This document shows, piece after piece, positions 1 through 58,036 of a stretch of DNA of 58,036 nucleotides. Below the pieces are notes generated by a model, which saw nothing but the letters and a program-made list of their open reading frames with translations, was not told where the DNA came from and searched no databases. The DNA comes from Gammaproteobacteria bacterium (lineage in GTDB: Bacteria > Pseudomonadota > Gammaproteobacteria > CAIRSR01). The number at the start of each line of letters is the position of its first letter. Positions within the stretch are counted from its first letter, which is position 1. The stretch is from NCBI GenBank assembly GCA_963575715.1, contig CAUYTW010000319.1:1-58036 (forward strand). Direction: 5' to 3'. The translations under genes and the position numbers were made by a program.

Positions 1-48
1 CCGTCCCCTTTCCTCCCCATGGCTAAAGCCAGGGGTATCTCGGGGACA
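1..48 (+). ncRNA. HEARO/omega-RNA-like element, 3' end only (copy A)
   Basis: The window opens inside the 3' terminal hairpin of the repeated structured RNA. The outer stem pairs GTCCCC (3-8) with GGGGAC (42-47), and the inner stem pairs CCCCATGGCT with AGCCAGGGG. The element stops directly before ATGATGA at 49, which is the start of the glycosyltransferase. The sequence is nearly identical to the 3' end of the complete copy at 54535-54914. The 5' part lies outside the window. The GGGGA on the 3' strand of the outer stem could serve as a ribosome binding site for the ATG at 52. Confidence 0.7.
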
Positions 49-1278
49 ATGATGAAAATTATTGTTTTGGGAAACCACACAAAGGCGTTAATGCTGTTCA
101 GGGGACGCCTGATTAAGCGATTCGTTGACCTAGGTCACACAGTTATTGCTTATGCGCCAGAGGACGATCCAAAGACCGCAGATGAACTCGGATTAATGGG
201 TGCCGAATTCCGGCAATTACTTTTTGATAGAACAGGAATGAGTATTTTTCAAGATCTACTTTTTATGCTACGATTTTGGCGGATACTATTAGAGGAAAAG
301 CCGGATATTCTTTTGTCATACACCATCAAACCCGTTATTTTCGGCTCATTGGCAGCGTACCTTGCGGGGATTAGGCGCTGTTATTCAGTGATCACCGGCT
401 TAGGATATGTGTTTATCGGTGATGGCGCAGGAAAAAAGTTTTTGCGTCTATTGGTTGTCAAGCTCTATAAGTTAGCACTATTTTTCAATGATACGGTTTT
501 TTTTCTAAACAAAGATGATTTCGCTACCTTTTTAAAGTATCGTATCCTCAATAACACAAAATCTTATAAATTAATCGATGGAGAAGGTATTGATCTAAAT
601 AAATATTCTATAAAAACAACGCGTATTCAAATTATTAATGGGTCAGGCGTTGATTTATCCGTGTACAAAGGCACTTCAGTTGCAGTTAGGGAGGCAGGGG
701 AGGCAGGGGAGGCCGGGGAGGCCGGATATATATTTTTATTGATTGCGCGATTGATAATTGATAAGGGTATCCGTGAATATGTCAATGCGGCGAGAATCAT
801 CAAGGAAAAATATCCCAAGATCAACTTCTGGATTGTTGGTGCATTTGATAGCAACCCGACTGCTATTTCTCAGGTCGAAGTTGAGCAATGGATAGATGAG
901 GGTGTTATAACCTATCATGGTGAAACCAGGGATGTCCGACCTTATATTAATAATTCAAGCATATTCGTATTGCCATCGTATCGGGAAGGGATACCTAGAA
1001 CGGTTCTTGAGGCAATGGCGATGGGACGGCCAATTATTACAACCGATGCTCCTGGCTGTCGAGAAACTGTTGTAAACGGCGATAATGGCTTTTTGGTGCC
1101 AATCAAAGATGTTTCAGCACTTGCGAATGCCATGGAACAGTTCATTCTGCATCCGCAACTAATAGAAAAAATGGGCCGCCGTAGTCTTGAAATTGCCACG
1201 GAAAAGTTTGATGTTCACAAAGTCAACGATAGCATTTTGCGAAGCATGGGGTTAATTCCAGATATTCGGATTCCTTGA
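49..1278 (+). CDS. glycosyltransferase family 4, polysaccharide biosynthesis
   Basis: This is a GT4-type (GT-B fold) glycosyltransferase of about 409 residues, of the kind that adds sugars to lipid-linked polysaccharide intermediates at the cytoplasmic face. The N-terminal acceptor domain starts with MKIIVLGNHTKALMLFRG. The C-terminal donor domain shows FVLPSYREGIPRTVLEAMAMGRPIITTD, the usual EGxxxxxLEA nucleotide-sugar site, followed by a GxNGFLV-type loop. The reading frame is open back to 19, but that stretch belongs to the RNA repeat, so ATG 49 or 52 is the likely start. Two oddities lie in the interdomain linker. The GxGxDL motif occurs twice (GEGIDLNKY and GSGVDLSVY), as if part of the linker was duplicated, and a 9-bp repeat adds an EAG tract. 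No partner glycan genes are visible nearby; pseC and rfbAB elsewhere in the window also serve sugar synthesis. Confidence 0.85.
   Translation: MMKIIVLGNHTKALMLFRGRLIKRFVDLGHTVIAYAPEDDPKTADELGLMGAEFRQLLFDRTGMSIFQDLLFMLRFWRILLEEKPDILLSYTIKPVIFGSLAAYLAGIRRCYSVITGLGYVFIGDGAGKKFLRLLVVKLYKLALFFNDTVFFLNKDDFATFLKYRILNNTKSYKLIDGEGIDLNKYSIKTTRIQIINGSGVDLSVYKGTSVAVREAGEAGEAGEAGYIFLLIARLIIDKGIREYVNAARIIKEKYPKINFWIVGAFDSNPTAISQVEVEQWIDEGVITYHGETRDVRPYINNSSIFVLPSYREGIPRTVLEAMAMGRPIITTDAPGCRETVVNGDNGFLVPIKDVSALANAMEQFILHPQLIEKMGRRSLEIATEKFDVHKVNDSILRSMGLIPDIRIP
691..726 (+). repeat. in-frame 9-bp tandem repeat inside the glycosyltransferase gene
   Basis: Four consecutive copies of a 9-bp unit (GAGGCAGGG, later GAGGCCGGG) encode EAG repeats between the two GT-B domains. 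The unit length is a multiple of three, so gain or loss of copies would keep the frame. Confidence 0.85.
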
Positions 1279-1328
1279 CGCTGCTTCTTAAAAAATATGG
1301 TAGTGCCATAATTTATAAGATTCGATTA

Positions 1329-1574
1329 TTATCCGTTTTTGTTAATCGGAAGCGAGGTATTATAGTAATGGATAAAGTACCAAATTGCTCCAATATGATT
1401 GGCTAATTTTTTTGAAAATGACAATGATTTTCTCACTAATCTCGAAATTCGTTGACGGAGGGTGCAATTGAATTTTTCAATATGGTTGGTTTGACCACTT
1501 TCCTTGCCAACCGCGCAATGGCGTTTCGAGGAAAAAATTGCTGTATAGGCGGACCAGAAATCCGTATAACTCAC
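1329..1574 (-). pseudogene. IS1-family transposase, C-terminal fragment
   Basis: The 81 residues match the C-terminal half of IS1-type InsB transposases: a YTDFWSAY block, GQTNHIEKFNCTLRQR, and RLVRKSLSFSKKL close to the end. IS1 transposases are about 230 residues in total, so the N-terminal zinc-finger/HTH part and the first catalytic Asp are missing. No intact ends were found. It is a remnant beside the tnpB element. Confidence 0.75.
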
Positions 1575-1641
1575 CGCGCATTGATGCTAAATCGAGAGCA
1601 TTAAAACTATTTTTTATTATAGATTCAGTTGGAGTCCGCCG

Positions 1642-2880
1642 CTAATGCTTGGTCGCCTGCCATCCCTGGCAGACTTCTGCGCATTGCCGCACGGTTCGCG
1701 ATTCATCGGACGCCCGCATTCCGGCAACGTCATCGCCACCGGCGCCAGGTTGGTGTCGTCCTCTCCGCGCATGACTTCCGGGCCTGCCGCCCGTAGCAAC
1801 GCTTAATATATTCCGGGCCGCGTTGATGTCCCGGTCATGAATGACGCCACAATTCGGGCAGGTCCATTCCCGAATCGACAACGCCATTACATCCATCAGG
1901 TGGCCACATTCCGAACAAACCTTGCTGGTTGGCTCGAATCGGTCGATGACAATTATTTTTCGACCGTACCACTCTGCCTTGTATTCCAGTTGTCGACGGA
2001 TTTCACCCATGCCGACATCACCAATGGCACGCGCCAGATGATGATTGCGCATCATTCCTTTTACATGTAAATCTTCCAGCGCAATGACATCCGCCCTTTG
2101 GATGATTGCCGTGGTCTGTTTTTGCAGCCAGTCACGGCGGCTGTCGGTAATGCGCGCATGTTGCCGCGCCACTCGATGTATTGCACGCCGACGGCGCCGA
2201 CTTCCTTTTTTGCACCGCGCCAATTGTCGCTGGTAGCGTTTCAGTCTACGCAGTTTTTTATTCAGGTGACGCGGATTACCCGATTTATTTCCATCTGAAT
2301 CAACAAAAACATCCTTAATGCCTAAATCAATTCCGATTCCGTGTCCTGTTTCCGGCAGCACGGCATTTTTTTCCACGCACATAAAAGACACGAAATAACG
2401 ACCCGCAGCATCCCTGCCAATCGTCACCATTTTTGGAATACCGCCCGGAATACGCGACCACCGGACTTTTATGGAGCCTAATCCTGGCAACCTAAGTAAT
2501 TCTCCCGCGCGAAAATAATTGGCTGCAACACGCTGATCAATTTGAAAACGAATCGCCTGTACGGATTGCCGTTTTTTGTATTTGGGATAGCGTGCGCGTT
2601 TCGCGAAAAAATTGGAAAACGCCTTATCCTGATCGCGCAATACCTGCGTCAAAACAGTAGCCGGAACTTTCGCCAGCCAGGAATACACTTCCAATTTTTT
2701 TAACCAGGTCAGTTCCCGTGAAAAATCCACGCCGGTAACGCGCTCTCCGAATTTTTGATAGAGGCAAGAGCGCCATGAAAGACACGCATTCCATAGCCAG
2801 CGGGCAGCACCAAAGAATTGCGCCAGCAGGACAATCTGGAGAATGGTTGGATATATTCTCAAACGATAGGAAAGTTCCAT
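1642..2880 (-). CDS. tnpB: IS200/IS605-family TnpB (RNA-guided nuclease), IS1341-type
   Basis: A 412-residue TnpB, the OrfB of IS605-like elements, known as an RNA-guided RuvC nuclease that cuts the donor site. The split RuvC site is complete: D185 in GIGIDLGIKD, E269 in VIALEDLHVKGM and D351 in HDRDINAARN. A four-cysteine zinc ribbon lies between them (C322, C325, C341, C344). The N-terminal helix-turn-helix-type region (RLRIYPT, RWLWNACLSW) is present. No TnpA lies next to it, so it is a stand-alone tnpB unit. In this family the guide RNA covers the 3' end of tnpB and ends at the right element end, here around 1617-1740. A diverged copy of that 3' segment sits in inverse orientation at 2911-2960. 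The protein looks intact and could be active. Confidence 0.9.
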   Translation of the reverse strand: MELSYRLRIYPTILQIVLLAQFFGAARWLWNACLSWRSCLYQKFGERVTGVDFSRELTWLKKLEVYSWLAKVPATVLTQVLRDQDKAFSNFFAKRARYPKYKKRQSVQAIRFQIDQRVAANYFRAGELLRLPGLGSIKVRWSRIPGGIPKMVTIGRDAAGRYFVSFMCVEKNAVLPETGHGIGIDLGIKDVFVDSDGNKSGNPRHLNKKLRRLKRYQRQLARCKKGSRRRRRAIHRVARQHARITDSRRDWLQKQTTAIIQRADVIALEDLHVKGMMRNHHLARAIGDVGMGEIRRQLEYKAEWYGRKIIVIDRFEPTSKVCSECGHLMDVMALSIREWTCPNCGVIHDRDINAARNILSVATGGRPGSHARRGRHQPGAGGDDVAGMRASDESRTVRQCAEVCQGWQATKH

Positions 2881-2910
2881 GGCGTTATTTTAATATGTAG
2901 TGCCGGTGTT

Positions 2911-2960
2911 GCGATGACGTTGCCGGAATGAGGGCGTCCGATGAATCACGAACCATGCGG
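2911..2960 (+). repeat. inverted partial copy of the tnpB 3' end
   Basis: These 50 bases repeat, in opposite orientation and with about three mismatches, a segment of tnpB near its 3' end (around 1685-1735). It lies just upstream of tnpB and diverges from it after TGCGG. It is a remnant of a second TnpB element end, and possibly of its guide-RNA scaffold. A related phrase (GCGGACAACCA) recurs near 40195. Confidence 0.6.
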
Positions 2961-3269
2961 ACGCGGCGGACAACCACCAAAATCTGCCCCTGCGTCCTCT
3001 GCTCCGCTTCGCTACGCAACCGGACGTGGGGGGTCGCTCGCCTTCCCTGGCTCGCTTCGAGGATCTCTTATTAAAATGAAAAAGGGAACATTTTTAGCAG
3101 TTTATTTTACTGATTGGGGCACTACCCCACCACGAATTTTCCTTCTCAAAATTAATTAAATGAGCGGAATTTGTGGAAAATACCCCTTCCAAGATTAGTT
3201 CGTCAAGTAGTTGATTCATATTATTACTTCCATTTGCCATTGTTATTGCTTCCATCCTTCTGTTGCCTG
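2961..3269. other. intergenic stretch without a recognisable gene
   Basis: This stretch lies between the tnpB debris and the small repeats. It contains a short GC-rich section (about 2965-3060) that may continue the tnpB-end remnant, then AT-rich sequence. No coding region I would support is present. Confidence 0.5.
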
Positions 3270-3361
3270 CTCACTGTCATTAGAATGGATTCTGCGACTA
3301 CGGGCTAACGCGCCCTCCGCGCAGAATGACAGAAAAACAAAATTCAATCCTCTATACTACG
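3270..3361 (+). repeat. partial copy of the GAGTTACGCAGTTGAA-ended MITE
   Basis: The segment with GATTCTGCGACT and GCGCAGAATGACAG, followed by a CAATCCTCTAT block, matches the right half of the similar repeat at 6904-7065. Its right end is broken by the TA-MITE at 3364-3452, which shows nesting of two repeat families. Confidence 0.6.
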
Positions 3362-3363
3362 TA

Positions 3364-3452
3364 ACTCAAGTTGCTACCTATTTGCCTTTCTCCTCTCTCC
3401 CAAAGGGAGAGGGGCTATTTGGTTATCCACCAGAATAGGTAGCAACTTGGGT
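3364..3452 (+). mobile_element. TA-MITE copy 1 (about 90 bp)
   Basis: Terminal inverted repeats ACTCAAGTTGCTACCTAT and ATAGGTAGCAACTTGGGT are flanked by TA on both sides (3362-3363 and 3453-3454). The centre is a perfect hairpin, CCCTCTCC/GGAGAGGGG type. There is no coding capacity. TA duplication points to an IS630/Tc1-mariner type transposase acting in trans. Confidence 0.8.
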
Positions 3453-3459
3453 TACGTAT

Positions 3460-3626
3460 GAGTTACGCAGTTGAAAATTGAAAAATTAAGTCATTCTGCG
3501 CGCAGCGAAGCGGAGTCGCAGAATCCACCTACCATAAAAAATTCTGCGATTCTGCTACTGCGCCCAGAATCACAGAAAAGAAAAAATTAAATCCTCTATA
3601 GAGTTACAAATTCAACTGCGTAACTC
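3460..3626 (+). mobile_element. MITE with GAGTTACGCAGTTGAA ends (about 167 bp)
   Basis: The left end GAGTTACGCAGTTGAA and right end TTCAACTGCGTAACTC are perfect inverted repeats. The inside carries further palindromic CATTCTGCG/CGCAGAATC segments and no gene. The same ends bound the decayed IS701-like element at 39102-40140, its plausible parent. Confidence 0.75.
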
Positions 3627-3687
3627 CTAATTTGGTTTAATTCTGGATATGATCAGTTTCAGTTAATGTCAACAGGCTCTAGTTACC

Positions 3688-4791
3688 ATGCGTGAATTAT
3701 TTCAAAAACTAGCCACGCCAGGCGTGGGTGGCCTTACCCCTTACCAACCAGGAAAACCCATCGAGGAGTTGGAGCGGGAATATGGTGTTTCCAACGCGAT
3801 TAAACTTGCTTCTAATGAAAATCCTTTGGGGCCTTCTCCGCTTGCTCTGACAGCGGCACATAGCGCAGTTCACGATCTCGCCCGTTATCCCGACGGGAGC
3901 GGTTTTACACTCCGGCGCGCGCTCTCTGAGCGGCTTGGCGTGGAGCGTGACGCAATCACACTTGGCAATGGATCCAACGATGTGTTGGAATTGATAGCGC
4001 GTGCTTTCGTGACTCCCCAGGACGAGGTGATTTATTCAGAGCATGCCTTTGCCGTCTATCCCTTGGTGACGCAGGCAATCGGGGCGCACGGAGTGGTTGC
4101 TCCTGCGCGGGATTTTGGTCATGACTTAGCAGCCATGGCGGCGGCGGTGACTCCCCGCACTCGACTGATCTTCATCGCCAATCCCAACAACCCTACCGGC
4201 ACCTGGTTACTCAATCACGAACTGGAAGACTTTATTCAAGGATTGCCGGCGCATGTAATTGTCGTTATTGATGAAGCCTATTGCGAGTACGTCACTCATC
4301 CTGATTATCCTGATGCCCTGCTGTGGTTGGAGCGTCATCCGAATTTGGTCGTGACTCGCACTTTTTCAAAGGCTTATGGCCTGGCGGGATTGCGGGTCGG
4401 TTACGCGGTTTCTCATCCTGTGCTCGCTGAGTTTCTCAATCGAGTGCGCCAACCCTTCAACGTTAATAGCATCGCCTTGGCTGCGGCAACTGCCGCCCTA
4501 GAGGACGATAATTATCTTGCCCGAACGCGGAGGTTGAATGCCGAAGGAATGGTAGAGCTGACCGCAGGCATTACTGCCTTGGGATTGAGTCATATTTCCT
4601 CGGTTGGCAATTTCGTGGCTGTGGACGTGGGACGGCCAGCAGGTTCTGTTTATGAGGCGTTATTGCGTGAAGGGGTAATCGTGCGCCCTCTCGCCAATTA
4701 CGGAATGCCCCGCCATTTACGCGTAACCATTGGATTATCGGTGGAAAATGCTCGATTTCTTGAAGCCTTGACTCGGGTATTACATCAATGA
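3688..4791 (+). CDS. hisC: histidinol-phosphate aminotransferase
   Basis: A PLP-dependent fold-type I aminotransferase (367 residues, normal length) that converts imidazole-acetol phosphate to histidinol phosphate in histidine synthesis. Many HisC enzymes also act on aromatic 2-oxo acids. Visible hallmarks are NPNNPTGTW (about 167-175), the Asp of VVIDEAYCEY that holds the PLP pyridine nitrogen, and the Schiff-base lysine K228 in TFSKAYGLAGLRVGY. The N-terminal LTPYQPGKPIEELEREYG is typical of the proteobacterial hisC2 type. The stop codon overlaps the start of tyrA (ATGA), so the pair is translationally coupled. Together with tyrA this suggests a tyrosine/phenylalanine transamination role at this locus. 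Confidence 0.92.
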   Translation: MRELFQKLATPGVGGLTPYQPGKPIEELEREYGVSNAIKLASNENPLGPSPLALTAAHSAVHDLARYPDGSGFTLRRALSERLGVERDAITLGNGSNDVLELIARAFVTPQDEVIYSEHAFAVYPLVTQAIGAHGVVAPARDFGHDLAAMAAAVTPRTRLIFIANPNNPTGTWLLNHELEDFIQGLPAHVIVVIDEAYCEYVTHPDYPDALLWLERHPNLVVTRTFSKAYGLAGLRVGYAVSHPVLAEFLNRVRQPFNVNSIALAAATAALEDDNYLARTRRLNAEGMVELTAGITALGLSHISSVGNFVAVDVGRPAGSVYEALLREGVIVRPLANYGMPRHLRVTIGLSVENARFLEALTRVLHQ

Positions 4792-5681
4792 ACCAACCAT
4801 TTTTTGTGGAACGATTGGTAATCCTGGGAGTAGGGCTGATTGGCGGATCCGTAGCGCGTGCGGTTAAGGCTGCGGGGATCTGCGGTGAAATTGTGGGGTG
4901 GGGTCGGAACGCCAAGACCCCGGAACGGGCCTTGGCCCTTGGAGTAATAGACCGCGCTGAGACCGATCTCATTGCGGCAACCCATGGCGCCGACCTGGTG
5001 ATGGTTGCGGTGCCACCAGGAGCGATGGAGTCTCTGTTTCGAGAACTCGCGGTGCTGCTCGGACCAGAAACCATTATCACCGATGTCGGCAGTACCAAGG
5101 GTTCGGTGGTCGCAGCGGCACGAGCGGCCTTTGGAACCTTGCCAGCTTGCTTTGTTCCAGGCCATCCCATCGCTGGCACTGAACTCAGCGGGGTAGATGC
5201 GTCCGATGCCAACTTATTCCAAAAACGACGGGTAATCCTTACTCCGCTCCCTGAAACCGATCTGCGCGCACTGGCGCGAGTGCGCCTCCTGTGGGAAATT
5301 TGCGGCGCGGAAGTAACCGAAATGGAGGTCGAGCACCATGACACGGTCCTTGCCGCTACCAGCCATTTACCCCATTTGCTGGCCTTCGCGCTGGTCGATG
5401 CCTTGACACGTATGGACGATAGTTGGGAAATTTTCCGCTACGCGGCGGGAGGTTTTCGTGATTTCACCCGCATAGCCAGTAGTGAACCGATTATGTGGCG
5501 TGATATCTGTTTGGCTAACCGTACCCAAATTTTAGCCATGCTTAACCGTTACCGCGATGAATTGGAACAATTGACGGCTGCGATTGATGCCGGAAATGGC
5601 GAATATTTACATCAGATGTTTAGCCATGCCCGGGCTGCGCGCGGTGATTTCATGAAAAAAAATTATAACGATCTACCCTAA
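4788..5681 (+). CDS. tyrA: prephenate/arogenate dehydrogenase
   Basis: An NAD(P)-dependent enzyme for tyrosine synthesis that oxidatively decarboxylates prephenate or arogenate; 297 residues, the usual length for the stand-alone form. The Rossmann nucleotide site is VILGVGLIGGSVARA (about 11-25). The family block TDVGSTKGSVV is followed by PGHPIAGTELSG, which carries the catalytic His. The C-terminal helical dimerisation domain includes ATSHLPHLLAFAL and AAGGFRDFTRIASS. Neither a chorismate mutase nor an ACT domain is fused. It overlaps hisC by 4 bases. The gammaproteobacterial neighbours expected downstream (aroA, cmk) are absent; the convergent aminotransferase gene overlaps its 3' end by 9 bases. 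Confidence 0.92.
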   Translation: MNQPFFVERLVILGVGLIGGSVARAVKAAGICGEIVGWGRNAKTPERALALGVIDRAETDLIAATHGADLVMVAVPPGAMESLFRELAVLLGPETIITDVGSTKGSVVAAARAAFGTLPACFVPGHPIAGTELSGVDASDANLFQKRRVILTPLPETDLRALARVRLLWEICGAEVTEMEVEHHDTVLAATSHLPHLLAFALVDALTRMDDSWEIFRYAAGGFRDFTRIASSEPIMWRDICLANRTQILAMLNRYRDELEQLTAAIDAGNGEYLHQMFSHARAARGDFMKKNYNDLP

Positions 5682-6878
5682 ATTTTCTTCCAGAATTTTC
5701 TCAATAATAAAATCAACTTCATCATTTTTAAGTGCTGGATACAATGGAAGACTTAAACATTGTGAGTAATAAATTTCAGCGTTAGGACACTTACCCGTTG
5801 GAAAATAGTATTTATCTCGATAATACGGCTGCCAATAAACCGGAATATAATGTATTTGGCAATGTATTTTGTAGGAATTCAATTTTTGAAATATTTTATT
5901 GCGTGTGCTGGCGCCATTAACAAAACGCAAAGGATATAAATGATAGCAAATTGAACTCCCAACCGGCTCCGGTGGAATAATTAAATTAGGATTTTCTGCA
6001 AAAGCATTATTATATTGTCGAACAATTTCGGTCCTGCGAGATTTGAAAATCGACAATTTTTTGAGTTGCGAAAGCCCCAGCGCGCATTGAAAATCCGTGA
6101 TTCTAAAATTAGAACTCAACTCCTCTATTTCGTAATACCACTGACCCTCATTTTTGTGTACTAAATCTGGATAACGTTTCATGCCATGCGAACGCATCAT
6201 CCGTATCCGGTTTGCCAATTCGTCATCATTAGTCAATACGGCACCTCCTTCACCAGTCGTAATCGTCTTCACAGGATGAAAGGAAAAGATTGCTGCGTCG
6301 GAATGAGTGCAGGAGCCACATTGATATTCTTGGCCGTCAAATTGATAACTAGATCCAATTGAATGCGCCGCATCCTCAATCACCTTAAATCCATATTTGT
6401 GCGCAAGCATCCAGATAGCAGGCAAATTTGCTGGTATACCAGCGAAATCCACTGGAATGACTACTTTGGGAATTTCATGATTTCTACAATAATCATCGAG
6501 TTTCTCAAAGGATAGACATAAAGTCTCTGGATCAATATCCACGAAATCCACTCGGCCTTTACAAAATTCCACACAATTCGCTGAGGACAAAAAAGTAATC
6601 GGCGAGGTTATCCCTAAATTATGTTCATGCACATGCAACCCAATACAGGCTAGATGCAAAGCAGCCGTGCCATTGGAACAAACTATTGCATGCTTGGCGC
6701 CAGTCAGACGAGATAGCGCCTTTTCAAAATCAGTGGCAGCCGGTCCCGTGGTAATAAATGATGATTCAAGGGCAGTAACAACGGCGGCAATGTCATCTTC
6801 GTCAATCAATTGTCGACCGTAGGAGATCCAATATTCAGGATTTTCAAGCCGACGAACGACTTGCTTATGAAATTCCAT
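5673..6878 (-). CDS. pseC: DegT/DnrJ/EryC1 sugar aminotransferase, PseC-like
   Basis: A PLP-dependent nucleotide-sugar aminotransferase of about 401 residues, most like PseC, which aminates UDP-4-keto-6-deoxy-L-AltNAc in pseudaminic acid synthesis. It shows SNGTAALHLA, the KVIEDAAHSIGSSY block with the PLP-binding Asp, FSFHPVKTITTGEGG with the PLP lysine, and RSHGMKRY. I chose the start MEFHKQVVRR at 6878. The frame stays open to 6935, but that part reads into the MITE at 6904-7065, and a GGAG lies upstream of 6878. Other pse genes (B, F, G, I) are not in the window, so the exact substrate is inferred. The gene converges with tyrA. Confidence 0.82.
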   Translation of the reverse strand: MEFHKQVVRRLENPEYWISYGRQLIDEDDIAAVVTALESSFITTGPAATDFEKALSRLTGAKHAIVCSNGTAALHLACIGLHVHEHNLGITSPITFLSSANCVEFCKGRVDFVDIDPETLCLSFEKLDDYCRNHEIPKVVIPVDFAGIPANLPAIWMLAHKYGFKVIEDAAHSIGSSYQFDGQEYQCGSCTHSDAAIFSFHPVKTITTGEGGAVLTNDDELANRIRMMRSHGMKRYPDLVHKNEGQWYYEIEELSSNFRITDFQCALGLSQLKKLSIFKSRRTEIVRQYNNAFAENPNLIIPPEPVGSSICYHLYPLRFVNGASTRNKIFQKLNSYKIHCQIHYIPVYWQPYYRDKYYFPTGKCPNAEIYYSQCLSLPLYPALKNDEVDFIIEKILEENLG

Positions 6879-6903
6879 GATGTCAGATACTCCTACTTTT
6901 TTA

Positions 6904-7065
6904 GAAGTTACGCAGTTGAAAAATAGGAAAGTCATTCTGCGCGAAGCGAAGTCGCAGAATCCATCTACATAGATTCTGCGACTCCGGTCGCTAACGCGAC
7001 CTCCACGCAGAATGACAGAAAAAACTCAATCCTATATAGAGTTACAAGTTCAATTGCGTAATTCC
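6904..7065 (-). mobile_element. MITE with GAGTTACGCAGTTGAA-type ends, second copy
   Basis: The ends AGAAGTTACGCAGTTGAA and TTCAATTGCGTAATTCCT are slightly decayed inverted repeats of the family seen at 3460-3626. The inside has palindromic GATTCTGCGACT / CGCAGAATGACAG segments. It lies directly upstream of the pseC-like gene and may therefore hold its promoter or leader. Confidence 0.7.
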
Positions 7066-7133
7066 TACTTTTTATAGAGATTAAATTTTTCCTTAAAAAA
7101 TCCATGAAGGAAAAATATAATCTCTGCTGAATT

Positions 7134-8270
7134 TTATGGTGAGGCTGGAGTCGTCAGCTCGGGTTCTCCTGTTTTTGGCGTTTCTTGGGATTGTTCCACT
7201 GGAGATTTCGTATCCGTAAATTGATCAACCGCCTTAACCTGTTTTTTAATTAATTTATCCCGTTTCATCTCGATCAAATCTTTGACCATGAAATCTGCGA
7301 GTTTAAAGTAATACGGAGAAGTCGAAATTTTCAGAATATATTCCGTTCCTTTCGCCGGTTCCTTTCCATTTTCTGATTTATTTTCTTTTCCAGGCTCGGT
7401 ACTGACTTCCTGTTCAGGCTGGGAAAATACATAGATTTTCTGTTCTCCCGATTGAGTGGTCAACGATAGCGTGACGACGGGGGTATCTTGGCGGTATTTT
7501 GCTTGGTTTTCCTTGCCCAGTACCGAGTCGAAACTAAGATTCGCTAGTCGATTAACTAGGGTTTCGATTTCCTCGGTGTTAAGTTGTTCCTCGGGAGAAA
7601 GACCATCTACCTGCCATTTTCCTGGCTGTTTGATATCCTTGCCGCCTTTGTTGCCTTCCTGATTGCTTTCTTTGCTATCCATGGATCGTGCCAATTGCGT
7701 ATCTGGCAGGGATATTTTGATAATGTCATCCGCTTTAACATTTAAGGCAGTTTTATCCGCCCATTGGTTTGGATCGGTAGTCACTTCATGGATAGGAAAA
7801 TCTACATTATAGATGGCAGCTTCCTCGTTTGCGCGAATATGAACCTGGCGAAAACCGGAAGAATTTCCCAGCCAAAGCGTTGTCAGGAGTTTATCTCCCG
7901 TACTCAACATAACCTTATGCTCATAATCGGCAGGGCTGACCTTGAAACGTCTAATCGCCGTCGCCGTAGTCGAAACGGGAAGACGTTTGCGTAATCTTGC
8001 CATTCGCTCAAGGAATCCATCCACCTTAACCGTAAAAGCGGAAAAATCGCCCAGCGCCGGCAGCGACCAGGCATTCCCGCGACGTTCTACTACCAAGGGT
8101 ACCTTTTTTGGTTGTTCAATGGTAATACGATCCACTGCCTTGACTTCAAAATTGATTAGCGGCTCGCTACTGGCTACGCCACTTACTCCCGTGGTGGTGA
8201 TTCCGAAAAATACCGCCAGAAGTAGCTGTACCGCCAATATCACACCCAATAAACTAATAATTCGATTCAT
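7134..8270 (-). CDS. DUF4340 domain protein of a GldG-type ABC operon
   Basis: A 378-residue protein with one N-terminal membrane helix (about 5-25, LLGVILAVQLLLAVFFGI) and a large outer domain of the DUF4340 type, with two similar halves beginning FEVKAVDRITIEQP and later LSLTTQSGEQKIYVF. The C-terminus is a low-complexity Pro/Glu/Thr tail. It overlaps the end of the permease-GldG fusion gene by 4 bases, so it is the last gene of a three-gene operon. DUF4340 proteins regularly accompany GldG-like ABC exporters; substrate and role are unknown. It is probably an envelope-anchored accessory subunit. Confidence 0.75.
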   Translation of the reverse strand: MNRIISLLGVILAVQLLLAVFFGITTTGVSGVASSEPLINFEVKAVDRITIEQPKKVPLVVERRGNAWSLPALGDFSAFTVKVDGFLERMARLRKRLPVSTTATAIRRFKVSPADYEHKVMLSTGDKLLTTLWLGNSSGFRQVHIRANEEAAIYNVDFPIHEVTTDPNQWADKTALNVKADDIIKISLPDTQLARSMDSKESNQEGNKGGKDIKQPGKWQVDGLSPEEQLNTEEIETLVNRLANLSFDSVLGKENQAKYRQDTPVVTLSLTTQSGEQKIYVFSQPEQEVSTEPGKENKSENGKEPAKGTEYILKISTSPYYFKLADFMVKDLIEMKRDKLIKKQVKAVDQFTDTKSPVEQSQETPKTGEPELTTPASP

Positions 8271-11203
8271 GGTGCCCCTCCAAGGTTAAGTACGGTTTGA
8301 TAATAATGTAAACGTTCCGCCCGGATACGGCGTTGTAAAAAATAAACCAGGATTAAACCGCCTAAGGCCAGTAGGTAATTTAGATACTCCCAAAAAATTT
8401 GGGAAGTGCGCTCCATGGGGAGAAGCATCCGTGAATATTGTCCTCGACCACGCAAGACAAGCAGGCTTTGATCTTCCAATGACCAATCCACGGCGTTTTG
8501 CAGTAATTGCACGGGTTTTAGGTAATTTGTACCGGTAGCCTGTGATGCCAATTCGATAGCGGTGTCACCAAGAAAATTAGCAGAACCGAAAAGAATCAGT
8601 CGCGCCGACGACGGTGAATGGTCGATCTTTCCAGTCACCACTGGTTTATTTTTATCCGTTTCCGATTTGCCTTCGGCGTTTGGTTCCACTCCAGTTTCAG
8701 GATCGACATCAGCTGCTTTACTTTTATCCGCAGTTTTCAATAACGGTGAAGGTTTGTTCTTGAAATAGCTGTCAAACTGACCTTCAATAACTACGCCAAG
8801 GAGGCTTGCGCCATTTGACTTGCCTTCGGGAAAGCCTACTTCGCCGTAAAGCGAAAAGTTTGGCTGAATATTATCGGACGTCGATGTCCACGAACGCTCC
8901 GAGCTATGTAATAATTCAGTAATTTTGCGATTTTTATTTCGTTCTCGGTCAATCTCAATAGGCGATGCCCAGTTCATCGTCACCTGCGCCAGACTAGCGG
9001 TCATACTATTGGTGCGGTTCATTTGACTTTCTCGCAAATCTGCGAAATACGGATAAGGCACGGAACGTAATTCTTGAACCACGAAACCGCCTAATTCACG
9101 CCGGACCGGAATGGGAAATGGAGTATTTTGCGGATCGAGCACCATTGATTTACTTAGAGTAATCCCCATTTCAGCGAACCACTGCTCCAACCCGGTATCC
9201 TTAGCTTGCGCGGAGAGCGCTTGTCGTCCTTGCTCAATATGGTAGGGAGAAGCCGCAACGATTACGGTTCCACCCTGCATCATGAATTGATCGATGGCGA
9301 AAACCTGTTTTTCGTCCAGCGCCTCGGGAGCCAATATCAACAAAAGATCCGCTTCATTGGGAACCATGCCGGATTTCAAGTTGGTGTCACGCAATACTGC
9401 ATCTTCACTCAATTTTTGCCGCAAATTATCAAAATCTTGACCGCCACTTTCGGCCATCCCGAAACGGGCCATTTGTGAATTTCCGGGAGGCGCATACAAA
9501 GCAATGGTTCTAAGAAGTCCGGGGCTTAACCGTTTCAATCCCGCTTCGATAGCATGTTTGAATCCCGCTGCGTCTAATCCTTCTGGCAGCGGAACCGGAA
9601 CCGTCTGACCATCCGAGTCAAGCAGCATATAAAAATAGAAGGTCGCTTCATCTAGTAAACTTAGCGTCAGAGGACGGAAACCGTATTTTTTAGCGATTTC
9701 TTTCGCCAATTCACCATTACCTTCGTTTGGATCACGAATCTCCACGGTGAATTTTCCATTGGATTTTTGCTTCAATTCCTCCAGAACACCGTCTAAATCC
9801 TTGCGCAAGGTTGGCAGGGGATTCGGCAAACGATCATCCGGTGAAATAAATCCGTGAAATATTACTGGCTTACGCAACCCAGAGAAAAGATCGCCTCCTG
9901 CTTGATAGGAATGTAAAACTTTTTTGATGGCCCGAGTAAGATCGTATTCTGGGTTACGTAGACGCACATCCAAATCTCGTTCACCATGAGCTTTGAGTTC
10001 AATTAGATCACGGAATCCCAGTTTTTGAGTTTGATCACCGTAGCTAATTAAAATATCAAAATAGGAACTGATCACAGATTCCTGGTATTTTCCCGAGCTT
10101 TGGAAGGATACTGGTCGAATGCCATATTTTTCGTTGGCCTCACGTTCAACTTCCGAAGATTCATGTGGATCGACGAATTCCACTCGTACTTTGCCATTGC
10201 CCGCTACTTCGTACTCCTTGAGCAAATCTCGAATTTGGGGCACCAATGGACTAAGAAGGGGATGAGTTTGAGCGGTAAAATAGCCGCGTAGCAGGAGCGG
10301 TTCTTGAAGTTCCGCCAGATGAGTTCTGGTAGCCGGAGAAATGGAATAGACCTGACCTTGGGTAAGATCGGTTCGCATCCAGCCAATTTGGCCTAACCAT
10401 AAATTAGCTGCGAGGAAATTAGCGGCTCCCAGTAATGCCACCCACCCCCAATGCCGGTGGTATTCGGTATCCTGGCGATCAGTGGCCCAACGGAGTTTTT
10501 CGAGGGTGTAAATATTTAAAACAAGAAATACTCCGACTAGGCTCAAATAATAATACAAATCCCGTAAATCGATCACACCACGGGTAATGGATTCAAAGCG
10601 TGAGCCGGTACCCAGCAATTGCAAAAATTCCCCAGCGCGATGACCCAGCAAATGAGTCAGGGCATTAGCGCCGACAAGATAGAAAAACGCACAGATCAAG
10701 GTCGTACCGATCAAGCTGACAATGGCGTTATCGGTGCGCGCTGAGACAAATAGTCCGATGGCGATGTAGGCTGCAGCCAGCAATAATGCGGCTACGTAAC
10801 CACCAATTACCGGCCCGCCGTCAAGTGGCCCCAGGACGCTCACGGTCAGCGGCAACGGTAGGGTCAGGAGCAAAGCAACACCCACCAGGGCAAGGCTCGC
10901 CAGGAATTTCCCGAGAACCAGATAGTGCGTCGGAACTGGCAGTGTCATTAAAATTTCCAGAGTTCCCGCGCGGCGTTCCTCGCTCCATTGGCGCATGGTG
11001 AGCGCGGCGACCAGAAAAATTAACAACACGGGCATCCACTCGAATAAAGGACGCACATCGGCGATATTGCGAGCAAAAAAGGTATCTACCCAAAAGAAGG
11101 TAAAAAGAGAAATGGCTAGAAACGCGCCTAGGAAAAGATAGGCCACCGGTGAAGAAAAAAATGACCACAATTCCTTGCGTGCGATGCGAATTATTTCAGG
11201 CAT
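8267..11203 (-). CDS. ABC-2 permease fused to GldG-like auxiliary protein
   Basis: The start was chosen at MPEIIRIARKELWSFFSSP (11203), which overlaps the stop of the ATPase gene by 8 bases. The upstream frame extension to 11269 lies wholly inside the ATPase gene. Residues about 1-240 form an ABC-2 type permease with six helices (GldF-like, FSSPVAYLFLGAF, RRAGTLEILMTLPV). Residues about 260-950 form a GldG/ABC_transp_aux domain, with a helix near 265 and a final helix near 945 (YLNYLLALGGLILVYFLQRR). In Bacteroidota GldF and GldG are separate gliding proteins; fused or adjacent versions occur in many non-gliding bacteria. With the ATPase it makes a complete ABC-2 exporter whose substrate cannot be read from sequence. 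The GldG part contains a duplicated region (KVRVEFVDPHESSEV and KFTVEIRDPNEGNGEL). Confidence 0.82.
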   Translation of the reverse strand: MPEIIRIARKELWSFFSSPVAYLFLGAFLAISLFTFFWVDTFFARNIADVRPLFEWMPVLLIFLVAALTMRQWSEERRAGTLEILMTLPVPTHYLVLGKFLASLALVGVALLLTLPLPLTVSVLGPLDGGPVIGGYVAALLLAAAYIAIGLFVSARTDNAIVSLIGTTLICAFFYLVGANALTHLLGHRAGEFLQLLGTGSRFESITRGVIDLRDLYYYLSLVGVFLVLNIYTLEKLRWATDRQDTEYHRHWGWVALLGAANFLAANLWLGQIGWMRTDLTQGQVYSISPATRTHLAELQEPLLLRGYFTAQTHPLLSPLVPQIRDLLKEYEVAGNGKVRVEFVDPHESSEVEREANEKYGIRPVSFQSSGKYQESVISSYFDILISYGDQTQKLGFRDLIELKAHGERDLDVRLRNPEYDLTRAIKKVLHSYQAGGDLFSGLRKPVIFHGFISPDDRLPNPLPTLRKDLDGVLEELKQKSNGKFTVEIRDPNEGNGELAKEIAKKYGFRPLTLSLLDEATFYFYMLLDSDGQTVPVPLPEGLDAAGFKHAIEAGLKRLSPGLLRTIALYAPPGNSQMARFGMAESGGQDFDNLRQKLSEDAVLRDTNLKSGMVPNEADLLLILAPEALDEKQVFAIDQFMMQGGTVIVAASPYHIEQGRQALSAQAKDTGLEQWFAEMGITLSKSMVLDPQNTPFPIPVRRELGGFVVQELRSVPYPYFADLRESQMNRTNSMTASLAQVTMNWASPIEIDRERNKNRKITELLHSSERSWTSTSDNIQPNFSLYGEVGFPEGKSNGASLLGVVIEGQFDSYFKNKPSPLLKTADKSKAADVDPETGVEPNAEGKSETDKNKPVVTGKIDHSPSSARLILFGSANFLGDTAIELASQATGTNYLKPVQLLQNAVDWSLEDQSLLVLRGRGQYSRMLLPMERTSQIFWEYLNYLLALGGLILVYFLQRRIRAERLHYYQTVLNLGGAP

Positions 11204-12167
11204 GGACAGCCTCCGACAGAGACGAATTGTTGGGCGGAAGTGAAACGAGCGGATCGTTGATCTCGCCAAAGATAGTTTCCAAATCGCGTCGTTCCGGTTG
11301 TAGACGATATAGCTTTAACCCACCATTCAGAATTATGTGCGCCACACGCGGGGCAGTGGCGATTAAATCTGCGGCTTCCAGCGCATATTGATGGCGGCCA
11401 TCAATGGCACCGGGCAGGTAACGGATGGCGCGCACTCCATCTACGCCTTTGAGCAGGGCCTGGACTTTCTCTGGTCCGGCATCCACGCCTACCACCAAAT
11501 GCTGGGCGGTATCCAGATCACCAAGGCGTGCATCAAGGGCCAGCCTGCCATTGCGGATGATCAAGACGCGGTCGCAGGTGGCCTCGACTTCTTGAAGAAT
11601 ATGAGTTGAGAGTAGCACGATGGCATTGCGCGCCAACTCCCGAATCAGCGAGCGCATGTGCTGGATTTGGGTCGGGTCCAGACCATTGGTGGGTTCATCC
11701 AGGATGAGAATGTCTGGCTCATGCAAGATGGCCTGTGCGACACCGACCCGTTGCCGGTAACCACGCGAAAGAGTTCCAATCAGATTGGCTGCTCTGGATT
11801 CCAATTCAGTACGCGCAATGGCATGACGCACCGCCGCGAGTCGGCGTGCTTCCGGGATACCGTGCATACCGGCCTGATATTCCAAAAAATCAATCACCGT
11901 CATGTCGGGATAGAGCGGACAATTTTCAGGTAGATAGCCGATCAGGCGCTGCGCCATCCGCCGCTGCTCGGCCAAGTCTCGACCCTCCAAGGTGATGCGC
12001 CCTGAAGAAGGTTCGAGGAAGCCGGTAAGCACCTTCATGATGGTGGTCTTACCGGCTCCATTGTGGCCAAGCAATCCCACCACTTCACCGCGCTGGATCT
12101 CAAACGAAACATCATCCACCGCCTTGAAGTCACCGTAACTTCGTGTCAGATTTTCTACGTTAATCAT
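11196..12167 (-). CDS. ABC transporter ATP-binding protein (GldA-like)
   Basis: The ATPase of the ABC-2 exporter encoded downstream, 323 residues. Walker A is GLLGHNGAGKTT (about 32-43), the signature is LSRGYRQRVGVAQAI, Walker B with its Glu is DILILDEPTNGLDP, and the switch His is in STHILQEVE. The C-terminal 80 residues beyond the core are typical of CcmA/NatA-like ATPases. It is the first gene of the operon. Its start codon is part of the ATGA at the end of an RNA repeat (12168-12270), whose GGAG lies 6 bases before the ATG and can act as the ribosome binding site. Confidence 0.9.
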   Translation of the reverse strand: MINVENLTRSYGDFKAVDDVSFEIQRGEVVGLLGHNGAGKTTIMKVLTGFLEPSSGRITLEGRDLAEQRRMAQRLIGYLPENCPLYPDMTVIDFLEYQAGMHGIPEARRLAAVRHAIARTELESRAANLIGTLSRGYRQRVGVAQAILHEPDILILDEPTNGLDPTQIQHMRSLIRELARNAIVLLSTHILQEVEATCDRVLIIRNGRLALDARLGDLDTAQHLVVGVDAGPEKVQALLKGVDGVRAIRYLPGAIDGRHQYALEAADLIATAPRVAHIILNGGLKLYRLQPERRDLETIFGEINDPLVSLPPNNSSLSEAVHA

Positions 12168-12270
12168 CAGTGTCTCCGAGAAACCTCGCCCTTAGAGGGC
12201 GGGGAGGAAAGAAGACGGTTTTGCAACCGTCCAGTAAAAACGCCGGACTTTCCCGACTGCCAGCCCTTAC
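12168..12270 (-). ncRNA. HEARO/omega-RNA-like element, 3' part (copy B)
   Basis: Reading on the minus strand, the segment contains CGTAAGGGCTG, the conserved GTCGGGAAAGTCCGGC hairpin, then the terminal hairpin: outer stem GTCTTC/GGAGAC and inner stem CCCCGCCCT/AGGGCGAGG. It ends at CTG-ATGATT, where ATGA is the start of the ABC ATPase. The 5' two thirds of the element are missing. The pairs differ from those of copy A but keep complementarity. Confidence 0.75.
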
Positions 12271-12279
12271 GTGGCACTA

Positions 12280-13200
<921 letters not shown>

Positions 13201-13213
13201 TTAATAATTCTCA

Positions 13214-13237
13214 TGCCATTCTCTGCAAAGAATGGCA
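13214..13237. other. perfect hairpin between fmdB and argB
   Basis: TGCCATTCT and AGAATGGCA form a 9-bp stem with a 6-base loop. There is no clear T-tract on the minus strand, so it may be an RNA-processing or stability element in the fmdB-argB transcript rather than a terminator. Confidence 0.4.
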
Positions 13238-13259
13238 CAGAAATTAAGATAGAAAATGG

Positions 13260-13511
13260 TTAGTTCAATGCGCAGGAAGGACAGGCACCGGTACCACAAG
13301 ATGGCGGAGGAGTATCATGATGCTGGGCGCTGTCGGTGGAGCTGGAGCGACTCCACCCTGTGCCCTTGAAGACGATACCCGTGACAGAAATAAGTTTTTT
13401 CAGGGTAGAACGATGACACTCAGGACAGTCGGTAAGTGGGACATCATTTATCTTCTGTACTGCCTCGAAGCGGTGATCACAAGCATTACATGCGTAGTTA
13501 TAGGTGGGCAT
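13260..13511 (-). CDS. FmdB-family zinc-ribbon protein
   Basis: A small 83-residue regulatory-type zinc ribbon. MPTYNYACNACDHRFEAVQ is followed by DCPECH, giving the two CxxC pairs of the FmdB/CxxC_CXXC_SSSS family, then a low-complexity Ser-rich tail with a further CGTGACPSC. Function is unknown; in gammaproteobacteria such genes usually sit upstream of aspS, but here the neighbour is argB. Confidence 0.85.
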   Translation of the reverse strand: MPTYNYACNACDHRFEAVQKINDVPLTDCPECHRSTLKKLISVTGIVFKGTGWSRSSSTDSAQHHDTPPPSCGTGACPSCALN

Positions 13512-13639
13512 AGTTTTTAAATCTCCATTACAGACCGGCGTGGTTGTTCGTGGTCCTGGAAGGTTTTAGTGCGTTTTGTTAAAGTCGTGTTAAAGACTGA
13601 GGGCGGGATGGGACATTTTCAAGATCAAGGTTTAGGCTT

Positions 13640-13727
13640 TATTTACCACCTATCCGTGCTGACAAGGTTTTTGCTTCAATGCCACACAGTGGAATGCTGC
13701 TTCAGGGGCATAGGTGGCAACTTGGGT
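13640..13727 (-). mobile_element. TA-MITE copy 2 (decayed)
   Basis: The right end ATAGGTGGCAACTTGGGT is well preserved; the left end (ACCACCTATCCG) has lost its outer bases. The core with GCTTCAGGGGCAT resembles the copy at 26258-26351 in the same orientation. Confidence 0.6.
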
Positions 13728-13774
13728 TTCTTTATCACTTTTGGCCTAATTCTGGATATGATCAATTAGTGTTA

Positions 13775-13866
13775 ATCCAAGTTGCTATCTATGTCCTTAA
13801 AGCTAACGTTTCATCGTGGGCATTGTAATGAAAATATCGTAACTACGGATAGGTAGCAACTTGGAT
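13775..13866 (+). mobile_element. TA-MITE copy 3
   Basis: Ends ATCCAAGTTGCTATCTAT and ATAGGTAGCAACTTGGAT are flanked by TA at 13773-13774 and 13867-13868. Length is 92 bp and there is no coding capacity. Confidence 0.8.
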
Positions 13867-13994
13867 TAAAATAGTTGACTAAATTAGTTCTATTTTTTAT
13901 ATTTTTTAGTTGCTTGACACGGGTAATGGGCTGGCCTAGACTTTAAGCTATCTCTTATGGGTTGCATGTGGGTTGCATACTGTAGATATATGTA

Positions 13995-14085
13995 ACTCAA
14001 GTTGCTATCTATGCCCTTGAAGCCGCATTTGCTCATTGGAGCTTCGACGAAAACCAAGCAACCACGAATAAGTGGCAACTTGGGT
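13995..14085 (+). mobile_element. TA-MITE copy 4, directly upstream of nuoA
   Basis: Ends ACTCAAGTTGCTATCTAT and AAGTGGCAACTTGGGT are flanked by TA at 13993-13994 and 14086-14087. It ends 36 bases before the nuoA start, so the nuo promoter or leader must lie in or next to it. Confidence 0.78.
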
Positions 14086-14121
14086 TATGTAGCTAAACAT
14101 TCCACTGTAAGGAAGTAGGTA

Positions 14122-14478
14122 ATGTTACAGAACTACCTTCCTGTTTTATTTTTTCTAATGATCGGCATGGGGACGGGTATTGGCGCTATTGCCATGGGAT
14201 TTATTCTCGGACCACATCGACCTGATAGCGAAAAACTCTCTCCTTATGAATGCGGATTCGAGGCGTTTGACGATTCACGTCTGAAATTTGATGTGCGTTA
14301 TTATCTTATCGCTATTTTGTTCATTATTTTCGATATTGAAATTGCTTTTCTTTTTCCCTGGGGTGTAGTACTAAAACAACTGGGAGGGTCAGGGTTAGCG
14401 GCGATGGCATTATTTCTTGGGATTTTGGTAATTGGTTTTGTTTACGAATGGAAAAAGGGAGCGTTGGAATGGGAATAG
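14122..14478 (+). CDS. nuoA: NADH-quinone oxidoreductase subunit A
   Basis: A small membrane subunit of complex I with three helices, 118 residues. It shows the conserved [33 protein letters not shown] block, including the loop (residues about 38-50) next to the quinone channel and the FDIE acidic motif in the second helix. It is the first gene of the nuo operon; its last codons overlap the start of nuoB. A GTAAGGAAG stretch before the ATG can serve as ribosome binding site. Confidence 0.95.
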
Positions 14479-14945
14479 AGGGTATTCTAGAGAAAGGCTT
14501 CGTAACCACCACCGCAGACATTGTAATTAATTGGGCGCGTACTGGTTCAATGTGGCCTATGACTTTTGGTTTAGCGTGCTGTGCTATTGAAATGATGCAC
14601 GCAGGCGCAGCTCGTTATGATTTAGATCGTTTTGGTATTGTATTTCGACCTAGTCCACGTCAATCTGATGTAATGATTGTAGCGGGAACGTTAGTTAATA
14701 AAATGGCGCCTGCGTTACGCAAGGTCTATGATCAAATGGCAGAGCCACGATGGGTGATTTCTATGGGATCTTGTGCTAATGGAGGAGGTTATTATTATTA
14801 TTCCTACTCCATAGTGCGTGGCTGTGATCGAATTGTACCTGTTGATATTTACATACCAGGTTGTCCACCGACAGCTGAGGCATTGATTTATGGTATTTTG
14901 CAATTACACAAAAAAATTAAACGTACCAATACTATTGCTCGTTAA
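14469..14945 (+). CDS. nuoB: NADH-quinone oxidoreductase subunit B
   Basis: The subunit that holds cluster N2, the last iron-sulfur cluster before quinone, 158 residues. Adjacent cysteines in LACCAIEMM and further ligands in SMGSCANGG and PGCPPTAEA are present. I chose [11 protein letters not shown] at 14469, which overlaps the nuoA stop, because the upstream in-frame ATG at 14448 only adds residues from the nuoA frame and the shorter form has the usual length. It sits in the hydrophilic arm at the junction to the membrane arm. Confidence 0.95.
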
Positions 14946-14980
14946 TTTTGTAATAGTATTGATTCTTTCTCCCCATAAGA

Positions 14981-15622
14981 ATGGGAATGATTTCGGTCAT
15001 GAATAGACTGAGTCTAGCGGAACGTCTACGAAACCACTTCGAGGATATTTATACAGCGTGCATTCAGGATCGTGGACAATTTATTCTGACCATGCCGCGA
15101 GAACATTTGCTAGAGGTAGGGTATAAATTGCGTGATGAACCAGATCTCCGTTTCGACACGTTGATGGATCTCTGTGGAGTAGATTATCTTACCTACGGTG
15201 AAGGTTATTGGAAGGAAAAACGTTTTGCAGTTGTCTATCAGTTGTTATCAATTGTCCACAATGAACGGATACGTCTTAAAATTTTTGTGGAAGGCGATCC
15301 ACCGATTGTTGATTCTGTAATAGATCTATGGCGATCTGCAGATTGGTTTGAACGCGAAGCATTCGACCTTTTTGGTATTGTCTTTGACGGGCATCCAGAT
15401 CTACGTCGTATTCTCACTGATTATGGTTTTATTGGTTATCCCCTGCGAAAGGATTTTCCACTCGTTGGCAATGTGGAGATGCGTTACGATCCTGCTTGTG
15501 GTCGGGTTGTTTATCAACCAGTAACCATTGAACAACGTACCCTAGTACCCCGCGTTATTCGTAAAGACAACCGCTACGCGGTGACAAACGATGGGAATGC
15601 TGGGATGGATGAGGGAGATTAG
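14981..15622 (+). CDS. nuoC: NADH-quinone oxidoreductase subunit C
   Basis: The 30-kDa subunit of the hydrophilic arm, 213 residues. It includes [12 protein letters not shown], the W(F)[10 protein letters not shown] motif and the [23 protein letters not shown] signature. It is a separate gene, not fused to nuoD as in E. coli. Several in-frame ATGs (14981, 14987, 14999) precede the conserved region, so the exact start is open. It is 9 bases from nuoD. Confidence 0.95.
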
Positions 15623-15631
15623 TAATCCGCT

Positions 15632-16885
15632 ATGGCAGAGATTAGAAATTACACATTGAATTTTGGGCCACAGCATCCAGCAGCGCATGGTGTTTTGCGT
15701 TTAGTACTAGAGCTTGATGGTGAGGTGGTACAACGAGCTGATCCCCACATCGGGTTACTTCATCGTGGAAGCGAGAAACTGGCTGAAAGCAGGACATTTA
15801 ATCAAAATATTGGCTATATGTCACGCATGGACTATATGTCGATGTTATGCAATGAGCATGCCTATGTATTAGCGATAGAACGCTTGCTTGGTATTGAAGT
15901 GCCTATTCGTGCTCAATATATTCGAGTAATGTTTGACGAAATCACTCGCATTCTTAATCATTTACTCTTTCTCGGCACTCATGGCCTCGATATTGGGGCA
16001 ATGACCATGTTTTTGTACTGTTTCCGCGAGCGTGAGGATTTGTTTGATTGTTATGAGGCAGTGTCTGGATCAAGGGTACATACCCAGTATTATCGTCCTG
16101 GTGGTGTGTATCGAGATTTGCCTAATACAATGTCTAAGTACCAACCGTCTAAATGGAATAGCCAGAAAGATCTTGAACGGCTTAATGCCAATCGACAAGG
16201 ATCTCTTCTTGATTTTCTTTGGGATTTTACTGAACGGTTTCCTGGATATGTTGATGAATATGAAACTCTTCTCACCGAGAATCGCATTTGGAAACAGCGT
16301 ACGGTAGGGATTGGTGTAGTTAGTCCAGAACGTGCGCTTCAATTGGGATTTTCTGGTCCGATGCTTCGAGGCTCTGGTGTTGAATGGGATTTACGTAAAA
16401 AACAACCATACGAGGTGTATGACCGTCTTGACTTCGATATTCCAGTGGGAGTCAATGGTGATTGTTACGATAGATATTTGGTTCGAGTTGAGGAAATCCG
16501 GCAGTCTAATCGAATTATTCGTCAATGTATTGAATGGTTACGTCATAATCCTGGTCAGGTGATAGTGGATAATCACAAGGTGGCTCCTCCTTCTCGGGAA
16601 AAGATGAAACATAATATGGAGTCACTCATTCATCACTTTAAACTTTTCTCTGAAGGATATTCGGTACCGGAAGGGGAAGTTTATGTTGCTATTGAACATC
16701 CCAAGGGTGAACTGGGGGTGTATCTGATTTCCGACGGAGCGAATAAGCCTTATCGATTCAGGGTTCGTGCATCCGGTTTTGCTCATTTGGCAGCAATGAA
16801 CGAAATGGCGAGTGGTCATATGTTGGCGGATGTTGTTGCCATTGTTGGCACCATGGATATTGTGTTCGGGGAGGTCGATCGGTGA
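15632..16885 (+). CDS. nuoD: NADH-quinone oxidoreductase subunit D
   Basis: The 49-kDa subunit that forms the quinone-binding cavity with NuoB; 417 residues, normal length. [23 protein letters not shown] and [12 protein letters not shown] carry the conserved His/Tyr region of the quinone site; [18 protein letters not shown] and the C-terminal [11 protein letters not shown]-like end ([12 protein letters not shown]) are typical. The stop overlaps the GTG start of nuoE. Confidence 0.96.
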
Positions 16886-17391
16886 GTACCCAGCCCGAGG
16901 AAATGGTAAAAAAAATAGTTTTATCTCCAGCGGAACGCGAGGAGATTGAGCATTGGATAATTAAATATCCGCCTGAGCGCAGACAGTCAGCGGTCATGGC
17001 GGCGTTGCGGATTGTTCAAGACAATAATCATGGTTGGCTGTCACAAGCCCATTTAGAGGCAGTAGCAGCTTATTTAGAAATTCCGCTGATTGCTGTTCAA
17101 GAAGTAGCTTCTTTTTATTCAATGTATGAGTTAGCACCCATTGGTCGTCACAAAGTCTGCGTATGTACCAATATTTCTTGTATGTTACGAGGTTCGGACG
17201 AGGTGATTGCACATTTGAGCAAACGGCTTGGAATCAAGCCAGGCGAGACGACTACAGATGGGCGCTTTACGCTTAGGGAGGTAGAGTGCCTCGGTGCCTG
17301 CATTGGTGCGCCCATGATGCAGATCGGACGTCAGTATTATGAAAATCTGACTTCCGAGCGCATCGACCGGATCCTCGACAGTTTGGAATAG
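16882..17391 (+). CDS. nuoE: NADH-quinone oxidoreductase subunit E
   Basis: The 24-kDa subunit with a thioredoxin-like fold that binds the 2Fe-2S cluster N1a, 169 residues. Cluster ligands are visible in [11 protein letters not shown] and [11 protein letters not shown]. The start is GTG at 16882, overlapping the nuoD stop (GTGA), which indicates translational coupling. It partners NuoF and NuoG in the NADH-dehydrogenase module. Confidence 0.95.
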
Positions 17392-17395
17392 CGCC

Positions 17396-18682
17396 ATGGC
17401 TGATACTTGTCGTACTGAGAATGATAATGTTTGTTTGACCACGTTAAGTTTTAATCCACCTTGGACGTTAGAAAATTATCGCAAGGTAGGTGGATATCAG
17501 GCGTGGGAAAAAATCTTACAAGAAAAAACACCAACCACGAAAATTATTGCCGAAATAAAAAAGAGTGTCTTGCGTGGAAGGGGAGGTGCAGGTTTCCCGA
17601 CAGGAATTAAATGGAGTTTCATGCCTTCCAATGTTCAAGGGCAGAAATATATTGTTTGCAATTCCGATGAAGGCGAACCAGGTACTTGCAAGGATCGCGA
17701 TATCTTACGTTATAACCCACATTCTGTTATTGAAGGAATGGCGATTGCTGGGTATACCATCGGTGCGACTGTTGGTTATAACTATATTCGGGGAGAATTT
17801 TGGGAGCCTTACGAGCGATTCGAGGCTGCCATTGCTGAAGCACATGCGGCGGGTTTATTGGGTCATAATATTGGTGGTTCGGGAATAGATTTTGATATTC
17901 ATACGCATTTAGGAGCTGGAGCTTATATTTGCGGTGAGGAAACTGCGTTATTGGAATCGATAGAAGGAAAAAAGGGACAACCTCGATTTAAACCGCCTTT
18001 TCCAGCCAAATATGGTCTTTATGGTAAACCTACTACTATCAATAATGCTGAATCGTTGTCTTGTGTGCCCAGCATCGTGCGTAATGGTGGGAATTGGTTT
18101 AATGTATTGGGGGAGCCCATTTGCGGCGGTACCAAAATTTTTTGTATGTCAGGTCATGTAGCGCGGCCCGGTAATTACGAGGTATCTCTTGGAACACCAT
18201 TTCTTGAATTACTTGCTATGGCCGGAGGGGTTTGGAAAGGACACAGACTTAAGGCGGTAATTCCGGGAGGGTCTTCGACTCCGGTGGTTCCCGCAGATAT
18301 TATAAGGCGAGCTACCATGGATTATGGTGGTTTAGTGAGAGTAGGGTCTATGTTGGGGTCGGGAGCGGTCATTGTCATTGATGAAACGATGTGTATGGTG
18401 CGTTTATTGGCGCGTATTTCTCATTTTTACGCAGAGGAGTCGTGTGGCCAATGTACTCCCTGTCGAGAAGGTACCGGTTGGCTCGCACGTGTACTTCATA
18501 AGATTGAACATGGTGAGGGACGACCTGATGATTTGGATCTACTCGCTGATGTGGCGAGTAAAATTGAAGGTCGCACCATTTGTGCCCTCGGTGATGCTGC
18601 AGCGATGCCGGTAACTAGTTTTCTTAAGCATTTTCGAGCTGAATTTGAGTACCATATTAAACATAAAAAATGTATAGTCTAA
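17396..18682 (+). CDS. nuoF: NADH-quinone oxidoreductase subunit F
   Basis: The 51-kDa subunit that binds NADH, FMN and cluster N3, 428 residues. It shows the glycine-rich [29 protein letters not shown] for [22 protein letters not shown] for NADH, and the 4Fe-4S motif [12 protein letters not shown]. It is the electron entry point of complex I. Confidence 0.96.
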
Positions 18683-18719
18683 AAATCCGCGATTAGCAAG
18701 GGCAAGTGATGGGGTTGCG

Positions 18720-19955
18720 ATGTTAAACATCCAAATCAATGGCATTGATATCCAGGTTCCGCACGGAACCATGATTATTGATGCCGCCGAACATGCAGGA
18801 ATTGTTATTCCGCGTTTCTGTTATCACAAGAAGCTCTCTACTGCCGCCAGCTGTCGGATGTGTTTGGTGGAAGTCGAGAAACAAGCTAAAGCGGTACCGG
18901 CTTGTGCTACTCCTGTGGGAGAGGGGATGAAAATTTATACTAAATCCCCAAAAGCTCTCGGTGCCCAACGTGGGGTAATGGAATTTTTGCTTATTAATCA
19001 CCCATTGGACTGCCCAATCTGCGATCAGGGAGGAGAGTGTCCGTTGCAAGAAGCAGCCATGGGATTTGGTTCTACGGATTCACGTTATTCTTTTAGTAAA
19101 CGAGTGGTACCTAATCCAAATTTCGGCCCATTGGTTGCGGCTGATATGACACGTTGTATTCATTGTACGCGTTGTCTGCGATTTACTAGAGAAATTGCGG
19201 GAGTAATGGATTTAGGTGCCATTAAACGTGGTGAACAGATGGCGATTACCACTTATGTGGGTCATCCTCTGACTTCAGAACTCTCTGGTAATCTTATTGA
19301 TTTATGTCCTGTAGGTGCGTTGACATCTAAACCTGCACGATTTACTGCGCGTTCCTGGGAACTTCAGGAGCATTTCGCTATTGGCCCTCATGATTCTTTT
19401 GGTTCTCATTTGCGAGTGGATACTCGGAATGGGCAGGTTATGCGCGTGATTGCCCGTGAGTGCGAAGAAATCAATGAGACTTGGATTTCTGATCGTGATC
19501 GTTTTAGCTATCAAGGTTTATATGCTAGTGATCGGTTACAAGCTCCGCGAATCCGTGAAGAGGGAGTCTGGCGGACAGTGGATTGGTCGACTGCACTGGA
19601 ATTTGTGGCAAAAGGCATCAATCAGATACGCGAAACTTATGGTTCTACCGCTTTGGGTGCCCTAATAGCTCCTACCGCTACATTAGAAGAAAGTTATCTA
19701 GTTCAAAAATTGATGAGGACCGCAGGTAGCCCTAATATTGATCATCGTTTGCGTCAAATTGATTTTTCGGATCAAGAGCATGATCCAGTTTTCCCATGGC
19801 TTGGTTGTTCAATTGTTGAGCTAGAACAGAAAAATGCTTTCTTGGTAATTGGTTCCCATGTACGTAAGGAACATCCTTTAGTTAATCATCGTCTGCGTAA
19901 GGCAATGTTCTGGGGGGGGGGGGCATACTATGTTTCTGGATGCAGTAACCCGTGA
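18720..19955 (+). CDS. nuoG: NADH-quinone oxidoreductase subunit G, N-terminal part (frame broken at a G12 run)
   Basis: The large iron-sulfur subunit of complex I. This frame holds the 2Fe-2S domain (CRMCLVEVEKQ, VPACATPV), HPLDCPICDQGGECPLQ, and the 4Fe-4S region around CIHCTRCLRFTREIAG, then the start of the molybdopterin-fold domain. Translation leaves the family alignment at a run of twelve G (19912-19923) and stops 30 bases later. The rest of NuoG continues in another frame from about 19924. Removing one G (or adding two) restores one continuous protein of about 800 residues. This may be a sequencing or assembly error, polymerase slippage or a true mutation. All cluster ligands lie in this first part. 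Confidence 0.9.
   Translation: MLNIQINGIDIQVPHGTMIIDAAEHAGIVIPRFCYHKKLSTAASCRMCLVEVEKQAKAVPACATPVGEGMKIYTKSPKALGAQRGVMEFLLINHPLDCPICDQGGECPLQEAAMGFGSTDSRYSFSKRVVPNPNFGPLVAADMTRCIHCTRCLRFTREIAGVMDLGAIKRGEQMAITTYVGHPLTSELSGNLIDLCPVGALTSKPARFTARSWELQEHFAIGPHDSFGSHLRVDTRNGQVMRVIARECEEINETWISDRDRFSYQGLYASDRLQAPRIREEGVWRTVDWSTALEFVAKGINQIRETYGSTALGALIAPTATLEESYLVQKLMRTAGSPNIDHRLRQIDFSDQEHDPVFPWLGCSIVELEQKNAFLVIGSHVRKEHPLVNHRLRKAMFWGGGAYYVSGCSNP
19912..19923 (+). repeat. G12 homopolymer at the nuoG frameshift
   Basis: Twelve consecutive G bases lie within nuoG exactly where the two reading frames of the protein meet. Such runs are prone to slippage in vivo and to length miscalls in sequencing. Confidence 0.9.
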
Positions 19956-21120
19956 TTATAATTATGCGCCGAGCGCAGTCATGGTTGCTGCTCCTACCCT
20001 TTGGTTACGGGAATTAGTGGCAATCGCAAAAGCCGCTCAATCTATCACTGAACGCATTGTATCTAAAGATCTTATTAGCTTATGGAAAGATGTGGAACCT
20101 GAGGTAGCTCATCAAATTACTGCAGAATATTTGGTAAAATCTTCATCTGCTATAATATTACTTGGGAATTTAGCACAATCTCACCCTCGTTTTGCTGAAC
20201 TGCGAGCATTAGCCGGAATAATAGCGGATTTGACAGGAGCTTCTTTAGGTTATTTACCAGAGGGAGCGGGAACGGTTGGTGCTTGGTTGGCTGGTTGTGT
20301 TCCGCATCGTGGACCGGGTGGCAACTTAGTGGAAGTTGGACAAAATTGGCATAACATGGTGACTGGAGGTGTAAAGGGTTTATTGATTCTGGGCGCTGAA
20401 CTTGATCACGACTGTGCCAATTCAGACGCAGCTGTGAAAGGTTTGCGGAATACAGATTTCGTAGTAAGTCTTTCGCCATGGAACAGTCGTGCTCAAGAGG
20501 ATTACGCTGATGCTATTTTACCAGTCACTCCCTATGCTGAAACTTCGGGTACTTATGTCAACCTAGAAGGACGCTGGCAGGGTTTCCAAGGCGCTGCTAC
20601 ACCGTTAGGTGAAGCTCGGCCAGGATGGAAAGTATTACGGGTACTAGGTAATCTTCTTGATTTGAAGGGTTTTGATTATTTTTCATCGGAGCAAGTGTTA
20701 AGCGAAGTGAAAGAATTAATTGGTATTATTACTCCAAATAACTTTATGCCGTGGCGTATTCCACAAGAAATTAAGTCGAGTCAAAAAGGATTGACGCGAT
20801 TTGGAGAGGTTCCTCCTTACGCAGGGGATGCTTTAGTACGACGAGCAAATGTATTACAAGCTACTCCTGATGGACAAATAGGAGTTGCTGCTCGAATTAA
20901 TGCTACTACTGCGACACATCTTGGACTTGCAGATTTTATAATGGTAACTGTACACCAAGGTGAGAGCAAAGCAGATCTACCCCTAGTTATGGATAATCGA
21001 GTAGCGGAAGGTTGTGTATCGGTTCCATCGGCTGTACTTGAAACGGCTACATTAGGTGAGAATTTTGGAGATGTAAAATTAATTGCGGTGACCGCTACGC
21101 CAGATCGAATTATTATTTAA
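19930..21120 (+). CDS. nuoG: NADH-quinone oxidoreductase subunit G, C-terminal part
   Basis: A continuation of nuoG after the G12 run: the molybdopterin-oxidoreductase-like domain without cofactor function (GHTMFLDAVTRDYNY enters in this frame; AQEDYADAILPVTPYAETSGTYVNLEGRWQ; C-terminal molybdopterin-dinucleotide-type barrel). The ATG at 19930 lies inside the domain and is probably not a natural start. If the break is real, the peptide would need slippage or re-initiation. It is followed 87 bases later by nuoH. Confidence 0.88.
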   Translation: MFLDAVTRDYNYAPSAVMVAAPTLWLRELVAIAKAAQSITERIVSKDLISLWKDVEPEVAHQITAEYLVKSSSAIILLGNLAQSHPRFAELRALAGIIADLTGASLGYLPEGAGTVGAWLAGCVPHRGPGGNLVEVGQNWHNMVTGGVKGLLILGAELDHDCANSDAAVKGLRNTDFVVSLSPWNSRAQEDYADAILPVTPYAETSGTYVNLEGRWQGFQGAATPLGEARPGWKVLRVLGNLLDLKGFDYFSSEQVLSEVKELIGIITPNNFMPWRIPQEIKSSQKGLTRFGEVPPYAGDALVRRANVLQATPDGQIGVAARINATTATHLGLADFIMVTVHQGESKADLPLVMDNRVAEGCVSVPSAVLETATLGENFGDVKLIAVTATPDRIII

Positions 21121-21207
21121 TCATTTCTCAAATTACATCATCTCTGGATAGGCGAGACGTATGGAAATTCGAGATAATATAAAGAAATCTTAATGGGGGT
21201 TGGGTAG

Positions 21208-22218
21208 ATGTATGATAATTTAATTTTAGTAATTTGGACCCTCATCAAAATAGTTGCGGTAATGGTGCCGTTGCTGACTGCAGTAGCATGGTTGCCCTAT
21301 GCTGAACGTAAAATTATCGGCTATATGCAGGTACGCATTGGTCCTAATCGAGTGGGACCACGCGGCTGGTTGCAACCTATTGCAGATGCTCTGAAGTTGA
21401 TGTTTAAAGAGATTACTATACCTGCGGGAGCCAATAAATTTTTGTTCTTGCTTGCTCCAGTGTTGACCATCGCTACTGCGTTAGGAGCTTGGGCAGTGAT
21501 TCCCTTTTCGGATACATTAGTCGTATCTAACCTCAGTGCTGGTTTACTTTATATTCTTGCTGTCAGTTCAATGGGCGTATACGGTATCATCATCGCAGGT
21601 TGGGCTTCTAATTCGAAATATGCTTTTTTGGGATCCATCCGTTCCGCAGCTCAGATGGTATCTTATGAAATCGCTATGGGATTTTCTTTAGTTGGGGTAG
21701 TAATGGGAGCGAATAGTCTAAATCTTGGAGTTATCGTTAATGCTCAACAGGGAGGAATTTTAAATTGGTTTTTTGTTCCGATGGCACCATTGTTTGTAAT
21801 TTATTTTCTCTCTGCGGTTGCGGAAACTAATCGTGCACCTTTTGATGTAGCAGAAGGTGAATCAGAAATTGTGGCTGGTTTTCATGTAGAATACTCAGGA
21901 ATGGCCTTCGCAGTATTTTTTCTTGCGGAGTATGCAAATATGATTTTGGTCTCCATATTGGCTTCTCTAATGTTTCTTGGAGGATGGTTATCTCCTTTTG
22001 AAGGATTGCCTGTTATTGGAGAGCCTAGTATTTTATGGTTATTTATTAAGATTTCATTTTTTTTATTACTTTATTTATGGTTTCGAGCTACTTTTCCACG
22101 CTACCGTTACGATCAGATTATGCGATTGGGATGGAAAGTATTTATTCCAATTACTATTTTATGGATAATGCTAATTGGAATAATAATAGTTAATGGTTGG
22201 GCGTGGTGGAATGTATGA
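21208..22218 (+). CDS. nuoH: NADH-quinone oxidoreductase subunit H
   Basis: The heel subunit that joins the arms and lines the quinone channel, 336 residues, eight or so helices. [21 protein letters not shown] and the acidic loop [27 protein letters not shown] are diagnostic. Confidence 0.96.
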
Positions 22219-22263
22219 AATAAATTAACCAACATTTGAAACTCAATATTAATTTTAGCGCCT

Positions 22264-22755
22264 ATGTATACTACAATTATTCGTTATTTAAAAAGTTTGT
22301 TTCTTTTGGAATTATTAGCTGGATTAGCTATAACAGGGAAATATTTATTTGGTCGTAAAATTACTGTTCAATATCCAGAATCACGCACACCATTATCTCC
22401 ACGTTTTCGTGGATTACATGCCTTGCGTCGATATCCAAACGGTAAAGAACGCTGTATTGCATGTAAATTGTGTGAAGTAGTTTGTCCAGCTTTTGCTATT
22501 ACCATTGAAGCAGAATCATGTGTTGATGGTAATCGACGTACTACTCGTTATGAAGTTGACTTATTTAAATGTATTTATTGTGGATTTTGTGAAGAATCTT
22601 GTCCTGTCGATTCGATAGTTGAAACTTCTGAGTTCGAATATATTTTTGAACGTTTCGGAGAACAAATTATTACTAAGCCGAAATTGTTGGAACTGGGTGA
22701 CCGCTATGAACAATCTATCGCAGCGGATCGAATATTGGATGCTTGTTATCGTTAA
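22264..22755 (+). CDS. nuoI: NADH-quinone oxidoreductase subunit I
   Basis: The ferredoxin-like subunit with clusters N6a and N6b, 163 residues. Two CxxCxxCxxxCP motifs are visible, [12 protein letters not shown] and [12 protein letters not shown]. The N-terminal hydrophobic segment [15 protein letters not shown] anchors it at the membrane arm. Confidence 0.96.
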
Positions 22756-22877
22756 TGTGTGTTCCTAAAGCATAATGAAAAACGATAACTTTAAAAATTT
22801 TACTATCGAAGGGGACAGTAAAAAACCTTCTCCTATCCTCATTGTGTCTGAATAGGGCGTGCTTTTTGGAGACGTTG

Positions 22878-23480
22878 ATGAAATCTTTTATTTTTTATAT
22901 ATTTTCAATCATTCTAATTTTATCCGCCAGTGCTGTAATTACGGTACGTAATTCAGTGACTGCGGCATTATTTTTAGTGCTTACTTTCGTGACTAGTGCT
23001 GGACTATGGATACTATTAGAGGCTGAATTTTTGGCCCTCACTTTAGTGATGGTATACGTGGGAGCAGTGATGGTGCTTTTTCTCTTTGTAATAATGATGA
23101 TTAATATAACTATTGAACCATTAGGAAAAAATTTTGCTAAATATTTCCCTCTAGGTTTATTAGTAATGATTACTATGGTAGTAGAAATGTTTTTAGTACT
23201 TGGATCTCAATCTTTTGGTTTAGAAAAATTTTCCAATCCTATACCTCATACCGTGAACTATAATAATACTGCCGAATTAGGTGTGGTGCTTTATACCGAT
23301 TATGTCTATCCCTTCGAGATTGCGGGAGTAATCTTATTGGTGGCGATTATCTCTGCGATTGCTCTAACCTTACGGCAACGTCCAAAAACAAAATATCAAG
23401 ATGTTGCTCAACAGGTATCAGTATGTCGTGAAGATCGTATTCGTCTTGTGCGAATATCTGCAGCCGAAAATGTTCCTTAA
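22878..23480 (+). CDS. nuoJ: NADH-quinone oxidoreductase subunit J
   Basis: A membrane subunit with five helices, about 200 residues. The conserved third helix VMVYVGAVMVLFLFVIMMINI with its pi-bulge region is present. I chose ATG 22878, which has GGAG eight bases upstream and begins the first helix; the frame is open to 22842. Confidence 0.93.
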   Translation: MKSFIFYIFSIILILSASAVITVRNSVTAALFLVLTFVTSAGLWILLEAEFLALTLVMVYVGAVMVLFLFVIMMINITIEPLGKNFAKYFPLGLLVMITMVVEMFLVLGSQSFGLEKFSNPIPHTVNYNNTAELGVVLYTDYVYPFEIAGVILLVAIISAIALTLRQRPKTKYQDVAQQVSVCREDRIRLVRISAAENVP

Positions 23481-23545
23481 TTTACTGTGTCTGCGCGAAT
23501 AAATTTTAAGTATTTTTTATCAAAAAGCAGAAAAGGAAAATCGGT

Positions 23546-23851
23546 ATGATATCATTATCAAATTTTTTAATATTGAGTGTTCTATTATTTTGCATAGGAA
23601 TCGGGGGAATATTATTGAGTCGAAAAAATTTAATTATTTTACTTATGTCCATTGAATTAATTCTACTTGCGGCGAATATGAATTTTGTGGCGTTTTCTCA
23701 TTATTTAGGTAACACTGCTGGTCAAGTGTTTGTATTTTTTATATTAACCGTAGCAGCTGCTGAATCAGCGATTGGTTTGGCGATTTTAGTGGTAATGTTT
23801 CGTAATCGGCGGACTATAAATACTGACGATATCATTTCATTAAATGGATAA
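23546..23851 (+). CDS. nuoK: NADH-quinone oxidoreductase subunit K
   Basis: A small three-helix subunit (101 residues) homologous to MrpC. The two conserved membrane glutamates are in [19 protein letters not shown] (helix 2) and [14 protein letters not shown] (helix 3), part of the proton path. Confidence 0.95.
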
Positions 23852-23908
23852 TTAATAACTATTTTTTAATAATATCTATTTCTACTATTATTTTTATAGG
23901 AAATTTCC

Positions 23909-24877
23909 ATGACCTTCGATATTTTTAACATTGTCACCGTTGGTCCCGAGATTATGATTCTTGGAGGAGCTTGCATTATTTTGATGATGGATGCATTTAG
24001 ATCCACGCCTGAAGAAGAAAACGTTATTATTTATTGGTTTTCTTTAATTATTTTATTATCAGGATGTGGGATAATTATTATTAATTTGGGGAATAATATA
24101 GGATCTGCGCTGAATGGTCATTTTTTTAAAGATACTATGGGCGATTTGTTAAAAATTCTTACTTATTTTTCTGTATTTATTAGTTTTATTTATTCTCGTG
24201 TTCATGTAAAACGATGTAATTCATTAAGAGGAGAATTTTTTATACTTGGTTTATTCGCGGTGCTAGGAATGTCAGTAATGATTTCTGCAGGAAGTTTTAT
24301 TACTCTATTTATGGGACTGGAACTATTAACGTTACCATTATATATAATGGCAATTTTTGATTATGACTCTGTATTAGTGAGCAAAATAGTAGTGGGATAT
24401 TTTATAAGAGGTGGGATTTCCTCTGGTATATTGCTGTATGGTATGTCATTACTTTATGGCGTCACGGGGAGCCTTAATTTGATTCAAATTTCTAACATCG
24501 TGCAAAAATTATCGATGGAATCGACAGGTCAAAACCAGATTCTTTTAATTTTTGGTACAGTATTCATAATAATAGGAGTATCTTTCAAATTTGGTTCATT
24601 ACCTATTAATATGTGGATTTCAAATATTTACCAAGATATTTCTTCTGTAGTAATTTTGTTTTTAAGTACAATTCCAAAACTTATTGTTTTTTCTATAATA
24701 GTACGTTTATTAGTAGGTACACTTGATCCTTTGATAAGGCAATGGCAACAGATTCTTATTGTCATAGCATTATTTTTCATAGTAGCAGCAAGTAGTTTTA
24801 TGGTGCGTCGTCAACTTTTGGAGAAAAATTTTTCCGTAAATATGAAAAACCACATATCTCATCCAAGTCTTGGCTAG
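23909..24877 (+). pseudogene. truncated, diverged NuoN paralogue
   Basis: These 322 residues align along NuoN (compare the intact gene at 32074-33501): EFFILGLFAVLGMSVMISAGSF, LELLTLPLYIMA, GVTGSLNLIQIS and FKFGSLPINMWISNIYQD. Proton-path features are only partly kept. Family AAIKYF has become VVGYF, so that lysine is lost, and PFHAWVPDVYQG has become PINMWISNIYQD. The last third, with the helix-12 lysine, is missing; the frame stops at 24877. It stands directly after nuoK, where nuoL would be expected. It looks like a decayed duplicate rather than a working subunit, although the frame has no internal stop and expression with the operon is possible. Confidence 0.75.
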
Positions 24878-24941
24878 TTTTTATAACGCTATATCTTTTC
24901 AATTACTATATTTTTCAATCTTTTGTTAAAGGCATTAAAGA

Positions 24942-25997
24942 ATGCGAATCGTTGTTACTGGTGGAGCTGGTTTTATCGGATCAGAGTTAGTGCGTCAATT
25001 TATTCAAGAAACTAAAGATGATGTCATCAATGTAGATAAACTTACCTATGCGGGTAATTTGGAATCTTTGCTAGATGTAGCAAGCAATTCTCGTTATTTT
25101 TTTGAGCAAGTGGATATTTGTGACGCGACAGCAATTGATCTAGTTTTTAGAAAATATCACCCTAATGCAGTTATCCATCTAGCAGCTGAATCACATGTAG
25201 ACCGATCTATTGATGGGCCTGCGGCTTTTATACAGACTAATATAGTAGGAACGTATACTCTTTTAGAAAGAACTAGGTTCTATTGGAATAATCTTTCTAG
25301 TGAAGAAAAAATTACATTTCGTTTTTTACATGTTTCTACTGATGAAGTTTACGGTAGTTTAGGATTAACAAATTTTTTTAGAGAAGATACTCCTTACAAG
25401 CCTAATTCTCCATATTCTGCAAGTAAGGCTTCTGCCGATCATTTAGTGCGAGCTTGGTATCATACCTACGGTCTTCCTATTCTTATCACTAATTGTTCCA
25501 ACAATTATGGTCCTTATCAATATCCAGAAAAATTAATTCCTCTGATTATTAATCGAGCTGTAGCAGGACAATCTTTACCTGTTTATGGTAAAGGAGAAAA
25601 TGTTCGAGATTGGTTATATGTAGCTGATCATGCATGTGGTCTGCGTAGAGTATTAGAGCGAGGTCAGCCGGGTGAAACATATAATATTGGTGGACATAAT
25701 GAACATACTAATATTGAGGTAGTACATACTATATGTGCTCTACTTGACGAAATACTTCCAAATTCTTTACACCGGCCTCATAAACATCTCATTAAATTTG
25801 TTACTGATCGTCCTGGACATGATTTACGTTATGCAGTTGATGCAGGAAAAATTGAACTTGAATTAGGATGGAAACCGTACAAAAATTTTACTACAGGACT
25901 ACGTTCAACTATACAGTGGTATCTAGATCATCAAAGTTGGACTAAACGTATTATGTCTGGATCTTATCGATGTGAAAGAATGGGATTAATAAATTAA
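24942..25997 (+). CDS. rfbB: dTDP-glucose 4,6-dehydratase
   Basis: The second enzyme of dTDP-L-rhamnose synthesis (RmlB), 351 residues. The NAD-binding glycine motif is [14 protein letters not shown] (about 6-19), [12 protein letters not shown] lies near 85, the STDEVYGSL catalytic segment carries the Asp-Glu pair, and YSASKA supplies the Tyr-Lys pair. It is followed after about 380 bases by rfbA. Both genes interrupt the nuo operon and share its low GC content. Confidence 0.94.
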
Positions 25998-26005
25998 TAT
26001 AGATA

Positions 26006-26093
26006 ATCTAAGTTGTCATCTATGCCATGAAGTCGTATTCCATTATATACATTGAAAAAAATATCATAATCATGGATAGGTGGTAGCTTGGAT
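26006..26093 (+). mobile_element. TA-MITE copy 5
   Basis: Ends ATCTAAGTTGTCATCTAT and ATAGGTGGTAGCTTGGAT are flanked by TA at 26004-26005 and 26094-26095. It lies between rfbB and rfbA and has no coding capacity. Confidence 0.75.
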
Positions 26094-26257
26094 TAAATAT
26101 TAATATTATTATAACTAATTAATAATAATTAATTATTGAATTTTTATATAGTTATCGAACATATTTGGGAAATATTATTCGCTTTCATTAAATAAAATAA
26201 GTCAATGCTCAAGTTTTCGCCTAAAAGCAAGGGTTTTGCATTTCATTGGAAAAAATA

Positions 26258-26351
26258 ATCAAATTGCTACTTATCCATTTTTACAAAATTTTACATCGAT
26301 AGTAACATTATTGTGGAATGCGGCTTCAGGAATATAGATGTCAACTTGGGT
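26258..26351 (-). mobile_element. TA-MITE copy 6
   Basis: Ends ATCAAATTGCTACTTATCC and ATAGATGTCAACTTGGGT are flanked by TA at 26256-26257 and 26352-26353. The internal GCGGCTTCAGGAATATAG block matches the copy at 13640-13727. It ends 27 bases before the rfbA start. Confidence 0.75.
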
Positions 26352-26378
26352 TAAATGAGACTTTAGAAAGTTTTATTT

Positions 26379-27281
26379 ATGCACGATTCTAAACATTTAT
26401 TTCCTATAAAACGAAGACGCGGTATCATCTTAGCTGGTGGTTCTGGTACCCGGCTTTATCCCCTAACACAGGGAGTAAGTAAACAACTTTTGCCAATTTA
26501 CGATAAACCAATGGTGTATTATCCTCTATCAGTTTTAATGCTAGCAGGAATTCGTGATATTTTATTGATATCTACTCCTCAAGATCTTCCTCAGTTCGAA
26601 CGTTTATTAGGAGATGGCAGTCAGTGGGGGTTATCTTTTTTTTACGCAGAGCAACCATGTCCTGATGGTTTAGCACAAGCTTTTATTATTGGAGCATCTT
26701 TTATTGGCAGTGCAGATACTTGCTTAGTACTAGGAGATAATATTTTTTATAGTCAAGGGTTAGTTAAAATACTCCAGGCAGCTAATTGTCGTTCTACGGG
26801 CGCAACTGTTTTTTGTTATCGGGTACGTGACCCAGAACGCTATGGTGTGGCTAATTTTGATAATCAAGGTAATATTATAGATTTAGAGGAGAAACCTAGA
26901 CACCCAAAATCCAGCTACGCGGTAACAGGCTTGTATTTTTATGATAATGATGTGATTGATATAGCTAAAAATCTTACTCCTTCCCCACGAGGTGAATTAG
27001 AAATTACCGATGTCAATCGTGTATATCTCGGTCGTGGCCAACTCAATGTAGAATTTTTAGGACGAGGATCAGCGTGGTTGGATACAGGGACTCATGAATC
27101 TTTGATGCAGGCATCGAATTTCGTTGAAGTCGTAGAATCCCGCCAAGGATTAAAAATAGCTTGTCCTGAAGAGATTTCTTATCGAATGGGTTATATTAAC
27201 GCAGAAAATTTAGAACGATTAGCACGACCACTACTAAATAGTGGTTATGGTCGGTATCTTATAGAATTATTGGAACGATAA
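26379..27281 (+). CDS. rfbA: glucose-1-phosphate thymidylyltransferase
   Basis: The first enzyme of dTDP-rhamnose synthesis (RmlA), 300 residues, which makes dTDP-glucose from dTTP and glucose-1-phosphate. The nucleotide loop [16 protein letters not shown] is followed by [25 protein letters not shown] with the metal-binding Asp, and the C-terminal [18 protein letters not shown] non-conserved [13 protein letters not shown] leads the core. Together with rfbB it supplies an activated deoxysugar; rfbC and rfbD are not in the window. Confidence 0.94.
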
Positions 27282-27294
27282 ATCACTACACAGC

Positions 27295-27649
27295 TAAAGC
27301 TAAGAGATTTATGGATAAAGCCTAGTTTATTTTGGTTACATTGCAACAAAATAAAAATTCATTAACTAGAAGCCCTTCTGTCTGTTGGCAGATAGGTAAC
27401 TTCAGTTTCTGAAAGCGGTAGATGCAGACAGAACTACGCAGGTAGTACGAAATGATTTGTCGCAAGGTTCAAAATATCGAACCGAAGTTACGCTGCATAT
27501 TGGCGACGGGGAAGATTGGTCGCAAGACTTGCGTCATTAGATCCGTAAGGGCTGACAGTCGGGAAAGACCGGCAACTTGGTCAAGAAAAAATTAAAATAA
27601 CGATGCTTCCTCTCCATGGTTGAAGCCAAGGTTTTCGCTCTGAATTTGG
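27295..27649 (+). ncRNA. HEARO/omega-RNA-like element, near full length but decayed (copy C)
   Basis: The element contains the family blocks in order: CATTGCAACAAAATAAA, GAAAGCGGTAGATGCAGACA, a GGTTC/GAACC hairpin, GAAGTTACGCTGCATATTGGCGA, a TCGCA/TTGCG hairpin, GTAAGGGCTGACAGTCGGG with the AAAGACCGGCAACTT hairpin, and the terminal CTTCCTCTCCATGG hairpin. It ends before ATGA at 27650. One 5' stem present in the copies at 33590 and 54535 is missing and the 5' hairpin is weak. It lies on the 3' side of tRNA-Ser, with no gene starting at its ATGA. Confidence 0.7.
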
Positions 27650-27661
27650 ATGACTATGATT

Positions 27662-27754
27662 TGGCGGAGAGGGCGGGATTCGAACCCGCGTGGGATGGTA
27701 AAATCCCCAACCGATTTCGAGTCGGTGCCGGTGTAGCCACTTCGGTACCTCTCC
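27662..27754 (-). tRNA. tRNA-Ser(CGA)
   Basis: A 93-nt class II tRNA on the minus strand. The acceptor stem pairs GGAGAGG with CCTCTCC, the discriminator is G, and CCA is encoded at 27664-27662. The anticodon arm ACCGA-CTCGAAA-TCGGT gives anticodon CGA (27719-27717), which reads UCG serine codons. There is a long variable arm (GGGGAT...ATCCC) and a GCGGG/CCCGC T-arm with loop TTCGAAT. It is divergent from the mlaA frame. Confidence 0.95.
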
Positions 27755-27796
27755 ATGAAAAACAGTAGATCACAAGGTGACCAAGATGTATCATTC

Positions 27797-28666
27797 ATGA
27801 TGATTACAATCGAGTCAATACCTAAATACTTTTTAAGTAAAGTAATAAAAAAAATATTTTTTCCAAAAAACGCAAAAAATTTATATTTTTTTTATATTCC
27901 TTCCATTTTTTTTCTAGATATAAAATTATTATATAGAATAGTTATCATTGTGAGCTGGTTTGTTACAAATGATATCCATGCTACGCCAATTTATCAATCT
28001 ATTGTTTCTGAATTAACAACAAATACAATTATTTATAAGGAGAATAATTACCTGGAGATGTATAATCGTACTATGCATGGTTTTAATCAATGGCTATTTT
28101 CATGGTTCGCGCCAGTAGGAAAAACAACCGATACAATTTTTTCTATGATACCTACTTCAATTAAGGCAGGTTCTGCTAATTTCATATCAAATTTGATCAA
28201 TGAACCATTAACTATCGTAGCTAGTCTTTTAGGTGGGGATCAATATAATGTCTTGAATTCCGCTATTCGTTTTATTATGAATACTATTATTGGTTTTGGG
28301 GGAATTTTTGATGTTGCTAATCATTTTGGTTATCCACCTGATTATCGTGATTTAGGTTTAGCAATGTGTAAATATGGAGTACCAGCCGGTCCACATATCA
28401 TAGTACCATTGGTTGGACCGAGAACTTTACGTGATGGTACATCAGATGTGGTTTTAGTTAATGCTTTATATTTAACAGTACTTGCCACTTTTTTTGGAAC
28501 TTCATTAAATACTCGTGTTATTATTGGTATCATTTTAATGGAAACAATTGGCGATTTGGCTCTTGTTCGTCAAATGGATTCACTCGAAATAAATGAAATG
28601 AATGATCCTTATGAAATAGTAAGAGATCGCTATTTACGTTCGCGTGAAATTAAATGTTTAAAATAA
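27797..28666 (+). CDS. mlaA: MlaA/VacJ-family outer-membrane lipid transport protein
   Basis: The outer-membrane component of the Mla system, which removes misplaced phospholipids from the outer leaflet. The family core starts near MYNRTMHGFNQWLF and shows FISNLINEPLTIVASLLGG, NTIIGFGGIFDVA, DLGLAMCKYGVPAGPHIIVPLVGPRTLRDG. E. coli MlaA is a lipoprotein; here no clear lipobox is visible. Instead, a hydrophobic segment (FFLDIKLLYRIVIIVSWFV) ending at IHAT may be a long signal. The frame is open to 27755, next to the tRNA; I prefer MMITIES at 27797. No other mla genes are present. Confidence 0.82.
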   Translation: MMITIESIPKYFLSKVIKKIFFPKNAKNLYFFYIPSIFFLDIKLLYRIVIIVSWFVTNDIHATPIYQSIVSELTTNTIIYKENNYLEMYNRTMHGFNQWLFSWFAPVGKTTDTIFSMIPTSIKAGSANFISNLINEPLTIVASLLGGDQYNVLNSAIRFIMNTIIGFGGIFDVANHFGYPPDYRDLGLAMCKYGVPAGPHIIVPLVGPRTLRDGTSDVVLVNALYLTVLATFFGTSLNTRVIIGIILMETIGDLALVRQMDSLEINEMNDPYEIVRDRYLRSREIKCLK

Positions 28667-28882
28667 TAATACAATTCTTAATTTATTAATAATAACTTTT
28701 TGAAGTTTATGGTGCCTTATAAAAATTATTGATTACTGAATAAAATTATCCGTTAAGGATATAAAGTAATCCAATTTCACAGATTTATAGTCTTTGCGAG
28801 GTTAATATAAAGTACTTTTTAACTATCATTATTTGTTATTTATCAAAATTATCATTCTTGTGGGTTAAATAAGGATAATGCT

Positions 28883-30364
28883 ATGGGAATTGTCCATGAT
28901 GGTCGTTTATTTTTAGCTATTTTAGTTCCACTAATTGGTGCCGTAGTAATTATGGCAACTGGAAAACGTCCGAATGTTCGAGAAGCAAGCTCCTTTATAG
29001 CTGCTGTTATTTTATTCGGTATTGTTGCTTCGCTCGTTTCTACAGTAGGCTCAGGAAAAATACTTCACTTTACTTTATTTGAGTTATTACCTGGCGTAAG
29101 TGTATCATTACGTGCAGATTCACTTTCGATGATGTTTGCTCTAGCAGCATCGTTTTTGTGGATTCTTACGGTATTTTATGCAGCAGGTTATATGCGAGGT
29201 TTGAATGAGCATGCACAAACCAGATTTAGTACCTGTTTTGCATTAGCTCTCTTTGGTGCCATTGGCTGTGCTTTTTCAGATAATTTATTTACACTCTATC
29301 TATTTTACGAAATAGTTAGTGTAACAACTTATCCGCTTGTAGCCCATCATCAGGATGAAGAAGGTTATGAAGGCGCTAAAAAATATATGATTTATCTTAC
29401 GACTACCGCCAAGGGGTTAATTTTTCCAGCCATGGTATTGTTATACGTGCTATCAGGAACTCTTGATTTTTCGCATAATATTCAATCAGGAATTCTTCCG
29501 ACTGATATTCATGATAATATTGTTATCACGCTTTATGTCTTATGCTTATTAGGTTTCGCTAAAAATGGTATTATGCCGTTCCATCATTGGTTACCAGGAG
29601 CTATGGTGGCACCAACGCCTGTGAGCGCATTGTTGCATGCAGTAGCTGTGGTAAAGGTCGGTGTATTCTCAACGGTACGGGTAATGCTTTATATCTTTGG
29701 CATACAACGTATGCATGACCTTAATCTTGGTTTATTAACCGCTTATTTTGTTTCTTTTACTATTATTGTTGCATCTGTTATTGCGTTAAGCAAGGATAAT
29801 TTAAAATTACGACTTGCTTATTCAACAGTTAGCCAACTTTCCTATGTTATTCTTGGTGTTGCGCTACTTACTCCTAAAGGGATTGAGGGTAGTCTTTTTC
29901 ACATTGTTAATCATGCCTTTTCAAAGATTACGTTGTTTTTTTGTGCGGGTGCGATTTATGTAGCAACACATAAAAAGAATATTTCTGAAATGAGCGGTCT
30001 TGGTCGCACAATGCCATTTACTTTTGGTGCATTTGCTATTGCAGCTTTAAGTATGATTGGAGTGCCACCAGTTGGAGGATTTATTTCGAAGTGGTATTTA
30101 TTGTTAGGTGCATTGGATGCGCAATCAATAGTAATTATTGGTATATTGCTTACTAGCACATTATTGAACGCTGCTTATTTTGTTCCTGTGATATATCAGG
30201 CTTTTTTTGGAAAAGTATCTGAATCCGATATCCACCATAATTTTCATGAAGCACACCCTGCTATGGTTATTCCTTTGTTTACAACAGCAGTGATTTCGGT
30301 ACTGATTGGATTTTATCCTAATTTATTTATGGGTTTTGCTAAAGCATTATTTCCAGTACTATAA
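28883..30364 (+). CDS. MrpD/NuoL-M-type proton-translocating antiporter-like subunit
   Basis: A 493-residue membrane protein of the Proton_antipo_M family, closest in appearance to MrpD/MnhD. The proton-path residues are present: Glu in LYLFYEIVSVTTYP (helix 5), Lys in GFAKNGIMPFHHWLPGAM (helix 7), and Lys in NHAFSKITLFF (helix 12). It stands immediately before nuoM, in the position of nuoL. However, it is about 120-150 residues shorter than NuoL and lacks the long C-terminal amphipathic lateral helix and the last anchoring helix. No canonical nuoL occurs in the window. It probably acts as the distal pump subunit of this complex I, or NuoL is encoded elsewhere. Confidence 0.82.
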   Translation: MGIVHDGRLFLAILVPLIGAVVIMATGKRPNVREASSFIAAVILFGIVASLVSTVGSGKILHFTLFELLPGVSVSLRADSLSMMFALAASFLWILTVFYAAGYMRGLNEHAQTRFSTCFALALFGAIGCAFSDNLFTLYLFYEIVSVTTYPLVAHHQDEEGYEGAKKYMIYLTTTAKGLIFPAMVLLYVLSGTLDFSHNIQSGILPTDIHDNIVITLYVLCLLGFAKNGIMPFHHWLPGAMVAPTPVSALLHAVAVVKVGVFSTVRVMLYIFGIQRMHDLNLGLLTAYFVSFTIIVASVIALSKDNLKLRLAYSTVSQLSYVILGVALLTPKGIEGSLFHIVNHAFSKITLFFCAGAIYVATHKKNISEMSGLGRTMPFTFGAFAIAALSMIGVPPVGGFISKWYLLLGALDAQSIVIIGILLTSTLLNAAYFVPVIYQAFFGKVSESDIHHNFHEAHPAMVIPLFTTAVISVLIGFYPNLFMGFAKALFPVL

Positions 30365-30411
30365 TGTAATTTATTTTTCATACTACAAATCATATTTTTT
30401 GATGCTCCACG

Positions 30412-31971
30412 ATGAATCCTCCTACTAACATTGAAATAATCCCATTTTTAAGTGTGCTTATATTTGCGCCACTCGGGGCAGTAGTAGTTATGCTATTTTT
30501 ACGAAATGAAGATACGCAACGCTGGTGGACATTATTTTTTACGTTCATAATGGCAGTGTTTTCTCTACCATTATATTGGAAATTTGACACTTCCACAGCT
30601 GCTTTTCAGTTCATTGAAAACGTTCCATGGATCCCATCGCTTAAAGTCGATTACACAGTCGGTGTAGATGGTATTAGTCTGTTACTTGTTTTATTGACGA
30701 CTTTTATTATGCCATTGAGTGTATTGTGTTCATGGCGCTATATTCAAAAACGAATAAAAGAATTTATGATTTTTTTACTAATCATGGAGAGTGCCATGAT
30801 TGGTATATTTTGTGCATTAAATTTTATTTTATTTTTCATTTTTTGGGAGGCCATGCTTATTCCAATGGCGCTTCTAATTGGTATTTGGGGTGGGCCACGC
30901 AAGATATATGCGGCGATTAAATTTTTTGTTTATACCTTAGCTGGTTCTATATTTTTGTTAATTGCTATCATTGCTCTTTATGTAAAGACGGGTACATTTT
31001 ACATACCTGATCTTATGGGGAAACCTTACGAAGAAATGTTCCAAATTTGGATATTTCTTGCGTTCGCGATTTCATTCGCTGTTAAAATACCAATGTTTCC
31101 CTTCCATACATGGCTGCCAGCTGCGCATGTAGAAGCTCCTACCGCTGGGAGTGTCATTCTTGCTAGTATATTACTGAAAATGGGTACTTATGGCTTTTTA
31201 CGGTTTTGTTTGCCCATTACTCCTGATGCAACACATTATTTTACACCGTGGTTTATTGGGTTTTCGGTAATTTCAATTGTTTATGGTGGATTTGCTGCGC
31301 TTGCACAAACTGATCTAAAAAAACTTGTCGCATATTCAAGTGTAGGTCATATGGGATTTGCTACACTCGGTATTTTTGTGCTTAATCAATCTGGTATTGA
31401 AGGTTCATTGTTAGTTATGATTAATCATGGTATCACAACTGGAGCACTATTTATTGCAGTTGGAATTATCTATGAACGCCTACATACCCGTGAACTTAAT
31501 AAGACTGCTGGTCTTGGTAAATTCATGCCTATTTTTGCAGGATTTTTTGGTTTATTTACATTATCTTCTCTGGCCTTTCCTGGGACGAATAGTTTTATTG
31601 GTGAATTTCTAGTTATGACTGGCAGCTTCAAGTGGGCAATGCTTGTAGGGCAAGCTTGGGCGATAATCTTAATGATATTTACAGTTCTAGGTGTTGTTTT
31701 AGCGGCTGCTTATAATTTTCGTATGCTTCAACGTGTAGCCTATGGGGGAACGCATAATCCAGATCATACCGGGATTAAAGATTTAGGACTAAGGGAAATT
31801 TTAACATTGATACCATTACTTATATTTATCATCTGGATCGGACTTAACCCAAAACCATTTACTAGTATATTTCATGTCAGCGTTGAAAATTTGCTAAAAC
31901 AAGTAGAGAGTTCTTCGATCTATACTTTTAATAGACTACCTATAATTTCTAAGTTGAAGAACATAGAATGA
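30412..31971 (+). CDS. nuoM: NADH-quinone oxidoreductase subunit M
   Basis: An antiporter-like pump subunit of complex I, 519 residues, about 14 helices. FILFFIFWEAMLIPMALLIGIWGG contains the helix-5 Glu, AVKIPMFPFHTWLPAAHVEAPTAGSVILASILLKMGTYG carries the helix-7 Lys and the next one, and MINHGITTGALFI marks helix 12. The start is MNPPTNIEIIPF at 30412, 47 bases after the MrpD-like gene. Confidence 0.94.
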   Translation: MNPPTNIEIIPFLSVLIFAPLGAVVVMLFLRNEDTQRWWTLFFTFIMAVFSLPLYWKFDTSTAAFQFIENVPWIPSLKVDYTVGVDGISLLLVLLTTFIMPLSVLCSWRYIQKRIKEFMIFLLIMESAMIGIFCALNFILFFIFWEAMLIPMALLIGIWGGPRKIYAAIKFFVYTLAGSIFLLIAIIALYVKTGTFYIPDLMGKPYEEMFQIWIFLAFAISFAVKIPMFPFHTWLPAAHVEAPTAGSVILASILLKMGTYGFLRFCLPITPDATHYFTPWFIGFSVISIVYGGFAALAQTDLKKLVAYSSVGHMGFATLGIFVLNQSGIEGSLLVMINHGITTGALFIAVGIIYERLHTRELNKTAGLGKFMPIFAGFFGLFTLSSLAFPGTNSFIGEFLVMTGSFKWAMLVGQAWAIILMIFTVLGVVLAAAYNFRMLQRVAYGGTHNPDHTGIKDLGLREILTLIPLLIFIIWIGLNPKPFTSIFHVSVENLLKQVESSSIYTFNRLPIISKLKNIE

Positions 31972-32073
31972 TGTATAATTTTGATTATTAAAAAATAATT
32001 TTCATTGTAATTTTCACACAAAAGCTGTTTCGTAAATATCTAAATTTATTTTTTTATGATGTGAGCATTAGTT

Positions 32074-33501
32074 ATGATTCCATTTCCTGAAATTTCATTG
32101 TTAATAGCGGCTTGCACAGTTCCCGTATTAGATATTTTTTTACCAAAAAATCGGAGTTGGGTTGTTTATTTAGTAACCCAAACAGGCTTGCTAGCGGCTT
32201 TTTTGAGTGTATCTTTATTTGCGGATTTTGATCGTCATTTATTATTTTCAGACGCTTATGTTCGAGATACTTTAAGCGATAGTTCAAAAGTTTTTTTGTT
32301 CATTGGTGTGGCGCTATCTTTAGTACATGCAAAAAGATATTTAGAACTCCAAGGATTATTTAGTGGTGAATATCAGTCATTAACTCTGTTCGCCGTACTT
32401 GGAATGAGTATCCTTATTTCGGCACATAATTTTCTCACACTTTACTTAGGACTCGAACTATTGGCATTATCATTATACGCACTGTCAGCCTTAAATAAGG
32501 ATTCTTTAATTGCTACCGAGGCTGCCATAAAATATTTTATTTTTGGTGCGTTAGCATCTGGAGTTCTTCTTTATGGAATGTCAATTCTTTACGGAGTTAC
32601 AGGAACTTTGGACTTAGCTCAGATTGCACGATTACTTCATCAACAATCAGATAATAAAATATTGCTTTTAGCAACAATATTTGTAGTTGCAGGTGTTGTA
32701 TTTAAATTTGGTGCTGTACCATTTCATGCGTGGGTACCTGATGTTTATCAAGGCACACCTACCGCAGTGCCTCAATTAATTGGTGGTGCTCCAAAAATTG
32801 CCGCATTGGTAATGGCTATTCGAATTTTAGGTGAAGGTTTAGGGTCACATCAGCTCATGCTACATTGGCAAACAATTTTAGGAGTATCAATAGTAGCTTC
32901 AGTAGCATTTGGTAATTTGGTTGCCTTAGTTCAAATAAATTTCAAACGTATGCTTGCTTATTCTGCAATAGCAAGTGCTGGATTTATTCTTTTGGGAATT
33001 TTACCCGGAACTCAAAAAGGATATGGTGTAGCTCTTTTTTATGCAATTACTTATGCTTTAACAGTAATTCCCGCTTTTGGTTTATTAATGATACTCAATA
33101 GAAAAGATGGTTTTGATCCAGAAATGCTTGACGATTTTAAGGGCCTCAGTATTCGCTCTCCGTGGTATGCAGGTATGATGTTGTTGATTATGTTTTCCAT
33201 GGCAGGCATCCCACCATTAGTAGGATTTATTGCTAAATTTGCCATACTTCAAGAAGCCTTAACTAAAGGATTCTTGATAGTTTCGATAATTACTGTGTTT
33301 TTTTCTGTTATCGGAGTGTATTACTATCTGAGAGTTATTAGATTAATGTATTTCGATGAAGTAATAGATCATACTCCTATTAACGCGAGCTATGATGTAA
33401 AAGTTGCTATAAGCCTTAATGCTTTATTACTATTAATAGTTGGCATGTTTCCAACAAGTTTAATTTCCTATTGCATTAAAGCTGTTGGTTTGCAGATTTA
33501 A
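32074..33501 (+). CDS. nuoN: NADH-quinone oxidoreductase subunit N
   Basis: The antiporter-like pump subunit next to NuoK, 475 residues. LGLELLALSLYALSAL, TEAAIKYFIFGALASG, FKFGAVPFHAWVPDVYQGTPTAV and NFKRMLAYSAIASAGFILLG are intact, in contrast to the diverged paralogue at 23909-24877. It is the last gene of the interrupted nuo operon. Confidence 0.95.
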   Translation: MIPFPEISLLIAACTVPVLDIFLPKNRSWVVYLVTQTGLLAAFLSVSLFADFDRHLLFSDAYVRDTLSDSSKVFLFIGVALSLVHAKRYLELQGLFSGEYQSLTLFAVLGMSILISAHNFLTLYLGLELLALSLYALSALNKDSLIATEAAIKYFIFGALASGVLLYGMSILYGVTGTLDLAQIARLLHQQSDNKILLLATIFVVAGVVFKFGAVPFHAWVPDVYQGTPTAVPQLIGGAPKIAALVMAIRILGEGLGSHQLMLHWQTILGVSIVASVAFGNLVALVQINFKRMLAYSAIASAGFILLGILPGTQKGYGVALFYAITYALTVIPAFGLLMILNRKDGFDPEMLDDFKGLSIRSPWYAGMMLLIMFSMAGIPPLVGFIAKFAILQEALTKGFLIVSIITVFFSVIGVYYYLRVIRLMYFDEVIDHTPINASYDVKVAISLNALLLLIVGMFPTSLISYCIKAVGLQI

Positions 33502-33517
33502 ATTAAAAAATGATGTC

Positions 33518-33536
33518 ACGAGCAATCGTTGCTCGT
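33518..33536 (+). terminator. possible stem-loop after nuoN
   Basis: ACGAGCAA and TTGCTCGT form a perfect 8-bp stem with a 3-base loop, 16 bases after the nuoN stop. No T-tract follows, so it is at best a weak or factor-dependent terminator. Confidence 0.35.
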
Positions 33537-33589
33537 ATGCAAACAATAAATATATTTGCCCGTGACCAGAATCTCAGTTTCTGTAAATT

Positions 33590-33860
33590 ACCCCACGCAT
33601 AAATGCGGGGTCTTTAATGGAATAAAGCCTGGTTTACCAGCCTAAGTCCGAGAAATAGGACGCCGTTGCAACGAAGTAAAAGACTCACCCTAGGGCGCTT
33701 CCTCAACTCTAGGCTCTGAAAGTGGCAGATGCAGACAATCTCAGGGGTAAGAGCGAAACGGTTTGTCGCTTGGATTCAAAGTATCGAATCCAAGCTGCGT
33801 TGCAACATTGGCGAGGGGGGGGGCGACGGAATTAAAAATCCGTCCGTCACTAGGCCCTTA
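33590..33860 (+). ncRNA. HEARO/omega-RNA-like element, 5' part before the IS pair (copy D)
   Basis: The 5' two thirds of the RNA are well preserved. Stems: ACCCCACGCAT/ATGCGGGGT, GTCC/GGAC around GAGAAATA, CCTAG/CTAGG enclosing GGCGCTTCCTCAACT, and TTGGATTC/GAATCCAA. Conserved single-stranded parts are TTTACCAGCCT, GTTGCAAC, GTAAAAGACTCACC, GGCAGATGCAGACAA and GCGTTGCAACATTGGCGAG. All four stems differ in sequence from copy K but keep pairing. The element is cut by two IS5-type copies at TTA (33858-33860) and resumes at 35587. Confidence 0.78.
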
Positions 33861-34724
33861 GAGCCTGCTCATAATCTTTTCAACAGCAGGTATAAAAAAG
33901 CCAAATCGACCATTTGCAGACTGTTGTTCAGTAGCCGCTCGCAGTTCTTCCAAAGGCGGCGGCATTTTTCCAACCAGCCAAAGGAACGCTCAACGATCCA
34001 ACGCTTCGGCAGAACCACGAAGGAGTGGAGTTCGTTGCGTTTGACTACTTCCACGACAGCGTTGGGAATAATCGTCGCCACCCCTTGGGCGAACGGCTCC
34101 CCAGTGTAGCCGCTATCGACCAACACCATCTTCACTTCGGATACGTCTTCCGGGCTGCAAGACAGTGCCAGCAAGGCGCCTTGACGGTCAGTTACATTCG
34201 CTGTGGTGATGGCAATAGAATGAGGGAACCCATTGGTATCCACGGCAATGTGACGTTTGATACCAGACACCTTCTTGCCCGCATCGTAACCCTTTTCCTC
34301 TGCGGTATCCGTGTTCTTCACACTCTGCGCATCGGCAATTAGGAGCGAGGTCTTCTCCGTGCGACCATCGGCCAACCGTGCAGCAACGACCTGCTCCCGC
34401 AACAGGTTTTCCAGCAGGCTAGGCTGGTCAGCAAATGGCTTCGCGCCCCATTGGCGGAAGTATGTGTAGACCGTGTGGAAGGGTGGGTAGTCCTTTGGCA
34501 GCATTCGCCACTGGCAGCCACTTTTCAGCACGTATAGTATTGCGCAAAAAATATCGTACAAATCCAATATCCTCGGCTTTGTCACACGCCGGAAGCCCTC
34601 TAGCTTCGGACGGATGGCTTCAAATTGCTCACGGGTAATATCGCTGGGGTAAGTAGTACGCTCTTTCATCAGCGCTCCATCAGAAAATTTTTGTGTAACA
34701 CGACAAAAGATTATGAGCAGGCTC
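33861..34724 (-). mobile_element. IS5-family (IS427-like) insertion sequence, copy 1
   Basis: An 864-bp element with inverted ends GAGCCTGCTCATAATCTTTT and AAAAGATTATGAGCAGGCTC. TTA stands at 33858-33860 and 34725-34727, the 3-bp target duplication typical of the IS427 subgroup. It carries one intact transposase gene. It is inserted in the RNA element and shares the middle TTA with the second copy. Confidence 0.9.
33869..34669 (-). CDS. IS5-family transposase (intact copy)
   Basis: A DDE transposase of 266 residues. The N-terminal DUF4096-like block runs from YPSDITREQFEAIRPKL to GCQWRMLPKDYPPFHTVY. Catalytic Asp residues lie in LLIADAQSVKNTD and MVLVDSGYTG, and the Glu in IVERSFGWLEKCRRLWKNCER. 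It fills almost the whole element, and start and stop are close to the inverted repeats, so the copy appears functional. Confidence 0.9.
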   Translation of the reverse strand: MKERTTYPSDITREQFEAIRPKLEGFRRVTKPRILDLYDIFCAILYVLKSGCQWRMLPKDYPPFHTVYTYFRQWGAKPFADQPSLLENLLREQVVAARLADGRTEKTSLLIADAQSVKNTDTAEEKGYDAGKKVSGIKRHIAVDTNGFPHSIAITTANVTDRQGALLALSCSPEDVSEVKMVLVDSGYTGEPFAQGVATIIPNAVVEVVKRNELHSFVVLPKRWIVERSFGWLEKCRRLWKNCERLLNNSLQMVDLAFLYLLLKRL

Positions 34725-34727
34725 TTA

Positions 34728-35583
34728 GAGCCTGCTCATAATCTTTTCAACAGCAGGTATAAAAAAGCCAAATCGACCATTTGCAGACTGTTGTTCAGTA
34801 GCCGCTCGCAGTTCTTCCAAAGGCGGCGGCATTTTTCCAACCAGCCAAAGGAACGCTCAACGATCCAACGCTTCGGCAGAACCACGAAGGAGTGGAGTTC
34901 GTTGCGTTTGACTACTTCCACGACAGCGTTGGGAATAATCGTCGCCACCCCTTGGGCGAACGGCTCCCCAGTGTAGCCGCTATCGACCAACACCATCTTC
35001 ACTTCGGATACGTCTTCCGGGCTGCAAGACAGTGCCAGCAAGGCGCCTTGACGGTCAGTTACATTCGCTGTGGTGATGGCAATAGAATGAGGGAACCCAT
35101 TGGTATCCACGGCAATGTGACGTTTGATACCAGACACCTTCTTGCCCGCATCGTAACCCTTTTCCTCTGCGGTATCCGTGTTCTTCACACTCTGCGCATC
35201 GGCAATTAGGAGCGAGGTCTTCTCCGTGCGACCATCGGCCAACCGTGCAGCAACGACCTGCTCCCGCAACAGGTAGGCTAGGCTGGTCAGCAAATGGCTT
35301 CGCGCCCCATTGGCGGAAGTATGTGTAGACCGTGTGGAAGGGTGGGTAGTCCTTTGGCAGCATTCGCCACTGGCAGCCACTTTTCAGCACGTATAGTATT
35401 GCGCAAAAAATATCGTACAAATCCAATATCCTCGGCTTTGTCACACGCCGGAAGCCCTCTAGCTTCGGACGGATGGCTTCAAATTGCTCACGGGTAATAT
35501 CGCTGGGGTAAGTAGTACGCTCTTTCATCAGCGCTCCTTCAGAAAATTTTTGTGTAACACGACAAAAGATTATGAGCAGGCTC
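34728..35583 (-). mobile_element. IS5-family (IS427-like) insertion sequence, copy 2, in tandem
   Basis: An 856-bp element almost identical to copy 1, in the same orientation, separated only by TTA and followed by TTA at 35584-35586. It differs by an 8-bp loss near 35272 and a few substitutions. The arrangement TTA-IS-TTA-IS-TTA points to a second insertion at the duplicated target or to a tandem-dimer intermediate. Confidence 0.9.
34736..35528 (-). pseudogene. IS5-family transposase, frameshifted copy
   Basis: The same protein as in copy 1, but an 8-bp deletion near 35272 shifts the frame. The N-terminal half is read from 35528 to about 35275 and the remainder, with the catalytic residues, in another frame to 34736. 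The protein is broken; the ends are intact, so copy 1 could mobilise it. Confidence 0.88.
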
Positions 35584-35586
35584 TTA

Positions 35587-35724
35587 CGGGCATTCCGTCT
35601 TTAATTAGGCGGTGGCAGCCGGGAAAGACCGGCAACTTCTACTTCAAAATCAAAGTCAACTAACAGGAGGACGGCGCTTCCTCACCATGGCTCAAGCCAG
35701 GGGTTTCCGCGCCGGAAATGCTGG
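35587..35724 (+). ncRNA. HEARO/omega-RNA-like element, 3' part after the IS pair (copy D)
   Basis: A continuation of the element cut at 33860: GGCAGCCGGGAAAGACCGGC, then the terminal hairpin with outer stem GGCGC/GCGCC and inner GGCT/AGCC. It ends before ATGA at 35725, which here is not a start codon but lies antisense inside the 3' end of the MoeB/ThiF-type gene. The element thus supplies the last part of that gene. Confidence 0.75.
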
Positions 35725-36475
35725 ATGAAAGTTGATTATGGCCACATGTAGGGCACGCTGGATCTCGCAATACACGTAAAACACGCCATTCCACGGTCAG
35801 TGCATCCAACAATAACAGGCGCCCGATAAGGGGTTGTCCTATTCCCGTAAGGATTTTTAGAGCCTCCGTTGCTTGCACACTGCCCACGATACCTGCCAAC
35901 GGTGCGAGAATTCCTTGGTGGGTGCAAGTTTCGCCTGGTGTTTCATCATTCGGGTAAAGGCATTGATAGCACGGCGCCACGCTCCGATGGAAAAATACCG
36001 CAACCTGACCGTTAAACCCCATCGCTGCCCCCGAAACTAACGGCTTGCTGGTAACGAAGCAAGCACGATTCAGTAAAAAGCGCGTTTCGAAGTTATCGCA
36101 GGCATCCACTACCAAGTCATGATGGTTCACTACCTCAATTAATTTCATGCCATCCAAAGCGTGAGGAATAACTATGACTTCCACTTCCGGATTGAGGGCC
36201 AACAACGCATCGCGAGCTGAGTCTACTTTCAGACGACCCACGTCTGCGGTGCGGTGGGCAATTTGACGCTGCAAATTGGAAAGATCCACCTGATCGTAAT
36301 CAGAGAGGGTGAGATGCCCCACGCCAGCAGCGGCCAGGTACATGGCTACCGCAGACCCCAGTCCACCGATTCCGATGATTAGCACTCGTGCGTTGATTAA
36401 ACGTTGTTGTCCGATCTCGCCCAGGGCAGGTAACAAAATTTGGCGTCGATATCGGGCATATTGAACTTCATTCAT
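35660..36475 (-). CDS. moeB: MoeB/ThiF/HesA-type adenylyltransferase (E1-like)
   Basis: An ATP-dependent activator of ubiquitin-like sulfur carriers (MoaD or ThiS), 271 residues. It has the nucleotide loop GIGGLGSAVAMYLAAAGVG (about 35-53), the DYDQVDLSNLQRQIAH motif, the DNFETRFLLNRACF region and two zinc-type pairs, CYQC and CPTC. The usual end of the family lies shortly after CPTCG. Here about 20 extra residues (SGAETPGLSHGEEAPSSC) are encoded by the inserted RNA element. Its start ATGA is also the insertion point of another copy (36476 onward). MoeB versus ThiF cannot be separated, as no moa or thi gene is adjacent. Confidence 0.85.
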   Translation of the reverse strand: MNEVQYARYRRQILLPALGEIGQQRLINARVLIIGIGGLGSAVAMYLAAAGVGHLTLSDYDQVDLSNLQRQIAHRTADVGRLKVDSARDALLALNPEVEVIVIPHALDGMKLIEVVNHHDLVVDACDNFETRFLLNRACFVTSKPLVSGAAMGFNGQVAVFFHRSVAPCYQCLYPNDETPGETCTHQGILAPLAGIVGSVQATEALKILTGIGQPLIGRLLLLDALTVEWRVLRVLRDPACPTCGHNQLSSSISGAETPGLSHGEEAPSSC

Positions 36476-36615
36476 AAATCCTCGGCGTGAACATACATCG
36501 ATCCTGAAGAGTCGATGGAGGACACGATATTTTTTAGCTTAGATTGGTCAAGCTGGGACTTATCAGTGTTACTTCAAAGAGCCACCTCTCGATCCCGCAG
36601 AGGTCGAGAGGTTGT
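36476..36615 (-). ncRNA. HEARO/omega-RNA-like element, 3' part (copy M)
   Basis: Read on the minus strand, a CTCTCGA/TCGAGAG hairpin (36613-36583) is followed by GTGGCTCTTTGAAG, then the terminal hairpin CATCGACTC/GATCGATG inside CGTG/CACG, and GCCGAGGATTT before ATGAATGAAG. That ATG is the moeB start. The internal part is diverged, so the 5' border is uncertain. It also lies downstream of V-ATPase K. Confidence 0.55.
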
Positions 36616-36627
36616 TGACAAGACTAT

Positions 36628-37176
36628 CTATTTAATGCTCAACAACATGATAATACTGAACACCATGATGAAGAGCGCGACAGTTTCGATGATGCCAAGT
36701 ATTGTGAGGTTGTTGGTGAAACCGGTATTGGTCTCGGCAAAAGCGTCGCAGCAGCCGGCAGCGGCGACTCCTTGCATCCAAGCGGAGATGCCCATACCAA
36801 TTCCGGCGACGATGCCACCCACAAAAAAGAACGGCCAATTGGCGGCCATGGTGATGGCGGTAACCAAAAGGGAGGCAGCATCGGCGCTGTTTTGGGCGGC
36901 AGCGGTCGCTGCTGCCTGCGCGGCGGCAATGACCTTTTGCGCCTTGCCGTTCATCAACAGCATAATGATCATGCCGTAAATGGTCTGCGACAAAGGCGCG
37001 CCAACAAAAACTACGAGTTGAAAGGGTGCTGGTTTTTTTTGAAGATAACAGCGTTTCCAGGCACCAACTGCGGCGGAGCCAGCGACGCCAGCTCCGAGAC
37101 CCGATCCAACGGCGGACAGCGCCATCATAGAGATAGCTCCGGCTTGAATGAGAGCGGCACCAGTTTCTGGGTTCAT
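36628..37176 (-). CDS. ntpK: V-type ATPase subunit K (rotor ring proteolipid)
   Basis: A duplicated proteolipid of 182 residues with four or five helices, which forms the c-ring of a bacterial V/A-type ATPase. Hairpin 1 has APLSQTIYGM and hairpin 2 GISAWMQGVAAAG and LGIIETVALFI. In the Na+-pumping Enterococcus hirae ring, the ligands include Q65, Y68, Q110 and E139 (blocks LPGTQGLYG, GIAQGKVAAAG, VETYAIL). The equivalent Gln, Tyr, Gln and Glu are all visible here, with Ser in place of Thr64, so Na+ coupling is plausible. The carboxylate occurs only in the second hairpin. It follows subunit I by 73 bases. Confidence 0.88.
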   Translation of the reverse strand: MNPETGAALIQAGAISMMALSAVGSGLGAGVAGSAAVGAWKRCYLQKKPAPFQLVVFVGAPLSQTIYGMIIMLLMNGKAQKVIAAAQAAATAAAQNSADAASLLVTAITMAANWPFFFVGGIVAGIGMGISAWMQGVAAAGCCDAFAETNTGFTNNLTILGIIETVALFIMVFSIIMLLSIK

Positions 37177-37249
37177 TGCAAAATCCTCTAGATGAATATT
37201 TACGGTTGGTTAGATTGCTGCATTGCGGGGGAAGGGAGGTTGCTTGCTT

Positions 37250-39034
37250 TCATTGACTCGCTTCAACAGACACCCGCCGACGGGCAAAAGCCCGAAAGGG
37301 CTGCCCGCCCCACTCAACGCCAATATGGCCTGAAAATTCGAGCGTGTTCAAGCGAATGCCATGTACCAGGACGCTAAGGCTACTCAACGCCATGTTCAGC
37401 GTGTGCCCGAATACAATAATAAGTATACCAACCAAGAAACCCAGGATGCCGCCTTCAAACATTCCACCCATCATATTGAAGCTGTTGGCGACATAAGCCC
37501 CGGAAAGCCCGACGGCGAAAAGGCGAATGTAGCTGAGTAGATCGCCAAACGAACTAATCGCGCCTCCGCTAGGATTGATCAGGGTGATAATGCCAGAAAT
37601 TATCGTCTTGAGCAGGTTGCGGGAAGGCGCGGTGAAACATAACACTAACCCACCGCCAATGCCGTAGAGCCAAAACATTGCTTCCGGAGCAGGCTGGTCA
37701 GCGACCAATTGGGATGCAAGAAAAAAATTTCCCCAAATCACCAGCGTCCAACCGAACTGTGCCAAGCAGGTAAGCGAGTTCATCGTCACCAACCCTTTCC
37801 AAATATGGGCAATGCTCAGGTGGATGGCACCCAGTAGAAAGCAGAGCCACTGGATATTCCGCATCTCTTGAAACCAAGGAATGCCGCGCATGACTGACGG
37901 CAGGATGGAACGATCCTCAATACCAAACCACGAGCCATTGAGTACGCCCCAAATCGTGGCAGCCTGGCTGAGAATGAGAATTAGCTTGAGCGCGGGGCGC
38001 TGACTGACCGAAACTTTGCTTAAACCGATGAGGGCGACGGTCGAAAAAATTACACCATAGGCAGCGTCACCAATGATCATGGCAAAGAAAATAATGAAAA
38101 ATCCTGTAAACCATGAGGTAATATCAAATTCTCGATAGCCGGGAAGGATACCAATGAACTCAAATAGCGGCATGGCGAACTTGAGCCAGTTCGGCATGGT
38201 AAGAAATGTCGGGGTATCCTGATCATCGTCAGTCGGCTCCTCAATACGCAAAGCCCAGCCATGGGTATCGGCAGCAACGCGTAGTTCGACTTCACGGCGG
38301 GCGAGGATATAGCCTGAGAGATGCAGCAGACGACCGTCTTGAGAAAGACTATCCCGGGCCTGAAAAAAATCAAATCGTTCATGGCGGCCATGAAGCGCGG
38401 CTTCTAGGGTAGCATTCCGAGCGCCAAGTTGTGCGAGTTGTATATCGAATTGCGCGACTTGGACAGCAAGATCGGCAGCAACACGGCGTAATTCGGAAAT
38501 GGATTTTGTTGGCAGATGAATTTCAGGTAGTTCAACACTGACGGGATGAGGACTGATAACAACAAAATAAATAGTCGTCTGGTTGGTGGCGATGATCTGG
38601 ATCACGGTTTCGACGGAAAGTCGCTCGGGAACCGTACCTGCGCAAAGATAAATATGCAAGCCCGCAGCGTGCGAACGGTGGATGAGGTCAAGATCGAAGT
38701 CGCCCCAGGGAGCTAGCTCGGCAAGCTGGAGGTTGATTTGGTCACGCTCAGCGACGCAGACTTGGCGTTCGGCGAGGATGGTTTCGACGCGATGGGCGAA
38801 TTGCTCAACGGACTCAAGGTCGGGCGTAACGAGGACGGACGTGGTAGCCAGCTCGCGGACATTAAGAATGGTAGCCTGTAATTGTTCCATTGCACTCGCG
38901 GCGGCGGCCTGCTCAGGAGATTCGCCGTGGCTGATCTGTAAATGGATGATGGCTAGATCACGTAGGTGTTCTAGGGTTTTATCGCGGTCATGATCTAGGG
39001 TAACGAGGGTAATTTTTTTTAACGGTTCAATCAT
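37250..39034 (-). CDS. ntpI: V-type ATPase subunit I (stator/ion-channel subunit)
   Basis: The a-subunit homologue of bacterial V-type ATPases, about 594 residues. A coiled-coil N-terminal cytosolic half (about 1-290) is followed by about seven helices (from FEFIGILPGYREFDITSWF). The essential Arg of the ion half-channels lies in VLVHGIRLNTLEF after GHTLNMALSSL. I start at MIEPLKKITLV (39034), not at the TTG at 39049, because upstream sequence belongs to the RNA repeat that ends at this ATGA. The normal upstream partners (E, A, B, D) are absent: a repeat and a dead IS701-like element sit there, so the operon is split or incomplete. Confidence 0.9.
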   Translation of the reverse strand: MIEPLKKITLVTLDHDRDKTLEHLRDLAIIHLQISHGESPEQAAAASAMEQLQATILNVRELATTSVLVTPDLESVEQFAHRVETILAERQVCVAERDQINLQLAELAPWGDFDLDLIHRSHAAGLHIYLCAGTVPERLSVETVIQIIATNQTTIYFVVISPHPVSVELPEIHLPTKSISELRRVAADLAVQVAQFDIQLAQLGARNATLEAALHGRHERFDFFQARDSLSQDGRLLHLSGYILARREVELRVAADTHGWALRIEEPTDDDQDTPTFLTMPNWLKFAMPLFEFIGILPGYREFDITSWFTGFFIIFFAMIIGDAAYGVIFSTVALIGLSKVSVSQRPALKLILILSQAATIWGVLNGSWFGIEDRSILPSVMRGIPWFQEMRNIQWLCFLLGAIHLSIAHIWKGLVTMNSLTCLAQFGWTLVIWGNFFLASQLVADQPAPEAMFWLYGIGGGLVLCFTAPSRNLLKTIISGIITLINPSGGAISSFGDLLSYIRLFAVGLSGAYVANSFNMMGGMFEGGILGFLVGILIIVFGHTLNMALSSLSVLVHGIRLNTLEFSGHIGVEWGGQPFRAFARRRVSVEASQ

Positions 39035-39085
39035 CCAAATTCGACGCAAAAACGTTGGCTGTAGCCATGAAGCGCCGTCCTCCTG
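39035..39085 (-). ncRNA. HEARO/omega-RNA-like element, 3' end (copy E)
   Basis: On the minus strand, AGGAGGACGGCGCTTC is followed by ATGGCTACAGCCAACG and TTTTTGCGTCGAATTTGG, ending before ATGATTGAACC, the start of V-ATPase subunit I. The terminal hairpin lacks the CTCACC segment seen in copy D. The remainder of the element is missing, and the dead IS701-like element begins 17 bases further on. Confidence 0.65.
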
Positions 39086-39101
39086 TTTTTTTGAAGTTTA
39101 A

Positions 39102-40140
39102 GAGTTACGCAGTTGCCATTGGTAAGGTATAAAGAGGTTCGATTAAATAATCTCGAGCTGCATTTCGTACAATACGAGCTTTAGCTTCTAATTCACTAAT
39201 CTCTGTACGAAAGAAAAATCGTTCCAGACGTATGAAAGCTTGAATTGCGAACCCAATATGATTTCGTTGAACGCGAGAGCCGCGAGCCTAGCAACGTTCA
39301 ACGCCACAAGTCTGTTTAAGGTTGCGATGATAAACCTCTATCATCCAACCGCGTTCAGCTAGACTTTGGCGCTTTATATCCGACATGGAAAGGTTATTGG
39401 TGGCCTAGTATTCCATGTCGCCGTTTGTTGCGATAATCTGAAACGCTCCAATCAAATCAAAACCTTTTAAGGATACGACTTGCCCTCTTGGCAAAAGATT
39501 CACCGTATTAATCGCACGATTTTTAGTGTGATCAGGATTGATTTGGCGATTACCCTTCAATTTGCTTAACCAAGTTCATCATAAATCACTGATTAACTTG
39601 ATTTTTTAAACTACTATATCAACTGTCGAAAAACGGCAGAGGGTGTGAATCCGAGTGTCTTAGCGGTTTCCAACATCGCTCGGAAATGAGTGTTTTTGGT
39701 CAAATTATCCGATGCCTTATTATAAATTCGATAATCACAATGAATGTAACTATCCCCGTCCGTCCATAATAATATTACTAAATTAATTCAATTCTCAACG
39801 GCATGGTATTTCCCTGACCAATGCTTAGTTACCAAATCAATTTTACGCGACCATGGTTTGTCAAGCGTAGAATCATCAATCATCAAAATTTCGGTTGTTT
39901 TATCAAAAAACGATTCAACCTCTTTCCATAATACATCCGTATTCGGCTCCTCTCGGTATAAAATCCGGGTAAACGCGTCATGCGCGGGGGGTGCATCAAT
40001 TATCGGAGATACCTTTGCTGCCTCCGAACAAGAATTAAGAGCGCGGCGTCGTGATCAAAAACTGAATGTAATTTTCAGCGGTGCATTTAGATGGGTTCAT
40101 TGTTGTATTCTAACACAATTTTCTTTCAACTGCGTAACTC
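39102..40140 (-). mobile_element. decayed IS701-like insertion sequence
   Basis: About 1.04 kb bounded by GAGTTACGCAGTTG (39102) and CAACTGCGTAACTC (ending 40140), the same inverted ends as the short MITEs at 3460 and 6904. The inside reads on the minus strand as a DDE transposase with stops and frameshifts: IDDSTLDKPWSRK and KHWSGKYHAVEN from the right half, LLWTDGDSYIHCDYRIYNKA, then IEVYHRNLKQTCGVER and RVQRNHIGFAIQAFIRLE from the left half. These blocks are typical of IS701-type transposases. Confidence 0.75.
39110..39920 (-). pseudogene. IS701-like transposase remnant
   Basis: The transposase of the element above can be followed only by changing frame several times and passing stops. 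Recognisable parts are the first catalytic region (LMIDDSTLDKPWSRK) and the C-terminal HRNLKQTCGVER plus EAKARIVRNAARDYLIEP. It is not functional. Boundaries are approximate. Confidence 0.7.
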
Positions 40141-40177
40141 CTACTAAAGTTAAGGATAGCGCGACGCCCGCTAAATC

Positions 40178-40261
40178 GAAACCACCAAGACGGTGCGGAC
40201 AACCAACATCTGCCGCCAACCGCCTCCCGTCGGGATCGAGAGGTTTCTATGCAGAGGATTT
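40178..40261 (+). ncRNA. HEARO/omega-RNA-like element, 3' end (copy F, diverged)
   Basis: GCCTCCCGTCGGGATCGAGAGG and TTTCTATGCAGAGGATTT precede ATGAATTT at 40262, the start of the amidohydrolase. The tail resembles that of copies M and G (GAGGATTTATGA, GATCTATGA). The upstream part matches debris near 2961 and 41655. The terminal hairpin is degenerate, so the assignment is weaker than for the other copies. Confidence 0.45.
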
Positions 40262-41587
40262 ATGAATTTAAATGATATTGGTATTCGTTGTGATTATTTT
40301 TTACCTATGACAGATGGCTCCCCTGAATTACAACGAGATATTTTTTTGGGCATTCGTGGGAGTCAGATCGCTGAAATTAAGCCCTGGAATCCACAGACTT
40401 GCCAAGCCAGGACCTGGGTTCAGGCGCGGAGGAAAGTCGTCCTCCCCGGACTCATCAATGGCCACACGCACTTGGCGATGAGTCTGTTTCGCGGTCTGGC
40501 GGATGACCACCCGTTTGCGCAATGGCTTCATGAAACAATTCTCCCTCTCGAAGCGGCACTTGTAAACGCTGAGTTCGTCCGAGTGGGAACGAGTCTGGCG
40601 GCGCTAGAGTGCATTCGAATGGGCGTCACGACCGTGAATGAGATGTACTTTTACACGGACGTAGTGGCTAATGTTTTAAGCGCAGCTGGATTGCGCGGTT
40701 TTGTTGGCGAAGCGGTAACGGATTTTCCGTCCCCTGCGGATCGTGAAAATAACGGTGCCCGCTACCGAATCATGGAGCAAATTCATGAAAAATATTCTAC
40801 TCACGAGCGCATTCAGCCTTCCATTGGCCCTCATGCGAGTTATACCTGTAGCGATGCAACTATTTTAAAAGCAAGGGATTTTGCATATAAAAAGAACTTG
40901 CTGATCCATATCCATGTTTCCGAGACCCAGGAAGAAGTCCAGTCCTGCCTAAAATCTTATGGTAAAACCCCAGTGCAGCGCTTGCGGGATCTTGGTCTCA
41001 TGGCGGGAAAAACGGTCTTCGCCCATGGCGTGCATCTTTCCGCAACAGATATTGATTGCATTGCCGAGACCGCAACTGCCGTGATTTACAACCCCGAAAG
41101 CAATATGAAACTAAGCTCAGGTGTAGCACCAATTCATCAACTACTCGAGCGTGGAATCCGTGTCGGCATTGGAACCGATGGCGCGGCCAGCAACAATGAT
41201 CTCTCTCTTTTTCGGGAAATGGACACGGGCGCTAAGCTTCAAAAACTCAGCCAAGGGAACAACACCGCCATGACTGCAGCGGACGCACTCCGCCTGGCGA
41301 CCATCGGCGGCGCTCGCGCCTTGGGGATCGATCAACGGGTTGGAAGCCTGGAGGTTGGCAAGCTCGCGGATGTCATCGTGGTGGATCTCAACTATCCCCA
41401 TCTGCAACCTGTGCATAACATTGCAAGCCTGCTCGTTTATTCCGCTAGTGGCCTTGAAGTCGATACCGTGATCTGCCACGGCACAATTATCCTTGACAAT
41501 GGACAGTACCAAACAATGGACGCCCAAAAAATCATCACGGAAGCCGCCTACTTTCAGGAGCGAATTCAGGAAAAACTTAGTGCATGA
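40262..41587 (+). CDS. mtaD: MTA/SAH deaminase-like amidohydrolase (TrzA/ATZ family)
   Basis: A 441-residue metal-dependent amidohydrolase, most like 5-methylthioadenosine/S-adenosylhomocysteine deaminases. The metal site is complete: HxH in INGHTHLAMSLFRGLADD, His in LIHIHVSETQEEV, His in VFAHGVHLSATD and Asp in IGTDGAASNNDLSLF. The last block is characteristic of MTA/SAH deaminases and related s-triazine hydrolases. The frame is open to 40193, but the chosen ATG at 40262 begins the conserved beta strand region (MNLNDIGIRCDYFLPM) and follows the repeat end. Substrate is inferred from family resemblance only. Confidence 0.85.
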   Translation: MNLNDIGIRCDYFLPMTDGSPELQRDIFLGIRGSQIAEIKPWNPQTCQARTWVQARRKVVLPGLINGHTHLAMSLFRGLADDHPFAQWLHETILPLEAALVNAEFVRVGTSLAALECIRMGVTTVNEMYFYTDVVANVLSAAGLRGFVGEAVTDFPSPADRENNGARYRIMEQIHEKYSTHERIQPSIGPHASYTCSDATILKARDFAYKKNLLIHIHVSETQEEVQSCLKSYGKTPVQRLRDLGLMAGKTVFAHGVHLSATDIDCIAETATAVIYNPESNMKLSSGVAPIHQLLERGIRVGIGTDGAASNNDLSLFREMDTGAKLQKLSQGNNTAMTAADALRLATIGGARALGIDQRVGSLEVGKLADVIVVDLNYPHLQPVHNIASLLVYSASGLEVDTVICHGTIILDNGQYQTMDAQKIITEAAYFQERIQEKLSA

Positions 41588-41891
41588 TCACATCAAAGCG
41601 AGTCATAGATGGCAAGTAACCCCTACGATTCAAGCTATTGCGTAGCGATAGCGGAGCAGGCTGGTTGACGGCAGATTTTGGTTGTTCGCTCCGTCGGTGC
41701 GTTGCGATTTAGCAGGCGTCGCTCTACCATTACTTTGAGGTTTAAGGGATGTACGGTTCTGTCAAGAAGATCCGTCAAGAACCCCACGCCTATTGGTGAA
41801 GAGCAGGTAAATCCCGCCAGGCAATTTTGATTCTTAAAAGCCTGTTGAGTTCTACGCTTAAAAGCGAAAGCGGATATCGCAATAAAATCTT
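41588..41891. other. intergenic repeat debris without a gene
   Basis: No coding region is supported. The part at 41655-41700 repeats, inverted, the GGACAACCAAAATCTGCC phrase of 2961-3000 and of 40193. A further stretch with GTCAAGAAGATCCGTCAAGAAC could form an imperfect hairpin. The remainder is unexplained. Confidence 0.5.
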
Positions 41892-42097
41892 TGGCGTGGA
41901 AACTCCTCGTCCCGAAGGGTCGAGGGGAGAGAAAACGCTGCCTTTGGTGTTGGAACCAACAGCTAGCTAAAAATAGATGCCGGTCTTTCCCGGCGGCCAG
42001 CCCTTACGCGGCCTAAGTGACGCACATCTTGCGGTGTGGCTGCTCCCCGCGCCAAAGTTGCAACGCAGCTTCCACCATCGATCCTGAAGGGTCGATG
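41892..42097 (-). ncRNA. HEARO/omega-RNA-like element, 3' two thirds (copy H)
   Basis: On the minus strand, a hairpin CATCGACCC/GGATCGATG is followed by GGAAGCTGCGTTGCAACTTTGGCG, ACACC/GTG, GCGTAAGGGCTG, CCGCCGGGAAAGACCGGC and the terminal hairpin CCCCTCGACC/GGACGAGG between GGCAGCG and CACGCC. After GATTTT the expected ATGA is ATTG, the only copy of the set without ATGA. No gene starts there. The 5' third is missing. Confidence 0.68.
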
Positions 42098-42187
42098 AGT
42101 TCTTGACTATTACTGATAATCGAGTCTTGAACGACAATCCAGCGGATTGGTAACTCAAAATTTAATACTAGTTGACATCGGATTGAA

Positions 42188-43060
42188 ATGTATATTCATT
42201 TTACAACTTTCCTAGACATTCGCCGCTGCTTACCCACGGTGTGTATCTTTTTTGTCTTCATCATGGCTCCGTTCGCGGCTGCTAATGATTGGAGCCGGGT
42301 TACTCACCCCAGTAAGACTTCACCGGAAGTTATCGGTGGACCAGCTGCGGGCTGTGTCGGTGGCGCTGCGACCCTGCCTTCCGAAGGTATTGGCTATCAG
42401 ACGATGCGACTTTCACGCCATCGCGTCTATGGTCACCCTTCTTTAATTCATTTTATTCGTACACTCGGAATGAATATGGAAAATCAACATCTTGGAGTAA
42501 TTTTAGTTGGCGACCTTGGTCAACCGCGTGGTGGTCCTACGGCTTCCCTCCATCGCAGCCATCAAAATGGTTTGGATGTGGATCTCTGGTATTGGCTACC
42601 TGAAAAAGCGAAGAAACAGCGGTTGAATCAGGACGAGGTAGAGAATCTATCCGCTCCCTCAATGTTGACCAGGAATCACCTCGCGGTGGATCCGGCGCGC
42701 TGGACAGCAGCTCAAGTGGAAATGTTGCGTCTGGCGGCGGCTCCCGATGAGGTAGATCGCATTTTCGTTCATCCCGTGATCAAAAAAACTCTTTGCGATC
42801 AAGAAGAAGATCGCGACTGGTTGCGCAAGATTCGTCCGTGGTGGAATCATGATGATCACCTGCATGTGCGGCTACGATGCCCGCCACAGAATGAGAGTTG
42901 CATTTCCCAAAAATCGCTTCCGCCGGGTGATGGCTGTGACGCGGATCTGGAGTGGTGGCTGGACGCTGTCGCCAAGCCACCCGCAAAGACCACGCCCAAG
43001 CCCAAACCCCCTACCCCGGTACTGCCCAGTGCCTGCGACGCGGTGATCGAGGCACCTTGA
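42188..43060 (+). CDS. mepA: penicillin-insensitive murein endopeptidase
   Basis: A periplasmic LAS-type zinc peptidase that cleaves D-Ala-mDAP cross-links; 290 residues. A signal peptide is clear (LPTVCIFFVFIMAPFAAA). The zinc ligands appear in LHRSHQNGLDVDLWYW (His and Asp) and in WNHDDHLHVRLRCP (His). YQTMRLSRHRVYGHPSLIHFI and GDLGQPRGG are family blocks. The C-terminal tail is proline-rich and ends shortly before the Sel1 gene (10 bases), so the two are likely co-transcribed. Confidence 0.93.
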   Translation: MYIHFTTFLDIRRCLPTVCIFFVFIMAPFAAANDWSRVTHPSKTSPEVIGGPAAGCVGGAATLPSEGIGYQTMRLSRHRVYGHPSLIHFIRTLGMNMENQHLGVILVGDLGQPRGGPTASLHRSHQNGLDVDLWYWLPEKAKKQRLNQDEVENLSAPSMLTRNHLAVDPARWTAAQVEMLRLAAAPDEVDRIFVHPVIKKTLCDQEEDRDWLRKIRPWWNHDDHLHVRLRCPPQNESCISQKSLPPGDGCDADLEWWLDAVAKPPAKTTPKPKPPTPVLPSACDAVIEAP

Positions 43061-43070
43061 GTCAACCATC

Positions 43071-44609
43071 ATGACCATACCGTCGGTGGAAGAAGAGCAA
43101 GGCATCCTCAATAAAACCCAACGGGCTGCCGAGCGGGGAGAAGTTTGGGGCCAATTCAACCTTGGCCTCGCCTACTATTATGGACGCGGTGTTGCTGAGG
43201 ATTTCGCCACAGCAGTTCACTGGTTCGGCCTGGCTGCGGCACGAGAAGATGCGGATGCCCAGTTTTACCTCGCCTTCATGAATGCCTACGGCCAAGGTGT
43301 GGCGCGCAACTACGCCGAGGCGGTCAAATGGTTTCGTCATGCCGCTGAACAGGGCCATACCGAAGCCCAATATCACCTGGCCTATTTATATCTGCATGGC
43401 TTGGGCGCTGCCAAAGACGAGGTGGATGCCCTCAAGTGGTTCCGGCGCTCGGCAGAACAAGGTTTTGCCGAGGCACAGTACCAACTTGCCCTGCTTTACC
43501 AGGCCGGGCTTGGAACCACGCGCGACCGCAACGAAGCCTCGCGCTGGCTCCAGCAGGCGGCGCAACGCGGTCATACCGAGGCCGCCTATCGGCTGGGTGA
43601 GATGTTCTTGAGTGGCCAAGGAGTATCCAGGAATGCTGGCGAGGCACTCGCCTGGTTTCGACAAGCAGGCACGGCAGGCCATACTCAAGCCCAGCTTCAA
43701 CTTGGTTTGATGTATGTTGCCGGTCAAGGCACCGTTTCCAACGCCACTGAGGCGGCGAACTGGTTCACCCGTGCGTCTGAACGTGGCAACGCCGAGGCTT
43801 CCTATCGCTTGGGGATGATGTATCTCAATGGGAATGGCGTGGAGGAAGACCCACGCCTTGCCTTACACTGGCTTCAGGCTGCTACTCTATCAGGTCACGC
43901 CGGCGCTCAGTATGAACTCGGTGCGCTTTACGCTGCGGGTCATAAGGTGACCAAGAATGAACAGGAAGCCGTCAAATGGTTTGGCCTAGCCGCTGAACAG
44001 GCATTGCCATCCGCTCAGTACGAACTCGGTGTTCGCTTGCTGGAAGGCCAGGGAGTGAACGCCGACCCTATCGCAGCGGTGCGTTGGTTGCACCAGGCGG
44101 CAAGTCAGGGCATCACCGATGCCCAGTATCAGATGGGACGGCTCTATCACCATGGCCGTGGTGTAGTTCAAGATCTGCGAGAAGCTCAGGAGTGGTATCA
44201 GAAAGCAGCCAGCGCCGACCACGTCGAGTCTCAATATGTGCTGGGTCTATTGCTCGCTGGTAGCGGGGGCGGAACAGTCGCCGATCCCACCCAGGCCATG
44301 AGTTGGCTCTATAAAGCGGCGACGGCGGGCCATGTCCATGCTCAATATGAACTAGCTATGTTGCTGCTTAATAATGCCACTGCTGCCCCGGACGACAATG
44401 AAGCAGTACGGTTATTGCGTTGCGCCGCCGATCATGACCACGCAGCCGCTCGGTATCGACTGGGGTTAATGTATCTAACCGGACGTGGTGTTATTCAAAA
44501 TAATCTTGAATGCCGACGCTGGATGGAGCGTTCGGCTGAATGTGGCGATCAACGTGCCCGTGAATTTCTCAGGCTTGTTCAGAGTGAAGGCTGGTTTGGT
44601 CCAGGGTGA
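43071..44609 (+). CDS. Sel1-repeat (TPR-like) protein
   Basis: A 512-residue protein made almost entirely of Sel1-like repeats; I count thirteen units of about 36 residues, each with an AxxQYxLG(x)MY, GxGVxxD and A(V)xWFxxAAxxGHxxAQ pattern. No signal peptide is visible, so a cytoplasmic or unconventionally exported scaffold is likely. Such proteins mediate protein contacts in stress and signalling pathways; the partner is unknown. It follows mepA closely and precedes rpoH, whose CIRCE operator begins 8 bases after its stop. Confidence 0.9.
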   Translation: MTIPSVEEEQGILNKTQRAAERGEVWGQFNLGLAYYYGRGVAEDFATAVHWFGLAAAREDADAQFYLAFMNAYGQGVARNYAEAVKWFRHAAEQGHTEAQYHLAYLYLHGLGAAKDEVDALKWFRRSAEQGFAEAQYQLALLYQAGLGTTRDRNEASRWLQQAAQRGHTEAAYRLGEMFLSGQGVSRNAGEALAWFRQAGTAGHTQAQLQLGLMYVAGQGTVSNATEAANWFTRASERGNAEASYRLGMMYLNGNGVEEDPRLALHWLQAATLSGHAGAQYELGALYAAGHKVTKNEQEAVKWFGLAAEQALPSAQYELGVRLLEGQGVNADPIAAVRWLHQAASQGITDAQYQMGRLYHHGRGVVQDLREAQEWYQKAASADHVESQYVLGLLLAGSGGGTVADPTQAMSWLYKAATAGHVHAQYELAMLLLNNATAAPDDNEAVRLLRCAADHDHAAARYRLGLMYLTGRGVIQNNLECRRWMERSAECGDQRAREFLRLVQSEGWFGPG

Positions 44610-44616
44610 TAGAAGA

Positions 44617-44643
44617 TTAGCACTCTCGACAGGAGAGTGCTAA
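44617..44643 (+). promoter_or_regulatory. CIRCE operator (HrcA binding site) upstream of rpoH
   Basis: TTAGCACTC and GAGTGCTAA are separated by exactly nine bases, which is the perfect CIRCE consensus recognised by the heat-shock repressor HrcA. A TAAAAT at 44641-44646 overlapping its right half could be the -10 box. It lies 41 bases upstream of the rpoH start. Confidence 0.93.
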
Positions 44644-44683
44644 AATGGAACAAATTTATGAAAAATAAAGGAGGAATATACCG

Positions 44684-45541
44684 ATGACTACCGCTCTACA
44701 ACGACTTGAATTAGCCTTGCCCCTGGGCAGTTTGGAGGTTTACAACCAGGCGGTAAACTCAATTCCAATGCTGACCGCCAGCGAAGAGCGAGAATTAGCC
44801 ATCCAGTTACGCGATCATAATGACCTGGATGCTGCACGACGCCTTATCATTTCCAATCTGCGCTTTGTCATACACATCGCGCGTGGCTATAGCGGCTATG
44901 GCTTGCCCCAAGCAGACCTGATTCAGGAAGGTAACATTGGCCTGATGAAGGCGGTACGACGTTTTAACCCTGAATTAGGTATCCGCCTGGTCTCTTTCGC
45001 CGTTCATTGGATTCGCGCCGAAATTCACGAATTCATCCTGCGCAATTGGCGTATCGTTAAGGTGGCAACGACCAAGTCTCAGCGCAAGCTTTTCTTCCAT
45101 TTACGGAGTGCCAAAAAACGCCTGGGCTGGTTTAGTCATGACGAAGTTCAGATCGTGGCTAATGAATTGGGAGTCACCCCCGAGACGGTGGTGGAAATGG
45201 AGAAACGCATGACCGGCCAAGACCTGAGTTTCGAGGGAGAAAACGACGGTGAGGACGACGATGCTCCTCCGGCACCGGTGACATATCTACAGGACACACG
45301 CATGGATCCCGCCACCGTGCTTGAACAACAGGACTGGGAGAATCATGAACAAACGCGTCTTGCCCATGCCTTGGCGAGTCTTGACCACCGCAGTCGTGAT
45401 ATTGTTCAGCGGCGTTGGCTTAACGAAGACAACAAATCAACCTTGCAGGAACTCGCAGACCGTTATCAAGTTTCAGCCGAGCGAATTCGTCAAATCGAGA
45501 AAGGCGCCATGAAAAATCTGCGTGCCGCTCTGAAAGATTAA
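44684..45541 (+). CDS. rpoH: RNA polymerase heat-shock sigma factor RpoH
   Basis: Sigma-32 family, 285 residues. Region 2 contains [57 protein letters not shown], and the RpoH box QRKLFFHLR confirms the group. Region 4 ends in [36 protein letters not shown] lies about ten bases before the ATG. It directs transcription of chaperone and protease genes. The CIRCE site just upstream implies that HrcA represses its synthesis, which links the two heat-shock systems. Confidence 0.95.
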
Positions 45542-45569
45542 TCTGGAATCAATGTTTTAAGTAACACAC

Positions 45570-45596
45570 TAGGGGCGTGTCCCTTTATCGCCCCTA
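45570..45596 (+). terminator. possible terminator stem-loop after rpoH
   Basis: TAGGGGCG and CGCCCCTA make a perfect 8-bp stem 28 bases after the rpoH stop. No T-tract follows on either side, so function is uncertain. The convergent hemerythrin-like gene ends at 45629. Confidence 0.45.
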
Positions 45597-45628
45597 CTGC
45601 CATATCTTCGCAGGTTTAAATAAATTTG

Positions 45629-46006
45629 TTATGTCTTCAGGATACTCGTTTTTTCAGTGACTCCCAGGCACAGAGCAGAAGGTTTAATATGTTGCGCGAT
45701 TCGTTGCTCTGCGAGATCGCAAACATCACATTTTCGACAGGCGGGAGTATCACGAGTTGGCATGGGAAATGAACTAATTAATGATGTCTTCATTTCGGCG
45801 ACAAGATCCGCAGCAGCCGGATCTTCGACAAGTTGATTTTCTAATTTTTCCAGCGAATCTTCCAATAATTTTTCAATTTCCTGACAATGCTCACGCTGTT
45901 TGATGGCATGAACAAAGCCGTTCAAACAGTCAACAAACTCTCGATTTTTTTGGTCTATTTCCGGACTTCCGGTAAGATAACGGCCTTTCCAGCGTAAAGT
46001 TTTCAT
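45629..46006 (-). CDS. hemerythrin-like protein with lost iron ligands and a cysteine cluster
   Basis: A 125-residue protein. The N-terminal block LRWKGRYLTGSPEIDQKNREFVDCLNGFVHAI follows the bacteriohemerythrin pattern (W.x..Y.TG...ID.QH..F...N), but the helix-2 His is replaced: DxQH has become DQKN. The later HxxxH ligands are not evident. The C-terminal third instead holds CRKCDVC and a further Cys. It may be a regulatory or structural relative, or a cluster-binding derivative. It is convergent with rpoH. Confidence 0.5.
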   Translation of the reverse strand: MKTLRWKGRYLTGSPEIDQKNREFVDCLNGFVHAIKQREHCQEIEKLLEDSLEKLENQLVEDPAAADLVAEMKTSLISSFPMPTRDTPACRKCDVCDLAEQRIAQHIKPSALCLGVTEKTSILKT

Positions 46007-46077
46007 CGCGTCTCCGTAACGGTCAAGAATATTTTTTCCAGCACGGATTTTTTACAACCCTGACTGTGATTTACATC

Positions 46078-46659
46078 ATGTCGTTTCCTCTTCGTATTTA
46101 TCGAATTAATCCGGATATCTTGGGTTTTACCCTGCTAGAAGTCCTGGTGGTAATGGTGATTATCGGAATTATCGCCACCATGGCGGTCATCTCAGTGGGA
46201 AGCCGTGAGCCTTCCACTTTTCAGGAGGCTCGTCGCTTGACCGAATTGCTCCGTCTGGCGGCCGAGGAAGCAATCCTGCGTGGTCAGGAGTGGGGTTTGC
46301 GTTTCACCGAGAGTGGCTATGAATTCATGGTTTTGGAGGGTGCAACCTGGCAAACCGCGAGCGATGATATTTTACGTCCCAGGCAATTCCCGCCAGAATT
46401 GGAACCACGCTTATCAATAGAAGGTGAAGAATTATCGGTCGAGTCTCCTGCTGATGAGAATAGCAAATCGGACGACGCGCAACACCATCGGTTCGACAAA
46501 GAAGACAAAAAGAAAGCGATTACACCCCAGGTATTGATTCTCTCCAGCGGAGAGGTATCTTCTTTTCAATTATCTCTTTATGCCCATGAACAGCCTACCT
46601 GGCGCATAATCGGTGATTATGGCGGCAACTTCACGACGCTTCCTCTGGCGCGGCAATGA
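46078..46659 (+). CDS. gspH: type II secretion minor pseudopilin GspH
   Basis: A pseudopilin of about 193 residues. The prepilin peptidase site and helix are GFTLLEVLVVMVIIGIIATMAVISVG, with cleavage after the Gly and the conserved Glu at +5. The remainder matches GspH/XcpU (RLTELLRLAAEEAILRGQEWGLRF). A polar insert (EESPADENSK-like, Asp/Lys-rich) separates two beta parts. The frame is open to 46066; ATG 46078 is equally possible. The stop overlaps the gspI start by 4 bases. Confidence 0.88.
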   Translation: MSFPLRIYRINPDILGFTLLEVLVVMVIIGIIATMAVISVGSREPSTFQEARRLTELLRLAAEEAILRGQEWGLRFTESGYEFMVLEGATWQTASDDILRPRQFPPELEPRLSIEGEELSVESPADENSKSDDAQHHRFDKEDKKKAITPQVLILSSGEVSSFQLSLYAHEQPTWRIIGDYGGNFTTLPLARQ

Positions 46660-47030
46660 TGAAGCAGGCAAAAACTGGATTTACCTTAATCGAGGTTCTT
46701 ATCGCCCTGGCTATCCTGGCGATTGCTCTCGGGGCGGCGGTGAAAGGGATCAGTGACTATGCAAATAATGCTGCCTATCTGCGGGATCGTACCCTGGCAC
46801 ACTGGGTAGCTATGAACCAGGTCGCAGAATATCAACTCCGCACAGAATGGCCCGCCATTGGCAAAAGTGAAGGCAAGGCCGGTTTAGGCAGGCTCGCATG
46901 GCATTGGCGTGCAGTTGTCTCGCCGACCACGGATCCGGACCTGCGCCGTCTAGACGTAGAAGTACGCCTTCACAAAAACAATGCCGATCCACTTGCCACG
47001 GTGGTCGCCTTCTTCGGTCGCCCGCGTTGA
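46656..47030 (+). CDS. gspI: type II secretion minor pseudopilin GspI
   Basis: 124 residues with prepilin motif GFTLIEVLIALAILAIALGAAVKG and the GspI-type RTLAHWVAMNQVAEYQLRTEWP. It forms the tip complex with GspH, J and K. GspJ and GspK do not follow; the next gene is a secreted protease, so the secretion operon is broken here. Confidence 0.9.
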   Translation: MMKQAKTGFTLIEVLIALAILAIALGAAVKGISDYANNAAYLRDRTLAHWVAMNQVAEYQLRTEWPAIGKSEGKAGLGRLAWHWRAVVSPTTDPDLRRLDVEVRLHKNNADPLATVVAFFGRPR

Positions 47031-47305
47031 AATAAATCATGACAAGCGACCGCGACAACCAAATAACGACCTCAGCGTAAAGACAAATCTATAGTGTGGC
47101 GATTTCAGCGGTAGTTACGAATTTACTCAATAGTAGCTTGATATGTTCAGATGGAGTCTTTAGATATTATAAATTAATTAATACAGTGATTTACTTTACA
47201 TCTGACGTCGAGTTCGTTTTTTTAAATTATAGCAACTAAATTTGTCAAACAGAATTTTAGGTATATACTGCTTAATTGCAGTTAAATGTCCATACGATGT
47301 TATCG

Positions 47306-47423
47306 TCCGGGCTAGTAGCCGGGTTAAAGATACGGCAACTTCCCAAATTCAACTTCAAAAAATTAGGAGGACGGCGCTTCCTCACCATGCCTTAAAGGCG
47401 GGGATTTTCGCGCCGAATTTATT
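47306..47423 (+). ncRNA. HEARO/omega-RNA-like element, 3' part (copy I)
   Basis: A CCGGGCTAGTAGCCGGG-like hairpin and ACGGCAACTT are followed by TTAGGAGGACGGCGCTTCCTC, the inner hairpin GCCTTAAAGGC, GGGGATTTTCGCGCC and AATTTATT before ATGACTTCC, the M4 protease start. The outer stem is GGCGC/GCGCC, as in copies D and E. The 5' part is missing. Confidence 0.72.
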
Positions 47424-50400
47424 ATGACTTCCCTTATCAAACACATTTTTTCGCTTCTGGCCCTGTTAACGGCCATCATTTTTTCCTTTCCGGCCTATGC
47501 TGATGCTGGTTATATCAATACAGTCACCGAGGAACTAAAAAACAGCGGCGCAGTTGTCTCCGTGCAAAAACAGACTGGCTTAGTAAACTTTATTGGTGGA
47601 ACACCTATTCAACGGCAGGTAAAACAAGCATTCTCCGACGTAAGCCCAAATGACCCACGGGCGGCCGCACTGGCAATGCTGCGGCACTATGGCCCATTGT
47701 TCGGCATAACCAATCCCAGCGAAGAATTGGTGGTCACACGCGAAGTCAAGGAGCCGGACGGCCGCGCTGCTGTGCGTTTTCAGCAATTGTATCAAGGTAT
47801 TCCCCTCTTCGCGGGAGAATTGATCGTCAACGTCGGCAAAGAAGGTGAATTGCTATCCATCGGTGGAAGAAGTATTGACGCCAAATCACTGAATTTATCG
47901 ATAGCTCCCGGTATATCGCCCGATGACTCAAAAGAAACCGCTCTCGGTGCAGTCAGCAAATGGTACGGCATATCTAAAGTATTGTTCACTGCTTCCAAAC
48001 CCGAGTTATCGATTTATGACCCACGTCTTCTTACTCCGGGCAGTGGCCCAGCCAAGTTGGTCTGGAAAATCGAAGTTTCTTCGACGGCGCGCCTTAAGCC
48101 AATTCGTGAATTGGTCCTGGTCAGTGCTGCTAAAGAAAACATGATTGCACTGCACTTTAACCAAATTCCGAATGCTCGCAACCGGAAAACCTACGACTGT
48201 AGCAATACTGCTTCTTGTACCCTCCCAGGCACACTGGTTTGTGACGAGAATAATTCCACCTGTGGTGGTATCAGCGACGCAGTTAAAGCTCATAAGTATG
48301 CCGCCGACACCTATAATTTCTATTTTAATACCCACGGCCGTGACAGCCTTGATGGCAAAGGGATGAACCTCATCTCTTCAGTGCGTGCTTGTGACCCGGA
48401 TACTGGCGAATGTCCCATGCAGAATGCATTTTGGGACGGTACACAAATGGCCTATGGTGATGGCTTCATAGTTGACGACGTGGCTGCGCACGAAATGACC
48501 CATGCTGTCACGGAAAAGACATCCAATTTGTATTACTATTACCAATCCGGTGCAATCAATGAATCACTTTCTGATGTTTGGGGAGAATTCGTCGATTTAA
48601 GCAATAGCGAGGCAACTGACACCAGCACGGTACGTTGGTTATTGGGGGAAGATCTGAGCATCGGTGCCGTTCGCAACATGTCCAATCCTCCACAATTTCA
48701 GGATCCGGACCGAATTGGCAGTTCTTATTACTATAAAGGCAGTAACGATTCGGGTGGCGTACATTGGAATAGTGGCGTTAACAACAAGGCAGCCTATCTC
48801 ATGGTCGATGGTGCTTCCTTTAACGGCAAGGTGGTAACAGGATTGGGCATCACCAAAACCGCTAAAATCTATTACGAGGCGCAGACTCATCTTTTATTCA
48901 GTGGTTCTGATTATAATGACCTGTATAACGCCTTAAATCAGGCCTGTGTCAATTTAATTGGAACAGCGAATATTACCTCTGCGGATTGTCAACAAGTGCG
49001 TAATGCCACTGACGCCACGGAAATGAATCAAACTCCCTCCGGTGGTTTCCTTCCCAAGGCCAAACTTTGCGCAACTGGCGGATCTCCTTTCAATATCTAC
49101 TACGCGAATTTTGAGGACGGGACGATGAATGGCTGGGTTAGCACAACTCAATCTGGTGCCTCGAATCCAGCAATACTTTTACCTAAAGGTTTGTATTCTG
49201 AAAATGGATATTACAGTGTAATGATGCTTAACCTTCAAGTAATATCGGATGCTGCCTTTGCCATGAATACCAGTTATACCCTGCCAGCCAATAGCTTCCT
49301 CTTCCTCACCCACTATTTTGGGTTTGAATATGGATCAGCAACCGGGAATAACTATGATGGTGGTGTGCTTGAATATAGCACTAATGGCGGTAGCTCATGG
49401 AATGATGCCGGCGGAATGTTTGCCGAGGGCCAAAATTACGGTGGAAGTCTATATACCGGTTATGGTAATCCTTTGGGAGGGCGTAATGCTTTTGTGAAAG
49501 TTACTCCTGGCTATGTCTCTACACGCTATGACCTCTCATCCTTGACTGGTCAATCGGTGCGTTTTCGTATCCGTGTAGGTAGCGACGATGGATATACCAA
49601 CGATAGTTGGGTAGTAGATGATGTAAGGATTTATACCTGCGCTAACAACGTGCAACCGCCTGCTGCGCCGGTAATGTCTAGCCCGGTGGTGGGTAATGCC
49701 CAGGTCACACTCAAGTGGTCGGCAGTGAGTGGTGCCATCAGCTACAACGTCTACCAGGGAATCACGGCAGGGGGTGAATCTACAACCGCTGTCAAGACTG
49801 GGGTTGTCGGAACCAGTGTGGCAATCACCGGCCTGACCAACGGTACGAAGTATTTCTTCAAGATACGAGCGGTCAATGGCGGGGGCACTAGCGCATTGTC
49901 GAATGAAGTCAACGCCACACCAATAGCACCCCCGGCAACGCCGGTTATTAGCGCCTTCGCGGGCGACGCGCAGGTCACGTTGAGCTGGCCAGCGGTGACT
50001 GGAGCGACCAGTTACAAGGTCTACCAAGGAACCACAGCAGGTGGAGAATCCACAACCCCCGTCAAAACTGGAGTTACCGGAACCAGCCTGACTCTTACCG
50101 GTTTGACGAATGGTAAGAAGTATTTCTTCAAGATGGGCGCAGTGAATAGCGTTGGTACCAGTGCGTTGTCGAATGAAGTCAACGCCACGCCTGCACCACG
50201 TTCATCGGCCAGTCGTCAACCCGATTTTGCGGTGACGAGTCTGGCCTTGAGTCCTACCAGTCCGACGGCCAATGGTTCCTTCAAGGTTACGGTGACTGTT
50301 AAAAATCAAGGTACGGCAGCAGGTGTGGGTGGTTACCTGGATATTTGGGGGAATCAATCCGCTAGTCAGAGTTGCGATGTGAATGGCGATGCCTGGGTTG

Positions 50401-50564
50401 ACCTTGGTCTTTTGGATCCAGGTTCAACCAGGACCATTACGCTCACGTTGACCGCAGGTAGTGCTGGCTCGAAAACACTGCGTGCCTTCATTGATAGCTG
50501 GTGTGAAACTGGCGAATCCAATGATAGTAATAACCAGCTTGCCAAAAGCTATACCGTTCAATAG
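47424..50564 (+). CDS. secreted M4-family (thermolysin-like) metalloprotease with FN3 and CARDB domains
   Basis: 1046 residues. The signal peptide is HIFSLLALLTAIIFSFPAYA. A propeptide (FTP/PepSY type, about 50-200) is followed by the M4 domain, with the zinc site HEMTH at about 356-360 and the third ligand Glu in GAINESLSDVWGEF; VHWNSGVNNKAAYLM is the typical C-terminal lobe block. After it come a beta domain (about 560-740, FEDGTMNGWVS to WVVDDVRIYTC), two fibronectin type III domains (about 750-930) and a CARDB domain. It lies between gspHI and gspG, which makes it a likely type II secretion substrate. Its start coincides with the end of an RNA repeat. Confidence 0.92.
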   Translation: MTSLIKHIFSLLALLTAIIFSFPAYADAGYINTVTEELKNSGAVVSVQKQTGLVNFIGGTPIQRQVKQAFSDVSPNDPRAAALAMLRHYGPLFGITNPSEELVVTREVKEPDGRAAVRFQQLYQGIPLFAGELIVNVGKEGELLSIGGRSIDAKSLNLSIAPGISPDDSKETALGAVSKWYGISKVLFTASKPELSIYDPRLLTPGSGPAKLVWKIEVSSTARLKPIRELVLVSAAKENMIALHFNQIPNARNRKTYDCSNTASCTLPGTLVCDENNSTCGGISDAVKAHKYAADTYNFYFNTHGRDSLDGKGMNLISSVRACDPDTGECPMQNAFWDGTQMAYGDGFIVDDVAAHEMTHAVTEKTSNLYYYYQSGAINESLSDVWGEFVDLSNSEATDTSTVRWLLGEDLSIGAVRNMSNPPQFQDPDRIGSSYYYKGSNDSGGVHWNSGVNNKAAYLMVDGASFNGKVVTGLGITKTAKIYYEAQTHLLFSGSDYNDLYNALNQACVNLIGTANITSADCQQVRNATDATEMNQTPSGGFLPKAKLCATGGSPFNIYYANFEDGTMNGWVSTTQSGASNPAILLPKGLYSENGYYSVMMLNLQVISDAAFAMNTSYTLPANSFLFLTHYFGFEYGSATGNNYDGGVLEYSTNGGSSWNDAGGMFAEGQNYGGSLYTGYGNPLGGRNAFVKVTPGYVSTRYDLSSLTGQSVRFRIRVGSDDGYTNDSWVVDDVRIYTCANNVQPPAAPVMSSPVVGNAQVTLKWSAVSGAISYNVYQGITAGGESTTAVKTGVVGTSVAITGLTNGTKYFFKIRAVNGGGTSALSNEVNATPIAPPATPVISAFAGDAQVTLSWPAVTGATSYKVYQGTTAGGESTTPVKTGVTGTSLTLTGLTNGKKYFFKMGAVNSVGTSALSNEVNATPAPRSSASRQPDFAVTSLALSPTSPTANGSFKVTVTVKNQGTAAGVGGYLDIWGNQSASQSCDVNGDAWVDLGLLDPGSTRTITLTLTAGSAGSKTLRAFIDSWCETGESNDSNNQLAKSYTVQ
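49660..50205 (+). repeat. two FN3-coding tandem units in the M4 protease gene
   Basis: Two units of about 270 bases encode GNAQVTLKWSAVSGAISYNVYQG and GDAQVTLSWPAVTGATSYKVYQG-type FN3 domains with strong DNA similarity to each other and to the three units at 52330-53135. This is a recombination-prone module. Confidence 0.75.
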
Positions 50565-50626
50565 TGTCACTGACGGCAACCGCCAGGAGCATTCTTCTAC
50601 GGAAAACGCCTGAGTTCTGTTGAAAT

Positions 50627-50667
50627 AATGGCCCTAATCCACCGTGGACCAGGGCCATGTTATTTTT
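50627..50667 (+). terminator. rho-independent terminator after the M4 protease gene
   Basis: ATGGCCCT (50628-50635) and AGGGCCAT (50651-50658) pair perfectly and are followed by GTTATTTTT. The hairpin lies 64 bases after the stop codon. Confidence 0.75.
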
Positions 50668-50677
50668 AGCAGCAGAA

Positions 50678-50894
50678 TTGCCCGCTTACGGGCTGACAGC
50701 CGGGAAAGACCGGCATTTTATTTAACTCAAGTTGCTATCCATTTGCCTTTCTCCCCTCTCCCAAAGGGAGAGGGGCTATTTGGTTATCCACCATAATTAA
50801 GTGGCAATTTGGATTATTTATCTCAAATACTATTAAAGGCAGCGTTTCCTCCTCTCGACCTTTCTGAATCGAGGGGTTTCCACGCCACAGATCT
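50678..50894 (+). ncRNA. HEARO/omega-RNA-like element, 3' part, interrupted by a MITE (copy G)
   Basis: GCTTACGGGCTGACAGCCGGG and AAAGACCGGCATTT form the conserved hairpin. The element is then split by a TA-MITE at 50725-50814 and continues with AAAGGCAGCGTTTCCTC, the inner stem CCTCTCGA/TCGAGGGG, TTTCCACGCC and ACAGATCT before ATGAATTC, the start of the next gene. Confidence 0.7.
50725..50814 (+). mobile_element. TA-MITE copy 7
   Basis: Ends ACTCAAGTTGCTATCCAT and AAGTGGCAATTTGGAT are flanked by TA at 50723-50724 and 50815-50816. The centre has the same CCCTCTCCC/GGGAGAGGGG hairpin as the copy at 3364. It is inserted in the RNA element G, so the MITE moved after that RNA copy was in place. 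Confidence 0.8.
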
Positions 50895-53540
50895 ATGAAT
50901 TCTTTTTTCATTCGCACTTGCTCACACGCTTTTGCATTTCTGGCGCTGTTGACGGCTATCCTTTTTTCTTTTTCAACCCAAGCCGATCCACGTTACGTTG
51001 ATAATCTTGACGGTACTGTCACCGACACCACCACGAATTTGATGTGGATGCGGTGCGCCATGGGTCAAATCTGGACCGGTGCTGACTGCTCGGGTAATTC
51101 CGCTACATATACTTGGGATCAAGCCAACGCCCTGACTAATAGCTTTGCCAGTCACACTGATTGGCGGCTCGCCGGCATTCGGGAATTGATTACGCTCACC
51201 GACATGACTCGCAGTTCGCCGGCAATTGATACCGCCATTTTTCCGAATACACCTAATCAATTTTTCTGGTCCAGTTCTTCGTTGGCAGGTAATTCCTATA
51301 TTGCCTGGGGCGTCAGTTTTGACTATGGGAGTAGCGATCGTGCTGGCCGGGGCAGCGCCAATATGGTCCGGTTGGTGCGCGCGGGACAAAATTCTCCATT
51401 TACATCCCTGCTGAATAATGCGCGCCCCACGACTGACTATTTCGACAACGCGGATGGCACGGTCACTCATGCCCCCACCTGCCAGGCATGGAAACGTTGC
51501 GCCGAGGGTCAAACCTGGAATGGCAATACTTGCACGGGAACTGCCAGTGGCTACAACTGGTCCGCCGCGACCACGCTAACCAGCAATTTTGCAGGCCATA
51601 ATGATTGGCGCATTCCATCATTGAATGAACTGCGTGCATTGATGGATTACTCCATTGCCAATCCAGACCCGGCGATTAACAACACCTGGTTTCCGAATAC
51701 GCCAAATTTACTTTTTTGGTCGGGTTCAGCGGTGGCGGGCAGTTCAACCCACGCCTGGAACGTCCGTTTTGACGGTCAAGGGGGCGATGTCCGAGATGAC
51801 CGGAGCTATAGCAACGTAGTCCGGTTGACGCGCGTGGGACAGTGCATTTGGAATTTGACTATTGAAAAAATGGGAACCGGCAGCGGCACGGTAATCAGTA
51901 ATCCCGCCGGAATTAATTGTGGCTCGGACTGTGCAGAAAAATATCGTGGTACCAACGTAACCCTAACAGCAACTCCAACGTCGGGTTCGATGTTCGTCGG
52001 TTGGAGCGGCGACAGTTGCACGGGAACAGGTACCTGTGTCGTCGCCATGAATGGCTCTCAAACGGTCAAGGCCACTTTCAATCCAATTTCATACTCTCTC
52101 ATCATCGTTAAATCAGGTGATGGTACGGTGACCAGTAATCCAGCGGGGATCAATTGCGGGACAGATTGCACGGAAAATTACGCGCCAGGCGCCAGCGTCA
52201 CGCTGACCGCCACACCGGGCACCGGGTCAGTATTTAACTGGACGGGAGCTTGTACGGGAACCAGCACCTGCGTGATAACTATGAATACGGACAAGACGGT
52301 AACGGCTACTTTCACTCCCTTGCCCGCTGCTCCGGTAATTGTGAGCACTGGGGTGGGCAACGCTCAGGCCACGCTCAAGTGGTCGGCGGTAACGGGAGCC
52401 ACCAGCTACAACGTTTACCGAGGCACCACGGCGGGCGGTCAATCTTCAACCCCCGTCAAAACCGGCATTACTGCAACCAGCGCGACAATTACCGGTTTGA
52501 CCAACGGTACCAAATATTTCTTCAAGATGGCAGCGGTTAATTCAGTGGGTATCAGTGCGTTATCGAACGAGGTCAGCGTCACACCAATCGCTCCCCCGGT
52601 AGCGCCGCTCATTAGCACAGCCACTGCGGGTAATGCCCAAATTACCCTGAAGTGGTCGGCGGCTGCACGCGCCACCAGTTACAACATCTATCGGGGAACT
52701 ACGGCGGGCGGTGAATCGTCAACCCCCATCAAGACCGGCATCATCGCAACCAGCGCTACGATCACCAGCTTGACCAACGGGATAAAATATTTTTTCAAGA
52801 TACGAGCGGTCAACGCAGCAGGTACCAGTGCGTTATCGAACGAAGTTAGCGCCACGCCAATACTACCCCCAGTCGCTCCGGTAATTAACGCCGCCATCGC
52901 AGGCAATGCTCAAGTCACGCTGAAATGGTCGGCAGTAACTGGGGCCGCCAGCTACAACGTTTATCGGGGAACCACGGCGGGCGGTGAATCGTCAACCCCC
53001 GTCAAGACCGGCGTTACTGGCACTAGCCTAGCAATCACTGGCCTGACGAATGCCAAGAAATATTTTTTCAAGATGCGAGCGGTCAACTCGGCGGGTATCA
53101 GTGCGTTGTCGAACGAGGTTAGCGCCACGCCTAGACTGCCCCAACCCGACTTTGTGATCACTAGGCTTTCGCTCAACCCCGCCACCATTGCAGCGAATGG
53201 CTTGTTCAGTATTACCGTGGCGATTAAGAATCAGGGAACAGCGGAAGGGACGGGAGGTTTCCTGGATATTTGGGCCAATCAACCTACACCTCAAAGCTGC
53301 AACGCGGAGGGTGATGCTTGGACAGTAACTGGAACCCTAGAGGCCGGGGTCGCCAAGACAGTCACGCTCACGCTACAGGCGGGCAGCAGCGGTGCGAAGA
53401 CTCTACGCGCCTTTATTGATAGTGGATGCGAAACCGTTGAGTCCAATGAAGGAAATAATCAATTTACTCGGACTTACACCGTTACGCCGGCGGTACCCAC
53501 ATTGGCTGCGCGGTCGCGGGCAATAATCAAGTCGCGCTGA
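50895..53540 (+). CDS. secreted multidomain protein: DUF1566 x2, Gly-rich repeats, FN3 x3, CARDB
   Basis: 881 residues. The signal peptide is AFLALLTAILFSFSTQA. Two DUF1566 (Lcl/FimH-like) domains follow (about 30-145 and 165-320), each running from DGTVTD to a conserved FWSSS/FWSGS and VRLVRAGQ end. Next come two bacterial-repeat domains of the INCGSDC type (about 325-395 and 400-470), three FN3 domains (about 475-750) and a C-terminal CARDB domain (about 755-860). DUF1566 domains occur in surface or secreted proteins of uncertain function. Its C-terminal modules are shared with the M4 protease upstream, so the two probably use the same export or surface location. It lies between pseudopilin genes. 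Confidence 0.88.
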   Translation: MNSFFIRTCSHAFAFLALLTAILFSFSTQADPRYVDNLDGTVTDTTTNLMWMRCAMGQIWTGADCSGNSATYTWDQANALTNSFASHTDWRLAGIRELITLTDMTRSSPAIDTAIFPNTPNQFFWSSSSLAGNSYIAWGVSFDYGSSDRAGRGSANMVRLVRAGQNSPFTSLLNNARPTTDYFDNADGTVTHAPTCQAWKRCAEGQTWNGNTCTGTASGYNWSAATTLTSNFAGHNDWRIPSLNELRALMDYSIANPDPAINNTWFPNTPNLLFWSGSAVAGSSTHAWNVRFDGQGGDVRDDRSYSNVVRLTRVGQCIWNLTIEKMGTGSGTVISNPAGINCGSDCAEKYRGTNVTLTATPTSGSMFVGWSGDSCTGTGTCVVAMNGSQTVKATFNPISYSLIIVKSGDGTVTSNPAGINCGTDCTENYAPGASVTLTATPGTGSVFNWTGACTGTSTCVITMNTDKTVTATFTPLPAAPVIVSTGVGNAQATLKWSAVTGATSYNVYRGTTAGGQSSTPVKTGITATSATITGLTNGTKYFFKMAAVNSVGISALSNEVSVTPIAPPVAPLISTATAGNAQITLKWSAAARATSYNIYRGTTAGGESSTPIKTGIIATSATITSLTNGIKYFFKIRAVNAAGTSALSNEVSATPILPPVAPVINAAIAGNAQVTLKWSAVTGAASYNVYRGTTAGGESSTPVKTGVTGTSLAITGLTNAKKYFFKMRAVNSAGISALSNEVSATPRLPQPDFVITRLSLNPATIAANGLFSITVAIKNQGTAEGTGGFLDIWANQPTPQSCNAEGDAWTVTGTLEAGVAKTVTLTLQAGSSGAKTLRAFIDSGCETVESNEGNNQFTRTYTVTPAVPTLAARSRAIIKSR
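52330..53135 (+). repeat. three FN3-coding tandem units of about 270 bases
   Basis: Three near-identical units start around 52330, 52600 and 52870, each containing AAGTGGTCGGCGG-like and ACGGCGGGCGG-like segments. The spacing is about 270-273 bases. High DNA identity suggests recent duplication or gene conversion. Confidence 0.8.
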
Positions 53541-53592
53541 ATCAACCAATCCATTAGTGTCTCCGAACAGCTTTTAGCCGTGAGGTCCTTGA

Positions 53593-53622
53593 CAAAAAAT
53601 GGCGAAAGCACTGGGCTTTCGC
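53593..53622 (-). terminator. rho-independent terminator of gspG
   Basis: On the minus strand, GCGAAAGC (53622-53615) pairs with GCTTTCGC (53609-53602) across a 5-base loop and is followed by CATTTTTTG. It lies 12 bases after the gspG stop. Confidence 0.75.
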
Positions 53623-53633
53623 TGTGGGATGCT

Positions 53634-54083
53634 TCATTCCAAGGTCCAGTTACCAATATCGGTGTTGACTCCTTCTCCTCCTGGCTGACCATCCGCACCC
53701 CACGACCACAAATCAATCGAGCCGTGAGTTCCAGGACTTAGATATTGATAGGGACGGCCCCATGCGTCATTCGGCAAGCGATCCACATAACCGCCCTCCT
53801 TCCATTGACGGGTTCCGCTCCCAGATGGTCGTTGTACGAGTGCCTCTAATCCTTGATCCGTGGTGGGATAAACATAATTATCAAGGCGATAAAGATTTAG
53901 GGCACTCTCAAGCGCCCGAATATCTTGCTTGGCTTTGGTGATGCGGGCGAGATCGGGTCGATCCATCACCCGAGGAACCACGATGGCTGCGAGGATGCCA
54001 AGAATAACCACCACCACCATCACTTCAATGAGAGTAAAACCGCTCTGGAATGAACGGGTAACATACGTTTCATGTGTCATCAT
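53634..54083 (-). CDS. gspG: type II secretion major pseudopilin GspG
   Basis: 149 residues, normal length. The prepilin motif GFTLIEVMVVVVILGILAAIVVPRVM is followed by the GspG core KQDIRALESALNLYRLDNYVYPTTDQGLEALV, WGRPYQYLSPG and the calcium-site-type end SWGADGQPGGEGVNTDIGNW. It assembles into the pseudopilus that pushes folded exoproteins through the outer membrane. It is oriented opposite to gspHI, 6.6 kb away. Its ATGATG start directly follows RNA element J; GGAG of that element is 6 bases before the second ATG (54080). Confidence 0.93.
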   Translation of the reverse strand: MMTHETYVTRSFQSGFTLIEVMVVVVILGILAAIVVPRVMDRPDLARITKAKQDIRALESALNLYRLDNYVYPTTDQGLEALVQRPSGSGTRQWKEGGYVDRLPNDAWGRPYQYLSPGTHGSIDLWSWGADGQPGGEGVNTDIGNWTLE

Positions 54084-54125
54084 TGTCTCCGGGAAACTCC
54101 ATCATCAGTGCGGGGGAGGAAAGTT
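54084..54125 (-). ncRNA. HEARO/omega-RNA-like element, 3' end (copy J)
   Basis: On the minus strand, GTCAACTTTCCTCCCCCG, ACTGATGATGGAGTTTCCCGG and AGACA precede ATGATGACAC, the gspG start. The TTTCCTC and GTTTC motifs of the terminal hairpin are retained, but the inner stem is eroded. Confidence 0.6.
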
Positions 54126-54534
54126 GACACTCCCGCATCCCTAAACTTGTTAAAAAGCACTAAAATTTTAGCATGAATGCAGCACATGACGAAAAATCAA
54201 ACAACTTAGGAGTTGTAAAGCTAAAGAACTAGGTAGTCCTAAAAAATGTAGTGATTGACTATTATAAAAATTAGCGAGAAAACCCACGGTTTTTAACCGT
54301 GAGATGAATCGCGTTCAAATTATTTTTTGATTTTCGCGATGCGCGGCATTGGTGCGGTCAGCTTGTGGCCCTATCTTGAACCGATGGCGTTCTTCGGAGC
54401 AAAAATTGGCGTAAGGTATTGCTAATCCCTGACCTCATTTCCATTGATGCCATCGTCAGGCAAGTGGCTTCGCTTGGCCGCATTAACTTGCCTGTGACCG
54501 TCATTTAATGGCGAAGGTAAGGTATTGAGTCAAC
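54126..54534. other. intergenic debris with an IS605-type terminal hairpin
   Basis: No gene is supported. GCGAGAAAACC followed by a CACGGT/ACCGTG hairpin (54285-54301) and GAGATGAATCGCG resembles a right-end hairpin of IS200/IS605 elements. The rest, 54320-54530, has short open stretches without recognisable family. Confidence 0.4.
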
Positions 54535-54914
54535 CACCCCACGGCTAAGCCGGGGGCTTGTGAAGTCAGATTCACAGGCCCGGTTGACCAGCCTCAGCCC
54601 GGGAAATCGGGCTACGTTGCAACAAAGTAAAGGACTCACCCCGGGGCGCTTCCTCAACTCCGGGCACTGAAAGCGGCGGATGCAGACAAACTCGGGGGTA
54701 GGACGAAACGGTCTGCTGCAAGGTTCCGGAAATGGAACCGAAGCTGTGTTGCAACATTGGCGAGGGGAGCCACACCGCAAGGTGTGCGTCACCAGGCGCG
54801 TAAGCGCTGACAGCCGGGAAAGACCGGCAACTTCAAGACTTTGCCATCCAGAGGGGCGGAGAAAACCGTCCCCCTTTCCTCCCCATGGCTAAAGCCAGGG
54901 GTATCTCGGGGACA
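54535..54914 (+). ncRNA. HEARO/omega-RNA-like element, complete copy (copy K)
   Basis: 380 bases with all family parts: 5' hairpin CCCCACGGC/GCCGGGGG, TTGACCAGCCT, stem GCCCGG/CGGGC, GTTGCAACAAAGTAAAGGACTC, stem CCCGG/CCGGG enclosing GGCGCTTCCTCAACT, GCGGCGGATGCAGACAA, stem GGTTCC/GGAACC, GTGTTGCAACATTGGCGAG, stem ACACC/GGTGT, CAGCCGGGAAAGACCGGCAACTT, and the terminal GTCCCC/GGGGAC hairpin. It ends at ATGATGA (54915). Order and motifs agree with what I recall of HEARO, the RNA partner of IscB/IsrB HNH proteins. Neither protein is encoded next to it. Confidence 0.8.
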
Positions 54915-55001
54915 ATGATGATAAAAAGCATTACGGCACGGGAAATATTTAAACGTTGTCAGCAATTGACACTCCCACGAATAAATAGGTGGGATTCTTA
55001 A
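54915..55001 (+). pseudogene. tnpA: IS200/IS605 TnpA remnant
   Basis: The 28-codon frame MMIKSITAREIFKRCQQ resembles the middle part of Y1-type TnpA transposases (a SxTAREIF block before LWGGEFW), then breaks into an unrelated end with a CCCAC/GTGGG hairpin near 54970-54995. The catalytic Tyr and HUH motif are absent. It suggests that the RNA element went into, or travelled with, an IS605-type unit. Confidence 0.45.
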
Positions 55002-55354
55002 TGACGCCATAGATTCCAGTAGGAACGATGTTTAACATCTACCTTGGAAGGCTCAACCGGAATAGAGGCCATATTAAGCAACTTGGGCCAGTGTCAGTGG
55101 CGCTACTACGTTCCGTAGTTTTACGGGTCGTAGATACTTTGGCCGCCGATGGTGGTTGTACACCAGACCTGAAGTCATGGCGGCCATGGCTTTTCAAACA
55201 CGCACAAGGTTTTACGCCCGGGACTTCCCCGGTGAACGCGATTCCTACCACTGCTAAACCCAGCGGCTCTCTCGCTATTTTCTGTAAAAAAACAGCTTTG
55301 GGGCGGAGAATTTTGGACAGATGGATATTTCGCAAGCACGGTTGGAAAACATGT
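55002..55354. other. intergenic stretch, no supported gene
   Basis: An open frame on the plus strand (55028-55417) runs into the antisense of the permease gene and shows no family features. I see no promoter or repeat that I can assign. Confidence 0.4.
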
Positions 55355-56128
55355 TTACCGCATTCGCTGATTACCCCAACGGTGGTGCAGGAGTCGCTCC
55401 CAGGGAGCGAAGAATAGCTTGTCGGTAAACAGGCCGATGAGAATGATGATGCTCATGATGCCGATGACCTGCTCCATGGCGTGTAGCTCACGACCATAGT
55501 GCAACAGGTGGCCAAGCCCGAACCCTGTGAGGATGGTGATATAGATTTCGGCGGCCATCAGCGACCGCCAGGCGAATGCCCATCCTTGTTTCATGCCGGT
55601 AACGATAAATGGCAGCGCGGCAGGTATCACTACCCTTGTCCAAGTATGCAATCCGCGTGAACCCATTGTGCGGGCGGCACGCAAGTAGATTGGCGGCACG
55701 TTGCGCACTCCGGCGTCAGTCGCCAAGGTAATCGACCAAAGTGATCCCATGATAACGATAAAAAACATCGCCCGTTCGGTCTGACCGAACCACAACAACG
55801 CCAAGGGTGCCCAGCAGACACTTGGTAAAGTCTGGAAACCGAGCGCGAGCAGGCCGATAGTGTCTTCGCATAATTTAAACCGAGCGTTGAGCAGGCCGAG
55901 TGGTAAACCAAGCGCGAGGCTCGCCAGATAGCCGAGCAATAACCGTCGAGAGGTCACGATGCTTGCCTGCCAGAGCGAGCCATCACTGGCAGCGTCGAGC
56001 ATATAGCGCCCCACATCGAATGGCGCAGGAATGAGAAACCGCGACCAGACTCCCATCCGCACCAAGCCTTCCCAAAGCCCAATCAATACAACAAAGAATA
56101 ATATCGCCACCAACACACGCCGTGTCAT
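55355..56128 (-). CDS. ABC transporter permease, SsuC/TauC-like
   Basis: A BPD_transp_1 permease with about six helices, 257 residues from ATG 56128. That start overlaps the ATPase stop (ATGA); the open frame further up lies inside the ATPase gene. The coupling-helix EAA-type segment is RAARTMGSRGLHTWTRVVIPAALPFIVTGMKQGWAFAWRSLMAAE. It resembles permeases for sulfonates, taurine or nitrate. It is the last gene of an A-B-C operon. Confidence 0.88.
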   Translation of the reverse strand: MTRRVLVAILFFVVLIGLWEGLVRMGVWSRFLIPAPFDVGRYMLDAASDGSLWQASIVTSRRLLLGYLASLALGLPLGLLNARFKLCEDTIGLLALGFQTLPSVCWAPLALLWFGQTERAMFFIVIMGSLWSITLATDAGVRNVPPIYLRAARTMGSRGLHTWTRVVIPAALPFIVTGMKQGWAFAWRSLMAAEIYITILTGFGLGHLLHYGRELHAMEQVIGIMSIIILIGLFTDKLFFAPWERLLHHRWGNQRMR

Positions 56129-56940
56129 TCCGCTGCCTCCGCGAGATCGGGCCGCAGGTAGCACTTCAACGCTGTGGTAATCGTGGTCGCGTGCCGTGCC
56201 AACTCAACTGTGTTGATGTCGCGCGGACGCGGTAGGTCAATGTCGAATTGTTCATGAATTCGCCCTGGACGGGGTGAGAATAGAATGACTCGGTCACCAA
56301 GGCAGGCAGCTTCACGGACATTGTGGGTGACAAAGACGATAGTTTTGCCGCAATCTCGCCAGATCCGTTGTAGATCACCGTAAAGCTGTTCACGGGTCAA
56401 CGCATCAAGCGACGCAAACGGTTCGTCCATCAGCAGCATTTGCGGCTTGGGTGCCAAGGCGCGCGCCAGGGTGACACGCTGCCGCATTCCGCCGGAAAGT
56501 TCATGGAGATTGGCCCGCATGAACTTCTCGAGACCGACCAGCCGCAGGTAATACTCAGCAATATCGCGTCGTTCCTGGTTACGCAGGTTGGGCTTGAGTT
56601 TCATCGCGAACATTACATTACCGAGCACATCAAGCCACGGAAACAAGGCTAGTTCTTGAAACATCATCATCCGTTCGCTGCCTGGTCCGGTGACCAACTT
56701 GCCATTAGCCAGTACTTGACCGCAGTCAGGCGACTCAAGTCCAGCGATGATGTTAAGGAGGGTGGACTTGCCGCAGCCACTGGGCCCAACCAAGCAAACA
56801 AATTCGCCCTCGCGCACGGTCAGGTTGATGTTGTCGAGCGCCTGTACCGTGCCGCGTCTGGTACGGAATACCTTTGATACTTCCTGGACGATCAGCTTTC
56901 CGGGCACGCTACGTGGTTCTTCAGAGACTGGAGTAGTCAT
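56125..56940 (-). CDS. ABC transporter ATP-binding protein, SsuB/TauB-like
   Basis: 271 residues. Walker A is [12 protein letters not shown] (about 52-63), the signature [16 protein letters not shown], Walker [16 protein letters not shown], and the switch [10 protein letters not shown]. It energises uptake of the ligand caught by the adjacent binding protein. Six bases separate it from that gene, and it overlaps the permease by 4 bases. Confidence 0.9.
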
Positions 56941-56946
56941 TAAAGT

Positions 56947-57987
56947 TTATTTAACCGGCGACAGTCCCTGCTCGGAGAGCACTTCATGCAATAAATCCAG
57001 TGCATAAATCTTTGACAAATCTGGCTTATTCTTCAGAAAGCCAACGCGATGCGCGTCCATCGCCGATTTGATTAATGAATCTGAAACCGGGTCGTGAGTA
57101 AGAGTGAGCCGTGGCCAAGCCTGGTCGAGCGTGGCCTGGGCCAGCTCCTTGGTGGTTTCAACTTTTATTTCTGCATTAAAAAGTTGTTTTGCCTCGTCTG
57201 GATGGGTGTTGATCCAGCCGGTGAGTTCAACATGGGCGGCAATGAATTTCTTGAGTAGCGCCCGCTGGTTAGCGAGAAATTCAACCCCGCTGACTAGATG
57301 CGTAGTCACGTATCGGCCTTTGGTTCCAGACCAAAGCACGCTTTCCTCCAGGTAAATTTTTCCCTTGGCTTCGAGGGTCAGACGGGTGACCCAGGGTTCA
57401 ACGGTCCAGACGGCATCAAGATCACCCTTTTGGAACAATGCCAGCTGCTCGGGGTTGGCGGTCGGCAGCACGCTCGCGTCGCCGCCGGTCATGGTGATTT
57501 TTAGTCCCTTGGACTGGAGCCAGGCACGAGCGGCAACATCTTGAGTATTGCCGAGCTGCGGCGTGGCAATTTTACGTCCGCGAAAATCCGTATCAATTTT
57601 AATCCGTCCGTCTCCTTGAACAACAAGCGCGGCACCGCCACTACAAGCACCGGCGACAATGCGGATTTCCTCGCCTTGGGTTTTGAGGTAGGCATTGATT
57701 GCTGGATTCGGGCCGACATAAGTAAGGTCAAGCGATTTGGTAAAAATTGCCTCCATCGCGCTTGGTCCGGCGTTATAAACATACCACTGGATCTCGACAT
57801 CTGGCCCGAGGCGTCCCTCGAACCAACCCCTGCCAGCACGGCTCAATCCGTGGGCAATCACACCTTGGGCGTGAGTGATATTAGGAAAATGGCCAATACG
57901 AAGGACAGTCTTCGCAGCGTGGGCGGGAATAGCAGCGTCGAGCATGAATATAAACAAGAACGCAAGCAAAAACAGGAGCCGTTTCAT
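56947..57987 (-). CDS. ABC transporter substrate-binding protein, SsuA/TauA/NMT1-like
   Basis: A periplasmic binding protein, about 346 residues, with a signal peptide (LLFLLAFLFIFMLDAAIPAHA). RIGHFPNITHAQGV and GPNPAINAYLKT, then KIATPQLGNTQDVAARAWLQ and FQKGDLDAVWTVEPWVTRL, match the aliphatic sulfonate/taurine family. The start is ATG 57987; the TTG at 57990 belongs to the repeat end. No desulfonation gene (ssuD, tauD) is in the window, so the ligand (sulfonate, sulfate ester or related) remains open. Confidence 0.88.
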   Translation of the reverse strand: MKRLLFLLAFLFIFMLDAAIPAHAAKTVLRIGHFPNITHAQGVIAHGLSRAGRGWFEGRLGPDVEIQWYVYNAGPSAMEAIFTKSLDLTYVGPNPAINAYLKTQGEEIRIVAGACSGGAALVVQGDGRIKIDTDFRGRKIATPQLGNTQDVAARAWLQSKGLKITMTGGDASVLPTANPEQLALFQKGDLDAVWTVEPWVTRLTLEAKGKIYLEESVLWSGTKGRYVTTHLVSGVEFLANQRALLKKFIAAHVELTGWINTHPDEAKQLFNAEIKVETTKELAQATLDQAWPRLTLTHDPVSDSLIKSAMDAHRVGFLKNKPDLSKIYALDLLHEVLSEQGLSPVK

Positions 57988-58036
57988 CAATGTCCCCGAG
58001 AAACCCCGCCCTTTAGGGCGGGGATGAAAGGGGACG
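57988..58036 (-). ncRNA. HEARO/omega-RNA-like element, 3' end (copy L), cut by the window end
   Basis: On the minus strand, CGTCCCCTTTCATCCCCGCC and CTAAAGGGCGGGG with TTTCTCGGGGACATTG precede ATGAAACGG, the start of the SsuA-like gene. The outer stem GTCCCC/GGGGAC is as in copy A and the inner stem CCCCGCCC/GGGCGGGG is different. The 5' part lies beyond the window. Confidence 0.72.

Follow-up and report, generated by a model that had tools for sequence, protein, structure and literature searches.

A perfect CIRCE element before rpoH in a gammaproteobacterial genome, a common arrangement where hrcA is retained, and its predicted overlap with the rpoH promoter

Results

The window analysed here, a stretch of 58,036 nucleotides, carries an rpoH gene with a perfect CIRCE element in front of it and a Sel1-repeat protein gene upstream on the same strand (Table 1). 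The assignment of the product to RpoH is secure: it scores 410.6 bits against the TIGR02392 equivalog model (cut-off 323.1) and 427.8 bits against PRK06596. rpoH is followed by a short hemerythrin-like gene on the opposite strand and by gspH-gspI.

Table 1 Features of the rpoH locus in the window.
Feature	Position	Strand	Basis
Sel1-repeat protein gene, ending 7 nt upstream of CIRCE	43071–44609	+	ORF, domain match
Perfect CIRCE, predicted HrcA binding site	44617–44643	+	Sequence match, genome scan
Predicted −35 hexamer TTAGCA in left CIRCE arm	44617–44622	+	18-bp spacer to −10; class-wide position
Predicted extended −10 TGC-TAAAAT overlapping right CIRCE arm (hexamer 44641–44646)	44638–44646	+	Conserved +3 T
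Ribosome-binding site AAAGGAGGAA	44667–44676	+	Sequence
rpoH, sigma-32, 285 aa	44684–45541	+	TIGR02392 and PRK06596 above cut-off; Sigma70_r2 and r4

The element reads TTAGCACTC-TCGACAGGA-GAGTGCTAA, starts 67 nt from the rpoH ATG and agrees at 18/18 positions with the CIRCE consensus TTAGCACTC-N9-GAGTGCTAA, as the preliminary description of this DNA had claimed. It is the only match in the window at ≤3 mismatches (shuffle mean 0.01). From base composition, a perfect CIRCE is expected 6e-5 times per 3.7-Mb genome by chance, and 1.6e-9 times in any given 100 nt. The site is an inverted repeat, lies near the promoter of a heat-shock gene and shares its genome with hrcA: judged by its sequence it is a real operator, and it probably works as an HrcA site.

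That description had also made its reading depend on the presence of hrcA, and the window genome (assembly G000, 99.4% complete) does encode HrcA. The gene has an intact frame, and its product matches PF01628 with 192 bits and the DNA-binding domain PF03444 with 26.4 bits (cut-off 21), and shows homology along 318 residues to 1stz, the structure of Thermotoga HrcA. It lies in a cluster hrcA-grpE-dnaK-dnaJ. A search of the whole genome at ≤3 mismatches returned exactly two CIRCE sites, the one at rpoH and one further site at groESL. The expectation that CIRCE controls groESL and hrcA-grpE-dnaK therefore holds here for groESL and fails for hrcA-grpE-dnaK: the best match upstream of hrcA has 7 mismatches, which rules out a CIRCE there, and the genome has no further site for these genes. 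Repeated GC-rich palindromes, CCCGCCCTAAAGGGCGGG, are present in the region upstream of this hrcA (about 7445–8050 of stretch L005) and may have taken the place of its usual operator.

Sigma-32-like promoters are distributed differently. dnaK has a complete match to the consensus CTTGAAA-N14-CCCCAT (13/13) at −101, and grpE has one of 11/13 at −100. At groES, hrcA, dnaJ and rpoH the matches reach at best 8–9/13, which is background (mode 9); autoregulation of RpoH through a sigma-32 promoter of its own gene, where the best match is 8/13, is thereby ruled out. Given the two-site CIRCE set and these sigma-32-like promoters, HrcA acting on groESL and rpoH and RpoH acting on grpE and dnaK look complementary.

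The arrangement had been taken to be exceptional. Comparison of rpoH upstream regions shows instead that CIRCE is common there in β/γ-proteobacteria that keep hrcA. rpoH was found in 25 of 27 genomes that sample the taxonomic breadth of the class, and among these 25 CIRCE at ≤2 mismatches precedes rpoH in 16/17 genomes with hrcA versus 2/8 without (p = 0.001). These last two are G008, which is 62% complete, and G019, which is 97% complete with hrcA undetectable and carries an rpoH CIRCE with one mismatch (L177). Among 50 named β- and γ-proteobacterial genomes searched for hrcA, rpoH has a CIRCE at ≤3 mismatches in 27/33 with hrcA versus 2/17 without (Fisher p = 2e-6). Named lineages with the site include Methylocaldum, Dyella, Pseudoalteromonas luteoviolacea, Woeseiaceae, Nitrosomonas, Trinickia, Pandoraea, Herbaspirillum, Thiobacillus and Rugamonas; the 6 named hrcA-bearing genomes without it at this threshold include Xanthomonas pisi, where the site has drifted. 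The rpoH loci of Enterobacterales, Vibrio, Photobacterium, Aeromonas, Pseudomonas and Shewanella have no CIRCE, and hrcA was not found in those of their genomes that were searched. It is the Enterobacterales examined, E. coli among them, together with the Vibrio and Pseudomonas examined, that depart from the rule, because they are without HrcA; CIRCE before rpoH is the common state of β/γ-proteobacteria that retain hrcA.

Both other members of the window's family with a detected rpoH keep a perfect or near-perfect CIRCE before it in flanking DNA that has diverged. The closest relative (G001, 98% complete) has rpoE, hrcA and a CIRCE at groESL, but rpoH was not found there, probably owing to an assembly gap. 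In a draw across the phylum, only one of the rpoH loci fetched from more distant classes carried a CIRCE (L206 of G084, one mismatch, 42 nt before rpoH), so the site is rare among the distant classes sampled.

Alignment of 64 distinct rpoH CIRCE sites revealed conservation that extends past the operator on the side of the gene only: T at +3 in 60/64 and A at +2 in 51/64. The extension is predicted to be an extended −10 element, TGC-TAANAT, that emerges from the right arm, and the left arm would supply a −35 hexamer, TTAGCA, 18 bp upstream of it. The window has exactly this pattern (TTAGCA-N18-TAAAAT with the preceding TG), and the AAT after the right arm recurs in the two further family members with a detected rpoH. 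We ruled out that the conserved AAT reflects a longer palindrome, as no such conservation is seen at the mirror positions −1 to −3 before the left arm. Since the promoter hexamers of the window match at 9/12 positions, and such matches are equally frequent in the shuffled region, the promoter claim rests on conservation across genomes. The groES sites are built differently: +3 is T in 3/18, versus 60/64 at rpoH (p = 3e-10), and these 18 sites follow a TTGACt-N17-TATTA promoter, with CIRCE starting where the −10 ends.

We consider it very probable, on these sequence grounds, that the CIRCE of the window works as an HrcA operator and lies within the rpoH promoter, which HrcA would occlude. An unlikely alternative is that transcripts reading through from the Sel1 gene or from an internal promoter are what HrcA acts on as a roadblock, or that CIRCE acts in their mRNA leader as a hairpin. 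The Sel1 gene, ending so close to CIRCE, is a possible origin of such transcripts; the element folds as RNA into an 11-bp hairpin; and at groESL and dnaK CIRCE classically lies in the leader. The groES sites here stand behind their promoter. However, the asymmetric conservation of +3 T and +2 A throughout the class fits a −10 with a start downstream of CIRCE, which would leave CIRCE outside the mRNA, and the Sel1 neighbour is not conserved in the family: the stretches fetched from G002 and G003 show no Sel1 gene next to rpoH, although the G003 stretch includes little upstream sequence.

Many relatives carry a second layer of promoter sequence. Of 63 rpoH CIRCE sites used here (a tandem pair being counted once), 28 have an exact GGAAC 14–18 nt before CIRCE, mostly at −16 (≤3 in 1000 shuffles). 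After N16 comes TCnnA, at the junction of left arm and spacer; the whole has the architecture of the sigma-E consensus, GGAACTT-N16-TCnnA, and resembles the sigma-E promoter P3 of E. coli rpoH. A full sigma-E-like match, NGAAC[CT]-N15-17-TCnnA, is present at 35/63 sites. Sought in further genomes as a test, a composite pattern, GGAAC-N11-CIRCE-NNT with 2 mismatches allowed, occurs in 149/369 genomes of the class and 112/271 genera, and the reversed control gave 0 matches; since the pattern tolerates mismatches and includes the CIRCE core, some of the 149 have an inexact GGAAC. Of 30 composite copies fetched, 29 precede rpoH, and the last lies on a short locus (1,598 nt) where no gene was identified.

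This frequency would favour a sigma-E promoter overlapping CIRCE in the window too, with HrcA gating an envelope-stress input. We regard that as highly improbable: the GGAAC box is absent at this position upstream of rpoH in the window and in the two family members with rpoH, and RpoE was not detected in the window genome, though it is present in G001–G003. Loss of rpoE is insufficient to explain the missing box, as G002 and G003 have rpoE and lack the box as well. By its sequence, the window's family thus has the sigma-70-type overlap and is without the GGAAC box. Least credible of all is a relic or chance palindrome without present function: a few genomes do keep an rpoH CIRCE without detected hrcA, but the chance expectation is minute, the site is perfect or near-perfect in three family members whose flanks have diverged, and it is associated with hrcA across the class.

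Discussion

The preliminary description had proposed that HrcA represses the sigma-32 regulon and so couples negative to positive heat-shock control. With HrcA present and a perfect operator on the likely rpoH promoter, repression of rpoH by HrcA remains the best reading. A CIRCE-bound HrcA dimer would, at normal temperature, cover both the −35 TTAGCA and the extended −10 TGC-TAAAAT and exclude RNA polymerase. In other bacteria HrcA keeps its fold only while GroE is free, and control of sigma-32 by DnaK is established. Heat or an overload of clients that titrates GroE could accordingly inactivate HrcA and derepress rpoH and groESL together; the new sigma-32 would then transcribe grpE and dnaK(J), and the dnaK(J) and grpE products, with DnaK limiting, would shut sigma-32 off again. 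HrcA would thus stand above sigma-32, joining a GroE-sensing loop to a DnaK-sensing one. We infer HrcA binding, occlusion and induction at rpoH, along with GroE dependence; this dependence and the control of sigma-32 by DnaK are carried over by analogy.

Three known systems help to place this scheme. For Geobacter sulfurreducens, a perfect TTAGCACTC-N9-GAGTGCTAA at −51 of rpoH was predicted in 2004 (Rodionov et al. 2004, PMC545781, Table 8). That genome likewise has hrcA and a second CIRCE at groESL (PMC545781), but it belongs to a different class and also has a CIRCE at hrcA-grpE-dnaK-dnaJ, where the window genome has none. The Bacillus subtilis type of HrcA/CIRCE system, acting on groESL and hrcA-grpE-dnaK, shares the operator, the repressor family and the groESL target. 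Here, in contrast, the other target encodes a sigma factor, CIRCE is missing from the dnaK operon, and the operator is predicted to overlap the −35 to −10 region rather than to follow the −10. The rpoH gene of E. coli, with its sigma-70 promoters and the sigma-E promoter P3, is orthologous to that of the window, whereas E. coli lacks HrcA (control search) and the rpoH loci of Enterobacterales lack CIRCE.

The fusion of operator and promoter and its conservation across the class were not found described in the open-access papers searched, nor did any description of HrcA repressing rpoH match in that literature. Outside this scope lies the work of Permina and Gelfand in 2003, said to be the study most likely to have reported CIRCE before rpoH for β/γ-proteobacteria, and we claim no priority for the class-wide observation.

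HrcA/CIRCE repression and sigma-32 activation are usually taught as two separate heat-shock strategies. In much of the β/γ-proteobacteria they would instead form one hierarchy in which HrcA gates rpoH, and E. coli would be the derived case. The window is an ordinary member of this scheme, its twist being that CIRCE stands at rpoH and groESL only. As to origins, we lean slightly towards an ancestral β/γ-proteobacterial rpoH region that was a compact module: an HrcA operator interlocked with a sigma-70-type extended −10 and, in many lineages, also with a sigma-E promoter that has its −10 at the junction of left arm and spacer. HrcA would then have been the master gate over housekeeping and envelope-stress input alike, and the E. 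coli scheme of sigma-E P3, sigma-70 promoters and control of sigma-32 translation and stability would have been derived after HrcA was lost.

Several loci depart from the common form. Xanthomonadaceae/Lysobacteraceae (L033, L043, L058, L098, L249 and L250) have a drifted rpoH operator, TTAGCAGTC-N9-GACTGCTAA. In the L249 genome a variant resembling it also precedes groESL, which suggests that the specificity of HrcA has shifted along with its operators. In Pseudoalteromonas luteoviolacea (L042 of G045), the rpoH CIRCE is perfect and the HrcA-like match is very divergent (E 1.2e-11). Finally, L106 (G013) has a tandem pair of CIRCE-like sites at rpoH, 32 nt apart, with AAT after each.
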